From the NCBI RefSeq assembly GCF_014522265.1, contig NZ_CP017024.1, positions 310,001-374,000 of the forward strand: DNA of 64,000 nucleotides, read 5' to 3'. This document shows positions 1 to 64,000 of the stretch, one piece after another. Each line of letters opens with the position of its first letter. Position 1 is the stretch's first letter. This stretch comes from Pseudomonas oryzihabitans. Lineage in GTDB: Bacteria > Pseudomonadota > Gammaproteobacteria > Pseudomonadales > Pseudomonadaceae. The translations under genes were made by a program, and so were the position numbers. A model generated the notes under the pieces. The model did not search any database. It was not told the origin of the DNA and saw nothing but the letters and a program-made list of their open reading frames with translations.

Positions 1-135
1 TATCCTCGAGCGGACGCGGGAAATCGGCGCCGTATACTACGCCCACACGCGCCCGCTGGCCACGAATACCCCTTCCAGCGCCGCGAAGTCTGCTATCATT
101 GCCGGCTTTCCTTATACAACCCAGGTGATTTATCC
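1..135. promoter_or_regulatory. suhB upstream region with a possible promoter
   Basis: No gene could be recognised in the first 135 bases. A weak sigma-70 promoter for suhB may lie here: an extended -10 of the form TGCTATCAT at 91-99, with TTCCAG at 73-78 as a poor -35 (spacer only 15). The leader to the suhB ATG at 136 would be about 30 bases. The match is modest. Confidence 0.3.
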
Positions 136-951
136 ATGCAGCCCATGCTGAACATCGCACTGCGCGCGGCCCGCAGCGCCGGTGAACTGATTTTCCGTTC
201 GATTGAGCGCCTGGACGTGATCGCCGTCGATGAAAAAGGCGCCAACGACTTCGTCTCCGAAGTCGACCGAGCCGCCGAGCAGACCATCCTCGCCACCCTG
301 CGCAAGGCCTACCCCACCCATGGTTTCTACGGTGAGGAATCCGGCTACCTGGCGGGCGAAGGCGAAGGCGCCGACTACGTCTGGGTCGTCGATCCGCTGG
401 ATGGCACCACCAACTTCCTCCGTGGCGTCCCGCACTTCTCGGTAAGCATCGCCTGCAAGTACAAGGGCCGCCTGGAACACGCCGTGGTGCTGGATCCGGT
501 GCGCCAGGAAGAATTCACCGCCAGCCGTGGCCGCGGCGCCGCCCTGAACGGCCGGCGCATCCGTGTCACCAATCGACGCAGCCTGGAAGGCGCCCTGCTG
601 GGTACCGGCTTCCCCTTCCGCGCCAATGACGTCGACCACCTGGACAACTACCTGGGCATGTTCCGCAGCCTGATCGGCCAGACCGCCGGCATCCGCCGCG
701 CCGGTTCCGCCGCGCTGGACCTGGCCTATGTCGCCGCCGGTCGTTTCGACGCCTTCTGGGAAATGGGACTGTCGGAATGGGACATGGCCGCAGGCGCTCT
801 GCTGGTCCAGGAAGCCGGTGGCCTGATCGGTGACTTCAATGGCGGCCACGACTTCCTCGAGAAGGGCCACATCGTCGCCGGCAACCCCAAGTGCTTCCGT
901 GGCCTGCTGACGCAGATCCAGCCGCACCTGCCGGCCTCGCTCAAGCGCTGA
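136..951 (+). CDS. suhB: Inositol-1-monophosphatase family protein SuhB
   Basis: This 271-residue cytoplasmic protein belongs to the Mg2+-dependent inositol monophosphatase family. SuhB homologues hydrolyse inositol phosphates and, in enterobacteria, also act in rRNA transcription antitermination. The metal-binding signatures are visible: GEES at residues 66-69, DPLDGTT at 86-92 and a WDMAAGA motif near residue 213. Length is normal. The ATG at 136 is followed directly by the conserved N-terminus. The gene stands alone on the plus strand and faces sspB, with a strong terminator between them. Assignment to SuhB rather than another IMPase paralogue rests on overall likeness and length. Confidence 0.93.
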   Translation: MQPMLNIALRAARSAGELIFRSIERLDVIAVDEKGANDFVSEVDRAAEQTILATLRKAYPTHGFYGEESGYLAGEGEGADYVWVVDPLDGTTNFLRGVPHFSVSIACKYKGRLEHAVVLDPVRQEEFTASRGRGAALNGRRIRVTNRRSLEGALLGTGFPFRANDVDHLDNYLGMFRSLIGQTAGIRRAGSAALDLAYVAAGRFDAFWEMGLSEWDMAAGALLVQEAGGLIGDFNGGHDFLEKGHIVAGNPKCFRGLLTQIQPHLPASLKR

Positions 952-967
952 GTTCACCTGGCTTACG

Positions 968-1004
968 AAAAAGCCCCTGCCGGCAGCGCCGACAGGGGCT
1001 TTTT
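968..1004. terminator. Bidirectional rho-independent terminator between suhB and sspB
   Basis: A GC-rich hairpin with arms GCCCCTG and CAGGGGC is flanked by AAAAA on the left and TTTTT on the right. It can therefore end transcription of suhB on the plus strand and of sspB on the minus strand. It sits 17 bases after the suhB stop. Confidence 0.9.
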
Positions 1005-1045
1005 CCTGCCTGCCGCAGCGAGACTCCGCGGCAGGCCGTCAGGGC

Positions 1046-1450
1046 TCACTTGACCACTTTCAGACTCGGCCGCGCCGGTGCCGGCTTGGGTGCCTCGGGC
1101 TTGCTGCCGCCGCTGTCGGGACCCTGGTCATCCGGCGGGGTGGGCTCGCTGTCGAAGACCATGCCCTGGCCGTTCTCGCGGGCATAGATAGCCAGGATGG
1201 CGCCGATCGGGACATAGAGGTTGTAGGCCACGCCGCCGAAGCGACCGTTGAAGCTCACGGCTTCGTTGTCCATGTGCAGGTCACGCACGGCACTGGGCGA
1301 GGCGTTCAGCACGATCTGGCCGTCGTTGGCATAGCCCGGCGGCACGCGCACCTCGGCGTAGTCGGCATTGACCAGCAGATGGGGCGTGCAGTCGTTGTCC
1401 ACGATCCACTCGTAGAGCGCGCGGACCAGGTAGGGGCGACTGGAATTCAT
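1046..1450 (-). CDS. sspB: ClpXP protease specificity-enhancing factor SspB
   Basis: SspB is an adaptor that delivers ssrA-tagged proteins to ClpXP. The 134-residue product has the folded N-terminal domain (about residues 1-100) with the typical start NSSRPYLVRALYEWI, then a proline- and acid-rich linker. It ends in PSLKVVK, which matches the ClpX-docking tail of the family. Its ATG at 1450 is 11 bases after the sspA stop, so the two genes are co-transcribed, as is usual in gammaproteobacteria. The linker is low-complexity, as expected. Confidence 0.94.
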   Translation of the reverse strand: MNSSRPYLVRALYEWIVDNDCTPHLLVNADYAEVRVPPGYANDGQIVLNASPSAVRDLHMDNEAVSFNGRFGGVAYNLYVPIGAILAIYARENGQGMVFDSEPTPPDDQGPDSGGSKPEAPKPAPARPSLKVVK

Positions 1451-1461
1451 GGGGTTCTCCT

Positions 1462-2076
1462 CTAGCGCATCTCACGCTCGGTGACCGAAAGACTGGATCG
1501 GAAACTGTCGCGCGCGAACATGCGATCCATGTAGTCCTGCAGCGGCTTGGCGGCCCGGGGCAATTCGATGCCCAGGCGCGGCAGTCGCCACAGGAGGGGG
1601 AGCAGGCAACAGTCCACCAGGGAAAAGTCGTCGCTCAGGAAAAAGGGTTTTTCCGCGAAGATCGGCGCCACGCCGGTCAGGCTCTCGCGCAATTCCTTGC
1701 GCGCGGCTGCGAGGTCGGCGCCCGGCGCCGCCTGCAGGATGGCGTCCACCAGGGTGCACCAGTCGCGCCCGATGCGGTGCATCAGCAGCCGCGACTGACC
1801 GCGGGTGACCGGATAGGCCGGCAACAGCGGCGGGTGCGGATAGCGCTCCTCGAGATACTCCATGAGCACCTCGGTACCATAGAGCACCAGGTCGCGATCC
1901 ATCAGCGTCGGCACGGTGCCATAGGGATTGTGCTCGGCCAGCTGCCGCGGGCATTCGCCACGACGTACGGCGATCAGCTCGCACTCGACGTTCTTTTCCG
2001 CCAGGATCAGGCGGATCCGGTGGCTGTAGTGATCCTCGGGATCATGGAAACAGGTCAGGCGGGTTATGGCGCCCAT
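1462..2076 (-). CDS. sspA: Stringent starvation protein A (GST-fold RNA polymerase-associated regulator)
   Basis: SspA binds RNA polymerase and modulates transcription under starvation. The 204-residue product shows the N-terminal thioredoxin-like half (starting [10 protein letters not shown]), the conserved NPYGTVPTL stretch and the all-helical GST C-terminal half with [14 protein letters not shown]. The ATG at 2076 was chosen because a GGGGGAGGG ribosome site precedes it; upstream in-frame codons are not conserved in type. Upstream lies palindromic repeat copy A rather than the close petC junction typical of other pseudomonads, so sspAB may have its own promoter or depend on read-through from pet. 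Confidence 0.92.
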
Positions 2077-2144
2077 GGGTCCCTCCCCCGTTGGGGGCGA
2101 AGCTGCAAAGGCGGGATTATCTCGCACCTTGCCGCCCGAGACCT

Positions 2145-2303
2145 AGGCTTTGTCTAAAAACTGCCTGCACATCGGTGATGCTGCGTTAAAAATCAGCTCG
2201 GAATGCTCATTTACCCTTTGCAAACTCGAGCGCGAGCCCGGTCCGCTTCCTCGCTGATTTTTGCCCTGCCTCACCTTCGCTCGGCGACTTTTCAGACAAG
2301 CCT
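2145..2303 (+). repeat. Palindromic intergenic repeat, copy A
   Basis: A 159-base imperfect palindrome. Outer arms start AGGCTTTGTCTAAAAA at 2145 and end TTTTCAGACAAGCCT at 2303. Inner arms AAAAATCAGC and GCTGATTTTT lie at about 2188-2197 and 2253-2262. The centre carries the family core AATGCTCATTTAC followed by GCAAACTC. It ends 5 bases from the petC stop codon and fills the petC-sspA gap. It is a diverged member of the family seen also at 35.9, 43.6, 46.5 and 47.3 kb. Confidence 0.85.
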
Positions 2304-2308
2304 CCGTC

Positions 2309-2974
2309 TCATCGCTCACTGTCGGGCAATCGCCGCCAGAATTCGCGCTTAAGCCAGAAGGCCAGGACGGCGAACAGCAGCAGATAGCCCAGCACCCAGG
2401 GCGCGAGGCGCCAGGCCAGACTACGTTCCGGCGCCGCCGAATAGCCAAGGTAGGCAACCAGATCCTCGACGGTGCGGGCGAATTGTTCGGGCGTCTGGGC
2501 GCCACTGTCCGGCTCCAGACGCAGCACGCAACGTCCCGCGCTGCAGTCGCGCACCTGGCGGCCGCGCAAGGCGGCCAGAACATCGGGCATGCGGGTGCCG
2601 GGCGCCCTGAGGTTGTCGACCCCGAGTGGCCGCCCGGGCGCCACGTAGAACTCCTGCAGGAAGGCGCGCAGCCAGGCCTCGCCGCGCACCGCGGCGATCA
2701 GGGTGAGATCCGGCGGCACGCTGCCGAAGGCACGCCGGGCATCCTCGGGCTTGAGCAGGCCGAGCATGGGCGCGCTGGCGGTGCGTCCGGGCGCCCAGCT
2801 GGCGAGGTCCAGGTGGAGATCGGCGGCGACCCGGTCGAAGCGCTGGTATTCCTGGCCATGACAGGCCAGGCAATAGCGGCCGAAGCTGATGGCCCCAGCC
2901 CGGGGATCACCGTCGGCACCGATGGCCAGACCGCTGCACAGCAGAAGCAGGCCCAGCAGCAGCCCGCGACTCAT
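2309..2974 (-). CDS. petC: Cytochrome c1 of the bc1 complex, short form
   Basis: Cytochrome c1 passes electrons from the Rieske centre to soluble cytochrome c. The 221-residue product has a signal peptide (about residues 1-20), a heme c site CLACH at 35-39, a likely Met ligand in the TRMPDVLA stretch and one C-terminal membrane anchor. Typical pseudomonad c1 proteins are about 260 residues. Here the stretch before the heme site is about 35 residues, and the shortening is elsewhere, mainly between the MPDVLA region and the C-terminal helix. The ATG at 2974 overlaps the petB stop (ATGA). The downstream neighbour is repeat copy A. Confidence 0.9.
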   Translation of the reverse strand: MSRGLLLGLLLLCSGLAIGADGDPRAGAISFGRYCLACHGQEYQRFDRVAADLHLDLASWAPGRTASAPMLGLLKPEDARRAFGSVPPDLTLIAAVRGEAWLRAFLQEFYVAPGRPLGVDNLRAPGTRMPDVLAALRGRQVRDCSAGRCVLRLEPDSGAQTPEQFARTVEDLVAYLGYSAAPERSLAWRLAPWVLGYLLLFAVLAFWLKREFWRRLPDSER

Positions 2975-4164
2975 GACCGGGACTCCACTGGCGCACGCGG
3001 ACGACCCAGCCGGCTGTACCAGGGCATGCCCAGCAGGCCGATGAAATAGACACCCGCGGCCAGGCGCGCCAGCCACAGGCGCCCATCGGTCAGCGCGACC
3101 ACGCCCAGTATTCCCAGGGCGACAAAGGCCAGGCAGACCAGGTACAGCCCCAGCCGCCCCGGCCAGGCCTTGTGGCGGATCGAGCGGGCCGCACTGCGAT
3201 CCAGCCAGGGCAGCACGAACAGCAGGGCGATGGCCAGAGCCGCCAGGCCGAGGCCGCCGGCCTTGCTCGGCACCGCCCGCAGCAGCGCATAGAAGGGCGC
3301 CAGGTACCAGGGCGGGGCGATGTGCGCGGGGGTCACCAGCGGATCGGCCGGCTGCTGGTTGGCCGGCTCCAGCACCAGCCCGCCCAGGTCCGGCGCCAGC
3401 AGCACCACGGCGAGAAACACCAGCAGGAAGACTGCCAGACCACAGAGGTCCTTGAGCGTCAGATAGGGGTGGAAAGCCACCCCGGCTGCACCTCGGACAT
3501 CGCGCTCGTCACCCTCGGGATTGTTCGAGCCGGTCTGGCGCAGGGCGACGACGTGCAGGCTCACCAGCGCAAGGATCAACAGCGGCAGCCCGACCACATG
3601 CAGGGCCTGGAAGCGCCGCAGGGTGGCGTCGGACAGCACCACCCCGCCGCGCAGCAGATCGGCCAGGCTCGGGCCTACCAGGGGCAGCGCCTCGACCGCG
3701 CTCAGAGACACCTGGGCGCCCCAGTAGGAGAGTTGCCCCCAGGGCAGCAGATAGCCAAAGAAGGCCTGGGCCAGCAGGAGCAGGTAGAGCAGCACGCCAA
3801 AGCTCCAGACCAGCTCGCGCGGCGCCCGATAGGAGCCATAGAGCAGGCCGCGCAGCATGTGCAGGTAGAGGCAGACGAACAGCGCCGAGGCGCCCACCGC
3901 GTGCAGGTAGCGGATCAGCCAGCCGAAGGGCACCTCGCGCATGAACAGCTGGACCGAGGCGAAGGCGCCCTTCACCGTCGGCTCATAGCCGAACAGCAGC
4001 CAGAGTCCGGTCAGCACCTGCAGCGCCAGGATGAAGAGCAGCAGCGAGCCGAACAGGTAGAAGACGTTGAGATTGCGCGGCACCCGGTAGTCACTGAAGT
4101 GCCGGCGCCAGAAGGCGCCCAGGGGCAGCCGTCGCTCCAGCCAGCCGGGCTCGTCGTTGCTCAT
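2971..4164 (-). CDS. petB: Cytochrome b subunit of the bc1 complex
   Basis: This membrane subunit carries both b hemes and the quinol sites. In the 397-residue product the four heme ligands are visible as H88, H102, H189 and H204 in the second and fourth membrane helices. SYWGAQV (146-152) marks the Qo region. The Qo-site motif that is PEWY in mitochondria and PVWY in many pseudomonads reads PPWY here (284-287). The ATG at 4164 overlaps the petA stop by four bases. The protein is clearly cytochrome b but has many replacements compared with the usual Pseudomonas protein. Confidence 0.93.
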   Translation of the reverse strand: MSNDEPGWLERRLPLGAFWRRHFSDYRVPRNLNVFYLFGSLLLFILALQVLTGLWLLFGYEPTVKGAFASVQLFMREVPFGWLIRYLHAVGASALFVCLYLHMLRGLLYGSYRAPRELVWSFGVLLYLLLLAQAFFGYLLPWGQLSYWGAQVSLSAVEALPLVGPSLADLLRGGVVLSDATLRRFQALHVVGLPLLILALVSLHVVALRQTGSNNPEGDERDVRGAAGVAFHPYLTLKDLCGLAVFLLVFLAVVLLAPDLGGLVLEPANQQPADPLVTPAHIAPPWYLAPFYALLRAVPSKAGGLGLAALAIALLFVLPWLDRSAARSIRHKAWPGRLGLYLVCLAFVALGILGVVALTDGRLWLARLAAGVYFIGLLGMPWYSRLGRPRAPVESRS

Positions 4165-4739
4165 GTCGCGCCCTCCCCGTCGCTGCCGATCACCAGCAGA
4201 TTGTCGCCGCGAAAATGATGGGGCGGCACGGCCAGATTCAGCGGTGCCGGCTGGTCGCGATAGACCCGCCCGGCGAGATCGAAGTGGGAGCCATGGCAGG
4301 GACAGAGATAGCCCCCGTCCCGGTCCGCCGCGCCTGGTGCCAGGGAGGGAATGCAGCCCAGATGGGTGCAGATCGCGGTGACGACGAAGATGTCCGGCCG
4401 CCGCGATCTCAGGCGCGGATCGACATAGGGTGGCTGGCTGGATTCCCGGGAATCCGGGTCGGCCAGCCCTGCCTCGTCGGCCAGCAGGCGGGCCTGGTCC
4501 GCCGCGCTGCGGCGCAGGACGCAGACCGGCTGGCCGCGCCATTGCACCGTGAGTTGCTCGCCTTCGCGCAAGGCCTGGAGATCCACCTCGACCGGCGCCG
4601 CCGCCACCTCCGCCGACCGACTGGGCCGCAGGGCGCAGACGAAGGGCACGCTGCCCGCCACCAGGCCCAGACCGCCGACGGCGGAGGTGGTGGCGATCAG
4701 CAGACGACGGCGTTGGGCATCGGGGGCGTCAGCGGTCAC
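4161..4739 (-). CDS. petA: Rieske iron-sulfur subunit of the bc1 complex
   Basis: The Rieske protein takes electrons from quinol to cytochrome c1. The 192-residue product opens with a twin-arginine-like segment (R10-R12) and one membrane anchor (about 14-36). The 2Fe-2S ligands lie in CTHLGC (124-129) and CPCHGSHFD (146-154). The region between the two boxes is shorter than in common Pseudomonas Rieske proteins. The start is GTG at 4739, sharing GTGA with the murB stop, so translation is probably coupled to murB. That partner is unexpected; petA usually begins its own operon. Confidence 0.93.
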   Translation of the reverse strand: MTADAPDAQRRRLLIATTSAVGGLGLVAGSVPFVCALRPSRSAEVAAAPVEVDLQALREGEQLTVQWRGQPVCVLRRSAADQARLLADEAGLADPDSRESSQPPYVDPRLRSRRPDIFVVTAICTHLGCIPSLAPGAADRDGGYLCPCHGSHFDLAGRVYRDQPAPLNLAVPPHHFRGDNLLVIGSDGEGAT

Positions 4740-5758
4740 GTCAGGCTTCCCGGCTCCATCTCCAGCGTCACGCCGAAGCGCTCGCGCACCGAGGCGCGGA
4801 TGCGCTCGGCCAGGGCCAGGACGTCGCGACTGCGGGCGCCACCGAAGTTGACCAGCACCAGCGCCTGGGCGGCATGCACCCCCACGGCGCCGTCGCGATG
4901 GCCGCGCCAGCCGGCCTGATCGATCAGCCAGCCAGCGGCCAGCTTGACGCTGCCATCGGCCTGCGGATAGGTCGGCAGGCTCGGATAGCGCTCATGCAGA
5001 GCTGCGGCCTCGCCAGCGGTCACCACCGGATTCTTGAAGAAGCTGCCGGCATTGCCCAGCACCGCCGGGTCGGGCAGCTTGCTCTGGCGAATGCTGCAGA
5101 TGGCCGCGCTGACGGCTTCGGGCGTTGGCTGCGTGACGCCCGCCGCGGTGAGCGCCTGGCGTACCGGACCATAGTCCAGCACCAGCTGCGGCTTGCGACT
5201 GAGCCGGAAGCGTACCCGCAGCACGATCCAGCGCCCGGCCTCGGCCTTGAAGCGACTCTCGCGATAGGCGAAGGCGCAATCGGCCGGGCCGAGGTCATGG
5301 AGCTCGCCGCTGTGGCGATCGAGTGCCGTGACCCCGGCGCATCTGTCCTTCAATTCGACGCCATAGGCGCCGATGTTCTGGATCGGTGAGGCGCCCACGG
5401 TGCCTGGGATCAGGCTGAGATTTTCCAGCCCGTACCAGCCATTGGCCAGGGTGGCCATGACGAAGGGATGCCAGGGCTCGCCGGCTTCGGCTTCCACCAG
5501 CAGGGCATCGCCCTCCTCCGCCAGCAGACGGATGCCGCGGGACGTCAACCGCAGCACCAGACCCTCGACCCGTTCGGGCAGGACCAGGTTGCTGCCACCG
5601 CCCAGCACCCGCAGGGGCACGTCCAGTTGCCGGGCCAACGCCAGGGCCGCGCGGACCTCGGCGTCGCTGGCGGCTTCCAGATAGCGATCGGCTTGCGCCA
5701 CCAGGCCGAAGGTGTTGAGGCCTTGCAGGGGGACCTGCTGTTGCAGCTCAGCGACCAT
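4736..5758 (-). CDS. murB: UDP-N-acetylenolpyruvoylglucosamine reductase MurB
   Basis: MurB is a cytoplasmic FAD enzyme that reduces UDP-GlcNAc-enolpyruvate to UDP-MurNAc in peptidoglycan synthesis. The 340-residue product shows the FAD-binding GGGSN (53-57), the substrate-loop stretch from PGTVGASP to GAYG (118-133), and a GSFFKNP motif. It belongs to the long type found in E. coli. The ATG at 5758 lies inside the end of ptpA (11-base overlap) and yields the conserved start MVAELQQQ; the frame stays open farther upstream but that part is ptpA sequence. Confidence 0.95.
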   Translation of the reverse strand: MVAELQQQVPLQGLNTFGLVAQADRYLEAASDAEVRAALALARQLDVPLRVLGGGSNLVLPERVEGLVLRLTSRGIRLLAEEGDALLVEAEAGEPWHPFVMATLANGWYGLENLSLIPGTVGASPIQNIGAYGVELKDRCAGVTALDRHSGELHDLGPADCAFAYRESRFKAEAGRWIVLRVRFRLSRKPQLVLDYGPVRQALTAAGVTQPTPEAVSAAICSIRQSKLPDPAVLGNAGSFFKNPVVTAGEAAALHERYPSLPTYPQADGSVKLAAGWLIDQAGWRGHRDGAVGVHAAQALVLVNFGGARSRDVLALAERIRASVRERFGVTLEMEPGSLT

Positions 5759-6221
5759 GACGGGCAGCCACCTCGGCGACCAGGCCATCGCAGGCGCTTT
5801 CCAGCAGGTCGAGGACCCGCTCGAAGCCGGCTGCGCCGCCGTAATAGGGATCCGGCACCTCGTCCACCGCCAGGCCCTGGCGCGCCAGGAAGAGTTCGGG
5901 CACGGCGCCCTCATCCGGGCGCAGCTGTTCCAGCCAGGCGAGGTTGTCCTGGTCCATGGCCAGGATCAGGTCGAAACGCTGGAAATCATCCTCGGCGACC
6001 TGACGCGCGCGCAGGTCACCGATGGCATAGCCGCGACCCGCCGCGGCCTGGATGGCACGGGGATCCGGGGCCTTGCCGACATGCCAGTCGCCGGTGCCGG
6101 CCGAATCCAGCTCCACCACCTCGGTCAGGCCGGCGGCGTCCAGCTTGGCCCTGAGGATGCCTTCGGCGGTGGGCGAACGGCAGATGTTGCCCATGCAGAC
6201 GAACAGGATGCGCAGGGTCAT
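5748..6221 (-). CDS. Low-molecular-weight protein tyrosine phosphatase
   Basis: The 157-residue cytoplasmic phosphatase carries the P-loop C(X5)R as C9-MGNIC-R15 followed by SPTAE, and the general-acid Asp in a DPYYGG motif near the C-terminus. Both are diagnostic of the family. Its start codon lies directly against the kdsB stop, and its 3' end overlaps murB. In Pseudomonas this gene routinely sits between kdsB and murB. The substrate is unknown. Confidence 0.93.
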   Translation of the reverse strand: MTLRILFVCMGNICRSPTAEGILRAKLDAAGLTEVVELDSAGTGDWHVGKAPDPRAIQAAAGRGYAIGDLRARQVAEDDFQRFDLILAMDQDNLAWLEQLRPDEGAVPELFLARQGLAVDEVPDPYYGGAAGFERVLDLLESACDGLVAEVAARHGR

Positions 6222-6986
6222 CTAGGCTCCCAGCAGGCGTCTGACGCGCTCGAGATCTTCTCGGGTATCCACGCCGGCCTGGGGCGCTTCCAGGGCATCG
6301 GCGACATGGATACGCACGCCGTGCCAGAGGGCGCGCAATTGCTCCAGGGCTTCGGTCTCTTCCAGGGCGCAGGGACCCCAGCTGACGAAATCGGCGAGGA
6401 AGCCGGCGCGATAGGCGTAGATGCCGATGTGGCGACGGTAGGAAAAGCCCTGGGGCAGCTGCGCGCGATCAGCGGCGAAGGCATTGCGCGCCCAGGGCAG
6501 CGGCGCCCGGCTGAAGGTCAGCGCCAGGCCGTTCAGGTCGGTGCTCACCTTGACCACATTGGGATTGAACAGGCTGTCGACGTCCGCGATCGGCTCGGCC
6601 AGGGTGGCCACGCCGGCTTCGGGATGGGCAGCGAGATTATTGGCCACCTGGTCGATCACCGCCGGTGGTATCAGCGGCTCGTCGCCCTGGACGTTGACCA
6701 CCAGGGCGTCAGCGGCCAGGCCGAGCAGCTCGGCCACCTCGGCCAGGCGATCGGTGCCCGAAGCATGATCGGCACGGGTCAGCAGGACACGCGCGCCAAA
6801 GCCTTCGCAGGCACGCAGGATGTCGTCGTGGTCGGTCGCCACCACCACCTGCTCGGCGCCACTGCGCCGGGCCTGCTCCCAGACGTGCTGGATCATCGGC
6901 TTGCCGGCGATGTCGAGCAGCGGCTTGTTGGGCAGTCGGGTGCTGGCGAGCCGCGCCGGGATGACGACGGTGAACGCGGTGCTCAT
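6222..6986 (-). CDS. kdsB: 3-deoxy-manno-octulosonate cytidylyltransferase
   Basis: KdsB activates KDO with CTP to CMP-KDO for lipopolysaccharide inner-core synthesis. The 254-residue product starts with the nucleotidyltransferase signature [15 protein letters not shown]. It also has [10 protein letters not shown], the metal-binding region, and a C-terminal [12 protein letters not shown] stretch typical of the family. Its ATG overlaps the preceding Trm112-like gene by ATGA. Together with lpxK in the same operon it forms an LPS assembly block. Confidence 0.96.
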
Positions 6987-7168
6987 TTGTCCAGACGCTC
7001 ATCCGTGGTGATGATGCGCGCCTCGCTTTCCAGCATCACCGGGATGCCGTCGCGAATCGGGAAGGCCAGGCCGGCGGCCTTGCTGATGAGCTCGGTCTTG
7101 TCGTCGCTCAAGATCAGCGGGCTCTTGGTCAGGGGGCAGGCGAGGATGTCCAGCAGCTTGAGATCCAT
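6983..7168 (-). CDS. Trm112-like (UPF0434/YcaR) small protein
   Basis: A 61-residue protein starting [18 protein letters not shown], the hallmark of the bacterial Trm112/YcaR family. Eukaryotic Trm112 activates methyltransferases; the bacterial role is unsettled. It lies between lpxK and kdsB, as in most gammaproteobacteria. The ATG at 7168 was chosen for the conserved N-terminus. It overlaps kdsB by four bases. Confidence 0.9.
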
Positions 7169-7182
7169 GGGCGAAGATTCCG

Positions 7183-8190
7183 TCAGTGAGAGTGTTCGGG
7201 CAGGAGCCGGTCGAGACGCCCATCCAGCCAGGCGACGAAAGCGGCCGAGGGCTGGGCGTCCACCGCCAGGTACCACCAGTCGGCGGCGGCGAAGGACCGG
7301 CACTTGACCGCGTCCTTCTCGGTCATCACCAGCGGCAGCGCCGGGGTGAAGGCCAGCTCTGCCGCGCTGTAGGTGGCGTGATCGGCGAAGGCATGGGGCA
7401 ACGGCTGCCAGTGTAGTCCTTCGAGGGTGGCGAAGAAACGGCCGGGGTTGCCGATGCCGGCCAGGGCGTGCAGGCGCTGCCCCGGGGGAAAGAAATCCAG
7501 CGATCGCGTCTCGCCGCTGCGCAGATTGACCAGGGCGCTGGGCTGCAGGGTCAGGCCGTAGCCGTCGGCAGGATCGACAGTGGCGCCGTTGTGGATCACG
7601 GCGTCCACCTCGGCCAGCCGCTCCAGGGGTTCGCGCAGCGGCCCGGCCGGCAGGCAGCGGCCATTGCCGAAGCCGCGCGCCGCATCGACCATCACCAGTT
7701 CCAGGTCGCGGGCCAGGCGATAGTGCTGCAGGCCGTCGTCGCTGAGAATGATATCGAGCCGCTCCTCGGCGAGCAGGCGTTCGACGGCGCGCCCACGATC
7801 GGGATCCGTGACCAAGGCCACCCCGGTGCGCTGCACGATCAGCAGCGGCTCGTCGCCGGCGACGGCGGCGGTGTCGGTGGCCCGCACCCGCCAGGGTAGA
7901 CTCGGCGGCGTGGCGCCATAGCCCCGGCTGACCACCCCGACCCTCAGCCCGCGCGCGCGCAGGTGGCCGATCAGCCAGAGGATCATGGGCGTCTTGCCGG
8001 TACCGCCGACGGTGAGATTGCCCACCACGATGACCGGCACCGGCGCGCGATGGATGCTGCCCTGCCCCGCCAGGAACCGCCGGCGCTTGCGCCGGGCGAC
8101 CTGCCGATAGAGGGCTTCGAGCGGCGCCAGCAGGCTCAGGGCCGGATGCCCCTGGTACCAGGCGCGGACCAGGCGCTCACCCAGGCTCAC
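7183..8190 (-). CDS. lpxK: Tetraacyldisaccharide 4'-kinase LpxK
   Basis: LpxK phosphorylates the lipid A disaccharide at the 4' position, at the inner face of the cytoplasmic membrane. The 335-residue product has a hydrophobic N-terminal helix and a P-loop [12 protein letters not shown] (58-69), followed by conserved [12 protein letters not shown] and VMTEKDAVK motifs. The start is GTG at 8190, sharing GTGA with the exbD stop, so the two are coupled. Family length is matched. Confidence 0.95.
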
Positions 8191-8627
8191 GGACGCTTCG
8201 CCTGGGCCTCGAGGGTGGTGATGCGCAACTGGCTGAAACCCAGCTTGCCGGCAGCGTCCATGGCCATGACCACCGACTGGTGGGTGGCGCGGCCATCGGC
8301 GGTGATCACCAGCGGCAGGCTGTTGTCGCCGCCGGATTCACGCTGCAGCGCGGTGGTCAGGCCGGTCAGGTCGTTGCGCGCCAGGGTCTGGCCGTTGAGC
8401 GCCATCTGGCCTTCGGCGGTGATGCTGATTTCCAGGGTCTTGGCCTGGTTGGCGGCCGCTGCGGCGCTGTCGGCCTCGGGCAGTTCGATCTTCAGCTGGC
8501 TGGGCTTGCTGAAGGTCGCGGTCACCACGAAGAACAGCAGCAGGACGAAGATGACGTCGATGAAGGAGGCCAGGTTGATATAGATCTCTTCGCGGGCGGC
8601 GCCCCCGGCGCGGCGACGGAATTTCAC
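8187..8627 (-). CDS. ExbD/TolR-family proton-channel protein
   Basis: The 146-residue protein has a single N-terminal membrane helix (about 20-38) with the key Asp in the [16 protein letters not shown] segment, then a periplasmic domain. With ExbB it should form a proton-driven motor of the Exb/Tol/Mot type. The partner TonB/TolA is not in the window. The GTG start at 8627 overlaps the exbB stop. In pseudomonads this pair next to lpxK and comEC is a conserved locus distinct from tol-pal; its cargo is uncertain. Confidence 0.88.
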
Positions 8628-9259
8628 GCCGGAGCCCCTTCGCGGACGTCCACCTCGCGATCGCCGTGGAGGATGTCCACCAGCTTGACCGCTTCCTGCT
8701 CCATTCCGACCACCAGCTCATCGACCCGGCGCAGCAGGTAGCGATGGAAGAACACCGCGGGAATCGCCACCAGCAGGCCGGTGGCGGTGGTGACCAGCGC
8801 CTTGGAGATGCCGCCGGCGAGGATGGGCGCATTGGCCATGCCGTCGTTCATGAAGGCGCTGAAGATGTCGATCATGCCGAACACCGTGCCGAGCAGGCCC
8901 ATCAGGGGTGCCAGGGCGGCGATGCTGCCGAGGGTGTTGAGATAGCGTTCGAGGTCGTGCACCACGCGGCTGCCGGCTTCCTCGATGGCTTCCTTCATGA
9001 TGTCGCGGCCATGACGGGAGTTGGTCAGGCCCGCGGCGAGGATGTCGCCCAGGGGCGATCCGGCGCGCAATTCGCGCAGCCGCTCGGCATTGAGCTGCTT
9101 GTCCTGGATCCAGCGCCAGACCTGGGCGAGCAGCGTCGGCGGTGCCACCCGGCTGCGTCTCAGGGTCCACAGCCGCTCGGCGATGATGGCCGTGGCCAGG
9201 ATGGAACTGAGGATGATCGGCAGCATCATCCAGCCGCCAGCTTTGACCATTTCGAACAC
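8624..9259 (-). CDS. ExbB/TolQ-family proton-channel protein
   Basis: A 211-residue membrane protein with three predicted helices: about 8-30, 105-130 with APLMGLLGTVFGMI, and 150-175 with ALVTTATGLLVAIP. These are the MotA/TolQ/ExbB signatures. The GTG at 9259 was preferred because AGGGG lies about nine bases upstream and MFEMVKAGGW is the family start. An ATG at 9250 is an alternative. It works with the overlapping exbD gene. Confidence 0.88.
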   Translation of the reverse strand: MFEMVKAGGWMMLPIILSSILATAIIAERLWTLRRSRVAPPTLLAQVWRWIQDKQLNAERLRELRAGSPLGDILAAGLTNSRHGRDIMKEAIEEAGSRVVHDLERYLNTLGSIAALAPLMGLLGTVFGMIDIFSAFMNDGMANAPILAGGISKALVTTATGLLVAIPAVFFHRYLLRRVDELVVGMEQEAVKLVDILHGDREVDVREGAPA

Positions 9260-9307
9260 GAGAGCGTTACCCCTGCCGCAAAATGCGGCCACTCTAGCAC
9301 GAACGCC

Positions 9308-11548
9308 TCAGGGTGTCGGCGGGCCTATCCGCCACCAATGCCGCACCTGGCGCTGCCCGTGCGGTACCTCCCAGCGACCCAGGGTCCAGCTCAGGGCGCC
9401 CAGCGCGGCGGTGTCGTAGGGCAGCACGCCGCGCTCGCGATAGCGCGCCAGCACCTGGGGATGGGGATGGCCATAGCGATTGTTCAGCCCCCGGGAGATC
9501 AGTACGCCGCGCGGCTGGACGGCGTCGATGAAGGCGGCGCTGGAACCGCTGCGACTGCCATGGTGCGGAGCGACCAGCCACTCGGCTGCCAGCGGCACCC
9601 CGCTGGCCACCAGCTCGGCTTCACGGCGGGCATCGATGTCGCCGGTCAGCAGCAGGCGCTCGCCCCTCGCGGCGACGCTGAGCACGCAGGAGGAGGCGTT
9701 GGAATCCGCCGCGGGGTGCCACCAGGTGGTGAAGACGACCTCGTTCCAGCGCCACTCGGCCCCATCCGTGCAATCCCGCGCGTGCAATTCCGGCTGGAGC
9801 CGACCCGCCTCGCCGCTGAGTACCTGTCCTGGCGGCAGTCCTCTGGCCACGGCCGGCGCACCGCCGGCGTGGTCGGCATCGGCATGACTGAGCAGCATGA
9901 CGTCCAGGGTGTCGATGCCAAGGGCCTGCAGGTTGGGCAGGACGACCCGGGCGCCGCTGTCATAGCTGCCCTGGCGCGGCCCGGCGTCGTAGAGCAGCGC
10001 ATGGTCGCGGGTGCGCACCAGCACCGCCAGGCCCTGCCCCACGTCCAGCACGGTGATCCGCGCCAGCCCCGCCGCGGGTACCGGCGACGGGGGAAACAGC
10101 CCCGGCAGCATCAGCAGCACGCCGAAGCCTCGTAGCGGCACACCCGCGGGCAGTAGCGCCAGCAGCGCCCCCAGCCCCGCCAGCCACAGCGCCCAGGCGG
10201 GCGCGAGGACCGGCTGCCAGGCTGCAGCCAGGTGCGCCAAGCCGCTCAGCAGCCAGAGCAGCCCCTGCAGCAGGCCACCCGCCAGCAGCAAGGCCGGCGT
10301 CCCCAGCGGCGACCAGAGCAGGGACAGCAGGGTCCCCGCCAGCGCCAGGGGCACGATGGCCAGGTCCATCAGCGGCACGGCCAGGGCATTGGCCAGCGGG
10401 CCGCTCGGACTCAGGGGCAGGCCCAGCGCCAGGAGCAGCGGCGCCAGGCCCACGGCCATGCACCACTGAGCGCGCCCGAGGGTGAGCCACCAGGGCAATC
10501 GGCCCAGGCGGCCGGCAAAGCTCCACAGCAGCAACAGCACGGCGCCAAAGGACAGCCAGAATCCGGGCAGCAGACTGACCAGCGGATTGGCGGCCAGCAC
10601 CAGTGCCAGGGCCAGCAGGACCGCGTCCGCCAGCCGCACCTGCTGGCGCCCGAGTTGCCAGAGCAGGCCCAGGGTGACCATGACGCAGGCCCGCTGCACC
10701 GGCACCTCGAAGCCGGCCAGCAGTCCGTAGCCCAGTGCGGTGGCGATCGTCAGCACCGCCGCGGACAGACGCCAGGGCAGTTGACGCGGCCAGAGGCCAC
10801 GGCGTGCCAGAAGGACCACCCCGGCATAAACGCCTAGGGCGATCAGGCCGATGTGCTGCCCGGAGATCACCATCAGGTGCACGGTGCCGGTGTCCTGGAA
10901 CAGCTGCCACTGGGCAGTGGTGATACCCGAGCCGTCGCCCACCACCAGGGCGGCGAGCAGCCCACCCTGCCCCGCCGGATCCCGCGTCTGCAGGTATTGC
11001 CGGATGCCGTCGCGCCAGGTCGCCAGGCCACTGGCGGCGGCCAGGCGCTGGCCATCCTTGACGCTGCCGGTGGCGCCTATGCCCTGGGCCAGCAGCCAGG
11101 CTTCGCGATCCTGCCCGAGGGGGTTGACCAGACCCGCGGGGCCGCGCAGCTCCGCGGCCAGGCGCCAGCGTTCGCCGGCCAGTGGGCGCGGCCCGCCGTG
11201 CCAGCTCAGGCGGATCCGCGCCGGCAGCTTCAGCGCGCGGCGGCTGGTTGCCCCGGCGAGCACGAAACCCACCGAGTCGGCCTCCACCGTGGGCAGGCCG
11301 CTGATCTCGCCGTCGATCCACAGCACCCGCTGTTCCAGCGTCGGATCCAGGCGATCGTCCAGCGCCCAGTGACCATTGAGCAGCGCCCAGGCCAGGCCCA
11401 GCCCGAAGGCACCGAGCGCCAGGAAGCGGGTGAACAGGAGCACCAGGGCCACCGCCGCGAGGGCCGCCAGCAGGGATAGCGACGGCAGTGTGGCGAAGGC
11501 GCGCAGGAGCAGCACGCCCAGGGCGAAGGACAGCAGAGCGGCGCGCAT
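9308..11548 (-). CDS. comEC: DNA internalisation competence protein ComEC/Rec2
   Basis: This 746-residue inner-membrane channel is proposed to carry single-stranded DNA into the cytosol. Layout: N-terminal membrane and DUF4131 portion (1-200), the Competence multi-helix core (about 200-480), and a C-terminal metallo-beta-lactamase-like domain with LSHADADHAGG and an APHHGSRSGS motif. Length and order match the family. It heads the exbBD-lpxK series on the minus strand, 48 bases before exbB. Whether the strain is naturally transformable cannot be judged from this gene alone. Confidence 0.94.
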   Translation of the reverse strand: MRAALLSFALGVLLLRAFATLPSLSLLAALAAVALVLLFTRFLALGAFGLGLAWALLNGHWALDDRLDPTLEQRVLWIDGEISGLPTVEADSVGFVLAGATSRRALKLPARIRLSWHGGPRPLAGERWRLAAELRGPAGLVNPLGQDREAWLLAQGIGATGSVKDGQRLAAASGLATWRDGIRQYLQTRDPAGQGGLLAALVVGDGSGITTAQWQLFQDTGTVHLMVISGQHIGLIALGVYAGVVLLARRGLWPRQLPWRLSAAVLTIATALGYGLLAGFEVPVQRACVMVTLGLLWQLGRQQVRLADAVLLALALVLAANPLVSLLPGFWLSFGAVLLLLWSFAGRLGRLPWWLTLGRAQWCMAVGLAPLLLALGLPLSPSGPLANALAVPLMDLAIVPLALAGTLLSLLWSPLGTPALLLAGGLLQGLLWLLSGLAHLAAAWQPVLAPAWALWLAGLGALLALLPAGVPLRGFGVLLMLPGLFPPSPVPAAGLARITVLDVGQGLAVLVRTRDHALLYDAGPRQGSYDSGARVVLPNLQALGIDTLDVMLLSHADADHAGGAPAVARGLPPGQVLSGEAGRLQPELHARDCTDGAEWRWNEVVFTTWWHPAADSNASSCVLSVAARGERLLLTGDIDARREAELVASGVPLAAEWLVAPHHGSRSGSSAAFIDAVQPRGVLISRGLNNRYGHPHPQVLARYRERGVLPYDTAALGALSWTLGRWEVPHGQRQVRHWWRIGPPTP

Positions 11549-11615
11549 CAGGACTCCATCCTTGGAGAGCCAAAAGAGCTTCGGAAGCGCGGATTAGAGC
11601 AGCTTGGACGCCGTA

Positions 11616-11643
11616 GGGCCAGGGGCGTAGCGCCGCCTGGCCC
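11616..11643. terminator. Hairpin after lolE, possible terminator
   Basis: Arms GGGCCAGG and CCTGGCCC enclose an inner GGCG/CGCC pairing in the gap between lolE and comEC. No clear U-tract follows on either strand, so it may be a weak terminator or an mRNA-stabilising structure. Confidence 0.45.
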
Positions 11644-11652
11644 GGCAGGAGA

Positions 11653-12894
11653 TCAGTCGTAGCGCAGGGCTTCGGCCGGTGAGGTGCGCGAGGCGCGCCA
11701 GGCGGGATAGAGGGTCGCCAGGAAACTCATGCTCAGGGCGGCCACGGCGATCAGCACCACGTCTTCCAGCTCCAGCCGCGACGGCAGGTTGCTGATGAAG
11801 TACATGTCACCACCAAACAGCTTGTGGCCGACCAGACGCTCCAGGGCGGCGATCCAGCTGCTGACGTTGAGTGCCGCGATGACGCCCAGCACGCCGCCGA
11901 TCAGGGTACCGACCAGGCCGATCACCGTGCCCTGCACCATGAACACCGCCATGATCTGCCCGGGCGTGGCGCCCAGGGTGCGCAGGATGGCGATATCGGC
12001 CTTCTTGTCGGCCACCACCATGATGAGGGTGGCGATGATGTTGAAGGCGGCCACGGCGACGATCAGCAGGAGCAGCAGGCCGATCATGGTCTTTTCCATC
12101 TGCATGGCCTGGAACAGACTGCCCTGGGAGATCGTCCAGTCACGCGCCTGGTAGCCGTCGCCGAGGGCCTTGGCCACGTCGCGGGAGATGCGCGGCGCCT
12201 GGAACAGATCGTCCAGCGCCAGGCGGATGCTTTCCACCTGGCCCGGCTGCCAGCCCTTGAGCGGGGCGGCATCGGCGACGTTGATCAGGGCCAGGGAGGC
12301 ATCCAGCTCGGCGCCGACCTTGAAGGTACCGACCACGGTGAAGCGCCGCAGCCGCGGGGTGATGCTGCCGGTGGCGCCGACCTCGGGGATGATCACCGTG
12401 ACCTGGCTGCCCAGCTCCAGCTGGAAGCGTCGCGCGGCGATCTCGCCCAGCACGATGCCGAATTCACCGGGCTTGAGGGCGTCGAGACTGCCCTGGGTCA
12501 TGCGTTCGCCGACGATGGACACGCGCTTTTCCTGGGCCGGATCGATGCCGTCCACCAGCAGCGGCTGCATGCGACCCCGTACCGAAAGCATGCCCTGCAA
12601 CTGGGTATAGGGCACCGCCGCCAGCACATGGGGCTGCTGCTCGGCCTTGGCCGCCAGCGGGCGCCAGTCGTCCAGCGGCTGGGCACCACTGATGAAGGCA
12701 TGGGGCACCATGCCGAGGATGCGGCCGCGCATTTCTTCCTGGAAGCCGTTCATCACCGACAGCACCAGGATCATGGCCAGCACGCCCAGCGCCAGGCCGA
12801 ACATGGAAACCAGCGAGAAGAAGGAGATGAACGACTTGCGCCGCTTGGCGCGGGTGTATCTCAGGCCGATGAACAGCGAAAGCGGTCTGAACAT
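11653..12894 (-). CDS. lolE: Lipoprotein-releasing ABC transporter permease (LolC/LolE type), distal copy
   Basis: The 413-residue inner-membrane permease has one N-terminal helix, a large periplasmic domain and three C-terminal helices. Conserved stretches are LSVMNGFQEEMR and [18 protein letters not shown]. It is paired with a second permease and LolD to extract outer-membrane lipoproteins and pass them to LolA. The name lolE follows gene order (lolC-lolD-lolE); which copy contacts LolA was not decided from the sequence. The two permeases are clearly related paralogues. Confidence 0.88.
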   Translation of the reverse strand: MFRPLSLFIGLRYTRAKRRKSFISFFSLVSMFGLALGVLAMILVLSVMNGFQEEMRGRILGMVPHAFISGAQPLDDWRPLAAKAEQQPHVLAAVPYTQLQGMLSVRGRMQPLLVDGIDPAQEKRVSIVGERMTQGSLDALKPGEFGIVLGEIAARRFQLELGSQVTVIIPEVGATGSITPRLRRFTVVGTFKVGAELDASLALINVADAAPLKGWQPGQVESIRLALDDLFQAPRISRDVAKALGDGYQARDWTISQGSLFQAMQMEKTMIGLLLLLIVAVAAFNIIATLIMVVADKKADIAILRTLGATPGQIMAVFMVQGTVIGLVGTLIGGVLGVIAALNVSSWIAALERLVGHKLFGGDMYFISNLPSRLELEDVVLIAVAALSMSFLATLYPAWRASRTSPAEALRYD

Positions 12895-12901
12895 GGCGAC
12901 C

Positions 12902-13603
12902 TCAGACCTGCCGGGCCGGCGTGGCGTCGACCAGATGGCCTTCGTCCAGGCGCAGCATCCGATCCATCTGGCCAGCCAGCACCTGATCGTGGGTCACCAC
13001 CAGGAAGGCGGTGCGCAGCGAGGTGGACAGTTCCAGCATCAGGTCCTGGATGCCATGGGCGGTGTGCTGATCGAGGTTGCCGGTGGGTTCGTCGAGCAGT
13101 ACCAGCTTGGGCTGGTTGACCAGCGCCCGGGCGATGGCCACGCGCTGGCGCTCGCCACCGGACAGCTCGGCCGGCTTGTGGCCCAGGCGATGACCGAGAC
13201 CGACCCGCTCCAGCAACTTGGCGGCGCGCTCGCGGGCTTCGCCGATGGAGGCCTTGCCGATCAGCAGCGGCATGCAGACGTTTTCCAGGGCGCTGAATTC
13301 GGGCAGCAGGTGGTGGAACTGGTAGACGAAGCCCATGGCGCGATTGCGCAAGAGGCCACGGGCCTTCTCGTTCAGCGCCGACAGCTCTTCGCCATCGAGC
13401 CAGACACTACCGCTGCTAGGGGTGTCGAGGCCGCCGAGCAGATTCAGCAGGGTGGTCTTGCCCGACCCCGAACTGCCGACGATGGACACCCGCTCGCCCG
13501 GTTGCAGGGTCAGCTGGACATTGCTCAGCACCTCGACGGTCTGGGGGCCTTCCTCGTAGCGCTTGCCCAGGTCCTGGCAACGCAAAACGGCTCGATCATT
13601 CAT
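12902..13603 (-). CDS. lolD: Lipoprotein-releasing ATP-binding protein LolD
   Basis: LolD powers lipoprotein release by the LolCDE complex. The 233-residue ABC protein has Walker [12 protein letters not shown] (about 43-53), the signature LSGGERQR, Walker [13 protein letters not shown] and the switch His in LVVTHD. It belongs to the MacB/LolD/FtsE group. Its ATG lies 8 bases inside the end of lolC, showing tight coupling; lolE starts 7 bases after its stop. Confidence 0.95.
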
Positions 13604-14846
13604 AACGCAGGGCCTCGGCGGGTTGGGTACGGGCGGCGCTCCAGGAGGGATAGAGCGTGGCCAGGAAGCTCAGGGCGAAGGACGCGCCGCAGACCAGCAG
13701 GACGTCGTGCAGCTGCAGCTGCGCCGGCAGGTAGTCGATGAAATACACCTCGGCGTTGAGGAACTGGTGCCCGGTGATCCGTTGCACCCAGGCCAGGGCG
13801 GCACTGACGTTGAGCGCGGCGAGCACGCCCAGCAGGCAGCCGATGGCGGTGCCGATGACGCCGATGAAGGTCCCCTGGACCATGAACACCGCCATGATCT
13901 GCCGGGGCGTGGCGCCCAGGGTGCGCAGGATGGCGATGTCGGATTTCTTGTCGGTCACCACCATCACCAGGGTGGAGACGATGTTGAAGGCGGCCACGGC
14001 GACGATCAGCAGCAGCAGCAGGCCGATCATGGTCTTTTCCATGCCGATGGCCTGATAGAGATTGCCGTGGGTACGGGTCCAGTCGCGGGCGTACCAGTCC
14101 TTGCCCGGCAGCTGGCGAGCGATGTTCCAGGACACGTCCGGCGCCTGGAACAGGTCGTGCAGCTTGAGGCGTACGCCCTGCACCGCGTTCGCCGGCCAGC
14201 GCTGCAGCCGCGCGGCGTCTTCGATGTCGATCAGGCCCACCGAGCCGTCCAGCTCGCCGGCGCCGACGCTGAAGATGCCCACCACGGTGAATCTCTTCAT
14301 GCGCGGAAACATGCCGGCGGGGGTCACGGCCACTTCCGGGGCGATGTAGGTGAGCTTGTCGCCAACCTTCACGCCCAGTTTCTCGGCGGCCAGGGAACCG
14401 ATGATGATGCCGAATTCACCCGGCTTGAGGTCGTCGAGCCGGCCCTCGCGCATGAAGCTGGGGATGATCGAGACCTTGGGTTCCTCGGCCGGATCGATGG
14501 CGTTGAGCAACACCGTCTGCACCGCCTTGTCGTGGGCCAGCATGCCCTGCAACTGGGTGAAGGGCGCCACCGCGGCCACCTGGCTGTTCTGCAGCGCCAG
14601 CTCGCGCACGCTGCGCCAGTCAGGCACCGGCTGGTAGGACTCCACCGTGGCATGGGGAATCATGCCGAGGACGCGATCGCGCATCTCGCGATCGAAGCCG
14701 TTCATGACCGACAGCACCACGATCATGACGACCACGCCGAGGGCCAGGCCGATCATGGAGGTGAGCGAGATGAAGGAGACGAAATGGTTGCGGCGCTTGG
14801 CGCGGACGTAACGCAGGCCAAGGTAGATCGGCAGGGGTCTGAACAT
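13596..14846 (-). CDS. lolC: Lipoprotein-releasing ABC transporter permease (LolC/LolE type), proximal copy
   Basis: A 416-residue permease with the same layout as the distal paralogue: an N-terminal helix after [19 protein letters not shown], a periplasmic domain and three C-terminal helices around [16 protein letters not shown]. The ATG at 14846 was chosen because FRPL-IxLGLRYxRAKRR is shared by both paralogues; upstream in-frame codons lie in the divergent promoter gap. It is the first gene of lolCDE. Confidence 0.88.
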
Positions 14847-14953
14847 AGGCTCGCTTGCACGGCGGAAAGACGTAGGCGCCCTGCGGGTTGGACGGCGACA
14901 CCGTGCCGGCTCGCCGGCTACACTCGGGGCCATCACCCACGGAGCGGCCCGAC

Positions 14954-15505
14954 ATGACCACCCCAGACGCGCGTGAACGGCGGGAATACTATCGCATCAC
15001 CGACCGTATCGCACTGCAAATCAGCCCTGCCGACGGGGTCCCCGGCGAGACCGCGCCCTTGTTCGCACTCCTGAGCGAACTGCATCAGCTGGAATTCGAA
15101 TCCCGTCACCTGCTGCGCAATCTGGACGAGCGCGACCGCGCCGTTACCGCCTGCCTGCGCCTGGTGAACAAGCGCCTGGACCTGCTCGGCCAGGCCTTTA
15201 CCTGGAATCTGCTGCACGACAGCGGCGCCACCCGCGACGTGGTGCTGTCCGAGGGCGGCCTGGCCTTCGTCGATGCCGAGCCCTACACCCTGGGCACCCG
15301 ACTCGACCTGCGCATGGCATTGCCGCCCCAGGGCCTGGGCCTGCAGGTGCTGGCGGAGGTGACCGGTTGCCAGGCCGTGGCCGGCGGGTACGAGATCGGC
15401 ACCAGCTTCATCGACCTGGAAGACGCCCAGCGCCAGTTGCTGGCGCGCCATGTCCTGCGTCAGCAGGCCCGGGTACGCCGCGCCGACCGTGGAGACGAGG
15501 CGTGA
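14954..15505 (+). CDS. PilZ-type domain protein
   Basis: A 183-residue cytoplasmic protein. The start ERREYYRITDRIALQI resembles the RxxxR entry of PilZ proteins, and the C-terminal half contains LSEGGLAF and YEIGTSFIDL, which fit the (D/N)xSxxG and strand elements of PilZ. The middle is helical. PilZ domains bind cyclic di-GMP, but the binding motif is imperfect here, so binding is uncertain. The ATG at 14954 is preceded by GGAGCGG. The next gene overlaps its stop by four bases. Confidence 0.75.
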   Translation: MTTPDARERREYYRITDRIALQISPADGVPGETAPLFALLSELHQLEFESRHLLRNLDERDRAVTACLRLVNKRLDLLGQAFTWNLLHDSGATRDVVLSEGGLAFVDAEPYTLGTRLDLRMALPPQGLGLQVLAEVTGCQAVAGGYEIGTSFIDLEDAQRQLLARHVLRQQARVRRADRGDEA

Positions 15506-15792
15506 AACGCCCCTGGCTGGCGGCCCTGCTGCTCGGTACCGCCCTGCCCGGCTGGGCCGAGACCCTGCAGATCCCGCTGGGCCAGCAGGGCGATGGCAGT
15601 ACCCCGCTGCCCCTGCGCGGCGACAGTTGCAGCCAGGTTCTGGAGCGCTTCGGCCTGCCCGACCAGGAGCATCCTCCGGTCGGACGCCCGGCGATTCGCC
15701 GCTGGGACTACAGAGATTTCAGCGTCTATTTCGAAAACGATCGGGTGCTGGACGCGGTCCGTGAACCGCGGCGCCCGGTCCCGTCACCCTAG
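15502..15792 (+). CDS. Small exported protein of unknown function
   Basis: A 96-residue protein with a clear signal peptide (KRPWLAALLLGTALPGWA, cleavage near residue 19). The mature part contains one cysteine, in RGDSCSQVLERFGLP, and an aromatic WDYRDFSVYFEND segment. The start is GTG at 15502, overlapping the PilZ gene stop as GTGA. The product is probably periplasmic. No function can be assigned. The following phosphodiesterase starts 8 bases later, suggesting a three-gene unit. Confidence 0.8.
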   Translation: MKRPWLAALLLGTALPGWAETLQIPLGQQGDGSTPLPLRGDSCSQVLERFGLPDQEHPPVGRPAIRRWDYRDFSVYFENDRVLDAVREPRRPVPSP

Positions 15793-15800
15793 GAGCCCCC

Positions 15801-16517
15801 ATGACCCTCATTTACGGACACCGCGGTGCCCGCGGCGAAGCCCCGGAAAATACCCTGGCCGGTTTCGAGCTGTGCCTGGAGCTGGGCGTCCGGCGCTGCG
15901 AACTGGATCTGCACCTCTCCCGGGACGGCGAGCTGGTGGTGATTCATGACCCGACCCTGAAACGTACCACCGGGCGAGGCGGCAAGGTCAGCGAAAAGGC
16001 CGTCGCCGATCTGGTCGCCCTGGATGCCCGCCAGGGCGGCCCGGTCTGGCCACGCCCCTGCCCAATTCCGACCCTGCGCGAACTGTTCGAGAAGTGCGCC
16101 TTCGACCACTGGCAGCTGGAGGTGAAGAGCGCCTCGCGGGTGCGGGCGGCGCAGACCGTCAGGGCCATCGCCCAGCTGGTCGAGGAATTCGGCCTGCAGG
16201 ACAGGATCACCGTGACCAGCGCCTCGCGCGAGGTCCTGCGCGCCCTGCAGCGCGATACGCCGCATCTGGCGCGTGGGCTGGTGGCAGAGTACGCCTGGCT
16301 GGATCCGCTCAAGGTGGCCGCTCACTACGACTGCCACCTGCTGGCGCTGAACTGGACGCTGTGCACCCCGGAGCGGCTGCTCAAGGCCCAGCGCCAGGGC
16401 TTGCATGTCTCGGTCTGGACGGTGAACGACGCCAGCCTGATGCGCCGCCTGGCCGACTTCGGCGCGGACAGCCTGATCACCGACTTCCCGAGCCTGGCGC
16501 GACGGACGTTGGGGTAG
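15801..16517 (+). CDS. Glycerophosphodiester phosphodiesterase family protein
   Basis: The 238-residue protein has the GDPD signatures YGHRGARGEAPENT near the N-terminus, the metal-binding CELDLHLSRDGELVVIHD stretch, and WTVND near the end. These enzymes cleave glycerophosphodiesters to glycerol-3-phosphate and an alcohol. There is no signal peptide, so it resembles cytoplasmic UgpQ rather than periplasmic GlpQ. It is the last gene of the PilZ unit. Confidence 0.92.
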   Translation: MTLIYGHRGARGEAPENTLAGFELCLELGVRRCELDLHLSRDGELVVIHDPTLKRTTGRGGKVSEKAVADLVALDARQGGPVWPRPCPIPTLRELFEKCAFDHWQLEVKSASRVRAAQTVRAIAQLVEEFGLQDRITVTSASREVLRALQRDTPHLARGLVAEYAWLDPLKVAAHYDCHLLALNWTLCTPERLLKAQRQGLHVSVWTVNDASLMRRLADFGADSLITDFPSLARRTLG

Positions 16518-16546
16518 GCGCTGGCGCAGGTCGAAGCCCGGGACGT

Positions 16547-16578
16547 GTTGGGCTTCGCTGCGCTCAACCCAACCTACG
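16547..16578 (+). repeat. Dispersed inverted-repeat element, copy 1
   Basis: A short element with GTTGGG and CCCAAC arms around GCTTCGCTGCGCTCAA, followed by CTACG. A near-identical copy in the opposite orientation lies at 56501-56532. This kind of element is widespread between genes of gammaproteobacteria. Confidence 0.75.
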
Positions 16579-16587
16579 AAAGCCAAA

Positions 16588-16674
16588 TCTGGCCATCGCG
16601 GCCATGGGCCGCTCCTACAGGCACGAACGTTACCGTAGGAGCGGCCGCATCGGCGGACCGTCATGGCCGCGATA
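16588..16674. repeat. Pair of REP-like sequences (BIME)
   Basis: Two facing Pseudomonas REP-like units: one ending GGCCGCTCCTAC (about 16588-16620) and one starting GTAGGAGCGGCC (about 16634-16674), each with a GGCCGCGA-type hairpin arm. They lie downstream of the phosphodiesterase and downstream of sthA, that is, between convergent genes, where they may protect mRNA ends. Confidence 0.75.
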
Positions 16675-16742
16675 TAAGCCGACGCAGAACCGTAGCGTGG
16701 AAAACGGCGCAGCCTTTTCCACTGGAGGCTGCTACGGGGGTA

Positions 16743-16777
16743 CCCTCACCCCAGCCCTCTCCCGAGGGGAGAGGGGG
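16743..16777 (+). repeat. Dispersed CT-rich hairpin element, copy 1
   Basis: The element reads CCCTCACCCCAGCCCTCTCC, then CGAGG, then GGAGAGGG, giving a hairpin CCCTCTCC/GGAGAGGG. A near-identical copy lies at about 56427-56463, again beside the GTTGGG element described above. The rest of the 305-base gap 16518-16822 shows no gene. Confidence 0.7.
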
Positions 16778-16822
16778 CTAGCCGAGCGGACATTTGCCTC
16801 CGTCCGCCCAACCTAGGCCGAC

Positions 16823-18217
16823 TCAGAACAGCCGATTCAACCCATCGAAGGCCGCCACCCGGTAGGCCTCGGCCATGGTCGGGTAGTTGAAGGTGGTGTT
16901 GACGAAATAGCGGATGCTGTTCGCCGCACCTTCCTGGTTCATGATCGCCTGGCCGATGTGCAGGATCTCCGACGCCTGGTCGCCGAAGCAGTGCACGCCC
17001 AGCACCTGCAGGGTCTCGCGGTGGAAAAGGATCTTCAGCATGCCCACCGGTTCGCCGGAGATCTGCGCCCGCGCCATGCTCTTGAAGAAGGCCTTGCCAA
17101 CCTCGTAGGGCACCTTTTCCTGGGTCAGCTCGCGCTCGGTCTTGCCCAGCGAACTGATCTCGGGAATGGTGTAGATGCCGGTGGGGATGTCGTTGACCAC
17201 CCGCCCATTGTTGTCGTGCAGGATGTTGTCCGACGCCGAACGCCCCTGGTCGTAGGCGGCACTGGCCAGACTCGGCCAGCCGATGACGTCGCCCGCCGCA
17301 TAGATGTTGGCGACCGAGGTCCGGTAGTTCTCGTCGACGGTGACCTGGCCCCGGCTGTTGACCGAGATGCCCACGTTCTGCAAGCCCAGCTGGTCGGTGT
17401 TGCCGGTCCGGCCGTTACACCACAGCAGGGCATCGGCGCGCAGCTTCTTGCCGGACTTCAGATGCAGGACGACGCCGTTTTCCTGGCCTTCGATGCGCTC
17501 GTACTCCTCGTTGTGGCGAATGAGCACATTGTTGTTCTGCAGGTGATAACTCAGGGCGTCGGAGATTTCGTCGTCGAGGAAGCTGAGCAGCTGGTCGCGG
17601 TTGTCGATCAGGTCCACCAGCACGCCGAGGCCGCTGAAGATGGAGGCGTATTCGCTGCCGATCACCCCGGCGCCGTAGATGATCAGCCGGCGCGGGGTAT
17701 GGGTCAGCGACAGGATGGTGTCGCTGTCGTAGATGCGCGGATGGCTGAAGTCCACGTCCACCGGGCGATAGGGACGCGAACCGGTGGCGATGACGACCTG
17801 CTTGGCCACCAGGCGCTCCAGGTCACCGCGCAGGTTGACGATCTCGATGGTGTTGTCGTCGGCGAAGCTGGCGGTGCCGAAGAACAGGTCGACCCGGTTG
17901 CGCGCGTAGTAGCCGGTACGAGACGACACCTGCCGGGCGATCACCCGCTCGGCGCTGCGCAGCACGTCGGGAAAGGAGAACCAGCGCGGCTCGCCGATGG
18001 AGCGGAACATCTCGTTGGTGTTGAACTGGATGATCTGCTTGACCGAATGGCGCAGGGCCTTGGAGGGAATGGTGCCCAGGTGGGTGCAGTTGCCGCCGAC
18101 CACCTGGCGATTGTCCACCACCGCCACGCGGCGGCCATTCTTGGCGGCGTTCATCGCCGCGCCCTCGCCGGCCGGTCCCGAACCCAGTACCACCACGTCG
18201 TAGCTATAGACCGCCAT
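16823..18217 (-). CDS. sthA: Soluble pyridine nucleotide transhydrogenase SthA
   Basis: SthA is a cytoplasmic flavoprotein that moves reducing equivalents from NADPH to NAD+. The 464-residue product has the FAD Rossmann motif [10 protein letters not shown] (10-19). At the usual disulfide position it has [12 protein letters not shown] with only one cysteine (C44), which separates transhydrogenases from lipoamide dehydrogenases. A second nucleotide motif [12 protein letters not shown] follows. The C-terminal dimerisation domain ends FDGLNRLF. The ATG at 18217 is clear. It follows gap on the same strand, with a terminator between. Confidence 0.96.
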
Positions 18218-18364
18218 GCTTTCTCCTCAGAAGGTTAGCCGTCCGCAGGCGACGGCTGGAGCCGGACCACCTCATGCGAGGCCGGATCCGACGCGAGATC
18301 GCCCCCAGGGGGCTGCGACCTCTTGTCACGGGCCGCTATTGTGGCGCAAAACCCGGTCAAAACG

Positions 18365-18395
18365 AAAACGGGAGCCGCGTGGGCTCCCGTTTTTT
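18365..18395. terminator. Rho-independent terminator after gap
   Basis: Arms ACGGGAGCC and GGCTCCCGT around a GCGT loop. AAAA lies on the left and TTTTTT on the right, so it can act on the minus strand after gap, which stops at 18428. Confidence 0.85.
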
Positions 18396-18427
18396 CTTGC
18401 AAGTCAGCCTCGCCTAGCGCGCAAGAC

Positions 18428-19870
18428 TCAGGCCGGGAAGGCCGGCGGATTGACCCCCGCCATCTCTTCCAGCACCCGCACGACCTGGCAGCTGTAACCG
18501 AACTCGTTGTCGTACCAGACATAGAGGACGACACGGTTGTCGCTGACGATGGTGGCACCGGCATCGACCACGCCCGCATGACGGGAGCCGACGAAGTCGC
18601 TGGAGACCACTTCCGGCGAGTTCACGAAATCGATCTGCTTGTGCAGCGGCGAGTGCAGCGCCATTTCGCGCAGGTACTCGTTGATCTCGTCCTTGCTGGT
18701 GCCGTTTTCCAGGTTCAGGTTGAGGATCGCCATGGAAACGTTGGGCGTCGGCACGCGGATGGCGTTGCCGGTCAGCTTGCCAGCCAGTTCCGGCAGGGCC
18801 TTGGCCACGGCCTTGGCGGCGCCGGTCTCGGTGATCACCATGTTCAGCGCGGCGCTGCGGCCACGGCGATCGCCCTTGTGGAAGTTGTCGATCAGGTTCT
18901 GGTCGTTGGTGTACGAGTGCACGGTCTCGACGTGACCGTTGACGATGCCGTACTTGTCGTTGACCGCCTTCAGGATCGGCACGATGGCGTTGGTGGTGCA
19001 GGAGGCCGCGGTGACGATGGTGTCTTCGGCGGTGATGGTGTCATGGTTGATGCCATGCACGATGTTCTTCAAGCTGCCCTTGCCGGGTGCGGTCAGCACC
19101 ACGCGGGAGACGCCCTTGCACTTGAGGTGCTGGCCCAGGCCTTCGGCATCGCGCCATCTGCCGGTGTTGTCGACCACGATGGCATCCTGGATGCCGTACG
19201 CGGTGTAGTCGACGGTGGTGGGATCGTTGGAGTAGATCACCTTGATCAGGGTGCCGTTGGCGCACAGGGTGCTGTTGGCTTCGTCGACGGTGATGGTGCC
19301 GTCGAAGGAACCGTGCACGGAATCGCGACGCAGCAGGCTGGCACGCTTGACCAGGTCGTTGTCGGCGCCCTTGCGCACGACGATGGCGCGCAGGCGCAGG
19401 CCGTCGCCGCTACCCTGGTGCTCGATGAGGATGCGCGCCAGCAGCCGGCCGATACGACCGAAGCCGTAGAGCACGACGTCCTTGCCCTTGCGCTGCTCGA
19501 CGCCCTGCTTGCCGACCACGGCGGACAGCTCGCTGCGCAGGAAGTCCTTGAGGTCGCGACCGGCGGCTTCGGCCTTGAACTTCAGGCTCAGGCGGGCCAG
19601 GTCGATGGAGGCGGCGCCCAGTTCCAGCTCGCTCAGGGCCTTCACCAGCGGGTAGGTGTCCTGCACGGACAGCTCGACGTTGTCGATCTGGCGGGCGAAC
19701 CGGTGGGCCTTGAGAATGGAGATCACCGAACGGTTGACCAAACCGCGACCGTAAATCGAGGTCACAACATTGTTGTTACGGTACAGCTGACCAATCAGGG
19801 GAATCATGGCCTCGGCGAGCGCTTCGCGATCGATCCATTCTTCAAGGCACTGCTCAGGCTTCTGACTCAC
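18428..19870 (-). CDS. gap: Glyceraldehyde-3-phosphate dehydrogenase, long form
   Basis: The 480-residue enzyme has an N-terminal extension of about 130 residues, then a standard GAPDH domain. The domain shows the NAD(P) motif YGFGRIGRL (135-143), catalytic C291 in TAASCTTNAI, and the C-terminal WYDNEFGYSCQVV. Long GAPDHs of this type are standard in Pseudomonas and are thought to serve gluconeogenic flux, which dominates in these organisms. The start is GTG at 19870 with AAGGA upstream. It is divergent from mfd. Confidence 0.93.
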   Translation of the reverse strand: MSQKPEQCLEEWIDREALAEAMIPLIGQLYRNNNVVTSIYGRGLVNRSVISILKAHRFARQIDNVELSVQDTYPLVKALSELELGAASIDLARLSLKFKAEAAGRDLKDFLRSELSAVVGKQGVEQRKGKDVVLYGFGRIGRLLARILIEHQGSGDGLRLRAIVVRKGADNDLVKRASLLRRDSVHGSFDGTITVDEANSTLCANGTLIKVIYSNDPTTVDYTAYGIQDAIVVDNTGRWRDAEGLGQHLKCKGVSRVVLTAPGKGSLKNIVHGINHDTITAEDTIVTAASCTTNAIVPILKAVNDKYGIVNGHVETVHSYTNDQNLIDNFHKGDRRGRSAALNMVITETGAAKAVAKALPELAGKLTGNAIRVPTPNVSMAILNLNLENGTSKDEINEYLREMALHSPLHKQIDFVNSPEVVSSDFVGSRHAGVVDAGATIVSDNRVVLYVWYDNEFGYSCQVVRVLEEMAGVNPPAFPA

Positions 19871-19958
19871 GACAAATCCTTCCCTATGTAGGAGCTGAAA
19901 AAAGGAACTACATTATGACCGCGCTGCCTCTCCCAGGCAATCTACGCGCGTCGCTGCA

Positions 19959-19988
19959 CTGACAGCGCGAAAGCCCGGTCGTTACAAT
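19959..19988 (+). promoter_or_regulatory. Probable sigma-70 promoter of mfd
   Basis: CTGACA at 19959-19964 and TACAAT at 19983-19988 are separated by 18 bases and point toward the GTG of mfd at 20025. The remaining sequence of this divergent gap must also hold the gap promoter, which could not be pinned down. Confidence 0.55.
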
Positions 19989-20024
19989 CCCAACCCTCCC
20001 GAAATCCACCGGAGTTCCGCCCGC

Positions 20025-23000
20025 GTGTCAGTTTTGCGTACCCCGTCAATTCCTGAAACCGCCGGCCGCCAGCAGTGGGGCAATCTGCCCGGCGCCGCGC
20101 TAGCCCTCGCCATCGCTGAAGCCGCCAAGGCCGCGACTCGCCGCTTCACCCTGCTGATCACCCAGGACAGCCAGACCGCTGATCGCCTGGAGCAGGAACT
20201 GCGCTTCTTCGCCCCCCGGTTGCCGGTGCTGAATTTTCCCGATTGGGAGACGCTGCCCTACGATGTCTTCTCGCCGCATCAGGACATCATCTCCCAGCGC
20301 GTCGCGACTCTTTATAGGCTGCCGGAGCTCTCCCACGGTATTTTGGTAGTCCCTCTGGCGACCGCCCTACACCGCCTGGCACCCACCCGTTTCCTGCTCG
20401 GCAGCAGCCTGGTGCTGGACGTCGGCCAGCGGCTGGACGTGGAAGCCACCCGCGGACGGCTGGAAGCAGCCGGCTATAGATATGTGGATACGGTGTACGA
20501 ACATGGCGAGTTCGCCGTGCGAGGCGCCCTGATCGATCTCTTCCCCATGGGCAGCAACCTGCCCTACCGCATCGACCTGTTCGACGACGAGATCGAGACG
20601 CTGCGCACCTTCGATCCGGAAACGCAGCGATCCATCGACAAGGTCGACAGCATCCGCCTGCTGCCGGCGCGGGAATTTCCGCTGCATAAAGAAGCCGTGA
20701 CCGGCTTTCGCGCGCGATTCCGCGAGCGCTTCGACGTGGACTATCGCCGCTGTCCCATCTACCAGGACCTGGCCAGCGGCATCACGCCGGCGGGCATCGA
20801 GTACTACCTGCCGCTGTTCTTCGATGAAACCTCGACCCTCTTCGACTATCTGCCGGCCAACACCCAGGTGTTTTCCCTGCCCGGCATCGAGCAGGCCGCC
20901 GAGCAATTCTGGACCGATGTCCGCAATCGCTACGAAGACCGCCGGGTCGATCCGGAGCGGCCGCTGCTGCCGCCGGCCGATGTCTTCCTGCCGGTTGAAG
21001 ACTGCTTCGCCCGCCTGAAGAACTGGCCGCGGGTGGTCATTGGCGCGGACGACCTGGAATCCGGCGTGGGCCGTGAGCGCTTCGCCGCCCGCGCCCTGCC
21101 GGACCTGGCCATCGACGCCAAGGCCAGCCAGCCGCTGGCGGCCCTGGAGCACTTCATCACCGACTTCCCCGGCCGGGTGCTGTTCACCGCGGAAAGCGCC
21201 GGCCGCCGCGAAGTGCTGCTGGAGTTGCTGGCCCGCCTGAATCTGCGCCCTGGCCAGGTCGAGGGCTGGGCGGCCTTCCAGGCCAGCGCCGAGCGCATTG
21301 CCATCGCCCTGGCGCCACTGGACGAGGGCCTGGTGCTGGATGACGCCGGCGTCGCCCTGATTCCGGAAAATCCGTTGTTCGGCCAGCGCATCATGCAGCG
21401 CCGCCGCCGCGAGAAGGGTCGCGATGCCGGCGAGAACGTCATCAAGAATCTCACCGAGTTGCGCGAAGGCGCGCCGGTAGTGCACATCGACCATGGCGTT
21501 GGCCGCTACATGGGCCTGATCACCCTGGAGCTGGACGACCAGCCTCAGGAATTCCTCCTGCTCGAATACGCCGACGACGCCAAGCTCTATGTGCCGGTGG
21601 CCAGCCTGCACCTGATCGCCCGCTATTCGGGCACCGACGATGCCCTGGCGCCCCTGCACAAGCTGGGTTCCGAGACCTGGCAGAAGGCCAAGCGCAAGGC
21701 CGCCGAGCAGGTACGCGACGTGGCCGCCGAACTGCTCGACATCTATGCCCGCCGCGCCGCGCGCAAGGGCTATGCCTTCAGGGACCCGGCCGTCGACTAC
21801 GCCACCTTCTCCGCCGGCTTCCCCTTCGAGGAGACGCCGGACCAGCAGGCCGCCATCGAGGCGGTGCACAAGGACATGCTGGCGGGCACGCCCATGGACC
21901 GCCTGGTCTGCGGCGACGTGGGCTTCGGCAAGACCGAGGTGGCCATGCGCGCAGCCTTCATCGCCGTGCACGGCGGTCGCCAGGTGGCGGTGCTGGTCCC
22001 CACCACCCTCCTCGCCCAGCAGCACTACAACAGCTTCCGCGACCGCTTCGCCGACTGGCCGGTACGCGTCGAGGTGATGAGCCGCTTCAAGTCGGCCCAG
22101 GAAGTCGCCGCCGCCGCGCGGGAGCTGGCCGATGGCAAGATCGACATCATCATCGGCACCCACAAGCTGCTGCAGGGCGATGTGAAGTTCAAGGACCTGG
22201 GCCTGGCCATCATCGACGAGGAGCACCGCTTCGGGGTGCGTCAGAAGGAACAGCTGAAGTCGCTGCGCAGCGAGGTGGACATCCTCACCCTCACCGCCAC
22301 GCCGATTCCGCGCACCCTGAACATGGCCGTGGCCGGCATGCGCGACCTGTCCATCATCGCCACGCCCCCAGCCCGCCGGCTTTCGGTGCGCACCTTCGTC
22401 ATGGAGGAGCAGAACGCCGTGATCAAGGAAGCCCTGCTGCGCGAGCTCCTGCGCGGCGGCCAGGTGTACTTCCTGCACAACGAGGTCAAGACCATCGAGA
22501 AGCGCGCCCGCGAACTGGCCGAGCTGGTGCCCGAGGCCCGCGTCGGCATCGGCCACGGGCAGATGCGCGAACGCGATCTCGAACAGGTGATGAGCGACTT
22601 CTACCACAAGAGATTCAACGTGCTGGTGGCCTCGACCATCATCGAGACCGGCATCGACGTGCCCAATGCCAACACCATCATCATCGAGCGCGCCGACAAG
22701 TTCGGCCTGGCCCAGCTGCACCAGCTGCGCGGCCGGGTCGGGCGCAGTCACCACCAGGCCTACGCCTACCTGCTCACGCCGCCCCGCAAGGGCATGACGC
22801 CGGATGCCGAAAAGCGCCTGGAAGCCATTGCCGGCGCCCAGGACCTGGGGGCCGGCTTCATCCTGGCGACCCACGACCTGGAAATCCGTGGCGCCGGCGA
22901 GCTGCTCGGCGAAGGCCAGAGCGGACAGATCCAGGCGGTGGGTTTCACCCTCTACATGGAAATGCTGGAGCGCGCGGTCAAGGCCATCCGCAAGGGCGAG

Positions 23001-23473
23001 CAGCCCAACCTAGAAAAGCCCCTGGGGGCGGTCCGGACATCAACATGCGCGTCCCCGCGCTGATCCCGGAAGACTACCTGCCCGATGTGCATGCGCGGCT
23101 GATCCTCTACAAGCGCATCGCCTCGGCAGCGGACGAAGAGGCCCTCAAGGAACTACAGGTGGAGATGATCGACCGCTTCGGCCTCCTGCCGGAACCGACC
23201 AAGAATCTGGTGCGCCTGACGCTGCTCAAGCTGCGCGCGGAAGGCCTGGGCATCGTCAAGGTGGATGCGGGCCCCCAGGGCGGGCGGCTGGAATTCGCCG
23301 CCGATACCCAGGTGGATCCACTGGTGCTGGTGAAGATGATCCAGGCGCAGCCGAAGAAGTATCGGCTGGAGGGCGCGACCCTGTTCAAGTTCCAGGTACC
23401 GATGGAGCGGGCGGAAGAGCGCTTCAACGTCCTGGAAGCCCTGTTCGATCGCCTGACGCCCGCCGCCAGCTGA
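20025..23473 (+). pseudogene. mfd: Transcription-repair coupling factor Mfd, broken by a one-base frameshift
   Basis: Mfd displaces stalled RNA polymerase and recruits UvrA. The reading frame from the GTG at 20025 encodes the UvrB-like N-terminal domains, the polymerase-binding region and the translocase, with Walker A GDVGFGKTE near residue 630 and DEEH box IIDEEHRFG. It leaves the family sequence near residue 1000 and stops at 23063. The C-terminal domain continues in another frame from MRVPALIPEDYLPDVHARLI (23045) to 23473. Adding one G to the five-G run at 23024-23028 restores LGGGPDINMRVPALIPEDY and a full-length protein of 1149 residues. It is either a true mutation or a homopolymer sequencing error. 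The start fits the upstream promoter. Confidence 0.93.
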
Positions 23474-23478
23474 TCGAA

Positions 23479-23511
23479 GAGCCGCTCGCCGGGTATCCCC
23501 GGGAGCGGCTC
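23479..23511. terminator. Hairpin between convergent mfd and mtnP
   Basis: Arms GAGCCGCTC and GAGCGGCTC pair perfectly across a 15-base loop that itself contains CCGGG/CCCGG. It lies between the stops of two convergent genes. It has no obvious U-tract. Confidence 0.55.
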
Positions 23512-23519
23512 GGTCGCCA

Positions 23520-25264
<1,745 letters not shown>

Positions 25265-25344
25265 GGGTACCTCGTCCGAATGCTCCGGCGCACGGCGCCG
25301 TGAAAGGGACGCAAGCTTACCCCAGGCACCGCCGGCCTCGCAGC

Positions 25345-26055
25345 CTAGTAGCTCTCGGCCGTCTCCGCGACCACCGGCCGCCGTGGCCGATACTGCGCCT
25401 GAGCCAGCTCCGGCGCGTGCATCGCCGTGGGGGCGCGCATTCCGCTGGCGAGGAAGGGCACCATGAGTCGCAGTACCTGATCGGTATGGGTATCGACGCC
25501 GAAATCGTTTTCGCCGATCGCCCGCAGCGCCTTGATGCCGGACATGCTGAACACCGCCGCGCCCAGCATGAAGTGGGCGCGCCAGAACAGCTCCAGCGGC
25601 GGGATCTCGGGCACGGCTCGATTCACCAGCAGCAGGAAGCGGCGGAAGGCGCGGCCGTAGGTCTGTTCCAGGTACTTGCGCAGGTGGCCCTGGCTCTGGC
25701 TGAAGGCCAGGCCCAGCAGACGCATGAACACCGAGAGGTCATTGCCATGCCGCGGCTTTATGGCCAGGGAGTGATCCACCAGCAGATTCAACAGCGCCTC
25801 CAGGCTCACGTCCTCGCCATGCTTCGGCTGCCACTGATCGAGGTCCCGCTCCAGGTTGAAGCAGAAGGGATCGAGGAAGCGCGAGAACACCGCCTGGATC
25901 AGGGCCTTCTTCGAGCCGAAGTGATAGTTGACCGCCGCCAGGTTGACCCCAGCTCGCGTGGTGATGAGTCGCAACGAGGTTTCGGCAAAGCCGCGCTCGG
26001 CGAACAGCTGCTCGGCCGCATCCAGAATGCGTTCAACGGTATCCGACTGCGCCAT
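25345..26055 (-). CDS. psrA: TetR-family regulator PsrA
   Basis: PsrA represses itself and fatty-acid oxidation genes and activates rpoS in pseudomonads; long-chain fatty acids release it from DNA. The 236-residue product has a TetR helix-turn-helix at about residues 5-50 (ILDAAEQLFAERGFAETSLR, then VNLAAVNYHFGSKKALIQ) and a helical ligand domain. The ATG at 26055 was chosen because GGGGAAGG precedes it; earlier in-frame ATGs overlap the operator. It is divergent from lexA, and its own promoter carries a long perfect palindrome. Confidence 0.92.
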   Translation of the reverse strand: MAQSDTVERILDAAEQLFAERGFAETSLRLITTRAGVNLAAVNYHFGSKKALIQAVFSRFLDPFCFNLERDLDQWQPKHGEDVSLEALLNLLVDHSLAIKPRHGNDLSVFMRLLGLAFSQSQGHLRKYLEQTYGRAFRRFLLLVNRAVPEIPPLELFWRAHFMLGAAVFSMSGIKALRAIGENDFGVDTHTDQVLRLMVPFLASGMRAPTAMHAPELAQAQYRPRRPVVAETAESY

Positions 26056-26080
26056 GACCTTCCCCGATAGATGAATTTCC

Positions 26081-26116
26081 GTTTGAAACATATGTTTCAA
26101 ACGCTACCGAAGTCAA
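26081..26116 (-). promoter_or_regulatory. psrA promoter with PsrA operator
   Basis: On the minus strand TTGACT (26116-26111) and TATGTT (26092-26087) are 18 bases apart. A perfect 22-base palindrome with half-site GTTTGAAACAT (26081-26091) and its mirror to 26102 covers the -10. It matches the known PsrA recognition pattern (CAAAC and GTTTG halves), which implies autorepression. Confidence 0.85.
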
Positions 26117-26229
26117 TCGCGGGCTGGTCTGCGAACAGCCATGCGAAGCCCTGGAAGGTACGTCATTCCGTCATCTGAACGCTATCTACAGTGAATTCGG
26201 CCTGTCGTCCGAAGCCAGGGGCAGCGGCC

Positions 26230-26265
26230 TTGCCTAGCACCCGGAGTTACTGTATATAATCACAG
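26230..26265 (+). promoter_or_regulatory. lexA promoter with LexA (SOS) box
   Basis: An SOS box CTGTATATAATCACAG at 26250-26265 matches the CTGT-N8-ACAG consensus. It overlaps a TATAAT -10 (26255-26260), with TTGCCT at 26230-26235 as a distant -35. LexA binding here would repress its own gene, as expected. The lexA ATG lies 26 bases downstream of the box. Confidence 0.9.
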
Positions 26266-26291
26266 CATCATTAGACGACGCGACGTGCATC

Positions 26292-26903
26292 ATGCTGAAA
26301 CTGACACCGCGACAAGCCGAGATCCTGGCCTTCATCAAGCGTTGCCTCGAAGCCAATGGCTTTCCGCCTACCCGCGCGGAGATCGCGCAGGAGCTTGGTT
26401 TCAAATCGCCGAACGCGGCCGAGGAACACCTCAAGGCCCTGGCACGCAAGGGCGCCATCGAGATGACGCCGGGCGCCTCTCGGGGTATCCGCATTCCGGG
26501 TCTGGATGCCACGCGCAAAGCCGACGAGAGCCTGCCGGTCATCGGTCGGGTTGCTGCGGGCGCGCCCATCCTGGCCGAACAGAACGTCGAAGAGAACTGC
26601 GCCATCAATCCGGCTTTCTTCCAGCCCCGTGCCGACTACCTGCTCAAGGTCAAGGGCATGAGCATGAGAGACGTCGGCATCCTCGATGGCGACCTCCTGG
26701 CCGTCCATGTGACCCGAGAGGTGCACAACGGCCAGATCGTCGTGGCCCGGGTGGGCGACGAGGTTACCGTGAAGAGATTCAAGCGCTCGGGCAACCAGGT
26801 CACTCTGCTGGCAGAGAATCCCGAGTTCGCCCCTATCGAAGTCGATCTTTCCACCCAGGAATTCGCCATCGAAGGGTTAAGCGTTGGCGTCATCCGCCGC
26901 TAA
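26292..26903 (+). CDS. lexA: SOS repressor LexA
   Basis: LexA represses DNA-damage genes and cleaves itself when RecA is activated. The 203-residue protein has an N-terminal winged helix (residues 1-70), the cleavage site A89-G90 in VAAGAPI, and the Ser-Lys dyad S124 (KGMSM) and K161 (TVKRF). All functional residues are intact. The ATG at 26292 follows the SOS box. sulA lies downstream on the same strand, but a hairpin separates them. Confidence 0.97.
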
Positions 26904-26911
26904 CGTCTAAG

Positions 26912-26935
26912 GCTGGCCCTCGGGCCAGCTTTAAT
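26912..26935 (+). terminator. Terminator or attenuator after lexA
   Basis: Arms GCTGGCCC and GGGCCAGC enclose a two-base TC core and are followed by TTTAAT. It lies 8 bases after the lexA stop, so part of the transcription into sulA may end here. Confidence 0.6.
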
Positions 26936-27022
26936 CACGCCTTTTGCCTTACGCCGAAGTCTTGATCGGGGATATCTGTTCGCGCTCCGGAAAGCGTTCA
27001 AGACCAGGCTGAGCACAGTGAC

Positions 27023-27045
27023 GTCATGTATCCGTGGTACATGAC
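27023..27045. promoter_or_regulatory. Perfect palindrome upstream of sulA
   Basis: GTCATGTA (27023-27030) and TACATGAC (27038-27045) are exact mirror arms around TCCGTGG. It does not fit the SOS box spacing or the PsrA pattern. It may be an operator for an unidentified regulator or a structured sulA leader; the sulA ATG is 40 bases downstream. Confidence 0.45.
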
Positions 27046-27084
27046 CTCAAGTGGATTTGATCGAGTCGCCTCCAGGAGGTCGCC

Positions 27085-27585
27085 ATGCAATTTCCCCTGA
27101 TGTTCGATGCACCGCGCTCGTCCGTTCAAGAGCTGGATCTGGCACCCGAGCTCCTGCTGCAGGAGCTGACCGCCTTTCTGCCCAAGCCTGGCAGGCCGGC
27201 ACGAGAGCTGCCGGCCGCCCCACTGCCGGACACTTTCAGCGAGATGTCCCTGCACGGTAGCCAGGAGCAATGCCTGCAATTGCTGGCTCCCATCCTGCGC
27301 CAGCTGAGCGACAAGGACGATGCCCGCTGGCTGACCCTGGTCACGCCACCGTCGCTGCTCAGCAACGCCTGGCTGCGCAGTACCCATCTGAATCCGGAGC
27401 GCGTGCTGCTGCTGCAGACGCCGAGCGCGGCCAAGACCCTGCAACTGGCCTGCGAGGTGTTGCGCAAGGGACAGAGTCATACGGTGATCAGTTGGCTGCA
27501 CGACCTGAGCGATGCGGGCAAGCAGCAACTGGCACGCGCCGCGGCCCAGGGCAACAGCCAGAGTCTGAACGTCAGATTCGCGTAG
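27085..27585 (+). CDS. sulA: SOS cell-division inhibitor SulA-like protein
   Basis: The 166-residue protein is the pseudomonad SulA, an SOS-induced inhibitor that binds FtsZ and blocks division. It is related to the RecA/ImuA fold. Visible features are the central WLTLVTPPSLLSNAWLR stretch and ERVLLLQ. Placement directly after lexA is typical of Pseudomonas. The ATG at 27085 has GGAGG five bases upstream. No SOS box of its own was seen, so induction probably depends on the lexA promoter. Confidence 0.85.
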   Translation: MQFPLMFDAPRSSVQELDLAPELLLQELTAFLPKPGRPARELPAAPLPDTFSEMSLHGSQEQCLQLLAPILRQLSDKDDARWLTLVTPPSLLSNAWLRSTHLNPERVLLLQTPSAAKTLQLACEVLRKGQSHTVISWLHDLSDAGKQQLARAAAQGNSQSLNVRFA

Positions 27586-27611
27586 GCAGCAGGCAGAAAG
27601 GGATGTAGCGG

Positions 27612-27634
27612 CGGCATTCCCGCGAGGAATGCCG
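27612..27634. terminator. Hairpin between convergent sulA and a small conserved gene
   Basis: Arms CGGCATTCC and GGAATGCCG around CGCGA, located between the stops of two convergent genes. It has no U-tract, so it is a weak terminator candidate. Confidence 0.5.
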
Positions 27635-27648
27635 GATCGGGCGGAGAG

Positions 27649-27885
27649 TCAGTGCAGGACGCGGGGTTGATCGTCACGCTGAAGACTGTCGCCTTCCGCC
27701 AGGCGACCCGCCATCTGCACGCCCAGGTTGAACATGGCCTTGGCCACCTCTATCTGCTGTCCATGCAGGAAATCCTTGGCATCGCTGGAAAACTCAAGGG
27801 TAACGAGGGCTTCCTCGTCGTCCGCACGGCGCAACACGATGCGACCATCGGAGAGTTCAACGATTTCCAGGTAGGCAGTAGTCAT
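27649..27885 (-). CDS. Small conserved pseudomonad protein
   Basis: A 78-residue acidic cytoplasmic protein starting MTTAYLEIVELSDGRIVLRR, with a middle SDAKDFLHGQQIEVAKAMFN. I recognise it as a short protein conserved at this position near lexA/sulA and topA in Pseudomonas, but no function is known to me. It has no membrane segment and no cysteines. The ATG at 27885 is the only good start. Confidence 0.8.
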   Translation of the reverse strand: MTTAYLEIVELSDGRIVLRRADDEEALVTLEFSSDAKDFLHGQQIEVAKAMFNLGVQMAGRLAEGDSLQRDDQPRVLH

Positions 27886-28015
27886 TCAGTATCTCCACAG
27901 CTAAGCGGATAGTGTAACAGCGTGGGGTCTGAGAGGCCGACTTGCCTGAGCCTTTTTCGACGGTCTGCAAGGCCAGCATCCTGACGGCCTTGGATGAGTT
28001 GCCAATGGAACGGGT

Positions 28016-28534
28016 CTACCACTCGGTCATGGCACCGCGGAATCTGAGCGCCGTCTGCTTGAGGCTTTCGCGCCAGGCTTCCACTTCTTCAAGACCCAGC
28101 TCCGGCTCGGCCGGTTCCAGGCTGACCGCCTCGATCAGGGCCAGCGTCGGGTCCTGCTTGGGCCGTCGTGGCGCCTGGGGCGGCTGCAGCAGCCGCTGGT
28201 ATTCGGCGATCAGCCGTGCCAGCCAGGTCTCCGAATTGCCAGCCAGCTCCACCAGCTCACCCATTTCCGGGCTGGGCGCTTCGTTCAAGGCTTCGGGTGA
28301 GAGCAGGATGGCGAGCGATGTGGCCTCCATGGTGGGATGACGGTAGAAACCCGCCACTTCCTGACAGAGCGCCAGCAGGGCGCCATGCAGATGAAACAGG
28401 CAGGCCTCACGCTCGGCCATGATGCGGCCCTGGCTTTGCGCGGAAGGTGCCGCCTGAGCCGAGCGCCAGCTGTCCAGCGCCAGACCGGCGAAATAGAGCT
28501 TCTGGTTGGTGCGGGTGTAACGCTCGTTGGCCAT
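28016..28534 (-). CDS. Conserved pseudomonad protein of unknown function (DUF6586-like)
   Basis: A 172-residue, mostly helical soluble protein that starts MANERYTRTNQKLYFAGLAL and ends RFRGAMTEW. A homologue lies just downstream of topA in other pseudomonads, as here. The DUF name is from memory and tentative. The ATG at 28534 fits the conserved N-terminus and the spacing from an AGGAGAAGGGC ribosome site. Function unknown. Confidence 0.78.
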   Translation of the reverse strand: MANERYTRTNQKLYFAGLALDSWRSAQAAPSAQSQGRIMAEREACLFHLHGALLALCQEVAGFYRHPTMEATSLAILLSPEALNEAPSPEMGELVELAGNSETWLARLIAEYQRLLQPPQAPRRPKQDPTLALIEAVSLEPAEPELGLEEVEAWRESLKQTALRFRGAMTEW

Positions 28535-28592
28535 GCCCTTCTCCTCGGGCCGGCTCACGCCGACCGCCTGTCTCGCGCCGAAGCCAGAGGCC

Positions 28593-31199
28593 CTAGCGCT
28601 TCTCTTCGACCTGCCACTTCTTGCCGTCGTAGAAGGCCTTCCAGCCGGTGGGCTTGCCCTCGACCTCGGTCTGCACGTACTGCTCCTTGGTCTTGCGGCT
28701 GAAGCGGATCACCGCCGGGCGACCCTCGCCATCCTTCACCGGAGCACTGAGCAGATAATGGTACTTGGGATCGATCTCGTCGCGATGGGGCAGCAATTCG
28801 CTGACCAACGGCGCACGGGTTTCGCGATTCTTCGGGAAGCCGCTGGCGGCCAGGAACAGACCCGAAGCGCCATCACGCAACACATAGGTGTCGTCGACCT
28901 TTTCGCAACGCAGCTCCGGCATGGGTACGGCGTCCATCTTCGGCGGCGCCGGCTCACCGTTCTTGAGCAGCTTGCGGGTGTTCTTGCAGGCCGGGTTGGT
29001 ACAGCCGAAGAACTTGCCGAAGCGGCCGGTCTTGAGCTGCATCTCGCTGCCGCACTTGTCGCATTCCAGCGACGGGCCTTCGTAGCCCTTGATGCGATAG
29101 CTGCCTTCCTCGATCTCGTAGCCCGGGCAATCCGGGTTGTTGCCGCAGACGTGCAGCTTGCGATGCTCGTCGATCAGATAGGCATCCATCGCGGTGCTGC
29201 AGATGGGGCAGCGATGCTTGCCACGCAGGACCAGAGATTCGGATTCGCCCTCGTCGTCTTCGGCGATCTCGTCGCCGGGCACCAGGTTGATCGTGGCCTT
29301 GCAGCGTTCCTTGGGCGGCAGGGCGTAACCGGAGCAGCCCAGGAAGACGCCAGTGGAGGCGGTACGGATCATCATTGGCCGGCCGCAGAGCTGGCAGGGA
29401 ATGTCCGTCAGGGTCGGCTGATTGGCGCGCATGCCCTTCTCGCCCGCTTCGGCGTATTCCAGCTTCTGCTTGAAATCCCCATAGAATTCGTCGAGCAGAT
29501 TCTTCCAGTCCCGTTCGCCCTGGGCGACGTTGTCCAGATTGCCTTCCATGTTGGCGGTGAAGCTGAAATCCATCAGGTTGGCGAAGCTTTCGTTCAACCG
29601 GTCGGTAACGATGTCGCCCATCTTCTCGGCATAGAAACGGCGATTGTGCACCGTCACGTAGCCGCGATCCTGGATGGTGGAAATGATGGCGGCATAGGTC
29701 GAGGGCCGGCCGATGCCGCGCTTCTCCAGCTCCTTGACCAGGCTAGCTTCGGAGAAGCGGGCCGGCGGCTTGGTGAAGTGCTGGCTCGGATCGAGCTTGA
29801 CCAGGCCGAGGTCCTCGCCCTGCTTCATCTCGGGCAGGACGTCATCGTCGCCCGGCTTGCTCTGCTGCGGCAGGACCCGGGTATAGCCGTCGAACTTGAG
29901 GATGCGGCCACGGGCACGCAGCTCGAAGTCACCCGCCGCGGCAGTCACGGTGGTGGACAGGTATTCGGCTGGGGGCATCTGGCAGGCCAGGAACTGGCGC
30001 CAGATCAGTTCGTACAGACGCTCGGCATCACGCTCCATGCCCGACAGGCTGTTGGGCTTGACGTTAATGTCGGATGGGCGGATGGCCTCGTGCGCTTCCT
30101 GGGCGCCTTCGCGGCTGCCGTAGACATTGGCTTTTTCCGGCAGGTACTGCTTGCCGAATTCGCTCTCGATGTAACCGCGGGCCATGGCGATGGCATCGCC
30201 CGACAGGTTGGTCGAGTCGGTACGCATGTAGGTGATGTAGCCGGCCTCATAGAGACGCTGGGCCATCATCATGGTCTTCTTCACCCCGAAGCCCAGGCGA
30301 TTGCTCGCGGCCTGCTGCAGGGTGGAGGTGATGAAGGGTGCCGAGGGCCGGCTGCTGGTCGGCTTGTCTTCGCGCTTGGCGATGCGATAGGCAGCCTTCT
30401 CCAGCTTGGTCAGGGCGGCCCTGGCCTGGGCTTCGTTCAGCGGCTTGAAGGCTTCACCCTTCTCGCGCACCACTTCGAAGCGCACCTGAGCCTTTTTCGG
30501 CGTGGCCAGGTCGGCGTGGATTTCCCAGTATTCCTCGGGGACGAAGGCGCGGATCTCGCGCTCACGCTCCACCACCAGCTTGACCGCGACGGACTGCACC
30601 CGACCGGCGGACAGGCCGCGGGCAATCTTCGACCACAGCAGCGGCGAGACCATATAGCCGACCACGCGGTCAAGGAAGCGGCGCGCCTGCTGGGCGTTGA
30701 CGCGATTGATGTCCAGTTCGCCGGGCCGGGAGAAGGCCTCCTGGATGGCCTTCTTGGTAATTTCGTTGAAGACCACGCGCTTGTAGCGCGAGTCGTCGCC
30801 GCCGATGGCTTCCCGCAGGTGCCAGGCGATGGCCTCCCCTTCGCGGTCCAAGTCGGTCGCGAGATAGACGGTGTCGGCGTCCTTGGCCAGGCGGCGCAGT
30901 TCCTCGATCACCTTTTCCTTGCCGGGCAGGATCTCGTAGTGCGCCTTCCAGCCGTGTTCGGGGTCGACGCCCATGCGGGTGAAGAGCTGGCGCCGGGCCT
31001 TTTCCTTGGGTGACAGCGCGGGCGCCTCGGCGGCGGTCTTGCGCGTCTTGGCGGCGGGCTCCTTGGCGGTGCCGGCGCCGCTGGTGGGAAGGTCGCGGAT
31101 ATGGCCGATGCTCGACTTCACCACGTACTGGTTACCCAGGTACTTGTTGATGGTCTTGGCCTTGGCCGGGGATTCCACGATGACCAGCGATTTACCCAT
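28593..31199 (-). CDS. topA: DNA topoisomerase I
   Basis: TopA relaxes negative supercoils. The 868-residue enzyme has an N-terminal Toprim domain with the acidic triad in DLDREGE (D116, D118, E120), the catalytic Tyr Y324 in ITYMRTDST, and three C-terminal zinc ribbons with Cys sets CQLC, CPIC/CGNNPDC and CDKC/CTNPAC. A lysine-rich insert lies at about residues 45-70. Length equals that of other Pseudomonas TopA proteins. The promoter lies at the end of the neighbouring DUF1653 gene. Confidence 0.97.
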
Positions 31200-31325
31200 G
31201 GGAGAGTCAGATTCCTGCTTGAAGGCGGTAAGCGAGCGAAAGGCGAGCGCCGGAACGGCGGATGGAGGACCAGACCGATTTCAGTCTGGTGCGCCGGGGG
31301 GCGGTCGGCCAACGCGGCACCGCTA

Positions 31326-31353
31326 TATATAGTGGCGATGTCGGCAAGGTCAA
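31326..31353 (-). promoter_or_regulatory. Probable topA promoter
   Basis: On the minus strand TTGACC (31353-31348) and TATATA (31331-31326) are 16 bases apart, with the palindromic run CTATATATAG at the -10. The transcript would have a leader of about 120 bases holding a hairpin ACCAGAC/GTCTGGT (31269-31290). Confidence 0.6.
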
Positions 31354-31601
31354 GGCTGCGGCGTGGCATCCAGACCCAAGGGATCGGCTTCGACGCTGAT
31401 CAGCGCGAAGCGCGGCACCTGCTCGCCATCCACCTGGACGCTCTGGCGAAACATGCTCAGGGGACGCGCCCAGAGACCATATTCACCATACAACGCCTGA
31501 TAGATGACCAGCTCTTCTTCGGTCTCGGAATGCCGGGCCAGACCCAGCACCCGATACTGCTGACCCTTGTAGTGCCGGTAGAGTCCCGTCTGCAATGCCA
31601 T
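31350..31601 (-). CDS. DUF1653-family protein
   Basis: An 83-residue protein beginning MALQTGLYRHYKGQQYRVLG, which is the DUF1653 signature: a short beta-rich fold starting with G-x-Y-x-H-x-K-G. Also visible is ETEEELVIYQALYGEYGLWARP. Function unknown. The ATG at 31601 has GAGGTGG upstream. It follows the fadBA terminator and lies between fadA and topA, its usual Pseudomonas position. Confidence 0.9.
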   Translation of the reverse strand: MALQTGLYRHYKGQQYRVLGLARHSETEEELVIYQALYGEYGLWARPLSMFRQSVQVDGEQVPRFALISVEADPLGLDATPQP

Positions 31602-31609
31602 GTTCCACC

Positions 31610-31648
31610 TCGAAAAAAGAAAACCGGGGCAGCCCTGGGGCGCCCCGG
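31610..31648 (-). terminator. Terminator of the fadBA operon
   Basis: Reading the minus strand after the fadA stop: arms ACCGGGGC and GCCCCGGT, then TTTCTTTTTTC. It is a standard rho-independent terminator. Confidence 0.85.
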
Positions 31649-31672
31649 TCGGATGACGCACGCTGCGGCGGA

Positions 31673-32866
<1,194 letters not shown>

Positions 32867-35014
32867 TCAACCGAAGAAGCGTTGGCCAGCGGCGGCCATT
32901 TCGCGGAGTTTGGGGGTCGGGTGGTACAGCGGCCCGAGGTCGGCGTACTGGTCGGCCATGGCGACGAATTCGGCCACGCCCAGGCTGTCGATGTAGCGCA
33001 GCGCACCGCCCCGGAAGGGCGGGAAGCCGATGCCGTAGATCAGCCCCATGTCGGCTTCGGCGGCGCTGTCGACGATACCGTCTTCCAGGCAGCGCACGGC
33101 TTCCAGGCACAGCGGCACCATCATCCGCTCGACGATCTGCTCGTCGGTGAATTCACGCTGTTCGTAGGTGACCGGTGCCAGTACCTCGGCCACGGCCGGA
33201 TCGGCGACCTTCTTCGGCTTGCCCTTCTTGTCGGTCTCGTAGACATAGAAGCCCTTGCCGTTCTTCTGGCCGAAGCGCTGGGCTTCGTAGAGGGCGTCCA
33301 CCGCGGTCTTGCGGCTTTCCTTCATGCGCTCGGGGAAGCCCTCGGCCATGACGTCGCGGGCGTGGTGGGCGGTGTCCATGCCGACCACGTCCATCAGGTA
33401 GGCCGGACCCATGGGCCAGCCGAATTTTTCCATCAGCCGATCGACGCGCTGGAAGTCGGCGCCCTGGGCCAGCAGCGCGGCGAAGCCGCCGAAGTACGGG
33501 AAGAGGATGCGGTTGACCAGGAAGCCGGGGCAGTCGTTGACCACGATGGGGTTCTTGCCCATCTGGCGGGCATAGGCCACGGTGGTGGCGATGGCCCTTT
33601 CGCTGGTTTTCTCGCCGCGGATCACCTCGACCAGGGGCATCATGTGCACCGGGTTGAAGAAGTGCATGCCGCAGAAGTTTTCCGGACGCTTGAGCGCCTG
33701 GGCCAGCAGGCTGATGGAGATGGTGGAGGTATTGGAGGTGAGGATGGCGTCTTCGCGCACCTGGCCCTCCACTTCCGCCAGCACGGCCTGCTTGACCTTG
33801 GGATTCTCGACCACGGCCTCGACCACCAGGTCGACACTCTTGAAATCGCCATAGGACAGGGTCGGCCGGATGCGATTGAGCGCCTCGGCCATCTTCGCTG
33901 GCTCCAGGCGCCCCTTCTCGACGCGCTTGTTGAGCAGCTTGCTGGCTTCGCTCAGCCCCAGCTCCAGGGCTTCGTCGCGAATATCCTTCATCAGGATCGG
34001 GGTACCCTTGAGCGCGGACTGGTAGGCGATGCCGCCCCCCATGATGCCGGCGCCCAGCACGCTGGTCAGCCTGACCGGCGCAGCCTGTTTCTCCAGCACC
34101 TTGGCCTTGCGCTTGAGCGCCTGGTCATTGAGGAACAGGCCGACCAGGCTGGCGGAGACCGAGGTCTGGGCCATCTTGGCAAAACCGGCGCCTTCCACTT
34201 CCAGAGCCTTGTCGCGGCCGTAGTTGGCGGACTTCTGGATGGCCTTGATGGCTTCCAGCGGCGCCGGATAGTGCGGACCGGCCTGGCTGGCGACAAAGCC
34301 CTTGGCCGATTCGAAGGCCATCATGGCCTCGATGGCATTGAGCTGCAGCTTTTCCAGCTTGGGCTTGCGCTTGGCACGGTAGTCCAGCTCGCCGGCGGCG
34401 GCGCGACGAACCAGGTCCAGGGCGGCATCGAACAGGTGCTCGGGGGCGACCACGGCATCGGCCACGCCGACCTTGAGAGCGGTGGCGGCGTCGTTTTCCT
34501 TGCCGGAAGCGATCCACTCGATGGCGTTGTCGCTGCCGATCAGGCGTGGCAGGCGGACGGTGCCGCCCCAGCCCGGATAGATGCCCAGTTTGACTTCCGG
34601 CAGGCCGATGCGTGCCGCGGTGCTCAGCACCCGATAGTCGGCGGCCAGGGTCATCTCGCACCCACCACCCAGGGCGATGCCGCCCACGGCGGCCACGGTG
34701 GGCACCGGCAGGTCTTCGAAGTCGTTGAAGATGCGGTTGATCTCGGCGATGCCGGCCTGCAGCTCTTCGGTCGGCCGACCGAACATCTCGACGAATTCGG
34801 TGATGTCGGCGCCGACGATGAAGACGTCCTTGCCGCTGGTGACGATGACGCCGCGCAGGCCGGCGTGGGCTTTCAGGGCATCCACGGCCTGGCGGAATTC
34901 ACGCAGGGTGATGGCGCTGAACTTGTTGACCGATTCGCCTTGGAGGTCGAAGCGAAGTTCGGCGATGCCGTCCTCCACGTCGCGCACCGAAAGGGCTTTG
35001 CCTTCGAAAATCAT
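32867..35014 (-). CDS. fadB: Fatty acid oxidation complex alpha subunit FadB
   Basis: The 715-residue trifunctional protein joins an N-terminal enoyl-CoA hydratase/isomerase (with [18 protein letters not shown] at about 105-125) to a C-terminal 3-hydroxyacyl-CoA dehydrogenase with a Rossmann motif [10 protein letters not shown]. The ATG at 35014 gives the known start [10 protein letters not shown] and full family length; the frame runs open upstream through the leader. Regulation by PsrA is suggested by a palindrome in the promoter. Confidence 0.97.
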
Positions 35015-35429
35015 CAGCGGGTCTCCCTTGAGTCCTGGTCGCAAGGCGGGCGGCAGCTTCGGATGGAAGCCGAAAATCGCCAGCCCCGATATTGTTCTGT
35101 GGAGGGCACCGGCCGGGCCGGGGCGAAAATTCATACAACCGTTTGAACGGTTCGCACAACCTTCTGGCAAAAGCGGGCGCTTGTCAATTGGGACGCACGG
35201 GGAAAGCGTGGTCGGGGGTTCGAGTGGTGAGAGCTTGAGCTTGGCGCGCTTCTGTGCAAGATAGCCGTGGAGCTATCCCCGACTCCTGGAGTCGAAACTA
35301 CAAGTGGGCAAGCGTCTGCCTGAACAGTTGCCGAGCGACAGCCGGTTCTGTCCGGCCAGCACCTGAAGCCCGCGAATCGAGCGCCAGCCACGGTACGGTC
35401 TGGCGCCCCATCATGAAGGAGAGATGTGT
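35015..35429. other. Divergent gap between fadB and a universal stress gene
   Basis: A 415-base gap without a convincing gene. It contains the fadBA promoter at 35130-35159 and a leader of about 115 bases before fadB. The right half must hold the promoter of the stress gene; no clear -10/-35 pair was found there. TCCCCGACTCCTGGAGTCG near 35276-35294 can form a small hairpin (GACTCC/GGAGTC). Confidence 0.6.
35130..35159 (-). promoter_or_regulatory. fadBA promoter with PsrA-like operator
   Basis: On the minus strand TTGTGC (35159-35154) and TATGAA (35135-35130) are 18 bases apart. The spacer is filled by the palindrome AACCGTTTGAACGGTT (35137-35152). Its GTTTGAAC centre resembles the PsrA half-site in the psrA promoter. 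Confidence 0.6.
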
Positions 35430-35870
35430 ATGGCCTACCAACACATATTGGTTGCCGTCGACCTGACCGAAGATTGCCAACCGGTGATCCGTCGCGCCGT
35501 GGCCCTGGGTCAGTGCTGTGGCAGCAAGGTGTCGCTGGTGCACGTGGTCGAACCCATGGCCATGGCCTTTGGCGGTGACGTGCCCATGGATCTGTCGTCG
35601 CTGCAGCAGCAGCAGATCGAGCAGGCGCGCGAGCGGCTGGATGGCTTCACCACCCAGTACGCCGAGTTGGCTGGCAATTGCGTGCTGGCCTATGGGCAGC
35701 CGCGCCAGGAGATCCACCGCATGGCCAAGGAGCAGGGCTGCGACCTGATCGTGGTCGGCAGCCATGGTCGTCACGGCCTGGCGCTGCTGCTGGGCTCGAC
35801 GTCCAACGACCTGCTGCACGGCGCGCCCTGCGATACCCTGGCGGTAGCCCTGAAGAAAGACAAGGCCTAA
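35430..35870 (+). CDS. Universal stress protein, ATP-binding type
   Basis: The 146-residue UspA-fold protein starts MAYQHILVAVDLTEDC. Near the C-terminus it carries the ATP-binding pattern G-2X-G-9X-G(S/T) as GSHGRHGLALLLGSTSN. The ATG at 35430 was preferred over the one at 35424 because AGGAG lies 8 bases upstream of the former and only 2 from the latter. It is a single-gene unit ending in palindromic repeat copy B. Confidence 0.92.
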   Translation: MAYQHILVAVDLTEDCQPVIRRAVALGQCCGSKVSLVHVVEPMAMAFGGDVPMDLSSLQQQQIEQARERLDGFTTQYAELAGNCVLAYGQPRQEIHRMAKEQGCDLIVVGSHGRHGLALLLGSTSNDLLHGAPCDTLAVALKKDKA

Positions 35871-35872
35871 GC

Positions 35873-36024
35873 GCCTGTTCAAAGTCTGCTGCGCGTTGGC
35901 CAAACGGCGTTGAAAAGACCCTGGGTCGCCAGCCCGGTCGGAATGCTCATTTACGTTTTGTAAACTCCGCTTCCTCAGGTCCTTTCGCCTTGTTTGGCTC
36001 TAGCTCGCGAGACTTTGAACGGGC
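35873..36024 (+). repeat. Palindromic intergenic repeat, copy B
   Basis: A 152-base element with perfect outer arms GCCTGTTCAAAGTCT and AGACTTTGAACGGGC. Inner arms GGCCAAACGGCG and CGCCTTGTTTGGC follow, with a core AATGCTCATTTAC-GTTTT-GTAAACTCCG. It begins 2 bases after the stress gene stop and ends 23 bases before the uup stop, between convergent genes. Confidence 0.9.
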
Positions 36025-36047
36025 TCCAAGTCCGTGGCCGGGCTGGA

Positions 36048-37964
36048 TTACTCCAGTTCGGCCCAGCGCTCGATCAGCCGATCCAGCTCGGCCTGCAGCG
36101 CGTCCATGCGGGCAAGCTTGGCCTGGGTGACTTCGCCCGGCAGCTGGTAGAAGCCAGGATCGGCGATCGCGGTCTGCAGGGCTTCCAGTTCGATTTCCGC
36201 GGTCTCGATGGCGCCCGGCAGGGCGTCCAGCTCACGCTGCTCCTTGTAGCTGAGCTTGCGCCTGGCCGGTGCGGCTGCAGCGGCCACCGGGGCCACCGCA
36301 GGTGCGGGCTCGGTCTTGGCGGCTGCGGGCGCTGGCTTGCCGTCCTCGCGGGTCTGCACGCCCAACAGGCGCGGCGAGCCGCCCTGGCGCAGCCAGTCCT
36401 GGTAGCCACCGACGTATTCCCGTACCCGCCCTTCCCCTTCGAACACCAGGGTGCTGGTCACCACGTTATCGAGGAAGGCCCGGTCGTGGCTGACCATCAG
36501 CACGGTGCCCTCGAAACTCAGCAGCACTTCTTCGAGCAGTTCCAGGGTCTCGACGTCGAGGTCGTTGGTCGGTTCGTCCAGCACCAGCAGGTTGGCTGGC
36601 TTGCTGAACAACTTCGCCAGCAGCAGGCGCGCGCGCTCGCCACCGGACAGTGCCTTGACCGGGGTACGGGCCCGTTGGGGGCTGAACAGGAAGTCGCCCA
36701 GGTAGCTCAGCACATGGCGATCCTGGCCGTTGATGGTGATGAATTCACGACCTTCGGCGAGGTTGTCGATCACCGTCTTTTCCGGCTCCAGTTGCAGGCG
36801 CAGCTGGTCGAAGTAGGCGATCTCCAGCTTGGTGCCGTACTGGATCTTGCCGGTGGTCGGCTGCAGGTCACCCAGCAGCAGCTTGAGCAGGGTGGTCTTG
36901 CCGGAGCCGTTGGGACCGAGCAGACCGATGCGATCGCCGCGCTGGATCAGCAGGGTCAGGTCACGGATCAGGGGTTCGCCACCGGGATGGGCATAGCTCA
37001 TGTGCTCGGCGAGGATGACCTGCTTGCCGGACTTGTCGGCCGTCTCCAGCAGGAGGTTGGCCTTGCCCTGGCGCTCACGGCGCTCGCTGCGCTCGTTGCG
37101 CATGGCCTTGAGCGCGCGGACACGGCCTTCGTTGCGGGTACGGCGGGCCTTGATGCCCTGACGGATCCACACCTCTTCCTGGGCCAGGCGCTTGTCGAAC
37201 AGGGCATTGGCGGTCTCTTCCGCCGCCAGTTGCTGCTCCTTGTGCACCAGAAAGCTGGCGTAGTCGCCCTGCCAGTCGATCAGGTTGCCGCGATCCAGTT
37301 CGAGGATGCGGGTGGCCAGGGCCTGGAGGAAGGCGCGGTCGTGGGTGATGAACAGCACGGCGCCGGGATAGCCGCGCAAGGCGTCTTCCAGCCAGGCGAT
37401 GGCGCCGATGTCCAGGTGGTTGGTGGGTTCGTCGAGCAGCAGCAGATCCGGCTCGGCCACCAGTGCCTGGGCCAGCAGCACGCGCCGCCGCCAGCCGCCG
37501 GAGAGTTCGGCGAGGGTCTTTTCCGCCGGCAGCTGCAGCCGGCTCAGGGTGCTGTCCACCAGTTGCTGCAGGCGCCAGCCATCGCGGGCCTCCAGCTCCT
37601 GCTGGACGTGCATGAGCCGCTCCATGTCCAGTTCACCGCTGGTGTCCTGGGTGAGGTGGTGATACTCGGCGAGCAATTCGCCGACACCGGCCAGGCCGGC
37701 GGCCACCACGTCGAACACCGAGCGGTCGTCGGCGCGGGGCAATTCCTGCGGCAATTCGCCGATCTTGATCGCCGGGGCGCGCCAGACCTCGCCGTCGTCG
37801 GCCTGCTGCTCGCCCTTGACGATGCGCAGGAGGCTGGATTTGCCGGTGCCGTTGCGGCCGATGATGCATACCCGCTCGCCCCGTTCGATCTGCCAGGACA
37901 CCCCGTCCAGCAAGGGGGTGACGCCAAAGGCCAGGGATACGTTGGTGAACTTGAGCAGCGCCAT
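36048..37964 (-). CDS. uup: ABC-F ATPase Uup
   Basis: The 638-residue soluble protein has two ABC ATPase domains (Walker A GRNGTGKSSLL at about 36-46 and [11 protein letters not shown] at about 350) with LSGG signatures, joined by the ABC-F linker rich in Arg and Glu. The tail is an Ala/Pro-rich spacer and a C-terminal coiled coil (RKLSYKEQRELDALP), which in Uup binds DNA. There is no membrane domain. The role is in ribosome and genome maintenance, including control of transposon excision in E. coli. Confidence 0.93.
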   Translation of the reverse strand: MALLKFTNVSLAFGVTPLLDGVSWQIERGERVCIIGRNGTGKSSLLRIVKGEQQADDGEVWRAPAIKIGELPQELPRADDRSVFDVVAAGLAGVGELLAEYHHLTQDTSGELDMERLMHVQQELEARDGWRLQQLVDSTLSRLQLPAEKTLAELSGGWRRRVLLAQALVAEPDLLLLDEPTNHLDIGAIAWLEDALRGYPGAVLFITHDRAFLQALATRILELDRGNLIDWQGDYASFLVHKEQQLAAEETANALFDKRLAQEEVWIRQGIKARRTRNEGRVRALKAMRNERSERRERQGKANLLLETADKSGKQVILAEHMSYAHPGGEPLIRDLTLLIQRGDRIGLLGPNGSGKTTLLKLLLGDLQPTTGKIQYGTKLEIAYFDQLRLQLEPEKTVIDNLAEGREFITINGQDRHVLSYLGDFLFSPQRARTPVKALSGGERARLLLAKLFSKPANLLVLDEPTNDLDVETLELLEEVLLSFEGTVLMVSHDRAFLDNVVTSTLVFEGEGRVREYVGGYQDWLRQGGSPRLLGVQTREDGKPAPAAAKTEPAPAVAPVAAAAAPARRKLSYKEQRELDALPGAIETAEIELEALQTAIADPGFYQLPGEVTQAKLARMDALQAELDRLIERWAELE

Positions 37965-38184
37965 GGGTTTCTCCGCGAAAAAGGCCAGCCAGTCTAGCAG
38001 AGACGCCTGCCCCGGCGCCGGTCGGTGCGAGCCGGCGAAACGCCCGGACCGCCCGACGGCAGGCCATGGCCGACGCTTTCGCCACCTGCCGCCGGCACGT
38101 AAGCTAGACTGCCCCGTGACGGTCGGCCGCCTGCCCTGAGCCTGGCGCGCCGCCCCCTCCGCATCCAGCTTTTACGGAATTCCC

Positions 38185-40113
38185 ATGCGCGGTCGCCTGT
38201 TCGTCATCCTGCCCCTGCTCCTCGCTCCCCTGATCGGCTCCACCACCTCGCAAGCCGCTCCCCTGGAGCAGCAGCGGCAACTCTACGACCAGGCCAAGGC
38301 GGCGCTGGACCGCGGTGATGCCAGCGTCTACCTGGCCAATCGCGGCGAATTGCGCACCTATCCGCTGGAGCCCTATCTGGCCTACGACGAGCTGATCAAG
38401 CGCGTCCCCGGTGCCAGCGATGCCGAGATCGAGGGCTTTCTCGCCGAGCACGGCGATCTGCCGCAGTCCAACTGGCTGCGCCTGCGCTGGCTGCGCAGCC
38501 TGGCCGATCGCGGCGACTGGAATCGCTTCGAGAAATACTATTCGCCGGACTTCAACTTCACCGAACTGGACTGCCTGCACGGCCAGTACCTGATCGCCCA
38601 GGGCAATGCCAGCGAGGGCTTCAAGCTGGCGGAGAAGTACTGGCTGGTGGGCAAGGCCCAACCGACCACCTGCGATGGCCTGTTCCAGGCCTGGGCGGCG
38701 CGCGGCCAGCTCACCGAGGAGCGGGTCTGGGAACGCGCCAAGCTGGCCGCCGACAAGGGCGAGTACGGTCTGGTGCGCACCCTGTCCGCCCAGTTGCCGA
38801 CGCTGTCCGGCCAGGCCCAGCGGCTGATCGACGTGGCCCAGAAGCCGCAGCAGATCGCCAATGTCCAGGCCTTCGCCCCGGCCAGCGAGAGCCTCGCCGA
38901 CGTGGTCGGCCTGGGCCTGCGCAAGCTGGCGCGCCAGGACCCGGAGCAGGCCATGAGCCTGCTTGAGGTCTACAGCCAGCGCATGCCCTTCACTCGCGAT
39001 GAAAAGGTCGCCATCGCCCGCCAAATCGGCCTGACCCTGGCGAAGAATTTCGATCCGCGCGCCCTGCCACTGATGGAGCGCTATGACCCCGAACTGCGGG
39101 ACGACGACGTCAGCGAATGGCGTGCCCGGCTGCTCCTGCGCCTGGGTCGCTGGAGCGATGCCCACGCCCTGATCGAACGCTTTCCGCCGAGTCTGGCCAA
39201 GGCCAATCGCTGGGAATACTGGCGGGCACGCACCCTGGAGCTGATGCAGCCGCAGAGTCCGGCGGTGCTGCGTGAATACGCCGAGGTCAGTCGCGAGCGC
39301 GACTACTACGGCTTCCTTGCCGCCGACCGCAGCAAGGCGCCCTATCAGCTCAACAACAAGCCGCTGATGCTCAGCGACGCCCTCAAACGCAAGGTGCGCA
39401 ATACCCCTGGCGTGCAGCGCGCCCTGGAATTCATCGCCCGCGGCGAACCGATCAACGCCCGCCGCGAGTGGTTCTATGTCAGCCGCCACTTCAACCGCGA
39501 CGAACTCGTGGCCCAGGCGCGCATGGCCTATGACATGCAATGGTATTTCCCGGCAATCCGCACCATCAGCCTGGCCAAGTACTGGGACGACCTGGACATC
39601 CGTTTCCCCATCGCCTATCGCGAGAGCTTCGTGCGCGAGGCCCAGACCCGCGGTCTGCACAGCAGCTGGGTGTTCGCCATCACCCGCCAGGAAAGCGGCT
39701 TCATGGCCGATGCGCGCTCCGGGGTGGGCGCCATGGGCCTGATGCAGCTGATGCCGGCCACCGCCAGTCATACCGCCAGCAAGTTCGCCATTCCCCTGGC
39801 CTCGCCACAGCAGGCGCTGACCCCGGAAAAGAACATCCAGCTGGGCACCGCCTATCTGTCGATGGTCCATGCCCAGTTCAACGGCAACCGGGTATTGGCC
39901 TCGGCGGCCTACAACGCCGGCCCGGGGCGGGTGAAGCGCTGGCTGACGGGTGCTCGCCACCTGGCCTTCGACGTCTGGGTGGAAACCATTCCCTTCGATG
40001 AGACGCGGCAATACGTGCAGAACGTGCTGGCCTACGCAGTGATCTACGGCCAGAAGCTCAATGCGCCGCAACCCCTGGTCGACTGGAACGAGCGCTTCTT
40101 CGACGAGACCTGA
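38185..40113 (+). CDS. slt: Soluble lytic murein transglycosylase
   Basis: The 642-residue periplasmic enzyme cleaves peptidoglycan between MurNAc and GlcNAc with 1,6-anhydro ring formation. It has a signal peptide (about 1-25), a long alpha-helical ring domain and a C-terminal lysozyme-like domain. The catalytic Glu is about residue 503 in TRQESGFMADARSGVGAMG, followed by LMQLMPATA and AAYNAGPGRVKRWL. It is divergent from uup. Confidence 0.95.
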   Translation: MRGRLFVILPLLLAPLIGSTTSQAAPLEQQRQLYDQAKAALDRGDASVYLANRGELRTYPLEPYLAYDELIKRVPGASDAEIEGFLAEHGDLPQSNWLRLRWLRSLADRGDWNRFEKYYSPDFNFTELDCLHGQYLIAQGNASEGFKLAEKYWLVGKAQPTTCDGLFQAWAARGQLTEERVWERAKLAADKGEYGLVRTLSAQLPTLSGQAQRLIDVAQKPQQIANVQAFAPASESLADVVGLGLRKLARQDPEQAMSLLEVYSQRMPFTRDEKVAIARQIGLTLAKNFDPRALPLMERYDPELRDDDVSEWRARLLLRLGRWSDAHALIERFPPSLAKANRWEYWRARTLELMQPQSPAVLREYAEVSRERDYYGFLAADRSKAPYQLNNKPLMLSDALKRKVRNTPGVQRALEFIARGEPINARREWFYVSRHFNRDELVAQARMAYDMQWYFPAIRTISLAKYWDDLDIRFPIAYRESFVREAQTRGLHSSWVFAITRQESGFMADARSGVGAMGLMQLMPATASHTASKFAIPLASPQQALTPEKNIQLGTAYLSMVHAQFNGNRVLASAAYNAGPGRVKRWLTGARHLAFDVWVETIPFDETRQYVQNVLAYAVIYGQKLNAPQPLVDWNERFFDET

Positions 40114-40142
40114 GCGCTCGCCGGCCCGCCCTGATACCACCG

Positions 40143-40174
40143 CAGCGGACTCGGACGCCTGTTCGTGTCCGCTG
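40143..40174 (+). terminator. Hairpin after slt
   Basis: Arms CAGCGGAC and GTCCGCTG with a 16-base loop, 29 bases after the slt stop. It lacks a U-tract, so it is weak evidence for a terminator. Confidence 0.35.
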
Positions 40175-40311
40175 CACAGTGACCGCCTAGAGCCCCTGCG
40201 TCACCCGACGGCAGCATCCTGCCAGGCCTTAGGCCCCGTGACAGCTGCGCAAAACAGCGCCACCCCCTATACTGCAGCCCCTTTTTTTCCGCTATTGAAC
40301 CGGAGAAACCC

Positions 40312-41160
40312 ATGCTCAAGCGTTCGCTGGCCCTGGCAGCAGGCCTGGCCCTGTCCCTGACGTCCCTGCTCTCCCACGCCGCCGCCGAATTGCGCGTCTC
40401 GGCCATTCCCGACGAGGCGCCCACCGAGCTGATCCGCAAGTTCAAGCCGCTGGGTGAATACCTGGAGCAGCGCCTGGGCATGCCGGTGAAATTCGTCCCG
40501 GTGTCCGACTATGCCGGCGTGGTGGAAGCCATGGCCTCGGATCGCCTGGACCTGGCCTGGTTCGGCGGCTTCACCTTCGTCCAGGCGCAGCGCAAGGCGC
40601 CGATGACCCCCCTGGTGCAGCGCGAAGAAGATCAGAAGTTCACCAGCAAATTCATCACCGCCGACCCGGCTGTGAAGACCCTGCAGGACCTCAAGGGCAA
40701 GACCTTCGCCTTCGGTTCGGTCTCTTCCACCTCGGGCAGCCTGATGCCACGCTACTTCATGCAGCAGGAAGGCATCGTCCCCGAGCAGTTCTTCTCGCGG
40801 GTGGCCTATTCCGGCGCCCATGACGCCACCGTCGCCTGGGTCGCCGCGGGCAAGGCCGATGCCGGTGTGCTCAACGCCTCGGTGTGGAAGAAGCTGGTCG
40901 ACGCCGGCAAGGTCGATACCAGCAAGGTCCGAGTGATATCCACCACCCCGCCCTACTACGACTACAACTGGACGGTGCGCGGCAGTCTGGATCCGCAACT
41001 GGCGGCCAAGATCAAGCAGGCCTTCCTCGACCTGGATCCGGCCAAGCCGGCCGACAAGGCGATCCTCGACCTGCAGGCGGCCAGCCGCTTCGTGCCGACC
41101 TCGCCGGACAACTACAAGAGCATCGAGGCTTCCGCCCTGGCAGCCGGCCTGCTCAAGTGA
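40312..41160 (+). CDS. Phosphonate/phosphite-type ABC transporter substrate-binding protein
   Basis: The 282-residue protein has a signal peptide (cleavage near residue 24) and the PhnD-like fold: LRVSAIPDEAPTELIRKF, then a DRLDLAWFGGFTFV motif and SSTSGSLMPRYF. PhnD-type proteins bind phosphonates, phosphite or related oxyanions. No C-P lyase or phosphite dehydrogenase gene is in the window, so the ligand is open. It overlaps the next gene by GTGA. Confidence 0.88.
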   Translation: MLKRSLALAAGLALSLTSLLSHAAAELRVSAIPDEAPTELIRKFKPLGEYLEQRLGMPVKFVPVSDYAGVVEAMASDRLDLAWFGGFTFVQAQRKAPMTPLVQREEDQKFTSKFITADPAVKTLQDLKGKTFAFGSVSSTSGSLMPRYFMQQEGIVPEQFFSRVAYSGAHDATVAWVAAGKADAGVLNASVWKKLVDAGKVDTSKVRVISTTPPYYDYNWTVRGSLDPQLAAKIKQAFLDLDPAKPADKAILDLQAASRFVPTSPDNYKSIEASALAAGLLK

Positions 41161-41966
41161 GTCTCGCCCTCAGGGGCGTGACGCTGGTACACGCCGACGG
41201 CTCGTCCGCCCTGGCCGATCTCGACCTCAGCCTGCAACAGGGTGAGCAGGTCGCGCTGATCGGCCCGTCCGGGGCGGGCAAGACCAGCCTGTTGCGCCTG
41301 CTGGCCACCGGGCTGCGACCGGTCGCAGGTGAGCTGGAGCTGCTCGGCCAGGAGCCCTGGAGCCTGGGCAACCGGGAGCGGCGCCAGTTGCGTGCCCGCA
41401 TCGGCCTCATCCATCAGGCGCCGCCCTTGCCGGCGCGCCAGCGCGTGATCACCGCGGTACTGGCCGGACGCCTCGGCCAGTGGTCGCTGGCGCGCAGCCT
41501 GGTCAGCCTGGTGCATCCCCTGGATCGTGACGGCGCCGCCGCCGCCCTGGCGCCGCTGGATCTCGCCGATCGCCTCTATTCCTCCTGCGATCAGCTGTCC
41601 GGTGGCCAGCTGCAGCGCGTCGGCATCGCCCGGGCGCTCTATCAGCAGCCGCAGCTGCTGCTCGCCGACGAACCCGTGTCGGCCATGGACCCGGTGCTGG
41701 CCGGCCATACCCTGGAGGTGCTGAGCGACGCTGCGGCGCGCCAGGGCACCACCCTGGTAACCAGCCTGCACAATGTGGAGCTGGCGTTGCAGCGCTTTCC
41801 ACGCATTCTCGGCCTGCGGGCCGGCCGCTTGCTGTGGGACAAAGCCGCGAGCGCCGTCACCCCGGCCGATCTCGCCGCGCTCTATGCCAACGAGGGGCTG
41901 AGCGCCACACTGGCGCCCGCCGCACCGGCCCCGGCCGAGACGCCGCTCGACCTGCCGCGATGCTGA
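41157..41966 (+). CDS. Phosphonate/phosphite-type ABC transporter ATP-binding protein
   Basis: A 269-residue PhnC-like ATPase with Walker A GPSGAGKTSLL (about 36-46), the Q-loop in IHQAPPLPARQ, the signature LSGGQLQR and Walker B LLLADEPVSAMD. The GTG at 41157 overlaps the stop of the binding protein, so translation is coupled. A Pro/Ala-rich tail follows the ATPase core. It energises the fused permease that overlaps its 3' end by 7 bases. Confidence 0.88.
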   Translation: MSLALRGVTLVHADGSSALADLDLSLQQGEQVALIGPSGAGKTSLLRLLATGLRPVAGELELLGQEPWSLGNRERRQLRARIGLIHQAPPLPARQRVITAVLAGRLGQWSLARSLVSLVHPLDRDGAAAALAPLDLADRLYSSCDQLSGGQLQRVGIARALYQQPQLLLADEPVSAMDPVLAGHTLEVLSDAAARQGTTLVTSLHNVELALQRFPRILGLRAGRLLWDKAASAVTPADLAALYANEGLSATLAPAAPAPAETPLDLPRC

Positions 41967-43555
41967 CCTCGCCCCGCCAGGACCCGGCCGCCCGGCCCCG
42001 TCTGCTGCTCACCCTGCTGGCCCTGCTGCTGGCCTGGCCGACGCTGCGCCTGGCGGAATTCGATCTCTTCGGACTCTTCACCGGCGACAACGCCCGCACC
42101 ATGGGCAACTTTCTCGCCGGCTTCTGGCCACCCGCCCATGACGCCGACTTTCTCGCCGTGCTCGGGCGCGCCACCCTGGAAACCCTGGCCATCGCCACCC
42201 TGGGCATGGCCCTGGCGGCGCTGATCGCCCTGCCCGCCGCTCTGCTCGCCACTCGCGTGCTGTCGATCTCCGCCCTGCCCCGCGGCGGACGTCCAGGCCG
42301 CTTGCCGCGCCTGCTCCGCGGACTGGTCCGCGGGGTGCTGATCGTCCTGCGCAGCGTGCCGGAGATCGTCTGGGCGCTGCTGTTCGTCCGCGCCGTGGGC
42401 CTGGGTCCCACCGCCGGGGTGCTGGCCATCGCCATCACCTACGGCGGCATGCTGGGCAAGGTCTATGCGGAGATCTTCGAATCGGTCGATCCCCGCCCGG
42501 CGCGGGCTCTGCTGCTGCAGGGCGCCGGTCGCCTGCAGGCCTTCGTCTATGGCGTGCTGCCCAATGCCGCGGGCGAGATGATTTCCTACAGCGTCTACCG
42601 CTGGGAATGCGCCATCCGCGCCTCGGTGGTGATGGGCTTCGTCGGTGCCGGCGGTCTCGGTCAGCAGGTGGACCTGTCGCTGCGCATGTTCGCCGGTGGC
42701 GAGGTGGCCAGCCTGCTGCTGACCTTCCTGGTGCTGGTGCTGCTGGCCGATGTGCTCAGTCGCCTGCTGCGCCAGGTGGAGCGCAGTCAGGGCGGCGGCC
42801 GCGGCGCTCTGACGGTGCTGGCCATGGGCGCCGCCCTGGTGGCGTCCGCCAGCTACCTGGGTACAGCCTTCGGCGAATTGCTGAGCGTTCGCGCCCTGGC
42901 GCAGATGGGCAGCTTCCTGGCCGATTTTCTCAAGCCGGACTTCTCGGTTACCCAGCTATTGGCCGTGGCCCACGGCGCGGTGGAGACCCTGGCCATGTCG
43001 GCCCTGGGCACCCTGCTCGCCGGGCTGCTCGGCATCCTGCTGGCGCTGCCGGCGGCCGGTCGCCTGGGCCTGGGCGCCCTGGCGCTGGCGCGGCTGCTGC
43101 TCAATGCCCTGCGCGCCGTGCCGGAACTGGTCTGGGCGGCGCTGATGGTGCTGGCCGCCGGCCTGGGACCCAACGCCGGGACCCTGGCCCTGGCCCTGCA
43201 CACCGCCGGGGTACTCGGCCGGCTGTTCGCCGACGCCCTGGAAAACACCCCCAAGGCGCCCGCCGAGGCCATTCGCCTGGCCGGCGGTGGCGCGCTGGCG
43301 GCCTTTCTCTACGGCACCCTGCCGGCGGTCTGGCCACAGTTGCTGGCCTACCTGCTCTATCGCTGGGAAAACAACATCCGCATGGCCAGCATCCTCGGCT
43401 TCGTCGGCGCCGGCGGCCTGGGGCAGCAGCTGTACTTCAGCCTGAGCCTGTTCCAGCAGGCCCAGGCCGCCACCGTGATCCTCGGCATGCTGGTGCTGGT
43501 GCTGGGCGTGGATCTGCTGAGTAACTGGGCCCGGCAGCGCTGGGTCGTTCGTTAG
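41960..43555 (+). CDS. Fused double permease of a phosphonate/phosphite-type ABC transporter
   Basis: The 531-residue protein contains two complete PhnE-like permease units in one chain. Each unit ends with YRWExxIRxxxxxGFVGAGGLGQQ, once near residue 215 and again near 475. Each has the PE(I/L)VWA loop after R-S/A-VP. Most PhnE proteins are single-domain and dimerise; here one chain supplies both halves. The ATG at 41960 overlaps the ATPase gene. The stop coincides with the edge of repeat copy C. Confidence 0.9.
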   Translation: MLTSPRQDPAARPRLLLTLLALLLAWPTLRLAEFDLFGLFTGDNARTMGNFLAGFWPPAHDADFLAVLGRATLETLAIATLGMALAALIALPAALLATRVLSISALPRGGRPGRLPRLLRGLVRGVLIVLRSVPEIVWALLFVRAVGLGPTAGVLAIAITYGGMLGKVYAEIFESVDPRPARALLLQGAGRLQAFVYGVLPNAAGEMISYSVYRWECAIRASVVMGFVGAGGLGQQVDLSLRMFAGGEVASLLLTFLVLVLLADVLSRLLRQVERSQGGGRGALTVLAMGAALVASASYLGTAFGELLSVRALAQMGSFLADFLKPDFSVTQLLAVAHGAVETLAMSALGTLLAGLLGILLALPAAGRLGLGALALARLLLNALRAVPELVWAALMVLAAGLGPNAGTLALALHTAGVLGRLFADALENTPKAPAEAIRLAGGGALAAFLYGTLPAVWPQLLAYLLYRWENNIRMASILGFVGAGGLGQQLYFSLSLFQQAQAATVILGMLVLVLGVDLLSNWARQRWVVR

Positions 43556-43740
43556 AGCCTATTCAAAGGCTGCTGCGCGTCGGCCAAACGGCATTGAAAA
43601 GACCCTGGGTCGCCAGCCCGGCCGGAATGCTCATTTACTACTCGTAAACTCGTTCGCGAGCCCGGTCCGCTTCCTCAGGTCTTTTCGCGGGGCCGCCGAG
43701 GCCTTGTTTGGCTCTAGCTCGCGAGCCTTTGAACAGGCTC
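43555..43740 (+). repeat. Palindromic intergenic repeat, copy C
   Basis: A 186-base element with outer arms GAGCCTATTCAAAGGCT and AGCCTTTGAACAGGCTC, inner arms GGCCAAACGGC and GCCTTGTTTGGC, and core AATGCTCATTTAC-TACTC-GTAAACTCG. It fills the entire gap between the permease stop (TAG at 43553-43555) and the selA stop (TAA at 43741-43743), both of which abut it. Confidence 0.92.
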
Positions 43741-45150
43741 TTAGCGAATCTCCGGCAGCAGCAGCGCTGGCAACTGCGCCAGAAAGGCGGCTTCGTCGTC
43801 GAGCTGGCGCAAATCCAGCCAGAGCGCATCGGCGTCGATGCGCCCCACCACCGGAATGGGTAGCTGGCGCAGGCCCTCTTCCAACTGCCGCAGGGCGCGC
43901 CCACGCAGGCGCTTGCTGACCTGGGGACGACAGCACAGCGCCGCCCCGGGCAGCCGTGCCACCGGCTGGGCGCCACTGCCGATCATGCCCAGCGCCGGCT
44001 CCACGCTGACCGCATAGGTCGCGCCCAGCACGGCGGCGAAGGCCGGCAGCAGCCGCTCGGCCTGGGTGGTGATGGCCTCGGCCGGGCGGGATAGCAGGCG
44101 CAGGCTGGGCAACCGTTCGGCCAGTCGATCCGGATCGCGATAGAGCGCCAGGGTCGCTTCCAGGGCGGCCAGGGTCAGCTTGTCGACCCGCAACGCCCGC
44201 TTGAGCGGATTCTTCTTGATCCGCTCGATGAGGTCACGGCGACCGACGATGAGGCCGCACTGCGGGCCGCCGAGCAGCTTGTCGCCACTGAAGGTCACCA
44301 GGTCCGCGCCATCGCGCAGCGCCTGTTGCACCGTGGGCTCGGCGGGCAGCCCCCAACGGGTCAGGTCAACCAGGGTGCCGCTGCCGAGGTCTTCCAGCAG
44401 GGGGACGTTATGGGCGCGGGCAATGGCGGCCAGCTCCGTCGTGGCCACGCTGGCGGTAAAGCCCTGGACGCTGTAGTTGCTGGTGTGCACCCGCATCAGC
44501 AGCGCGGTACGCGGGCCGATGGCGGCTTCGTAGTCGCGGGCATGGGTGCGGTTGGTGGTGCCCACCTCCACCAGCTTGACCCCGGCGCGGGCCATGATGT
44601 CGGGGATGCGAAAGGCACCGCCGATCTCGATCAGCTCGCCGCGGGACAGCACCCCTTCCTTGCGTGCGCCTATGGCATGCAGGGCCAGCAGAACGGCCGC
44701 GGCGTTGTTGTTGACCACGGTCACCGCCTCGGCGCCGGTGAGTTCGCGCACCAGGTCGGCGACCAGGTCGTCGCGATCGCCGCGCTTGCCGGTGGTTAGA
44801 TCGAATTCCAGATTCATCGGCTGACGCGCGGCCTCGGTCACCGCGGCGATCGCCTCTTCCGCCAGCAGCGCCCGTCCCAGGTTGGTGTGCAGCACCGTGC
44901 CGGTGAGATTGAACACCCGCCGCACCCGCGGCTGGCTATGCAACGCCAGGCGCTCGCCCAGGCGACCGGCCAGCACGCCCTCCTCCACCTCCACGGCGGT
45001 CAGGGTGCCGGCTCTCAGGGCGTCGCGCAGATCGTCCAGCAGCGAACGATAGCCGCCAAGGACCAGCTCGCGACCGTGGCGCTCCTCCAGCGGACGCGAA
45101 GCGGGATGGCGCAGCAGGCGGTCGATGGACGGCAGGCGAATGGCGGTCAT
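43741..45150 (-). CDS. selA: L-seryl-tRNA(Sec) selenium transferase SelA
   Basis: SelA converts seryl-tRNA(Sec) to selenocysteyl-tRNA(Sec) using selenophosphate. The 469-residue PLP enzyme has the cofactor Lys K291 in [13 protein letters not shown], and family motifs [19 protein letters not shown] and [12 protein letters not shown]. It supplies the Sec inserted in FdnG, encoded 13 kb away. Usually selB follows selA and both adjoin the fdn operon; here selA stands alone and selB is absent from the window. Confidence 0.96.
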
Positions 45151-45426
45151 GGGAGCCTCTTGATCGATTCGACCCCCAGTGTAGCCCGAACTCGCGGCGG
45201 GTCGACCAGGGCGCGCCGCGCTGCCGCAGGCCTGGCCCGTCCCGGCGTGGGGTGGCCGAACCCGGACCCGGGGCGTCCGGAAATGACCCCCGGGTTCCCG
45301 GTTTGCCGCGTGCCAGAGCCCGTCCTAGGATGGTTTTCGCGGGCTTTTCCCAGGCGCCTAGCGTGGTCCTGGCGTGGAAGGCCCTGGCCACCGCGTCCAC
45401 CTCACGACAATAACAAAGGTGCCGTC

Positions 45427-46518
45427 ATGTCCAAGAAAACCTCCCCCTGGGCCAGCGATGGCCTGCTCGACAACAGCGACATCGTCAGCCTCGGCAACTT
45501 CACCTACCTGCACACGCTAAAGAGCGCCGCGGTCACGCCGCTGGCGCAGACCAGTTCGGCCAGCACCCCAACCGTCAGCGAATTCCTCAACGGCGCCATC
45601 AGCGAGTACGTGCTGGGTGGCACGCCCGACGGCATGCGGCCCTTCCTGGTCGATGGCCAGCAGCTGACGCTGCACAACTCGCTCAATGGCGCGACGGCCC
45701 ACACCTGGATCACCGCCGAGAACCAGGTGCTCATCAGCTATGCCGGCACTACCAGAGGCGAGAATCTGCTGATCGATCCCCTGTCCACCGCCGGTGGTCT
45801 GCTGAGCGATCTGCAGATCCTCGGCCAGCAGGTCTCCAGCGCCCAGCGCCAGTCGCTGGACTTCGCCCACCAGGTGATCGAGGCGGCGGCCAAGCAGGGC
45901 TATGGCACCCAGGACATCTTCGTCACCGGCCACTCCCTGGGCGGCATCTCGGCGGCCTACGTCGCCCAGCAGACCGGTCTCGGCGGCATCAGCTTCGAGG
46001 CCTCGGGCATTCCCCGCGATGCGCACGCGGCGGGTCACGGAGGCAACTTCGTCAATGTGGTCACCCTCGGCGATCCGGTGGCCAACTACAGCTCCGACAT
46101 CCGCGGCGAGCAGCCCTTCGCGCCCAGCTTCGTCAGCCAGGCCGAGGGCGGCGGCAGCCTGCCGCACTATGGTTCGCTGTTCCTGATCGGCGCCCAGGCC
46201 GACCAGCACGACCTGACCCAGGCGGCAGCCAAGGTCGGCCACCTGTTCAGCGGCGACAACGGTGGCCAAGTCAATCCGCTAGGGGCCGCCCTGCATCCAG
46301 TCAGCGTGGCCGCCGGCATCGCCGAAGCGGCGCGCCTGATCGCCGAATTCCATCTGCCGGCCGCCGAATACACCAACCTCGGGGTGACCCCTACCGGTGG
46401 TTTTCTCGACACCCTGCCCGCGCAGATTGGTACGGCCCATGGCCCGGTGCTGATGGTCGGCAACTACAGCGTGGCGGAATTGCAGGCCTTCGCCGAGACC
46501 CACGCAACCTTCGGCTGA
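45427..46518 (+). CDS. Lipase class 3-type alpha/beta hydrolase
   Basis: A 363-residue protein with the nucleophile elbow GHSLGG (168-173, S170). An upstream oxyanion-type segment SYAGTTRGEN (104-113) is followed by later stretches VTLGDPVAN (D217) and SLPHYGS (H247), giving a plausible Ser-Asp-His triad of the class 3 lipase fold. It has no classical signal peptide, cysteines or RTX repeats; the Ser/Thr-rich N-terminus suggests another export route or a cytosolic role. The ATG at 45427 has AAGGTG upstream. The gene lies between repeat copies C and D, beside an ankyrin gene. The substrate is unknown. Confidence 0.75.
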   Translation: MSKKTSPWASDGLLDNSDIVSLGNFTYLHTLKSAAVTPLAQTSSASTPTVSEFLNGAISEYVLGGTPDGMRPFLVDGQQLTLHNSLNGATAHTWITAENQVLISYAGTTRGENLLIDPLSTAGGLLSDLQILGQQVSSAQRQSLDFAHQVIEAAAKQGYGTQDIFVTGHSLGGISAAYVAQQTGLGGISFEASGIPRDAHAAGHGGNFVNVVTLGDPVANYSSDIRGEQPFAPSFVSQAEGGGSLPHYGSLFLIGAQADQHDLTQAAAKVGHLFSGDNGGQVNPLGAALHPVSVAAGIAEAARLIAEFHLPAAEYTNLGVTPTGGFLDTLPAQIGTAHGPVLMVGNYSVAELQAFAETHATFG

Positions 46519-46675
46519 GAGCCGCTTATAAAACTACTGCGCGTCCGCCATACAGGCACGTGCGGTGCTCGGAATCCTCATGTACTACTCGTACACTCGT
46601 ACGCGAGCCCGGTCCGGCTCCTGCGCGCCGCACACACCTGTCTGACAACCGCTCGCGACGTTTTATAACCGACTC
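46519..46675 (+). repeat. Palindromic intergenic repeat, copy D
   Basis: A 157-base diverged copy that starts at the base after the lipase TGA. Outer arms are GAGCCGCTTATAAAAC and GTTTTATAACCGACTC. The core reads AATCCTCATGTAC-TACTC-GTACACTCG: both bases of one pair differ from the other copies (T-A to G-C), so the palindrome is kept. The GCGAGCCCGGTCCG stretch is shared with copies A and C. Confidence 0.85.
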
Positions 46676-46793
46676 GCGCTTTTGCGGCGGCCTTGTTTCG
46701 CCGCCGCGACAGAACTCCCCCCTGCCATTCGGGTCTGCCCTCCTATCGTCCGGGATCCCGAGGGTCCCGCCCGCCTTAGTCCAGGAGAGCACA

Positions 46794-47318
46794 ATGACCG
46801 CAGACGGTCCCCAGCGCATGACCGATGAAGAAGCCCAGGAATTCGCCACCGAGGTGTTCAACCTCGCGCGCACCGGCAATGCCGCGGTGCTGGCCCTGGT
46901 GCTGGAGAAGGGGCTGACCCCCAATCTGCGCAATCACAAGGGCGACAGCCTGCTGATGCTGGCCAGCTACCACGGCCACCTGGAGGCCAGCCGTGTCCTG
47001 CTGGAGCACCGGGCCGATTCGAATCTGGCCAACGACATGGGCCAGTCGCCCCTGGCCGGCGCGGCCTTCAAGAACAACCTGCCGATGGCCGAACTGCTGC
47101 TGGAGCACGGCGCCGCCGTGGAGGGCGCCATGCCCGACGGCAAGACCGCGCTGATGATGGCGGCCATGTTCAACCACGTGCAGATGGTGGAACTGCTGGT
47201 CGCCCGCGGTGCCGATCCCAAGGCCCGGGACGCCGCCGGCAACACGGCGCTGAGCGTGGCCCGCGCCATGGGCGCCAAGGATACCCCTGCCGTGCTGGAG
47301 CGGCTGGGCGGCGTCTGA
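46794..47318 (+). CDS. Ankyrin-repeat protein
   Basis: A 174-residue soluble protein with about four ankyrin repeats: residues about 35-60 (TPNLRNHKGDSLLMLASYHGH), 68-95, 100-130 and 135-160 (GADPKARDAAGNTALSVAR). Ankyrin repeats bind partner proteins. There is no signal peptide. It lies 275 bases after the lipase gene on the same strand, with repeat D between them and repeat E after it. Bacterial ankyrin proteins next to a toxin-like enzyme can act as cognate inhibitors, but that is only a possibility here. The ATG at 46794 has AGGAGAG upstream. Confidence 0.85.
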   Translation: MTADGPQRMTDEEAQEFATEVFNLARTGNAAVLALVLEKGLTPNLRNHKGDSLLMLASYHGHLEASRVLLEHRADSNLANDMGQSPLAGAAFKNNLPMAELLLEHGAAVEGAMPDGKTALMMAAMFNHVQMVELLVARGADPKARDAAGNTALSVARAMGAKDTPAVLERLGGV

Positions 47319-47321
47319 TCA

Positions 47322-47461
47322 GAGCCTATTCAAAGGCTCGCGAGCTAGAGACAAACAAGGCGAAAAAGCCTGAGGAAGCGGAGTTTACGAGTGGTAAATG
47401 AGCATTCCGAAGGCATTTTCAACGCGGTTTGGCCGACGCGCAGCAGACTTTGAACAGGCTC
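47322..47461 (-). repeat. Palindromic intergenic repeat, copy E (inverted)
   Basis: A 140-base element closely related to copies B and C but in the opposite orientation. Arms are GAGCCTATTCAAAGGCTC on the left and AGACTTTGAACAGGCTC on the right. The core on this strand reads GAGTTTAC-GAGTG-GTAAATGAGCATTCC. It begins 4 bases after the ankyrin stop and ends directly against the stop of the SdiA-regulated-type gene. Confidence 0.92.
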
Positions 47462-48385
47462 TTAGCGCTTCTGGTAGCGATAGAACAGGTTAGGCTCGCT
47501 GACCACATAGAGGTTACCGGCGGTATCCAGGGTGACGCCTTCGGGCTGGCGGATCCGCCGTGACAGGCCACCAAAGGGCGCCACCAGGGAACGGGTATCC
47601 AGGGTATGGCCCTGGTCGTCGAGTTCGATCAGCACCCGCGATTCGTCGCTGAGCAGCAGCAGGTGGCCGGTGCGGCGATCGACATGGACCGCGGACAGGT
47701 CACCGGTGCTGGGCGCCTGGTCCAGCCAGGCCTGGCGATCAATGATGCGCAGGGCGAAGTCGCCGTCGAAGCTCCTGAGCAGGCCACGGATTTCATAGAG
47801 CTTGCGCGGCGAGTGCTCCTTGACCACGAACAGGCGATCGCGGGCGGCATCGTAGTCCAGCCCCTCGAAGCCCTGGTTGGCGCGGGGGAAGAGATCCAGG
47901 GTCAGGCTGCGATAGTCCTTGCGGCGGAGCACGTCGTCGCCCTCGGGGATGCCTACCAGGGTCAGGGCGTTGGCGCCCTCTTCCGCCAGCAGCAGGCGGT
48001 CGCCTCCCAGATAGGTCACGCCTTCGACGTCGTCGAAGCCCTCCAGGCGATGGCGTTGCAGCAGCTCGCCGTCCCGGCTCAGGGCCAGCAACTCCGGCGG
48101 ATTGTTGACCACCGCCCAGAGGCGATCCCGCTCCGGGTCATAGCTGAGGTCGGACAGATTCTCGCTGACGCCGGCCACCGGCTTGGCTTCCACCGCCACC
48201 CGGTAGCGACCGAGCTCCAGGGAGGTTCGGGGTTCGCTCTGCCACTGCTGGCCGAGCCAGAACAGCAATTGACTATCCAGATGGCTGCTGCGCAGACCCT
48301 GGGTCACTCCCAGTGCCAGCAGCAGCGCCAGGGCCAGCAGCCAGCCGGTCCGCCCAATCCTGATCCGTCGTACCCACGCCGTCAT
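47462..48385 (-). CDS. SdiA-regulated (YjiK-like) exported or membrane-anchored beta-propeller protein
   Basis: A 307-residue protein with one N-terminal membrane helix (about 12-30) and a beta-propeller-like domain facing the periplasm. VSENLSDLSYDPERDRLWAV, FDDVEGVTYLGGDRLLLAEE and GFEGLDYDAARDRLFVVKE are typical of the SdiA-regulated domain family. Function is poorly known. It starts 67 bases after the peptide synthetase stop on the same strand. An IR GCCCCGT/ACGGGGC (48392-48414) lies just before its ribosome site. Confidence 0.83.
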   Translation of the reverse strand: MTAWVRRIRIGRTGWLLALALLLALGVTQGLRSSHLDSQLLFWLGQQWQSEPRTSLELGRYRVAVEAKPVAGVSENLSDLSYDPERDRLWAVVNNPPELLALSRDGELLQRHRLEGFDDVEGVTYLGGDRLLLAEEGANALTLVGIPEGDDVLRRKDYRSLTLDLFPRANQGFEGLDYDAARDRLFVVKEHSPRKLYEIRGLLRSFDGDFALRIIDRQAWLDQAPSTGDLSAVHVDRRTGHLLLLSDESRVLIELDDQGHTLDTRSLVAPFGGLSRRIRQPEGVTLDTAGNLYVVSEPNLFYRYQKR

Positions 48386-48452
48386 CGCCTTGCCCCGTCA
48401 TTGTTGTACGGGGCGGAGTATCCGGGGCTGTCTTTATGGTTGTGTGACAGTC

Positions 48453-51400
48453 CTAGCGCCGGGGCTGAACGGGGTTACCCTCCCAGCGCGAGCGACCCGG
48501 CAAGGTTTCGCCCTTCATCACCAGCGACAGCGGACCCAGTTCCACGTCGTCGCCGACGCGGGCGCCATAGAGCACCACGCTGCGCGGCCCCAGGTTGACC
48601 CCGGCTCCCAGCTCGACTTCGCCCACCTTCATCACCCGGTCTTCGAACAGGTGGGTCTGGGGCCCGGCCAATGCATTGAGTTCGCCATGGTCACCGAGGC
48701 GCACGCAGTCGAATTCGGTGAGGTCGGTGGTATCCAGGTAGGTGCCGCGCCCCAGGCGGGCGCCGAGCAGGCGCAGCGCCAGCGGCAGCCAGGGCGTACC
48801 GCGCAGGGTGCCGAGCAGATTGGGCACCGCCAGGGTTTCGTAGAGGCTGGTGATGGCTTCGCTGCGCCAGACGAAGAAGGTCCACATGGGCGCCGAGCGC
48901 GGGCGATAACGACCGACCACCAGCCACTTGAGTCCCAGCACCACCAGGAAGCTGGCCAGGGCGAAGGCGCTGCCGGCCAGCAGGGTCTCGCCGAGCAGTT
49001 GCAGCCAGGCGCCGGCCTGCCACAGCGGCACCAGGGCTTCGGCGATGGCGCAGCCGGCGGCGACGGTGAAGCCGGTGGGCAGCACGATGCGCAGGGCCTC
49101 GATCAGGCCACGCGCCACCCGGCGCCAAGGTGCCGGGCGGAAGGTCAGGCTTTCCGGGTAGCCGGTCAGGGTCTCCCGCGCCGGCAGCCGGACCGCCGGC
49201 GAGCCGAGCCAGGTTTCGCCCTGGCGCAGGGGCACGCCTTCGTCGAGCCGCCCCAGGACACCGATCAGGGCGTCTTCGGGGAGGTGGCAGCCGTCGGCGA
49301 CATAGGCGCCGTTGCCGACGAAACTGCGGCGGGCGATGGAGGTGCGTCTGAGGGTCATCCAGCCCTGGGCCACCTGTTCGTCACCGAGCATCACGGCATC
49401 GGCGATAAAGGTCTCGGCGCCCAGTTCCAGCAGCGAGGAGACCGGGCCCTGGGCGGTGGAGATCTCGGCATCACGGCCGACCCGGGCACCCAGCAGGCGA
49501 TACCAGAGCGCCGAATAAACGGTGGCATAGAGGCCCTGCAGACTCTGCAGCGCCGACTCCTGGATCAGGTTGGCCAGCCACTTGCGCCAGTAGAAGAGGC
49601 TGTCGATCGACCACTGGCCTTCTTCCAGCCGCGGCAGGATCAACCGCCGTGCCAGGGCGCAGCCAAGCAGGGTCAGGGCGACGCTGACCATGCCCAGCGG
49701 CAGGGCCAGTACGCCGTATTGCAGGGCATCGAGCAGCAGCGAAGAGGTGTGCCACCAGGGCAGCCCACCGAAGCTTTCCAGTTCGTCGATCAGCAGCGCC
49801 AGGGGAAACAGCGGCATGAAGAACAGCACCGAGACCACCAGGCCACTGAGGGCATAGAGCCCTTTCAGCACGGCACGCTGGGCGCGGGATACCGGAGCCG
49901 GCGGCAGGACGCGGGCACCGGCGGCGCCCTGGTCATGGGCCGGCGCGCCGCCCCAGTTGCGTCCGGCCGGGATGCGCTGGCCGCTGCGCAGGGCGGATTG
50001 GGCCTGCAGGCGCGCACCGTCACCGAGGGCGGTGTCGCCTTCGAGGATGGCATAGGAGCCGACCTGGGCTTCGCGACCCAGGGTCACGGCGCCGAGCAGC
50101 AGTTCGCCGCGCAGCACCCGGGCGTTTTCGAAGTTGACGCCGTTGCCCAGGCTGGCGCCCTGCCCCAGGGTCAGCAACTCGGGGACGCGCAGGGTCAGGG
50201 TGCCGACGAAGGCCTCGGCGCCGACCTGGGCGCCCAGCAGCCGTAGCCAGCCACGGGCCAGGGGCGAACCGCTGAGCAGGTAGGCCGGCGCCAGGGCGAG
50301 GAAGCGCTCACCCAGCCACCAGCGATAATAGGTCAGGCCCCACAGCGGATAGCGACCGGGCTGCAGGCGACCGGTCAGACGCTTGCCCAGCAGAGCCACG
50401 GCGAATTCCAGGCCGATGGCCAGAACGAACAGACTCAGGGCGGTCAGCATGGCCAAGGGCAGCGCGGTACCGGAATGGATCAGCAGCGGAAAGGCCAGGA
50501 AGGGTGCCAGCCAGCGGCCCAGGCGCAGGGTCAGGAGCGGCGGCAGGGCCACCGCCTGGGCCAGGCCACAGCGCCAGCGTCGCCAGCGGCTGGGCGGCGC
50601 CCAGGCCTCGGTGGCCGTCGCCGTGCCCGCCTCGGCGGCATCCGCCTCCAGGGCGTCGGCAATGGCGCCCAGGGTGCGGCCGGCATAGACCGCCTTGACC
50701 GTGGCGCTGGCATAGCGCGGGTCCTGGCGCAGGCGCGAGACCAGGCGGGCGGCGAACAGCGAGTGCCCGCCCAAGTCGTCGAAGAAATCCATCTCGGCGT
50801 GCAGGGGCTGACCGGGAAACAGCTCGGCGGTGGCCGCCAGCAGCGCACCCAGGGCGCCACTGGCCGGAGTGACCGGCGCCACTACGGCAATGGCCAGGGG
50901 CCGAGCTCGCAGTTGCTTGCGGTCGATCTTGCCGGAGTTCAGCCGCGGCATCTCGCCGAGCCACTCGAAGCGACTGGGCACCATGTACAGCGGCAGGCAG
51001 CCGGCCAGCTCGGTCCGCAGCAGGTCGCTGCGCGGCAGCGGACCGCCATCGCCGACCAGGAAGGCCACCAGCTGCTCCACGCCGCCTTCTTCGCGCAGCA
51101 CCACGGCCACGGTCCCGACGCCGGGTTGCCGCGCCAGGGTGGCTTCGATCTCGCCCAGCTCGACGCGATAGCCGCGGATCTTCACCTGGTCGTCGACCCG
51201 GCCCAGGCAATGCACCTGGCCGTGTTTGTCGACCCGTGCCAGGTCACCGGTGCGATAGAGCTTGAGGTCGTGGCTGCCGGTGCTCCAGGGATTGGGCAGG
51301 AATTTCTCGGCGGTCAGTTCGGGACGCCCCAGGTAGCCATCGGCCACGCCGGGACCGGTGATGCAGAGTTCACCCACCTGATCGCGTGGCAGCAGCGCCA

Positions 51401-52448
51401 GCGGCAGGCTGGCATCGGCGTGCACCACCAGCAGGCTGTAGTTGGGCAGCGGCCGGCCAATGGTCACCGGCTCGCCCGGTTGCAGTTGCGCCAGACTCGC
51501 CGAGACAGTGGCCTCACTCGGGCCATAGGTGTTGAACAGCCGCCGCTGCGGCCGACTCCAGCGCGCCACCAGGGGCTCGGGGCACATCTCGCCGCCGAGG
51601 TTGATCAGGCGCAGGCTGGGGACGTCTTCCGGCAACAGCGCCAGCAGGGTCGGCACCACGTGCAGCACGCTGATGCGATTGGCGGTCAGGGCGCGGGCCA
51701 GGGCCTCGGGGTCGGCGGTGATCTCCCGCGGCGCCAGCCAGAGGGTGGCGCCCACCAGGTAGCTGATCCAGATCTCTTCGAAGGACATGTCGAAGGCCAC
51801 CGAGAAACCCTGGTAGACCCGATCGCCGGCCTCGATGCCGAGCAGCGAATTCTCGCTGCGCAGGAAGTGACAGATGCTGTCCTGGCGGATGCCGATGCCC
51901 TTGGGCTTGCCGGTGGAGCCGGAGGTGTAGATCAGGTAGGCCAGGTGGTCCGGAGAGACCTGGCCACGCCGGCGCAGGGTCTCGCCCTGGGCCAGGCCGA
52001 CGCTCAGCTCGTCGGGGGTCCAGCAGCCGAGCCCGGGCCGCGCCAGCAGATCGGCGAAGGGCGCCCCGGTGATCACGCCCACCGCCTGGGCATCTTCCAG
52101 GCAGAGGGCCACGCGATCGGCCGGGGTTTCGGCGTCGCAGGGCAGCCAGGCGGCGCCGGTCTTGGCGATGGCCAGCTGCATCACCAGCAGCTCGATACCG
52201 CGTGGCAGCCAGAGGCCGACCACGCGGCCAGGCCCGGCACCGGCGGCCAGCAGCCGCGACGCGGCGCGGTCGGCCCAGGCGTTGAGTTCGCCATAGCTCA
52301 GGCTGCGCTCGCCTTCGAGCAGGGCGGGCCGCTCCGGCGCCCGCGCCGCGGTGGCCTCGAACAGATCGGCGAGGACTTCATCGCGGCACAGATCGGGGCG
52401 GATGGGGCCTTCGACCAGACTGAGGGAGAGTTCGGCAAGCGCTTCCAT
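48453..52448 (-). CDS. Pls/PosA-like membrane-bound nonribosomal peptide synthetase
   Basis: A 1331-residue protein. Residues 25-515 form an adenylation domain (YTSGSTGKPKG 174-184, GDLARVD, catalytic K507). Residues 530-605 are a carrier domain with the phosphopantetheine Ser S563 in LGGHSLF. Six membrane helices follow in three pairs (about 640-688, 861-933, 1116-1178). Each pair precedes a left-handed-helix hexapeptide-like domain (738-836, 986-1086, 1228-1325) opened by RLLGA. This A-T-(2TM-C)x3 layout matches epsilon-poly-lysine synthetase Pls. There is no condensation or thioesterase domain. The A-domain pocket reads D220, M221, E224, H263, I282, L284, T307, V315, S316, K507; the acidic E224 suggests a cationic amino acid. 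The product is unknown. Confidence 0.88.
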   Translation of the reverse strand: MEALAELSLSLVEGPIRPDLCRDEVLADLFEATAARAPERPALLEGERSLSYGELNAWADRAASRLLAAGAGPGRVVGLWLPRGIELLVMQLAIAKTGAAWLPCDAETPADRVALCLEDAQAVGVITGAPFADLLARPGLGCWTPDELSVGLAQGETLRRRGQVSPDHLAYLIYTSGSTGKPKGIGIRQDSICHFLRSENSLLGIEAGDRVYQGFSVAFDMSFEEIWISYLVGATLWLAPREITADPEALARALTANRISVLHVVPTLLALLPEDVPSLRLINLGGEMCPEPLVARWSRPQRRLFNTYGPSEATVSASLAQLQPGEPVTIGRPLPNYSLLVVHADASLPLALLPRDQVGELCITGPGVADGYLGRPELTAEKFLPNPWSTGSHDLKLYRTGDLARVDKHGQVHCLGRVDDQVKIRGYRVELGEIEATLARQPGVGTVAVVLREEGGVEQLVAFLVGDGGPLPRSDLLRTELAGCLPLYMVPSRFEWLGEMPRLNSGKIDRKQLRARPLAIAVVAPVTPASGALGALLAATAELFPGQPLHAEMDFFDDLGGHSLFAARLVSRLRQDPRYASATVKAVYAGRTLGAIADALEADAAEAGTATATEAWAPPSRWRRWRCGLAQAVALPPLLTLRLGRWLAPFLAFPLLIHSGTALPLAMLTALSLFVLAIGLEFAVALLGKRLTGRLQPGRYPLWGLTYYRWWLGERFLALAPAYLLSGSPLARGWLRLLGAQVGAEAFVGTLTLRVPELLTLGQGASLGNGVNFENARVLRGELLLGAVTLGREAQVGSYAILEGDTALGDGARLQAQSALRSGQRIPAGRNWGGAPAHDQGAAGARVLPPAPVSRAQRAVLKGLYALSGLVVSVLFFMPLFPLALLIDELESFGGLPWWHTSSLLLDALQYGVLALPLGMVSVALTLLGCALARRLILPRLEEGQWSIDSLFYWRKWLANLIQESALQSLQGLYATVYSALWYRLLGARVGRDAEISTAQGPVSSLLELGAETFIADAVMLGDEQVAQGWMTLRRTSIARRSFVGNGAYVADGCHLPEDALIGVLGRLDEGVPLRQGETWLGSPAVRLPARETLTGYPESLTFRPAPWRRVARGLIEALRIVLPTGFTVAAGCAIAEALVPLWQAGAWLQLLGETLLAGSAFALASFLVVLGLKWLVVGRYRPRSAPMWTFFVWRSEAITSLYETLAVPNLLGTLRGTPWLPLALRLLGARLGRGTYLDTTDLTEFDCVRLGDHGELNALAGPQTHLFEDRVMKVGEVELGAGVNLGPRSVVLYGARVGDDVELGPLSLVMKGETLPGRSRWEGNPVQPRR

Positions 52449-52631
52449 GGGGACAGCCTCTGGGTGTTTGGCGCAGTGTGTATCTCCCGGGTTACGCGCT
52501 CCTTAAGGGGCGCTTAGGGTTTGCTTAAGGCCGGACCAGCCCTGCGTCGCGGGCGCCAGAACGGCTCTGAAACGCGCCTTCCACTCGATCCGCCATTGAT
52601 CGGCGATGGACGGCGGTGCACTGGCGAGGCC

Positions 52632-52661
52632 AAAAAAAACGCCTCCCGAAGGAGGCGTTTT
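52632..52661 (-). terminator. Terminator of katG
   Basis: On the minus strand CGCCTCC, a TTCG tetraloop, GGAGGCG and then eight T residues form a textbook rho-independent terminator, 18 bases after the katG stop. Confidence 0.93.
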
Positions 52662-52678
52662 CAGCTACCGCTCGGCGA

Positions 52679-55434
<2,756 letters not shown>

Positions 55435-56352
55435 CTAGCCCGGGGCGAACAGCAGATTGGGCGCGTGGCGCTCGTAGCCTTCTTCCGCCAGGCGCACGTC
55501 CAGCGCCAGGCTGGCGAGATCGGCGGACAGGGGTTCGCTGCGGGCGTCGTGGTCGCGATAGAGGTGCTTGAGATAGGTCTTGCAGTGGGCGCAGGTCTCG
55601 GCGCGTAGCGGAGCCTTCTGGGCGTTGGCGTCGTCGGTGCTCAGGGAGTAGTAGCCCAGGCCCTTGCCCGTCTCGCAGTGGCTGCACTTGACCCGCACGA
55701 AGTGCCACTCGCAGGCGCACAGCGAGCAGGTGAGGTATCTCAGGCCATTGGCCTTGCCCAGGTGATGGATGATGCCGGCCATGGGCGGCGCACCGCAGCA
55801 GGGGCAGGACGTCTGACTACCCTGTTCGCGCAGGGCGCTGAAGTCACTGCGCTGCAGCCAGTGGGTCCAGGCCACCTGCAGGGCAGCGCCAAGAAAGGGC
55901 ACCACGCCAGCGGGCACCAGCTCGTAGCTGCCGGCCAGCAGGGCGATGGCCCAGGCCTTGCGCTGGCCGGCATCGGCCTGGCGCAGTTCGTCCAGGGCGG
56001 CCTGTACCGGCGCCTGCGCAAGCTTGAGGGTCTCCAGCAGGGCATCCAGCGCGGGCAACCAGTCCCCCTCGCGAACCAGGGTGTCGTAACCCAGGGGTGG
56101 CAGACCATGCTGCAGACTCTGGGCGCTGCGCGCCTCGTCCAGCGGCAGGGGGGCGAGACGGTCGAAGACCCCTTGCTGGGCTTCGCACAGGTCGGCCATC
56201 AGCAGCAGGTAGTCACTCAGCGCATTGCCGGCGGCCAGCAGGCGCAGGCGGTCGGCGCGATAGCCGAACAGCTCGCCACCGGGCAGCAGGATGAAATCGG
56301 GATTGACGGCCGCGGCTTCGATTTCGCCGGGCTCGAGGATCTGGCCCGCCAT
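55435..56352 (-). CDS. fdhE: Formate dehydrogenase accessory protein FdhE
   Basis: FdhE is a cytoplasmic rubredoxin-like factor needed for active respiratory formate dehydrogenase. The 305-residue product has the four CxxC motifs of the family: CPCCGAPP, CSLCACEW, CSHCETGK and CAHCKTYLKHLYRD. The ATG at 56352 was chosen because AAGGAG lies 7 bases upstream; an alternative ATG at 56370 would add six residues. It follows fdnI across a gap of about 190 bases with two repeat elements. Confidence 0.94.
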   Translation of the reverse strand: MAGQILEPGEIEAAAVNPDFILLPGGELFGYRADRLRLLAAGNALSDYLLLMADLCEAQQGVFDRLAPLPLDEARSAQSLQHGLPPLGYDTLVREGDWLPALDALLETLKLAQAPVQAALDELRQADAGQRKAWAIALLAGSYELVPAGVVPFLGAALQVAWTHWLQRSDFSALREQGSQTSCPCCGAPPMAGIIHHLGKANGLRYLTCSLCACEWHFVRVKCSHCETGKGLGYYSLSTDDANAQKAPLRAETCAHCKTYLKHLYRDHDARSEPLSADLASLALDVRLAEEGYERHAPNLLFAPG

Positions 56353-56426
56353 GGCAGGGCTCCTTAGCAAAACGGTGGAAGATGGAGGATTCAGGATAGC
56401 GGGCGGGTTGGGATGATGGGCACCCT

Positions 56427-56463
56427 GCCCCTCACCCCAACCCTCTCCCGGAGGGAGAGGGGG
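56427..56463 (+). repeat. Dispersed CT-rich hairpin element, copy 2
   Basis: A near copy of the element at 16743-16777, with CCCTCACCCCAACCCTCTCC and a GGAGAGGG return arm. It lies inside the fdn operon, between fdnI and fdhE. Confidence 0.7.
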
Positions 56464-56500
56464 TCAGATCGGTGCGCGGGGGAAATCATGCGCACCTATC

Positions 56501-56532
56501 CGTAGGTTGGGTTGAGCGTAGCGAAGCCCAAC
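56501..56532 (-). repeat. Dispersed inverted-repeat element, copy 2
   Basis: The reverse orientation of the element at 16547-16578: CGTAGGTTGGG, TTGAGCG, AGCGAAGCCCAAC. It lies 13 bases before the fdnI stop codon, inside the fdn operon. Confidence 0.75.
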
Positions 56533-56544
56533 GATAGAGACCGC

Positions 56545-57168
56545 TCACTTCTTCTCGCGGGTGACCTTCTCGTACCACAGCGAGTGGTGCTTCTTGGCCC
56601 AGGCCCGGCTCACCCAGCCGGTCATCATCGCGGTCACCGAGCCCTTGATCCAGATCCCGGCATAGATGTGCACGATGATCGACAGCACCAGCACGAAGGC
56701 GGCCACGGCATGGGCCAGGGCGCCCAGGCGGATCACCGGGATGGGGAACAGGTGGGCGAAGTACTGCCGCCAGATGACCACGCCGCTGACCAGCAGGACC
56801 AGCATGCAGGCCAGCAGTACCCAGAACAGGATCTTCTGCCCAGGGTTGTACTTGTCGATCGGCGGCAGCTTTTCCTCGCGGTTGTTCAGCACATCGTTGA
56901 TCTGCTTGAGCCACTGGGCGTCTTCACGACCGATCTTGTTGTGCCGCCAGAAGCGGATCACCAGGAAGGCGAAGAACAGGAACATCGCCACACCCATGAA
57001 GGGATGCAGGATGCGCGTCCAGGTGCCGCCACCGAACAGGTTCGACAGCGGGAACAGCGCGGGGTGGAACAGCGCCAGTCCCGATAGCCCGGCCATGAAG
57101 AACAGGATCGCCACGATCCAGTGGTTGGTCCGCTCGTTGGCGTTGTAACGCTGGATTTCAGGTTTCAT
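56545..57168 (-). CDS. fdnI: Formate dehydrogenase cytochrome b556 subunit
   Basis: The 207-residue membrane subunit holds two b hemes and passes electrons to quinone. It has four predicted helices, with the start QRYNANERTNHWIVAILFFMAGLSG and conserved His residues in HPALF, HPFMG and the C-terminal VHIYAGIWIKGS. This is the Gram-negative gamma-subunit family of respiratory formate dehydrogenases. It starts 46 bases after fdnH. Confidence 0.95.
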   Translation of the reverse strand: MKPEIQRYNANERTNHWIVAILFFMAGLSGLALFHPALFPLSNLFGGGTWTRILHPFMGVAMFLFFAFLVIRFWRHNKIGREDAQWLKQINDVLNNREEKLPPIDKYNPGQKILFWVLLACMLVLLVSGVVIWRQYFAHLFPIPVIRLGALAHAVAAFVLVLSIIVHIYAGIWIKGSVTAMMTGWVSRAWAKKHHSLWYEKVTREKK

Positions 57169-57214
57169 CTCGATCTCCCAGGACGCCCCCGGCCAAACCG
57201 GGGGCGTACCCCTG

Positions 57215-58174
57215 CTAGGGCTGCTTGTCGTGCGGATCGAAGATCTGCACGGACGGACTCAGCTGCTTGACCTCGCCCCTGGGCGCATCGCCCTCGGGAC
57301 GAGGCGGCGCCTCGACCACCTCGTCGTCGTCATCGGTCCGGTTCGGGCCGACGCGCACGTAGTGGAAGAAACCGGCCAGCACCGCCGCGCCCATGGCAAA
57401 CAGCGCCAGGGGTTTGGTGAAGCCCTTCCACAGGCCCACGGTGGGGCTGATGGTCGGGTCCTTGGGCAGGTGGTTGTACAGCTGCGGCTGGTCGGCATGG
57501 TGCAGCACGTACATGACGTGGGTGCCCCCTACCCCAACCGGGTCGTACAGCCCGGCGTTCTCGTAGCCGCGGCTCTTGAGATCGACGATGCGCTCGGCGG
57601 CGTGCTCCTTCATGGCGTCCTTGGTACCGAAGACGATGGCGCCGGTCGGGCAGGTCTTCACGCAGGCCGGCTCCAGGCCGACCCCGACCCGGTCCGAACA
57701 CAGCGAGCACTTGTAGGCCTTGTTGTCCTTCTTCGAGATCCGCGGGATATCGAAGGGGCAACCGGCGATGCAGTAGCCGCAACCGATGCAGTGGTCCTGG
57801 TTGAAGTCGACGATGCCGTTGGCGTACTTGACGATGGCCCCCGGACTCGGACAGGCCTTCAGGCAACCCGGCTCGGCGCAGTGCATGCAGCCGTCCTTGC
57901 GGATCAGCCACTCCAGCTTGCCGGCCTCGTCCTCGTGCTCGGTGAAGCGCATCAGCGTCCAGGAGTCCGCGGTGAGGTCCGCCGGGTTGTCGTAGGTGCC
58001 GTGGGTGTGGCCCACCTCGTCGCGCAACTCGTTCCATTCCGAACAGGCGACCTGGCAGGCCTTGCAACCGATGCACTTGGACACATCGATCAGCTTGGCC
58101 ACTTCCGCCTGGGTGCGCACCGACGTATAGGCCGTGGTGGTCGCGGAGCGGGCGTAGATATCTTGGCTTGCCAT
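57215..58174 (-). CDS. fdnH: Formate dehydrogenase iron-sulfur subunit
   Basis: The 319-residue periplasm-facing electron-transfer subunit carries four 4Fe-4S ferredoxin motifs: [45 protein letters not shown] and CSLCSDR paired with [12 protein letters not shown]-terminal membrane helix (about residues 255-280) anchors it. There is no own signal peptide; it should be co-exported with FdnG by Tat. The ATG at 58174 shares one base with the fdnG stop (TGATG). Confidence 0.96.
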
Positions 58175-61100
58175 CACGCTTTCTCCACGTTGACGAGGAA
58201 CGACTTGAACTCGGGCGTCTGGGTGTTCCCGTCACCCACGAAGGGGGTCAGGGTGTTGGCCAGGTAACCCATCCGCGCCACGCCGGAGAAACCCCAGTGG
58301 ATGGGGATGCCGACGTGGTGCACCGTCTCGCCGTTGACCTGCAGCGGACGGATCCGCTTGGTCACCACCGCCTTGCAGACGATGTGGCCGCGCTTGGAGG
58401 TGACGCGCACGAGATCACCCGCGGCGATGCCCTTCTGCTTGGCCAGCACCTCGCCGATCTCGACGAACTGCTCCGGCTGGATGATGGCGTTGAGACGGCA
58501 GTGCTTGCTCCAGTAGTGGAAGTGCTCGGTCAGGCGGTAGGTGGTGGCCGCATAGGGGAAGTCCTTGCGATCGCCGAAGTCCGCCCAGTCGTCCTTGAGC
58601 ACCCGCGCCGCCGGGCTGTTGAGCGCCTTGCGGTTGTTGGGGTGCAGCGGGTTGACACCGATGGGCGTCTCGAACGGCTCGTAGTGTTCCGGGAAGGGCC
58701 CCTCGGCCATCTTGTCCAGGGCGAAGAAACGCGCCACCCCTTCCGGGTTCATGATGAAGGGACTCATGCCGTCGGCCGGCTTGGCGTCGATCTTGTAGTC
58801 GGGCACATCGGTGCCGCCCCACTTCTGCGCCTTGTCGTTCCACCACACCAGCTTCTTGCTCGGGTCCCAGGGCTTACCGTTGAGGTCCGAGGAGGCGCGG
58901 TTGTAGAGGATGCGTCTGTTGTTCGGCCACGACCACGCCCAGCCCAGGGTCTGCCCCATATGGAACGGATCGCTGTTGTCGCGCCGCGCCATCTGGTTGC
59001 CCTGCTCGGTCCAGGCGCCGCAGAAGATCCAACAACCCGAGGCGGTGCTGCCGTCGTCCATCAACTGGCCGAAGCCGGCGAGTTGCTGACCGGCCTTGGC
59101 CGAGACCGCGCCCTTGGCATCCAGCACATCGGTGACGGCGTAGCCGTTGAACTCCTTGGCGAGTTCTTCCGGCGCCGGCTCCTCGGGCTTGGCGTAGGGC
59201 CAGGACAGCCCCAGGATCGGATCGGGGAAGGCCCCGCCATCCTTCGCATAGGCCTCGCGCAGCTTGAGGAACAGCTCGGACATGATGGCGATGTCGCTGC
59301 GCCCTTCGCCGGGTGCCTCGGCGCCCTTGAAGTGCCACTGCAGCCAGCGGCTGGAGTTGACCAGGGAGCCGTCTTCCTCGGCGAAGCAGGTGGTGGGCAG
59401 GCGGAACACCTCGGTCTGGATCTCGGCGGTGTTCACATCGTTGTGCTCGCCGTGGTTGCGCCAGAACTCGGAGGTCTCGGTGGCCAGCGGGTCCATGATC
59501 ACCAGCCACTTGAGCTTGGACAGCCCGCGCATCACCTTGGCCTTGTTGGGGAAGGCGGCGATGGGGTTGAAGCCCTGGCAGACATAGCCGTTGACCTGGC
59601 CCTTGCCCATCATGTCGAAGTAGCGCAGGACGTCGTAGCCGGCACCGGTGACATCGACCTTGGGCAACCAGTGGTAGCACCAGTCGTTGTCCTTGGTGGC
59701 CTTGTCGCCGTACCAGGCCTTCATCAGGCTGACGTGGAACTTGCCGTAGTTCTGCCAGTAGCTCATCTGCCCCGGACGCAGCGGTTTGCTGGCGCGGCGG
59801 GCGATGAAGGCGTTGTAGTCCTGCTCGCCGTCGCCGCCGATGGTCAGGTAGCCGGGCAGCTGGATCGACAGCAGGCCCAGGTCGGTGAGGCCCTGGATGT
59901 TGGAGTGACCGCGCAGGGCGTTCATGCCGCCACCCGGCAGGCCGATGTTGCCCAGCAGCAGCTGAACCATGGCGCCGCAGCGGATGATCTGTGCCCCGAT
60001 GGAGTGCTGGGTCCAGCCCAGGGCATAGAGGATGGTCATGACGCGACCGGGCGCCGAGGTCTCGGCGATTTCGGCCCAGACCTTCTGGATCGCGTCGGTC
60101 GGCGTGCCACAGGTCTGGCTGGCCACTTCCAGGGTGTAGCGACTGTAGTGCTGCTTCATCAGCTGGAAGACGCAGCGCGGATCCTGCAGGGTCGGATCGA
60201 TCTTGACGAAGCCGTCGTCGCCGATCTGGTAGCCCCAGTTCACCTTGTCGGTGTAGGTGCGCTTCTCGGCGTCATAGCCGTTGTACAGGCCGTCCTCGAA
60301 GGTGAAGCCTTCCTTCACCAGGAAGCCGGCGTCGGTGTAGTTGCGGACGTACTCCTGCTGAATCTTGTCGTGGGTGATCAGGTAATTGATCAGCCCGCCG
60401 AGGAAGGCGATGTCGCTGCCGGTGCGGATCGGCGCGTAGTAATCCGCCACCGAGGCGGAACGGGTGAAACGCGGATCGACCACGATCAGCCGGGCGTTGT
60501 TGTGCGCCTTGGCCTCGGTGACCCATTTGAAGCCGCACGGATGGGCTTCAGCGGCATTGCCGCCCATGATGAGGACGAGATTGGCGTTCTTGATGTCGCT
60601 CCAATGATTCGTCATCGCTCCACGGCCAAACGTCGGGGCAAGACCTGCCACCGTCGGGCCGTGTCAAACGCGCGCCTGGTTGTCGAAGGCCAGCAGGCCC
60701 AGACTCCGTGCGATCTTGTGCGTCAGATAACCGGTTTCATTGGAGGACGCCGAGGCGGCCAGGAAGCCTGTGGTCAACCAGCGATTGACCGTCTGGCCCT
60801 TGTCGTTGGTGGCGATGAAGTTGGCATCGCGGTCTTCCTTCATCAGGGTAGCGATGCGCCCGAGCGCCTCGTCCCAGCTGATGCGGGTCCACTCGTTGCT
60901 GCCGGGCTTGCGGACTTCCGGGTACTTGAGGCGATTGGGGCTGTGGATGAAATCCAGCAGGCCGGCGCCCTTCGGGCAGAGGGTGCCGCGATTGACCGGA
61001 TGGTCGGCGTCGCCCTCGATGTGAATGATGTTCTGGGCCACGTTCTTGGCCCGGTCGCCCATGCTGTACATGATCAGGCCGCAGCCGACCGAGCAATAGG

Positions 61101-61254
61101 GACAGGTGTTGCGGGTTTCCACGGTGTGCGCCAGTTTGAAATGGCGCACCTGGTCGGCAAAGGCGGCTGTGGGAGCCATGCCTAACGCCGCCAGGCTGGA
61201 TCCCGCAAGGCCGACTCCAGCGACCTTGAAGAATTGCCGACGGTTCATATCCAC
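58174..61254 (-). CDS. fdnG: Selenocysteine-containing formate dehydrogenase catalytic subunit
   Basis: FdnG oxidises formate to CO2 at a molybdenum/tungsten bis-MGD centre in the periplasm. Translation from the GTG at 61254 (AGGA eight bases upstream; [10 protein letters not shown] start) gives a Tat signal with RRQFFK and a 4Fe-4S motif CPYCSVGC. It then meets an in-frame TGA at 60664-60666, codon 197. The reading continues as [20 protein letters not shown], the normal FdnG sequence, so UGA encodes selenocysteine. Full length is 1026 residues, as in known enzymes. A SECIS hairpin follows the codon. It is the first gene of fdnGHI-fdhE. The two halves should not be annotated as separate genes. 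Confidence 0.96.
60631..60666 (-). promoter_or_regulatory. Selenocysteine UGA and bacterial SECIS hairpin in fdnG
   Basis: The UGA is at 60666-60664 on the minus strand. The mRNA downstream can fold as GG, bulged U, GGCA, loop GGUCU, UGCC, CC (60652-60635). A short stem with a bulged U below a GGUCU loop is the architecture recognised by SelB in E. coli fdnG/fdhF. Confidence 0.92.
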
Positions 61255-61747
61255 GATTCTTATCCTCGTTCAGGCTGGGTCCGGTGCGTAGCCGAACCCT
61301 GCACAGAGAGTAACCCAACAGCCTGGCTTATCGAGCGCTCAGCTGTTGTCGCCGATCAATGGAAGTCGGCCTTCCGTCCCCTGATCCGCCGCGGCCTGAC
61401 GAATGGCCTGGGATCCCGCACGGCCGGGTACCCTCCGTTGGCAGCGGATCATCGTCGGCCAGCCGCCGCTCACCGAGCGGGTGCGCAAGTCCAGGGCCTG
61501 GCGAAAGGTAGCCAGTAGAGCGGTCCGGCGATCCTGGCGACTCGGCAGCTCCGGAAAGTCATGCTAAGCTGGCTAACTTTCCTCGCGATGCCTGCGGACC
61601 CCTTCACCATGTCCAAGCACCTGCCGACGCCGCCATAGCGCCACCCCTCCCCTGGTGACGGCCCCTGCGGTCTGTACCCGAGTCCTGCTGCCCTGTCGTC
61701 TCTCCGCGATCGCGCCCCGCCGTGCTGTCGCCCGTTCTGGATACGTC
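61255..61747. other. Divergent gap between fdnG and the SulP transporter
   Basis: A 493-base gap with promoters for both sides. A possible Anr/FNR site, TTGTC-GCCG-ATCAA, lies at 61346-61359: the right half is perfect, the left half only 3 of 5. It is about 95 bases before fdnG, a sensible place for oxygen control. A nine-codon open frame ATG TCC AAG ... TAG at 61609-61638 lies in the SulP leader. No RNA gene was recognised. Confidence 0.5.
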
Positions 61748-63208
61748 ATGAAAAGTGTCTCTCCCCGCGCCGACATCCTGGCCGGTCTCACCACGTCCTT
61801 CGCGCTGGTGCCCGAGTGCATCGCCTTCGCCCTGGTTGCCCATCTCAATCCGCTGATGGGGCTCTATGGGGCCTTCTTCATCTGTACTCTCACCGCCCTC
61901 TTCGGTGGCCGCCCCGGCATGGTCTCCGGCGCCGCCGGCTCCATGGCGGTGGTCATCATCGCCCTGGTGGTGCAGCACGGCGTGCAGTACCTGCTGGCCA
62001 CGGTGGTGCTCGGCGGCCTGCTGATGATCGCCTTCGGCCTCTTGCGCCTGGGCAAGCTGATCCGCATGGTGCCGCACCCGGTCATGCTGGGGTTCGTCAA
62101 CGGCTTGGCCATCGTCATCGCCCTGGCCCAGCTAGAGCACTTCAAGCAGGGCGAGACCTGGCTCAGCGGCACGCCGCTGTACCTGATGATCGGTCTGACC
62201 GCCGTGACCATGGCCATCATCTGGCTGCTGCCGCGGCTGACCCGCGCCGTGCCGCCGGCCCTGGCCGCCATCCTCGGCGTGGGGCTGGCGGTGCATTTCC
62301 TCGACCTGCCCACCCGTACCCTGGGTGACATGGCCCATATCGCCGGCGGCCTGCCGCGCCTGGCGCTGCCCGACATCCCCTGGAGCCTGGAAACGCTGCA
62401 GATCATCCTGCCCTATGCGGTGCTGATGGCCCTGGTCGGCCTGCTGGAGACCCTGCTGACCCTGAATCTCACCGACGAGATCACCGAGAGCCGCGGCCTG
62501 CCCAATCGCGAGTGCGTGGCCCTGGGCGCGGCCAACATGGCTTCGGGGCTGTTCGGCGGCATGGGCGGTTGCGCCATGATCGGCCAGACCATGATCAACC
62601 TGAGCTCGGGCGGCCGCGGCCGGCTGTCGGGGGTGGTCGCCGGCGTGCTGATGCTGCTGTTCGTGCTGTTTCTCTCGCCGCTGATCGAACGCATTCCGCT
62701 GGCAGCGCTGGTGGGCACCATGTTCGTGGTCGCCCAGCAGACCTTCGCCTGGGCCTCGCTGCGGGTGCTGCACCGGGTACCGCGCAGCGACATGCTGATG
62801 ATCATTGCCGTCACCGTGATCACCGTCTTCGCCGACCTCGCCACCGCGGTACTCTGCGGCATCGTCCTGGCCGCGCTCAACTTCGCCTGGCAGCACGCCC
62901 GCCGGCTCTATGCCGACAGCCATCTGGAGGCCGACGGCAGCAAGAGGTACCAGGTGCACGGCACCCTGTTCTTCGCCTCCACCGCCACCTTTTTGAACCA
63001 GTTCGATCCGGCCGGCGACCCCGCCAGGGTCGTGGTGGACTGCCGCCACCTGAGTTTCGTCGACTACTCCGCCGTGGCCGCGCTGCGCACCCTGCACGAA
63101 CGCTATGCCAAGGCCGGCAAGCGGGTGCGGGTGCTGCACCTGTCCCAACGCTGCAAGCAGCTGCTGCGCCGCGGCGGCATGACGGACGACCTCGCCCTCG
63201 GCGATTGA
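61748..63208 (+). CDS. SulP-family anion transporter
   Basis: The 486-residue inner-membrane protein has about 10-12 helices and a short C-terminal STAS-like domain (about 405-486, with VVVDCRHLSFVDYSAVAALRTL). SulP proteins carry sulfate, bicarbonate or other anions with Na+ or H+. Conserved N-terminal SPRADILAGLTTSFALVPECIAF is typical of the SulA/bicarbonate-like branch. The ATG at 61748 begins the conserved part; the frame is open to an earlier start near 61655, but that stretch is not family-like. The substrate is undecided. It is followed 60 bases later by a stress protein. Confidence 0.9.
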   Translation: MKSVSPRADILAGLTTSFALVPECIAFALVAHLNPLMGLYGAFFICTLTALFGGRPGMVSGAAGSMAVVIIALVVQHGVQYLLATVVLGGLLMIAFGLLRLGKLIRMVPHPVMLGFVNGLAIVIALAQLEHFKQGETWLSGTPLYLMIGLTAVTMAIIWLLPRLTRAVPPALAAILGVGLAVHFLDLPTRTLGDMAHIAGGLPRLALPDIPWSLETLQIILPYAVLMALVGLLETLLTLNLTDEITESRGLPNRECVALGAANMASGLFGGMGGCAMIGQTMINLSSGGRGRLSGVVAGVLMLLFVLFLSPLIERIPLAALVGTMFVVAQQTFAWASLRVLHRVPRSDMLMIIAVTVITVFADLATAVLCGIVLAALNFAWQHARRLYADSHLEADGSKRYQVHGTLFFASTATFLNQFDPAGDPARVVVDCRHLSFVDYSAVAALRTLHERYAKAGKRVRVLHLSQRCKQLLRRGGMTDDLALGD

Positions 63209-63268
63209 ACCCGCAACGGCGCGCCCGGGTCTCTCCCAGCAATGTCCTGCTCCTGGAGACCTGCGGCC

Positions 63269-64000
63269 ATGTCCAAGATCCTCGCCTGCCTCGACGGCTC
63301 GGCCGTCAGCGCCGCCGTCTGCGACTTCGCCGCCTGGGCCGGCACCACCCTGGATGCCCCGCTCACCCTGCTGCACGTGCTGGATCAGCGCCGCTATCCG
63401 CGGCCGGGCCAGGCCACGCCGCCCCTGCTGGTCAACCGCGAACACCTGCTGACCGAGCTGGCGGCGCTGGATGCCCAGCGCGGCACCCTGGCGGAAGACC
63501 AGGGTCGGCTGCTGCTCGATGCGGCCCAGCTGCGGGTGGAGGAGCAACAGGCGCGCTGCGCCGGGGCCGTGCTCCAGCATGGTGACCTGATAGGTTCGCT
63601 GGAAAGTCTGCAGGAGGATTTCGACCTCATCGTGCTGGGCCGTCAGGGCGAGGACAGTCCACCCAAGCGGCTGATCGGCCGCCACCTGGAAAGCGCCATC
63701 CGCCTCCTGCATCGCCCGCTGCTGGTGGCCGGCCACCTGTTCGTCAAGCCCAGCGGCGTGCTGCTGGCCTACGACGACAGCAACAGCGCGCGCAAGGCGG
63801 TGACCTGGGTGGCCACCTGCCGGCTGTTCGACGGCCTGGCCTGCCACCTGGTGACCGTCGGCCGCGACCGCGAAGAACGCCGCGCCGCCCTCGCCCGCGC
63901 CGCCGAGGAACTCAGGGCCCGGGGCCGCACGGTCACCACCGCCATCACCGACGGCGACGTGGAACTGGGCCTGGAGCGCTATCGCAAGCAGCACGGTTTG
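63269..64000 (+). CDS. Universal stress protein (tandem type), cut by the window edge
   Basis: The first 244 residues of a protein that starts MSKILACLDGSAVSAAVCDFAAW, a Usp fold. The first domain ends near residue 155 with DLIVLGRQGED and an HRPLLVAG strand. A second Usp domain begins at GVLLAYDDSNSARKAV (about 165). Its ATP-binding pattern in domain 1 is altered (GRQGEDSPPKRLIGRHLES). The ATG at 63269 has GGAG upstream. Pairing with SulP suggests a stress- or anion-linked operon. The end lies outside the window. Confidence 0.85.
   Translation, partial: MSKILACLDGSAVSAAVCDFAAWAGTTLDAPLTLLHVLDQRRYPRPGQATPPLLVNREHLLTELAALDAQRGTLAEDQGRLLLDAAQLRVEEQQARCAGAVLQHGDLIGSLESLQEDFDLIVLGRQGEDSPPKRLIGRHLESAIRLLHRPLLVAGHLFVKPSGVLLAYDDSNSARKAVTWVATCRLFDGLACHLVTVGRDREERRAALARAAEELRARGRTVTTAITDGDVELGLERYRKQHGL

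Follow-up and report, generated by a model that had tools for sequence, protein, structure and literature searches.

The gene at 48453..52448 (minus strand) of the window, i. e. the stretch of 64,000 nucleotides of Pseudomonas oryzihabitans DNA analyzed here, is predicted to encode a membrane-bound, single-module delta-poly-L-ornithine synthetase of the PosA type within the Pls/PosA family, a reading to which we assign a probability of roughly 0.85. Judged by sequence, this posA-like gene is probably an orthologue and close relative of posA from Acinetobacter baumannii. L-Ornithine is the predicted substrate, because the pocket of the window protein equals that of PosA at 12 positions and PosA makes delta-poly-L-ornithine. 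Direct support comes from the family, the architecture, the identical pocket and the shared clade, to which ornithine activation, the delta-linkage and a length of 7-12 units in vitro would be added by analogy with PosA, for which they are established. The sequence-only reading had called the product unknown; a search for the nearest characterized homologue instead leads to A. baumannii PosA, a delta-poly-L-ornithine maker with an identical pocket (PMC10522769). By its family and pocket, the window protein is thus a further member of a characterized family that carries the pocket of a characterized enzyme.

The gene starts with ATG and forms a single frame of 1331 amino acids. As all 80 loci from the best 80 of 312 relatives match it at near full length with about 55-98% identity, a chance origin of the frame is excluded; the gene is real and intact. 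The adenylation (A) domain spans residues 25-515 (50904..52376, minus strand) according to Pfam and TIGR01733, with an AMP-binding match at residues 30-373 (E 2e-71) and an AMP-binding_C match of 24.1 bits that lies marginally below the cut-off of 24.5. It is followed by a carrier (thiolation) domain at residues 535-605 (50634..50846, minus strand), in which Pfam PP-binding covers residues 537-600 marginally above its cut-off and the phosphopantetheine serine is S563 in a GGHS motif. The remainder is made up of three tandem modules, C1 (residues 631-842, 49923..50558), C2 (853-1092, 49173..49892) and C3 (1106-1331, 48456..49133), all on the minus strand, defined by TIGR02353 and internal homology with boundaries set by us. 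These are mutually homologous by hhalign (C1/C2 E 1e-37, C1/C3 8e-34, C2/C3 1e-24), and the front part of every module contains hydrophobic stretches (650-692, 858-939 and 1118-1181) in a plain hydropathy scan, which yields stretches rather than a count of the six transmembrane helices, arranged as three pairs, that are expected of the family. NCBIfam TIGR02353 (Pls/PosA) matches residues 630-1327 with 689.8 bits against a cut-off of 423.1, spanning positions 2-695 of the 695 in the model; with this practically complete coverage (690 versus 423 bits), the original proposal of a Pls/PosA-like membrane synthetase holds. At E <= 0.01, Pfam reports four families in the window protein, AMP-binding, AMP-binding_C, PP-binding and Hexapep, and none of the condensation, thioesterase or reductase families. 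Hence, Pfam and hhalign agree with the layout first read from the sequence, a single A domain and a single carrier domain with three tandem modules and no canonical condensation or release (thioesterase) domain, which is the Pls/PosA layout.

Residue conservation was assessed in an alignment of 91 sequences, consisting of the window protein, the best 80 of 312 relatives from one scan, PosA and nine outgroups; since the scan retained the best 80, this sample is skewed to close relatives. Ten loci from same-genus genomes (L085-L094), which partly duplicate the included L004-L009, were left out, and one further sequence (L100) was excluded from both the pocket counts and the tree. The carrier serine S563 is present in 91/91 sequences. 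A decayed or non-functional copy is therefore barely conceivable: the frame is intact, the carrier serine and pocket residues are retained, and the gene occurs with the same full-length, stop-free frame in 10 of 13 genus genomes, this one counted (search for relatives in 57 genomes, E <= 1e-100). What could point to decay is that a consensus scan of 47300-53000 returned no sigma-70-type promoter, which is weak evidence because shuffled sequences average 0.3.

In a phmmer search against the PDB, the best matches of the window protein among the chains listed are the A-domain structures of A. baumannii PosA, 8g95 (E 7.9e-159) and 8g97 (3e-158), while linear gramicidin synthase A is the next enzyme (1.1e-143) and epsilon-poly-lysine synthase 7wew follows at 8.9e-74. 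PosA of A. baumannii AB307 (PMC10522769; PDB 8G95-8G98) shares architecture, the twelve pocket positions and the clade with the window protein. Against the full-length A. baumannii homologue of strain VB958 (L084), identity amounts to 49% over 99% of the length; it is 60% in the A domain, with 240 of 403 aligned residues identical in the core, and about 45% in the C region, so that chain length could differ. In vitro, PosA is reported to produce delta-linked chains of 7-12 L-ornithine units, and its kcat/KM for L-ornithine is over 160-fold above that for L-lysine (PMC10522769). Ornithine is contacted there by D217, M218, E221, T304 and S313, for which contact mutants are also described (PMC10522769). 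All five contacts are conserved in the window protein as D220, M221, E224, T307 and S316, and 12 of 12 compared pocket positions are the same as in PosA (strain VB958 homologue). The pocket core D220-M221-S-F-E224, placed by alignment to 8g95 and equivalent to D217, M218 and E221 of PosA (contacts per PMC10522769), is encoded at 51777..51791 on the minus strand. The argument made earlier from E224 for a diamino substrate thus holds.

The ten pocket residues initially read from the sequence (D220, M221, E224, H263, I282, L284, T307, V315, S316 and K507) were confirmed by alignment. They had been thought to match no nameable code, DMEHILTVSK, a view that was rejected: the published PosA code is DMEHNGTVSK (PMC10522769), and both proteins carry the same INLGG motif, from which the paper takes N and G and the earlier reading I and L as letters 5 and 6, a mere difference in register. 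Written with both registers, the pocket string DMEHINLGTVSK is common to the window protein and PosA and is exact in 80 of the 91 aligned sequences, both counted; two others differ by T -> S, and the remaining nine are the outgroups with different pocket letters. Among these, the Streptomyces protein annotated as Pls reads DAESLIVGTVVK, two Rhizobium sequences read DLEDIIVGTVVK, and a Sphingomonas protein reads DMEHINMGTVTK. Azospirillum and Rhizobium proteins of the Pls/PosA family have the architecture of the window protein at 40-45% identity, but their DLED...V pocket departs from it at M221, H263, S316 and further positions. DLEDIGTV(T/V/I)K is listed in PMC10522769 as a signature to which no product is assigned. 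The annotated Pls of Streptomyces sp. NBC_01454 (35% identity) has a DAES... pocket versus the DMEH... of the window protein, and the gene downstream of it encodes an M1 metallopeptidase rather than a SdiA-regulated protein. Lysine, diaminobutyrate (DAB) or diaminopropionate (DAP) as the product was rejected, as the pocket differs.

More broadly, it is unlikely that the polymer is mixed or built from a different cationic amino acid (lysine, diaminobutyrate, diaminopropionate or beta-lysine), given that the pocket is identical to that of PosA, with which no polymer of lysine was detected (PMC10522769). In addition, M221 occupies a proposed length-setting position that is Ala in lysine enzymes and Phe in PDAP/PDAB synthetases (PMC10522769); the annotated Streptomyces Pls indeed has Ala here, whereas the window protein has Met.

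The delta-poly-L-ornithine assignment is also in line with phylogeny. In a 56-row tree, obtained by a quick method without bootstrap and with its long deep branches flagged as unsure, the window protein and PosA fall into one 47-row clade (support 100), outside of which are the Streptomyces Pls, the Azospirillum/Rhizobium and Sphingomonas proteins and others. The tree thus places the window protein nearer to PosA than to synthetases of the lysine or DLED type. Within the clade, it belongs to a Pseudomonas branch and PosA to a sub-branch of its own, and the tree gives no firm order of these branches. Pocket and tree disagree in places, because the distant Sphingomonas homologue has a pocket almost identical to that of the window protein, yet falls outside the PosA clade.

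Adenylation, carrier loading and subsequent joining to an acceptor are established logic of nonribosomal peptide synthetases. Along these lines, the A domain would activate L-ornithine with ATP, with D220 holding the alpha-amine, E224, T307 and S316 holding the delta-amine, and M221 limiting chain length. Ornithine may then be loaded onto the phosphopantetheine of S563, before the three-module membrane domain could couple this ornithyl thioester to a free acceptor through the delta-amine of the latter, the acceptor being at first ornithine and then the growing chain. The product would be a short cationic isopeptide polymer, which presumably acts outside the cell.

As to the site of bond formation, the three modules have been modelled jointly as a single domain whose left-handed beta-helices resemble those of sugar-nucleotide acyltransferases (PMC10522769). 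All three tandem domains of Pls are reported to be essential for bond formation (PMC4668381), which favours a joint catalytic unit. Pls (A-domain structure 7WEW) shares with the window protein the A-T-(C1-C2-C3) membrane layout and the QTHLF motif of C3. In the window protein, this motif reads QTHLFEDR and contains H1266 (48651..48653, minus strand), the sole invariant His of the C region (91/91 aligned sequences) and, by its conservation, a candidate general base. It is kept even in the most divergent C3 motifs, namely in 21 of 21 sequences that reach the position out of 22 compared (L115 ends ahead of it), including four that deviate from the motif (QAHSLEE). In acyltransferases of the left-handed beta-helix fold, the base is commonly a His; together with the invariance of H1266, this suggests a bond-forming centre that includes C3, around this residue. 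Mutants of the three tandem Pls domains have reportedly been described by Kito et al. 2013. According to PMC7179176, that study points out residues conserved in the tandem domains, and since it may already name C3 residues, no novelty is claimed for H1266. The place of bond formation becomes testable at this single residue.

Directly downstream of the posA-like gene, at a distance of about 70 bp, lies a gene for a SdiA-regulated family protein of 307 aa (47462..48385, minus strand; Pfam SdiA-regulated, E 6.5e-85), which we take to be a beta-propeller family. It is possibly a co-transcribed neighbour. In A. baumannii, the downstream gene instead encodes a hypothetical protein at about 460 bp with no Pfam match at E <= 0.01, and posA has been described as a single-gene operon (PMC10522769). 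The SdiA-regulated gene adjoins posA in 10 of 10 posA-bearing genus genomes searched, with a gap of roughly 70-220 bp. The genus members without posA (3/3) lack a close copy and have only distant ones with 35-41% identity, and when open reading frames in flanks of up to 4.5 kb were clustered, no relative from 74 non-Pseudomonas loci joined the SdiA-regulated cluster. Conceivably, the two genes constitute a unit specific to the P. oryzihabitans lineage; the SdiA-regulated protein would then bind, process or anchor delta-poly-ornithine outside the inner membrane, and the polymer would be a surface or biofilm component, not only an antifungal. This idea is quite unlikely; shared ancestry alone could explain both the adjacency and the joint absence.

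The upstream neighbour of the window gene is katG, encoding a catalase-peroxidase. Hence, neither flanking gene encodes a transferase, which argues against the alternative that ornithine is activated but no free homopolymer is released, the product being an ornithine oligomer that is capped, conjugated or anchored in the membrane. Recombinant Pls can add glycerol or PEG esters to its product (PMC9606270), a GNAT acetyltransferase gene lies next or next but one downstream in two homologue loci, and the window protein has no thioesterase domain by Pfam, all of which would suit such an oligomer. It is still highly improbable, as 7-12mers were obtained in vitro with PosA, whose pocket is the same, and the available portion of PMC10522769 names no partner protein.

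The carrier could be primed by a phosphopantetheinyl transferase, one of which (PF01648) is encoded elsewhere in the genome. When open reading frames within 4.5 kb were clustered across the 80 loci of the best 80 of 312 relatives, a protein of about 207 aa, encoded directly downstream, was found in 37 of 80 loci and in 0 of 6 Pseudomonas loci, and the second-largest of the 25 largest clusters covers 9 loci. The idea that the gene sits in a conserved biosynthetic cluster was rejected, this protein being the one widespread neighbour. It is probably, though not surely, a phosphopantetheinyl transferase, as its representative scores 19.2 bits, below the PF01648 cut-off of 25. At the homologous loci of Rhizobium and Sphingomonas, the gene that follows carries a phosphopantetheinyl transferase annotation.

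A literature search found published proof of a delta-poly-L-ornithine product for one A. baumannii enzyme only, as described in the accessible part of PMC10522769. The window protein hence offers a second candidate, from outside Acinetobacter, on which the product assignment and the role of the polymer can be checked. The window sits in a 5.05 Mb single-contig genome. Beyond the genus, the gene is found in 0 of 44 other genomes of the family or order in the search of 57 genomes (E <= 1e-100), and the family scores above its cut-off in 10 of 150 genomes sampled from the whole phylum, this genome included. When the empty site was sought by DNA match in the three posA-less members of the genus, just one of them gave a match, 51 bases long. 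Among the best 80 of 312 relatives, the closest named relative of the window protein is from Pseudomonas oryzihabitans YY7 (98% identity), while the nearest ones beyond the genus are mostly from Betaproteobacteria at about 55-61% identity, which would fit a transfer from Betaproteobacteria into the P. oryzihabitans lineage.

The predicted delta-poly-L-ornithine synthetase gene posA (48453-52448, minus strand) adjoins an SdiA-regulated family gene (47462-48385, minus strand); the catalase-peroxidase gene katG (52679-54940, minus strand) lies upstream and an ankyrin-repeat protein gene (46560-47318, plus strand) is found farther downstream on the opposite strand. Two more SdiA-regulated copies, adjacent to each other, are located elsewhere in the same genome (G000:C1 2254684-2256490) and share 44% and 37% identity with the protein encoded beside posA.

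The window also harbors genes for SelA (43741-45150), FdhE (55435-56370) and, as named from its sequence, a putative formate dehydrogenase large subunit (58174-61254, minus strand). The latter contains an in-frame TGA (U197, within RVUHGP) that coincides with a SECIS element (60611-60669, minus strand; Rfam SECIS_3, 84.4 bits). With all three genes present in the window, the selenoprotein set is thus divided; posA, the SdiA-regulated gene and katG interrupt it.

Among Pls/PosA-family homologues, the member on a Streptomyces sp. NBC_01527 plasmid (L099:2917-9636) carries the adenylation-domain pocket DFECLLLSAVTK, and the genes that come after it bear annotations for a diaminobutyrate transaminase family protein and an aspartate kinase; together these features suggest poly-diaminobutyrate as its predicted product. 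Another homologue, L110 from the phylum search, displays the pocket DVEAINAGTGSK, which differs from all others in the same alignment (22 sequences).
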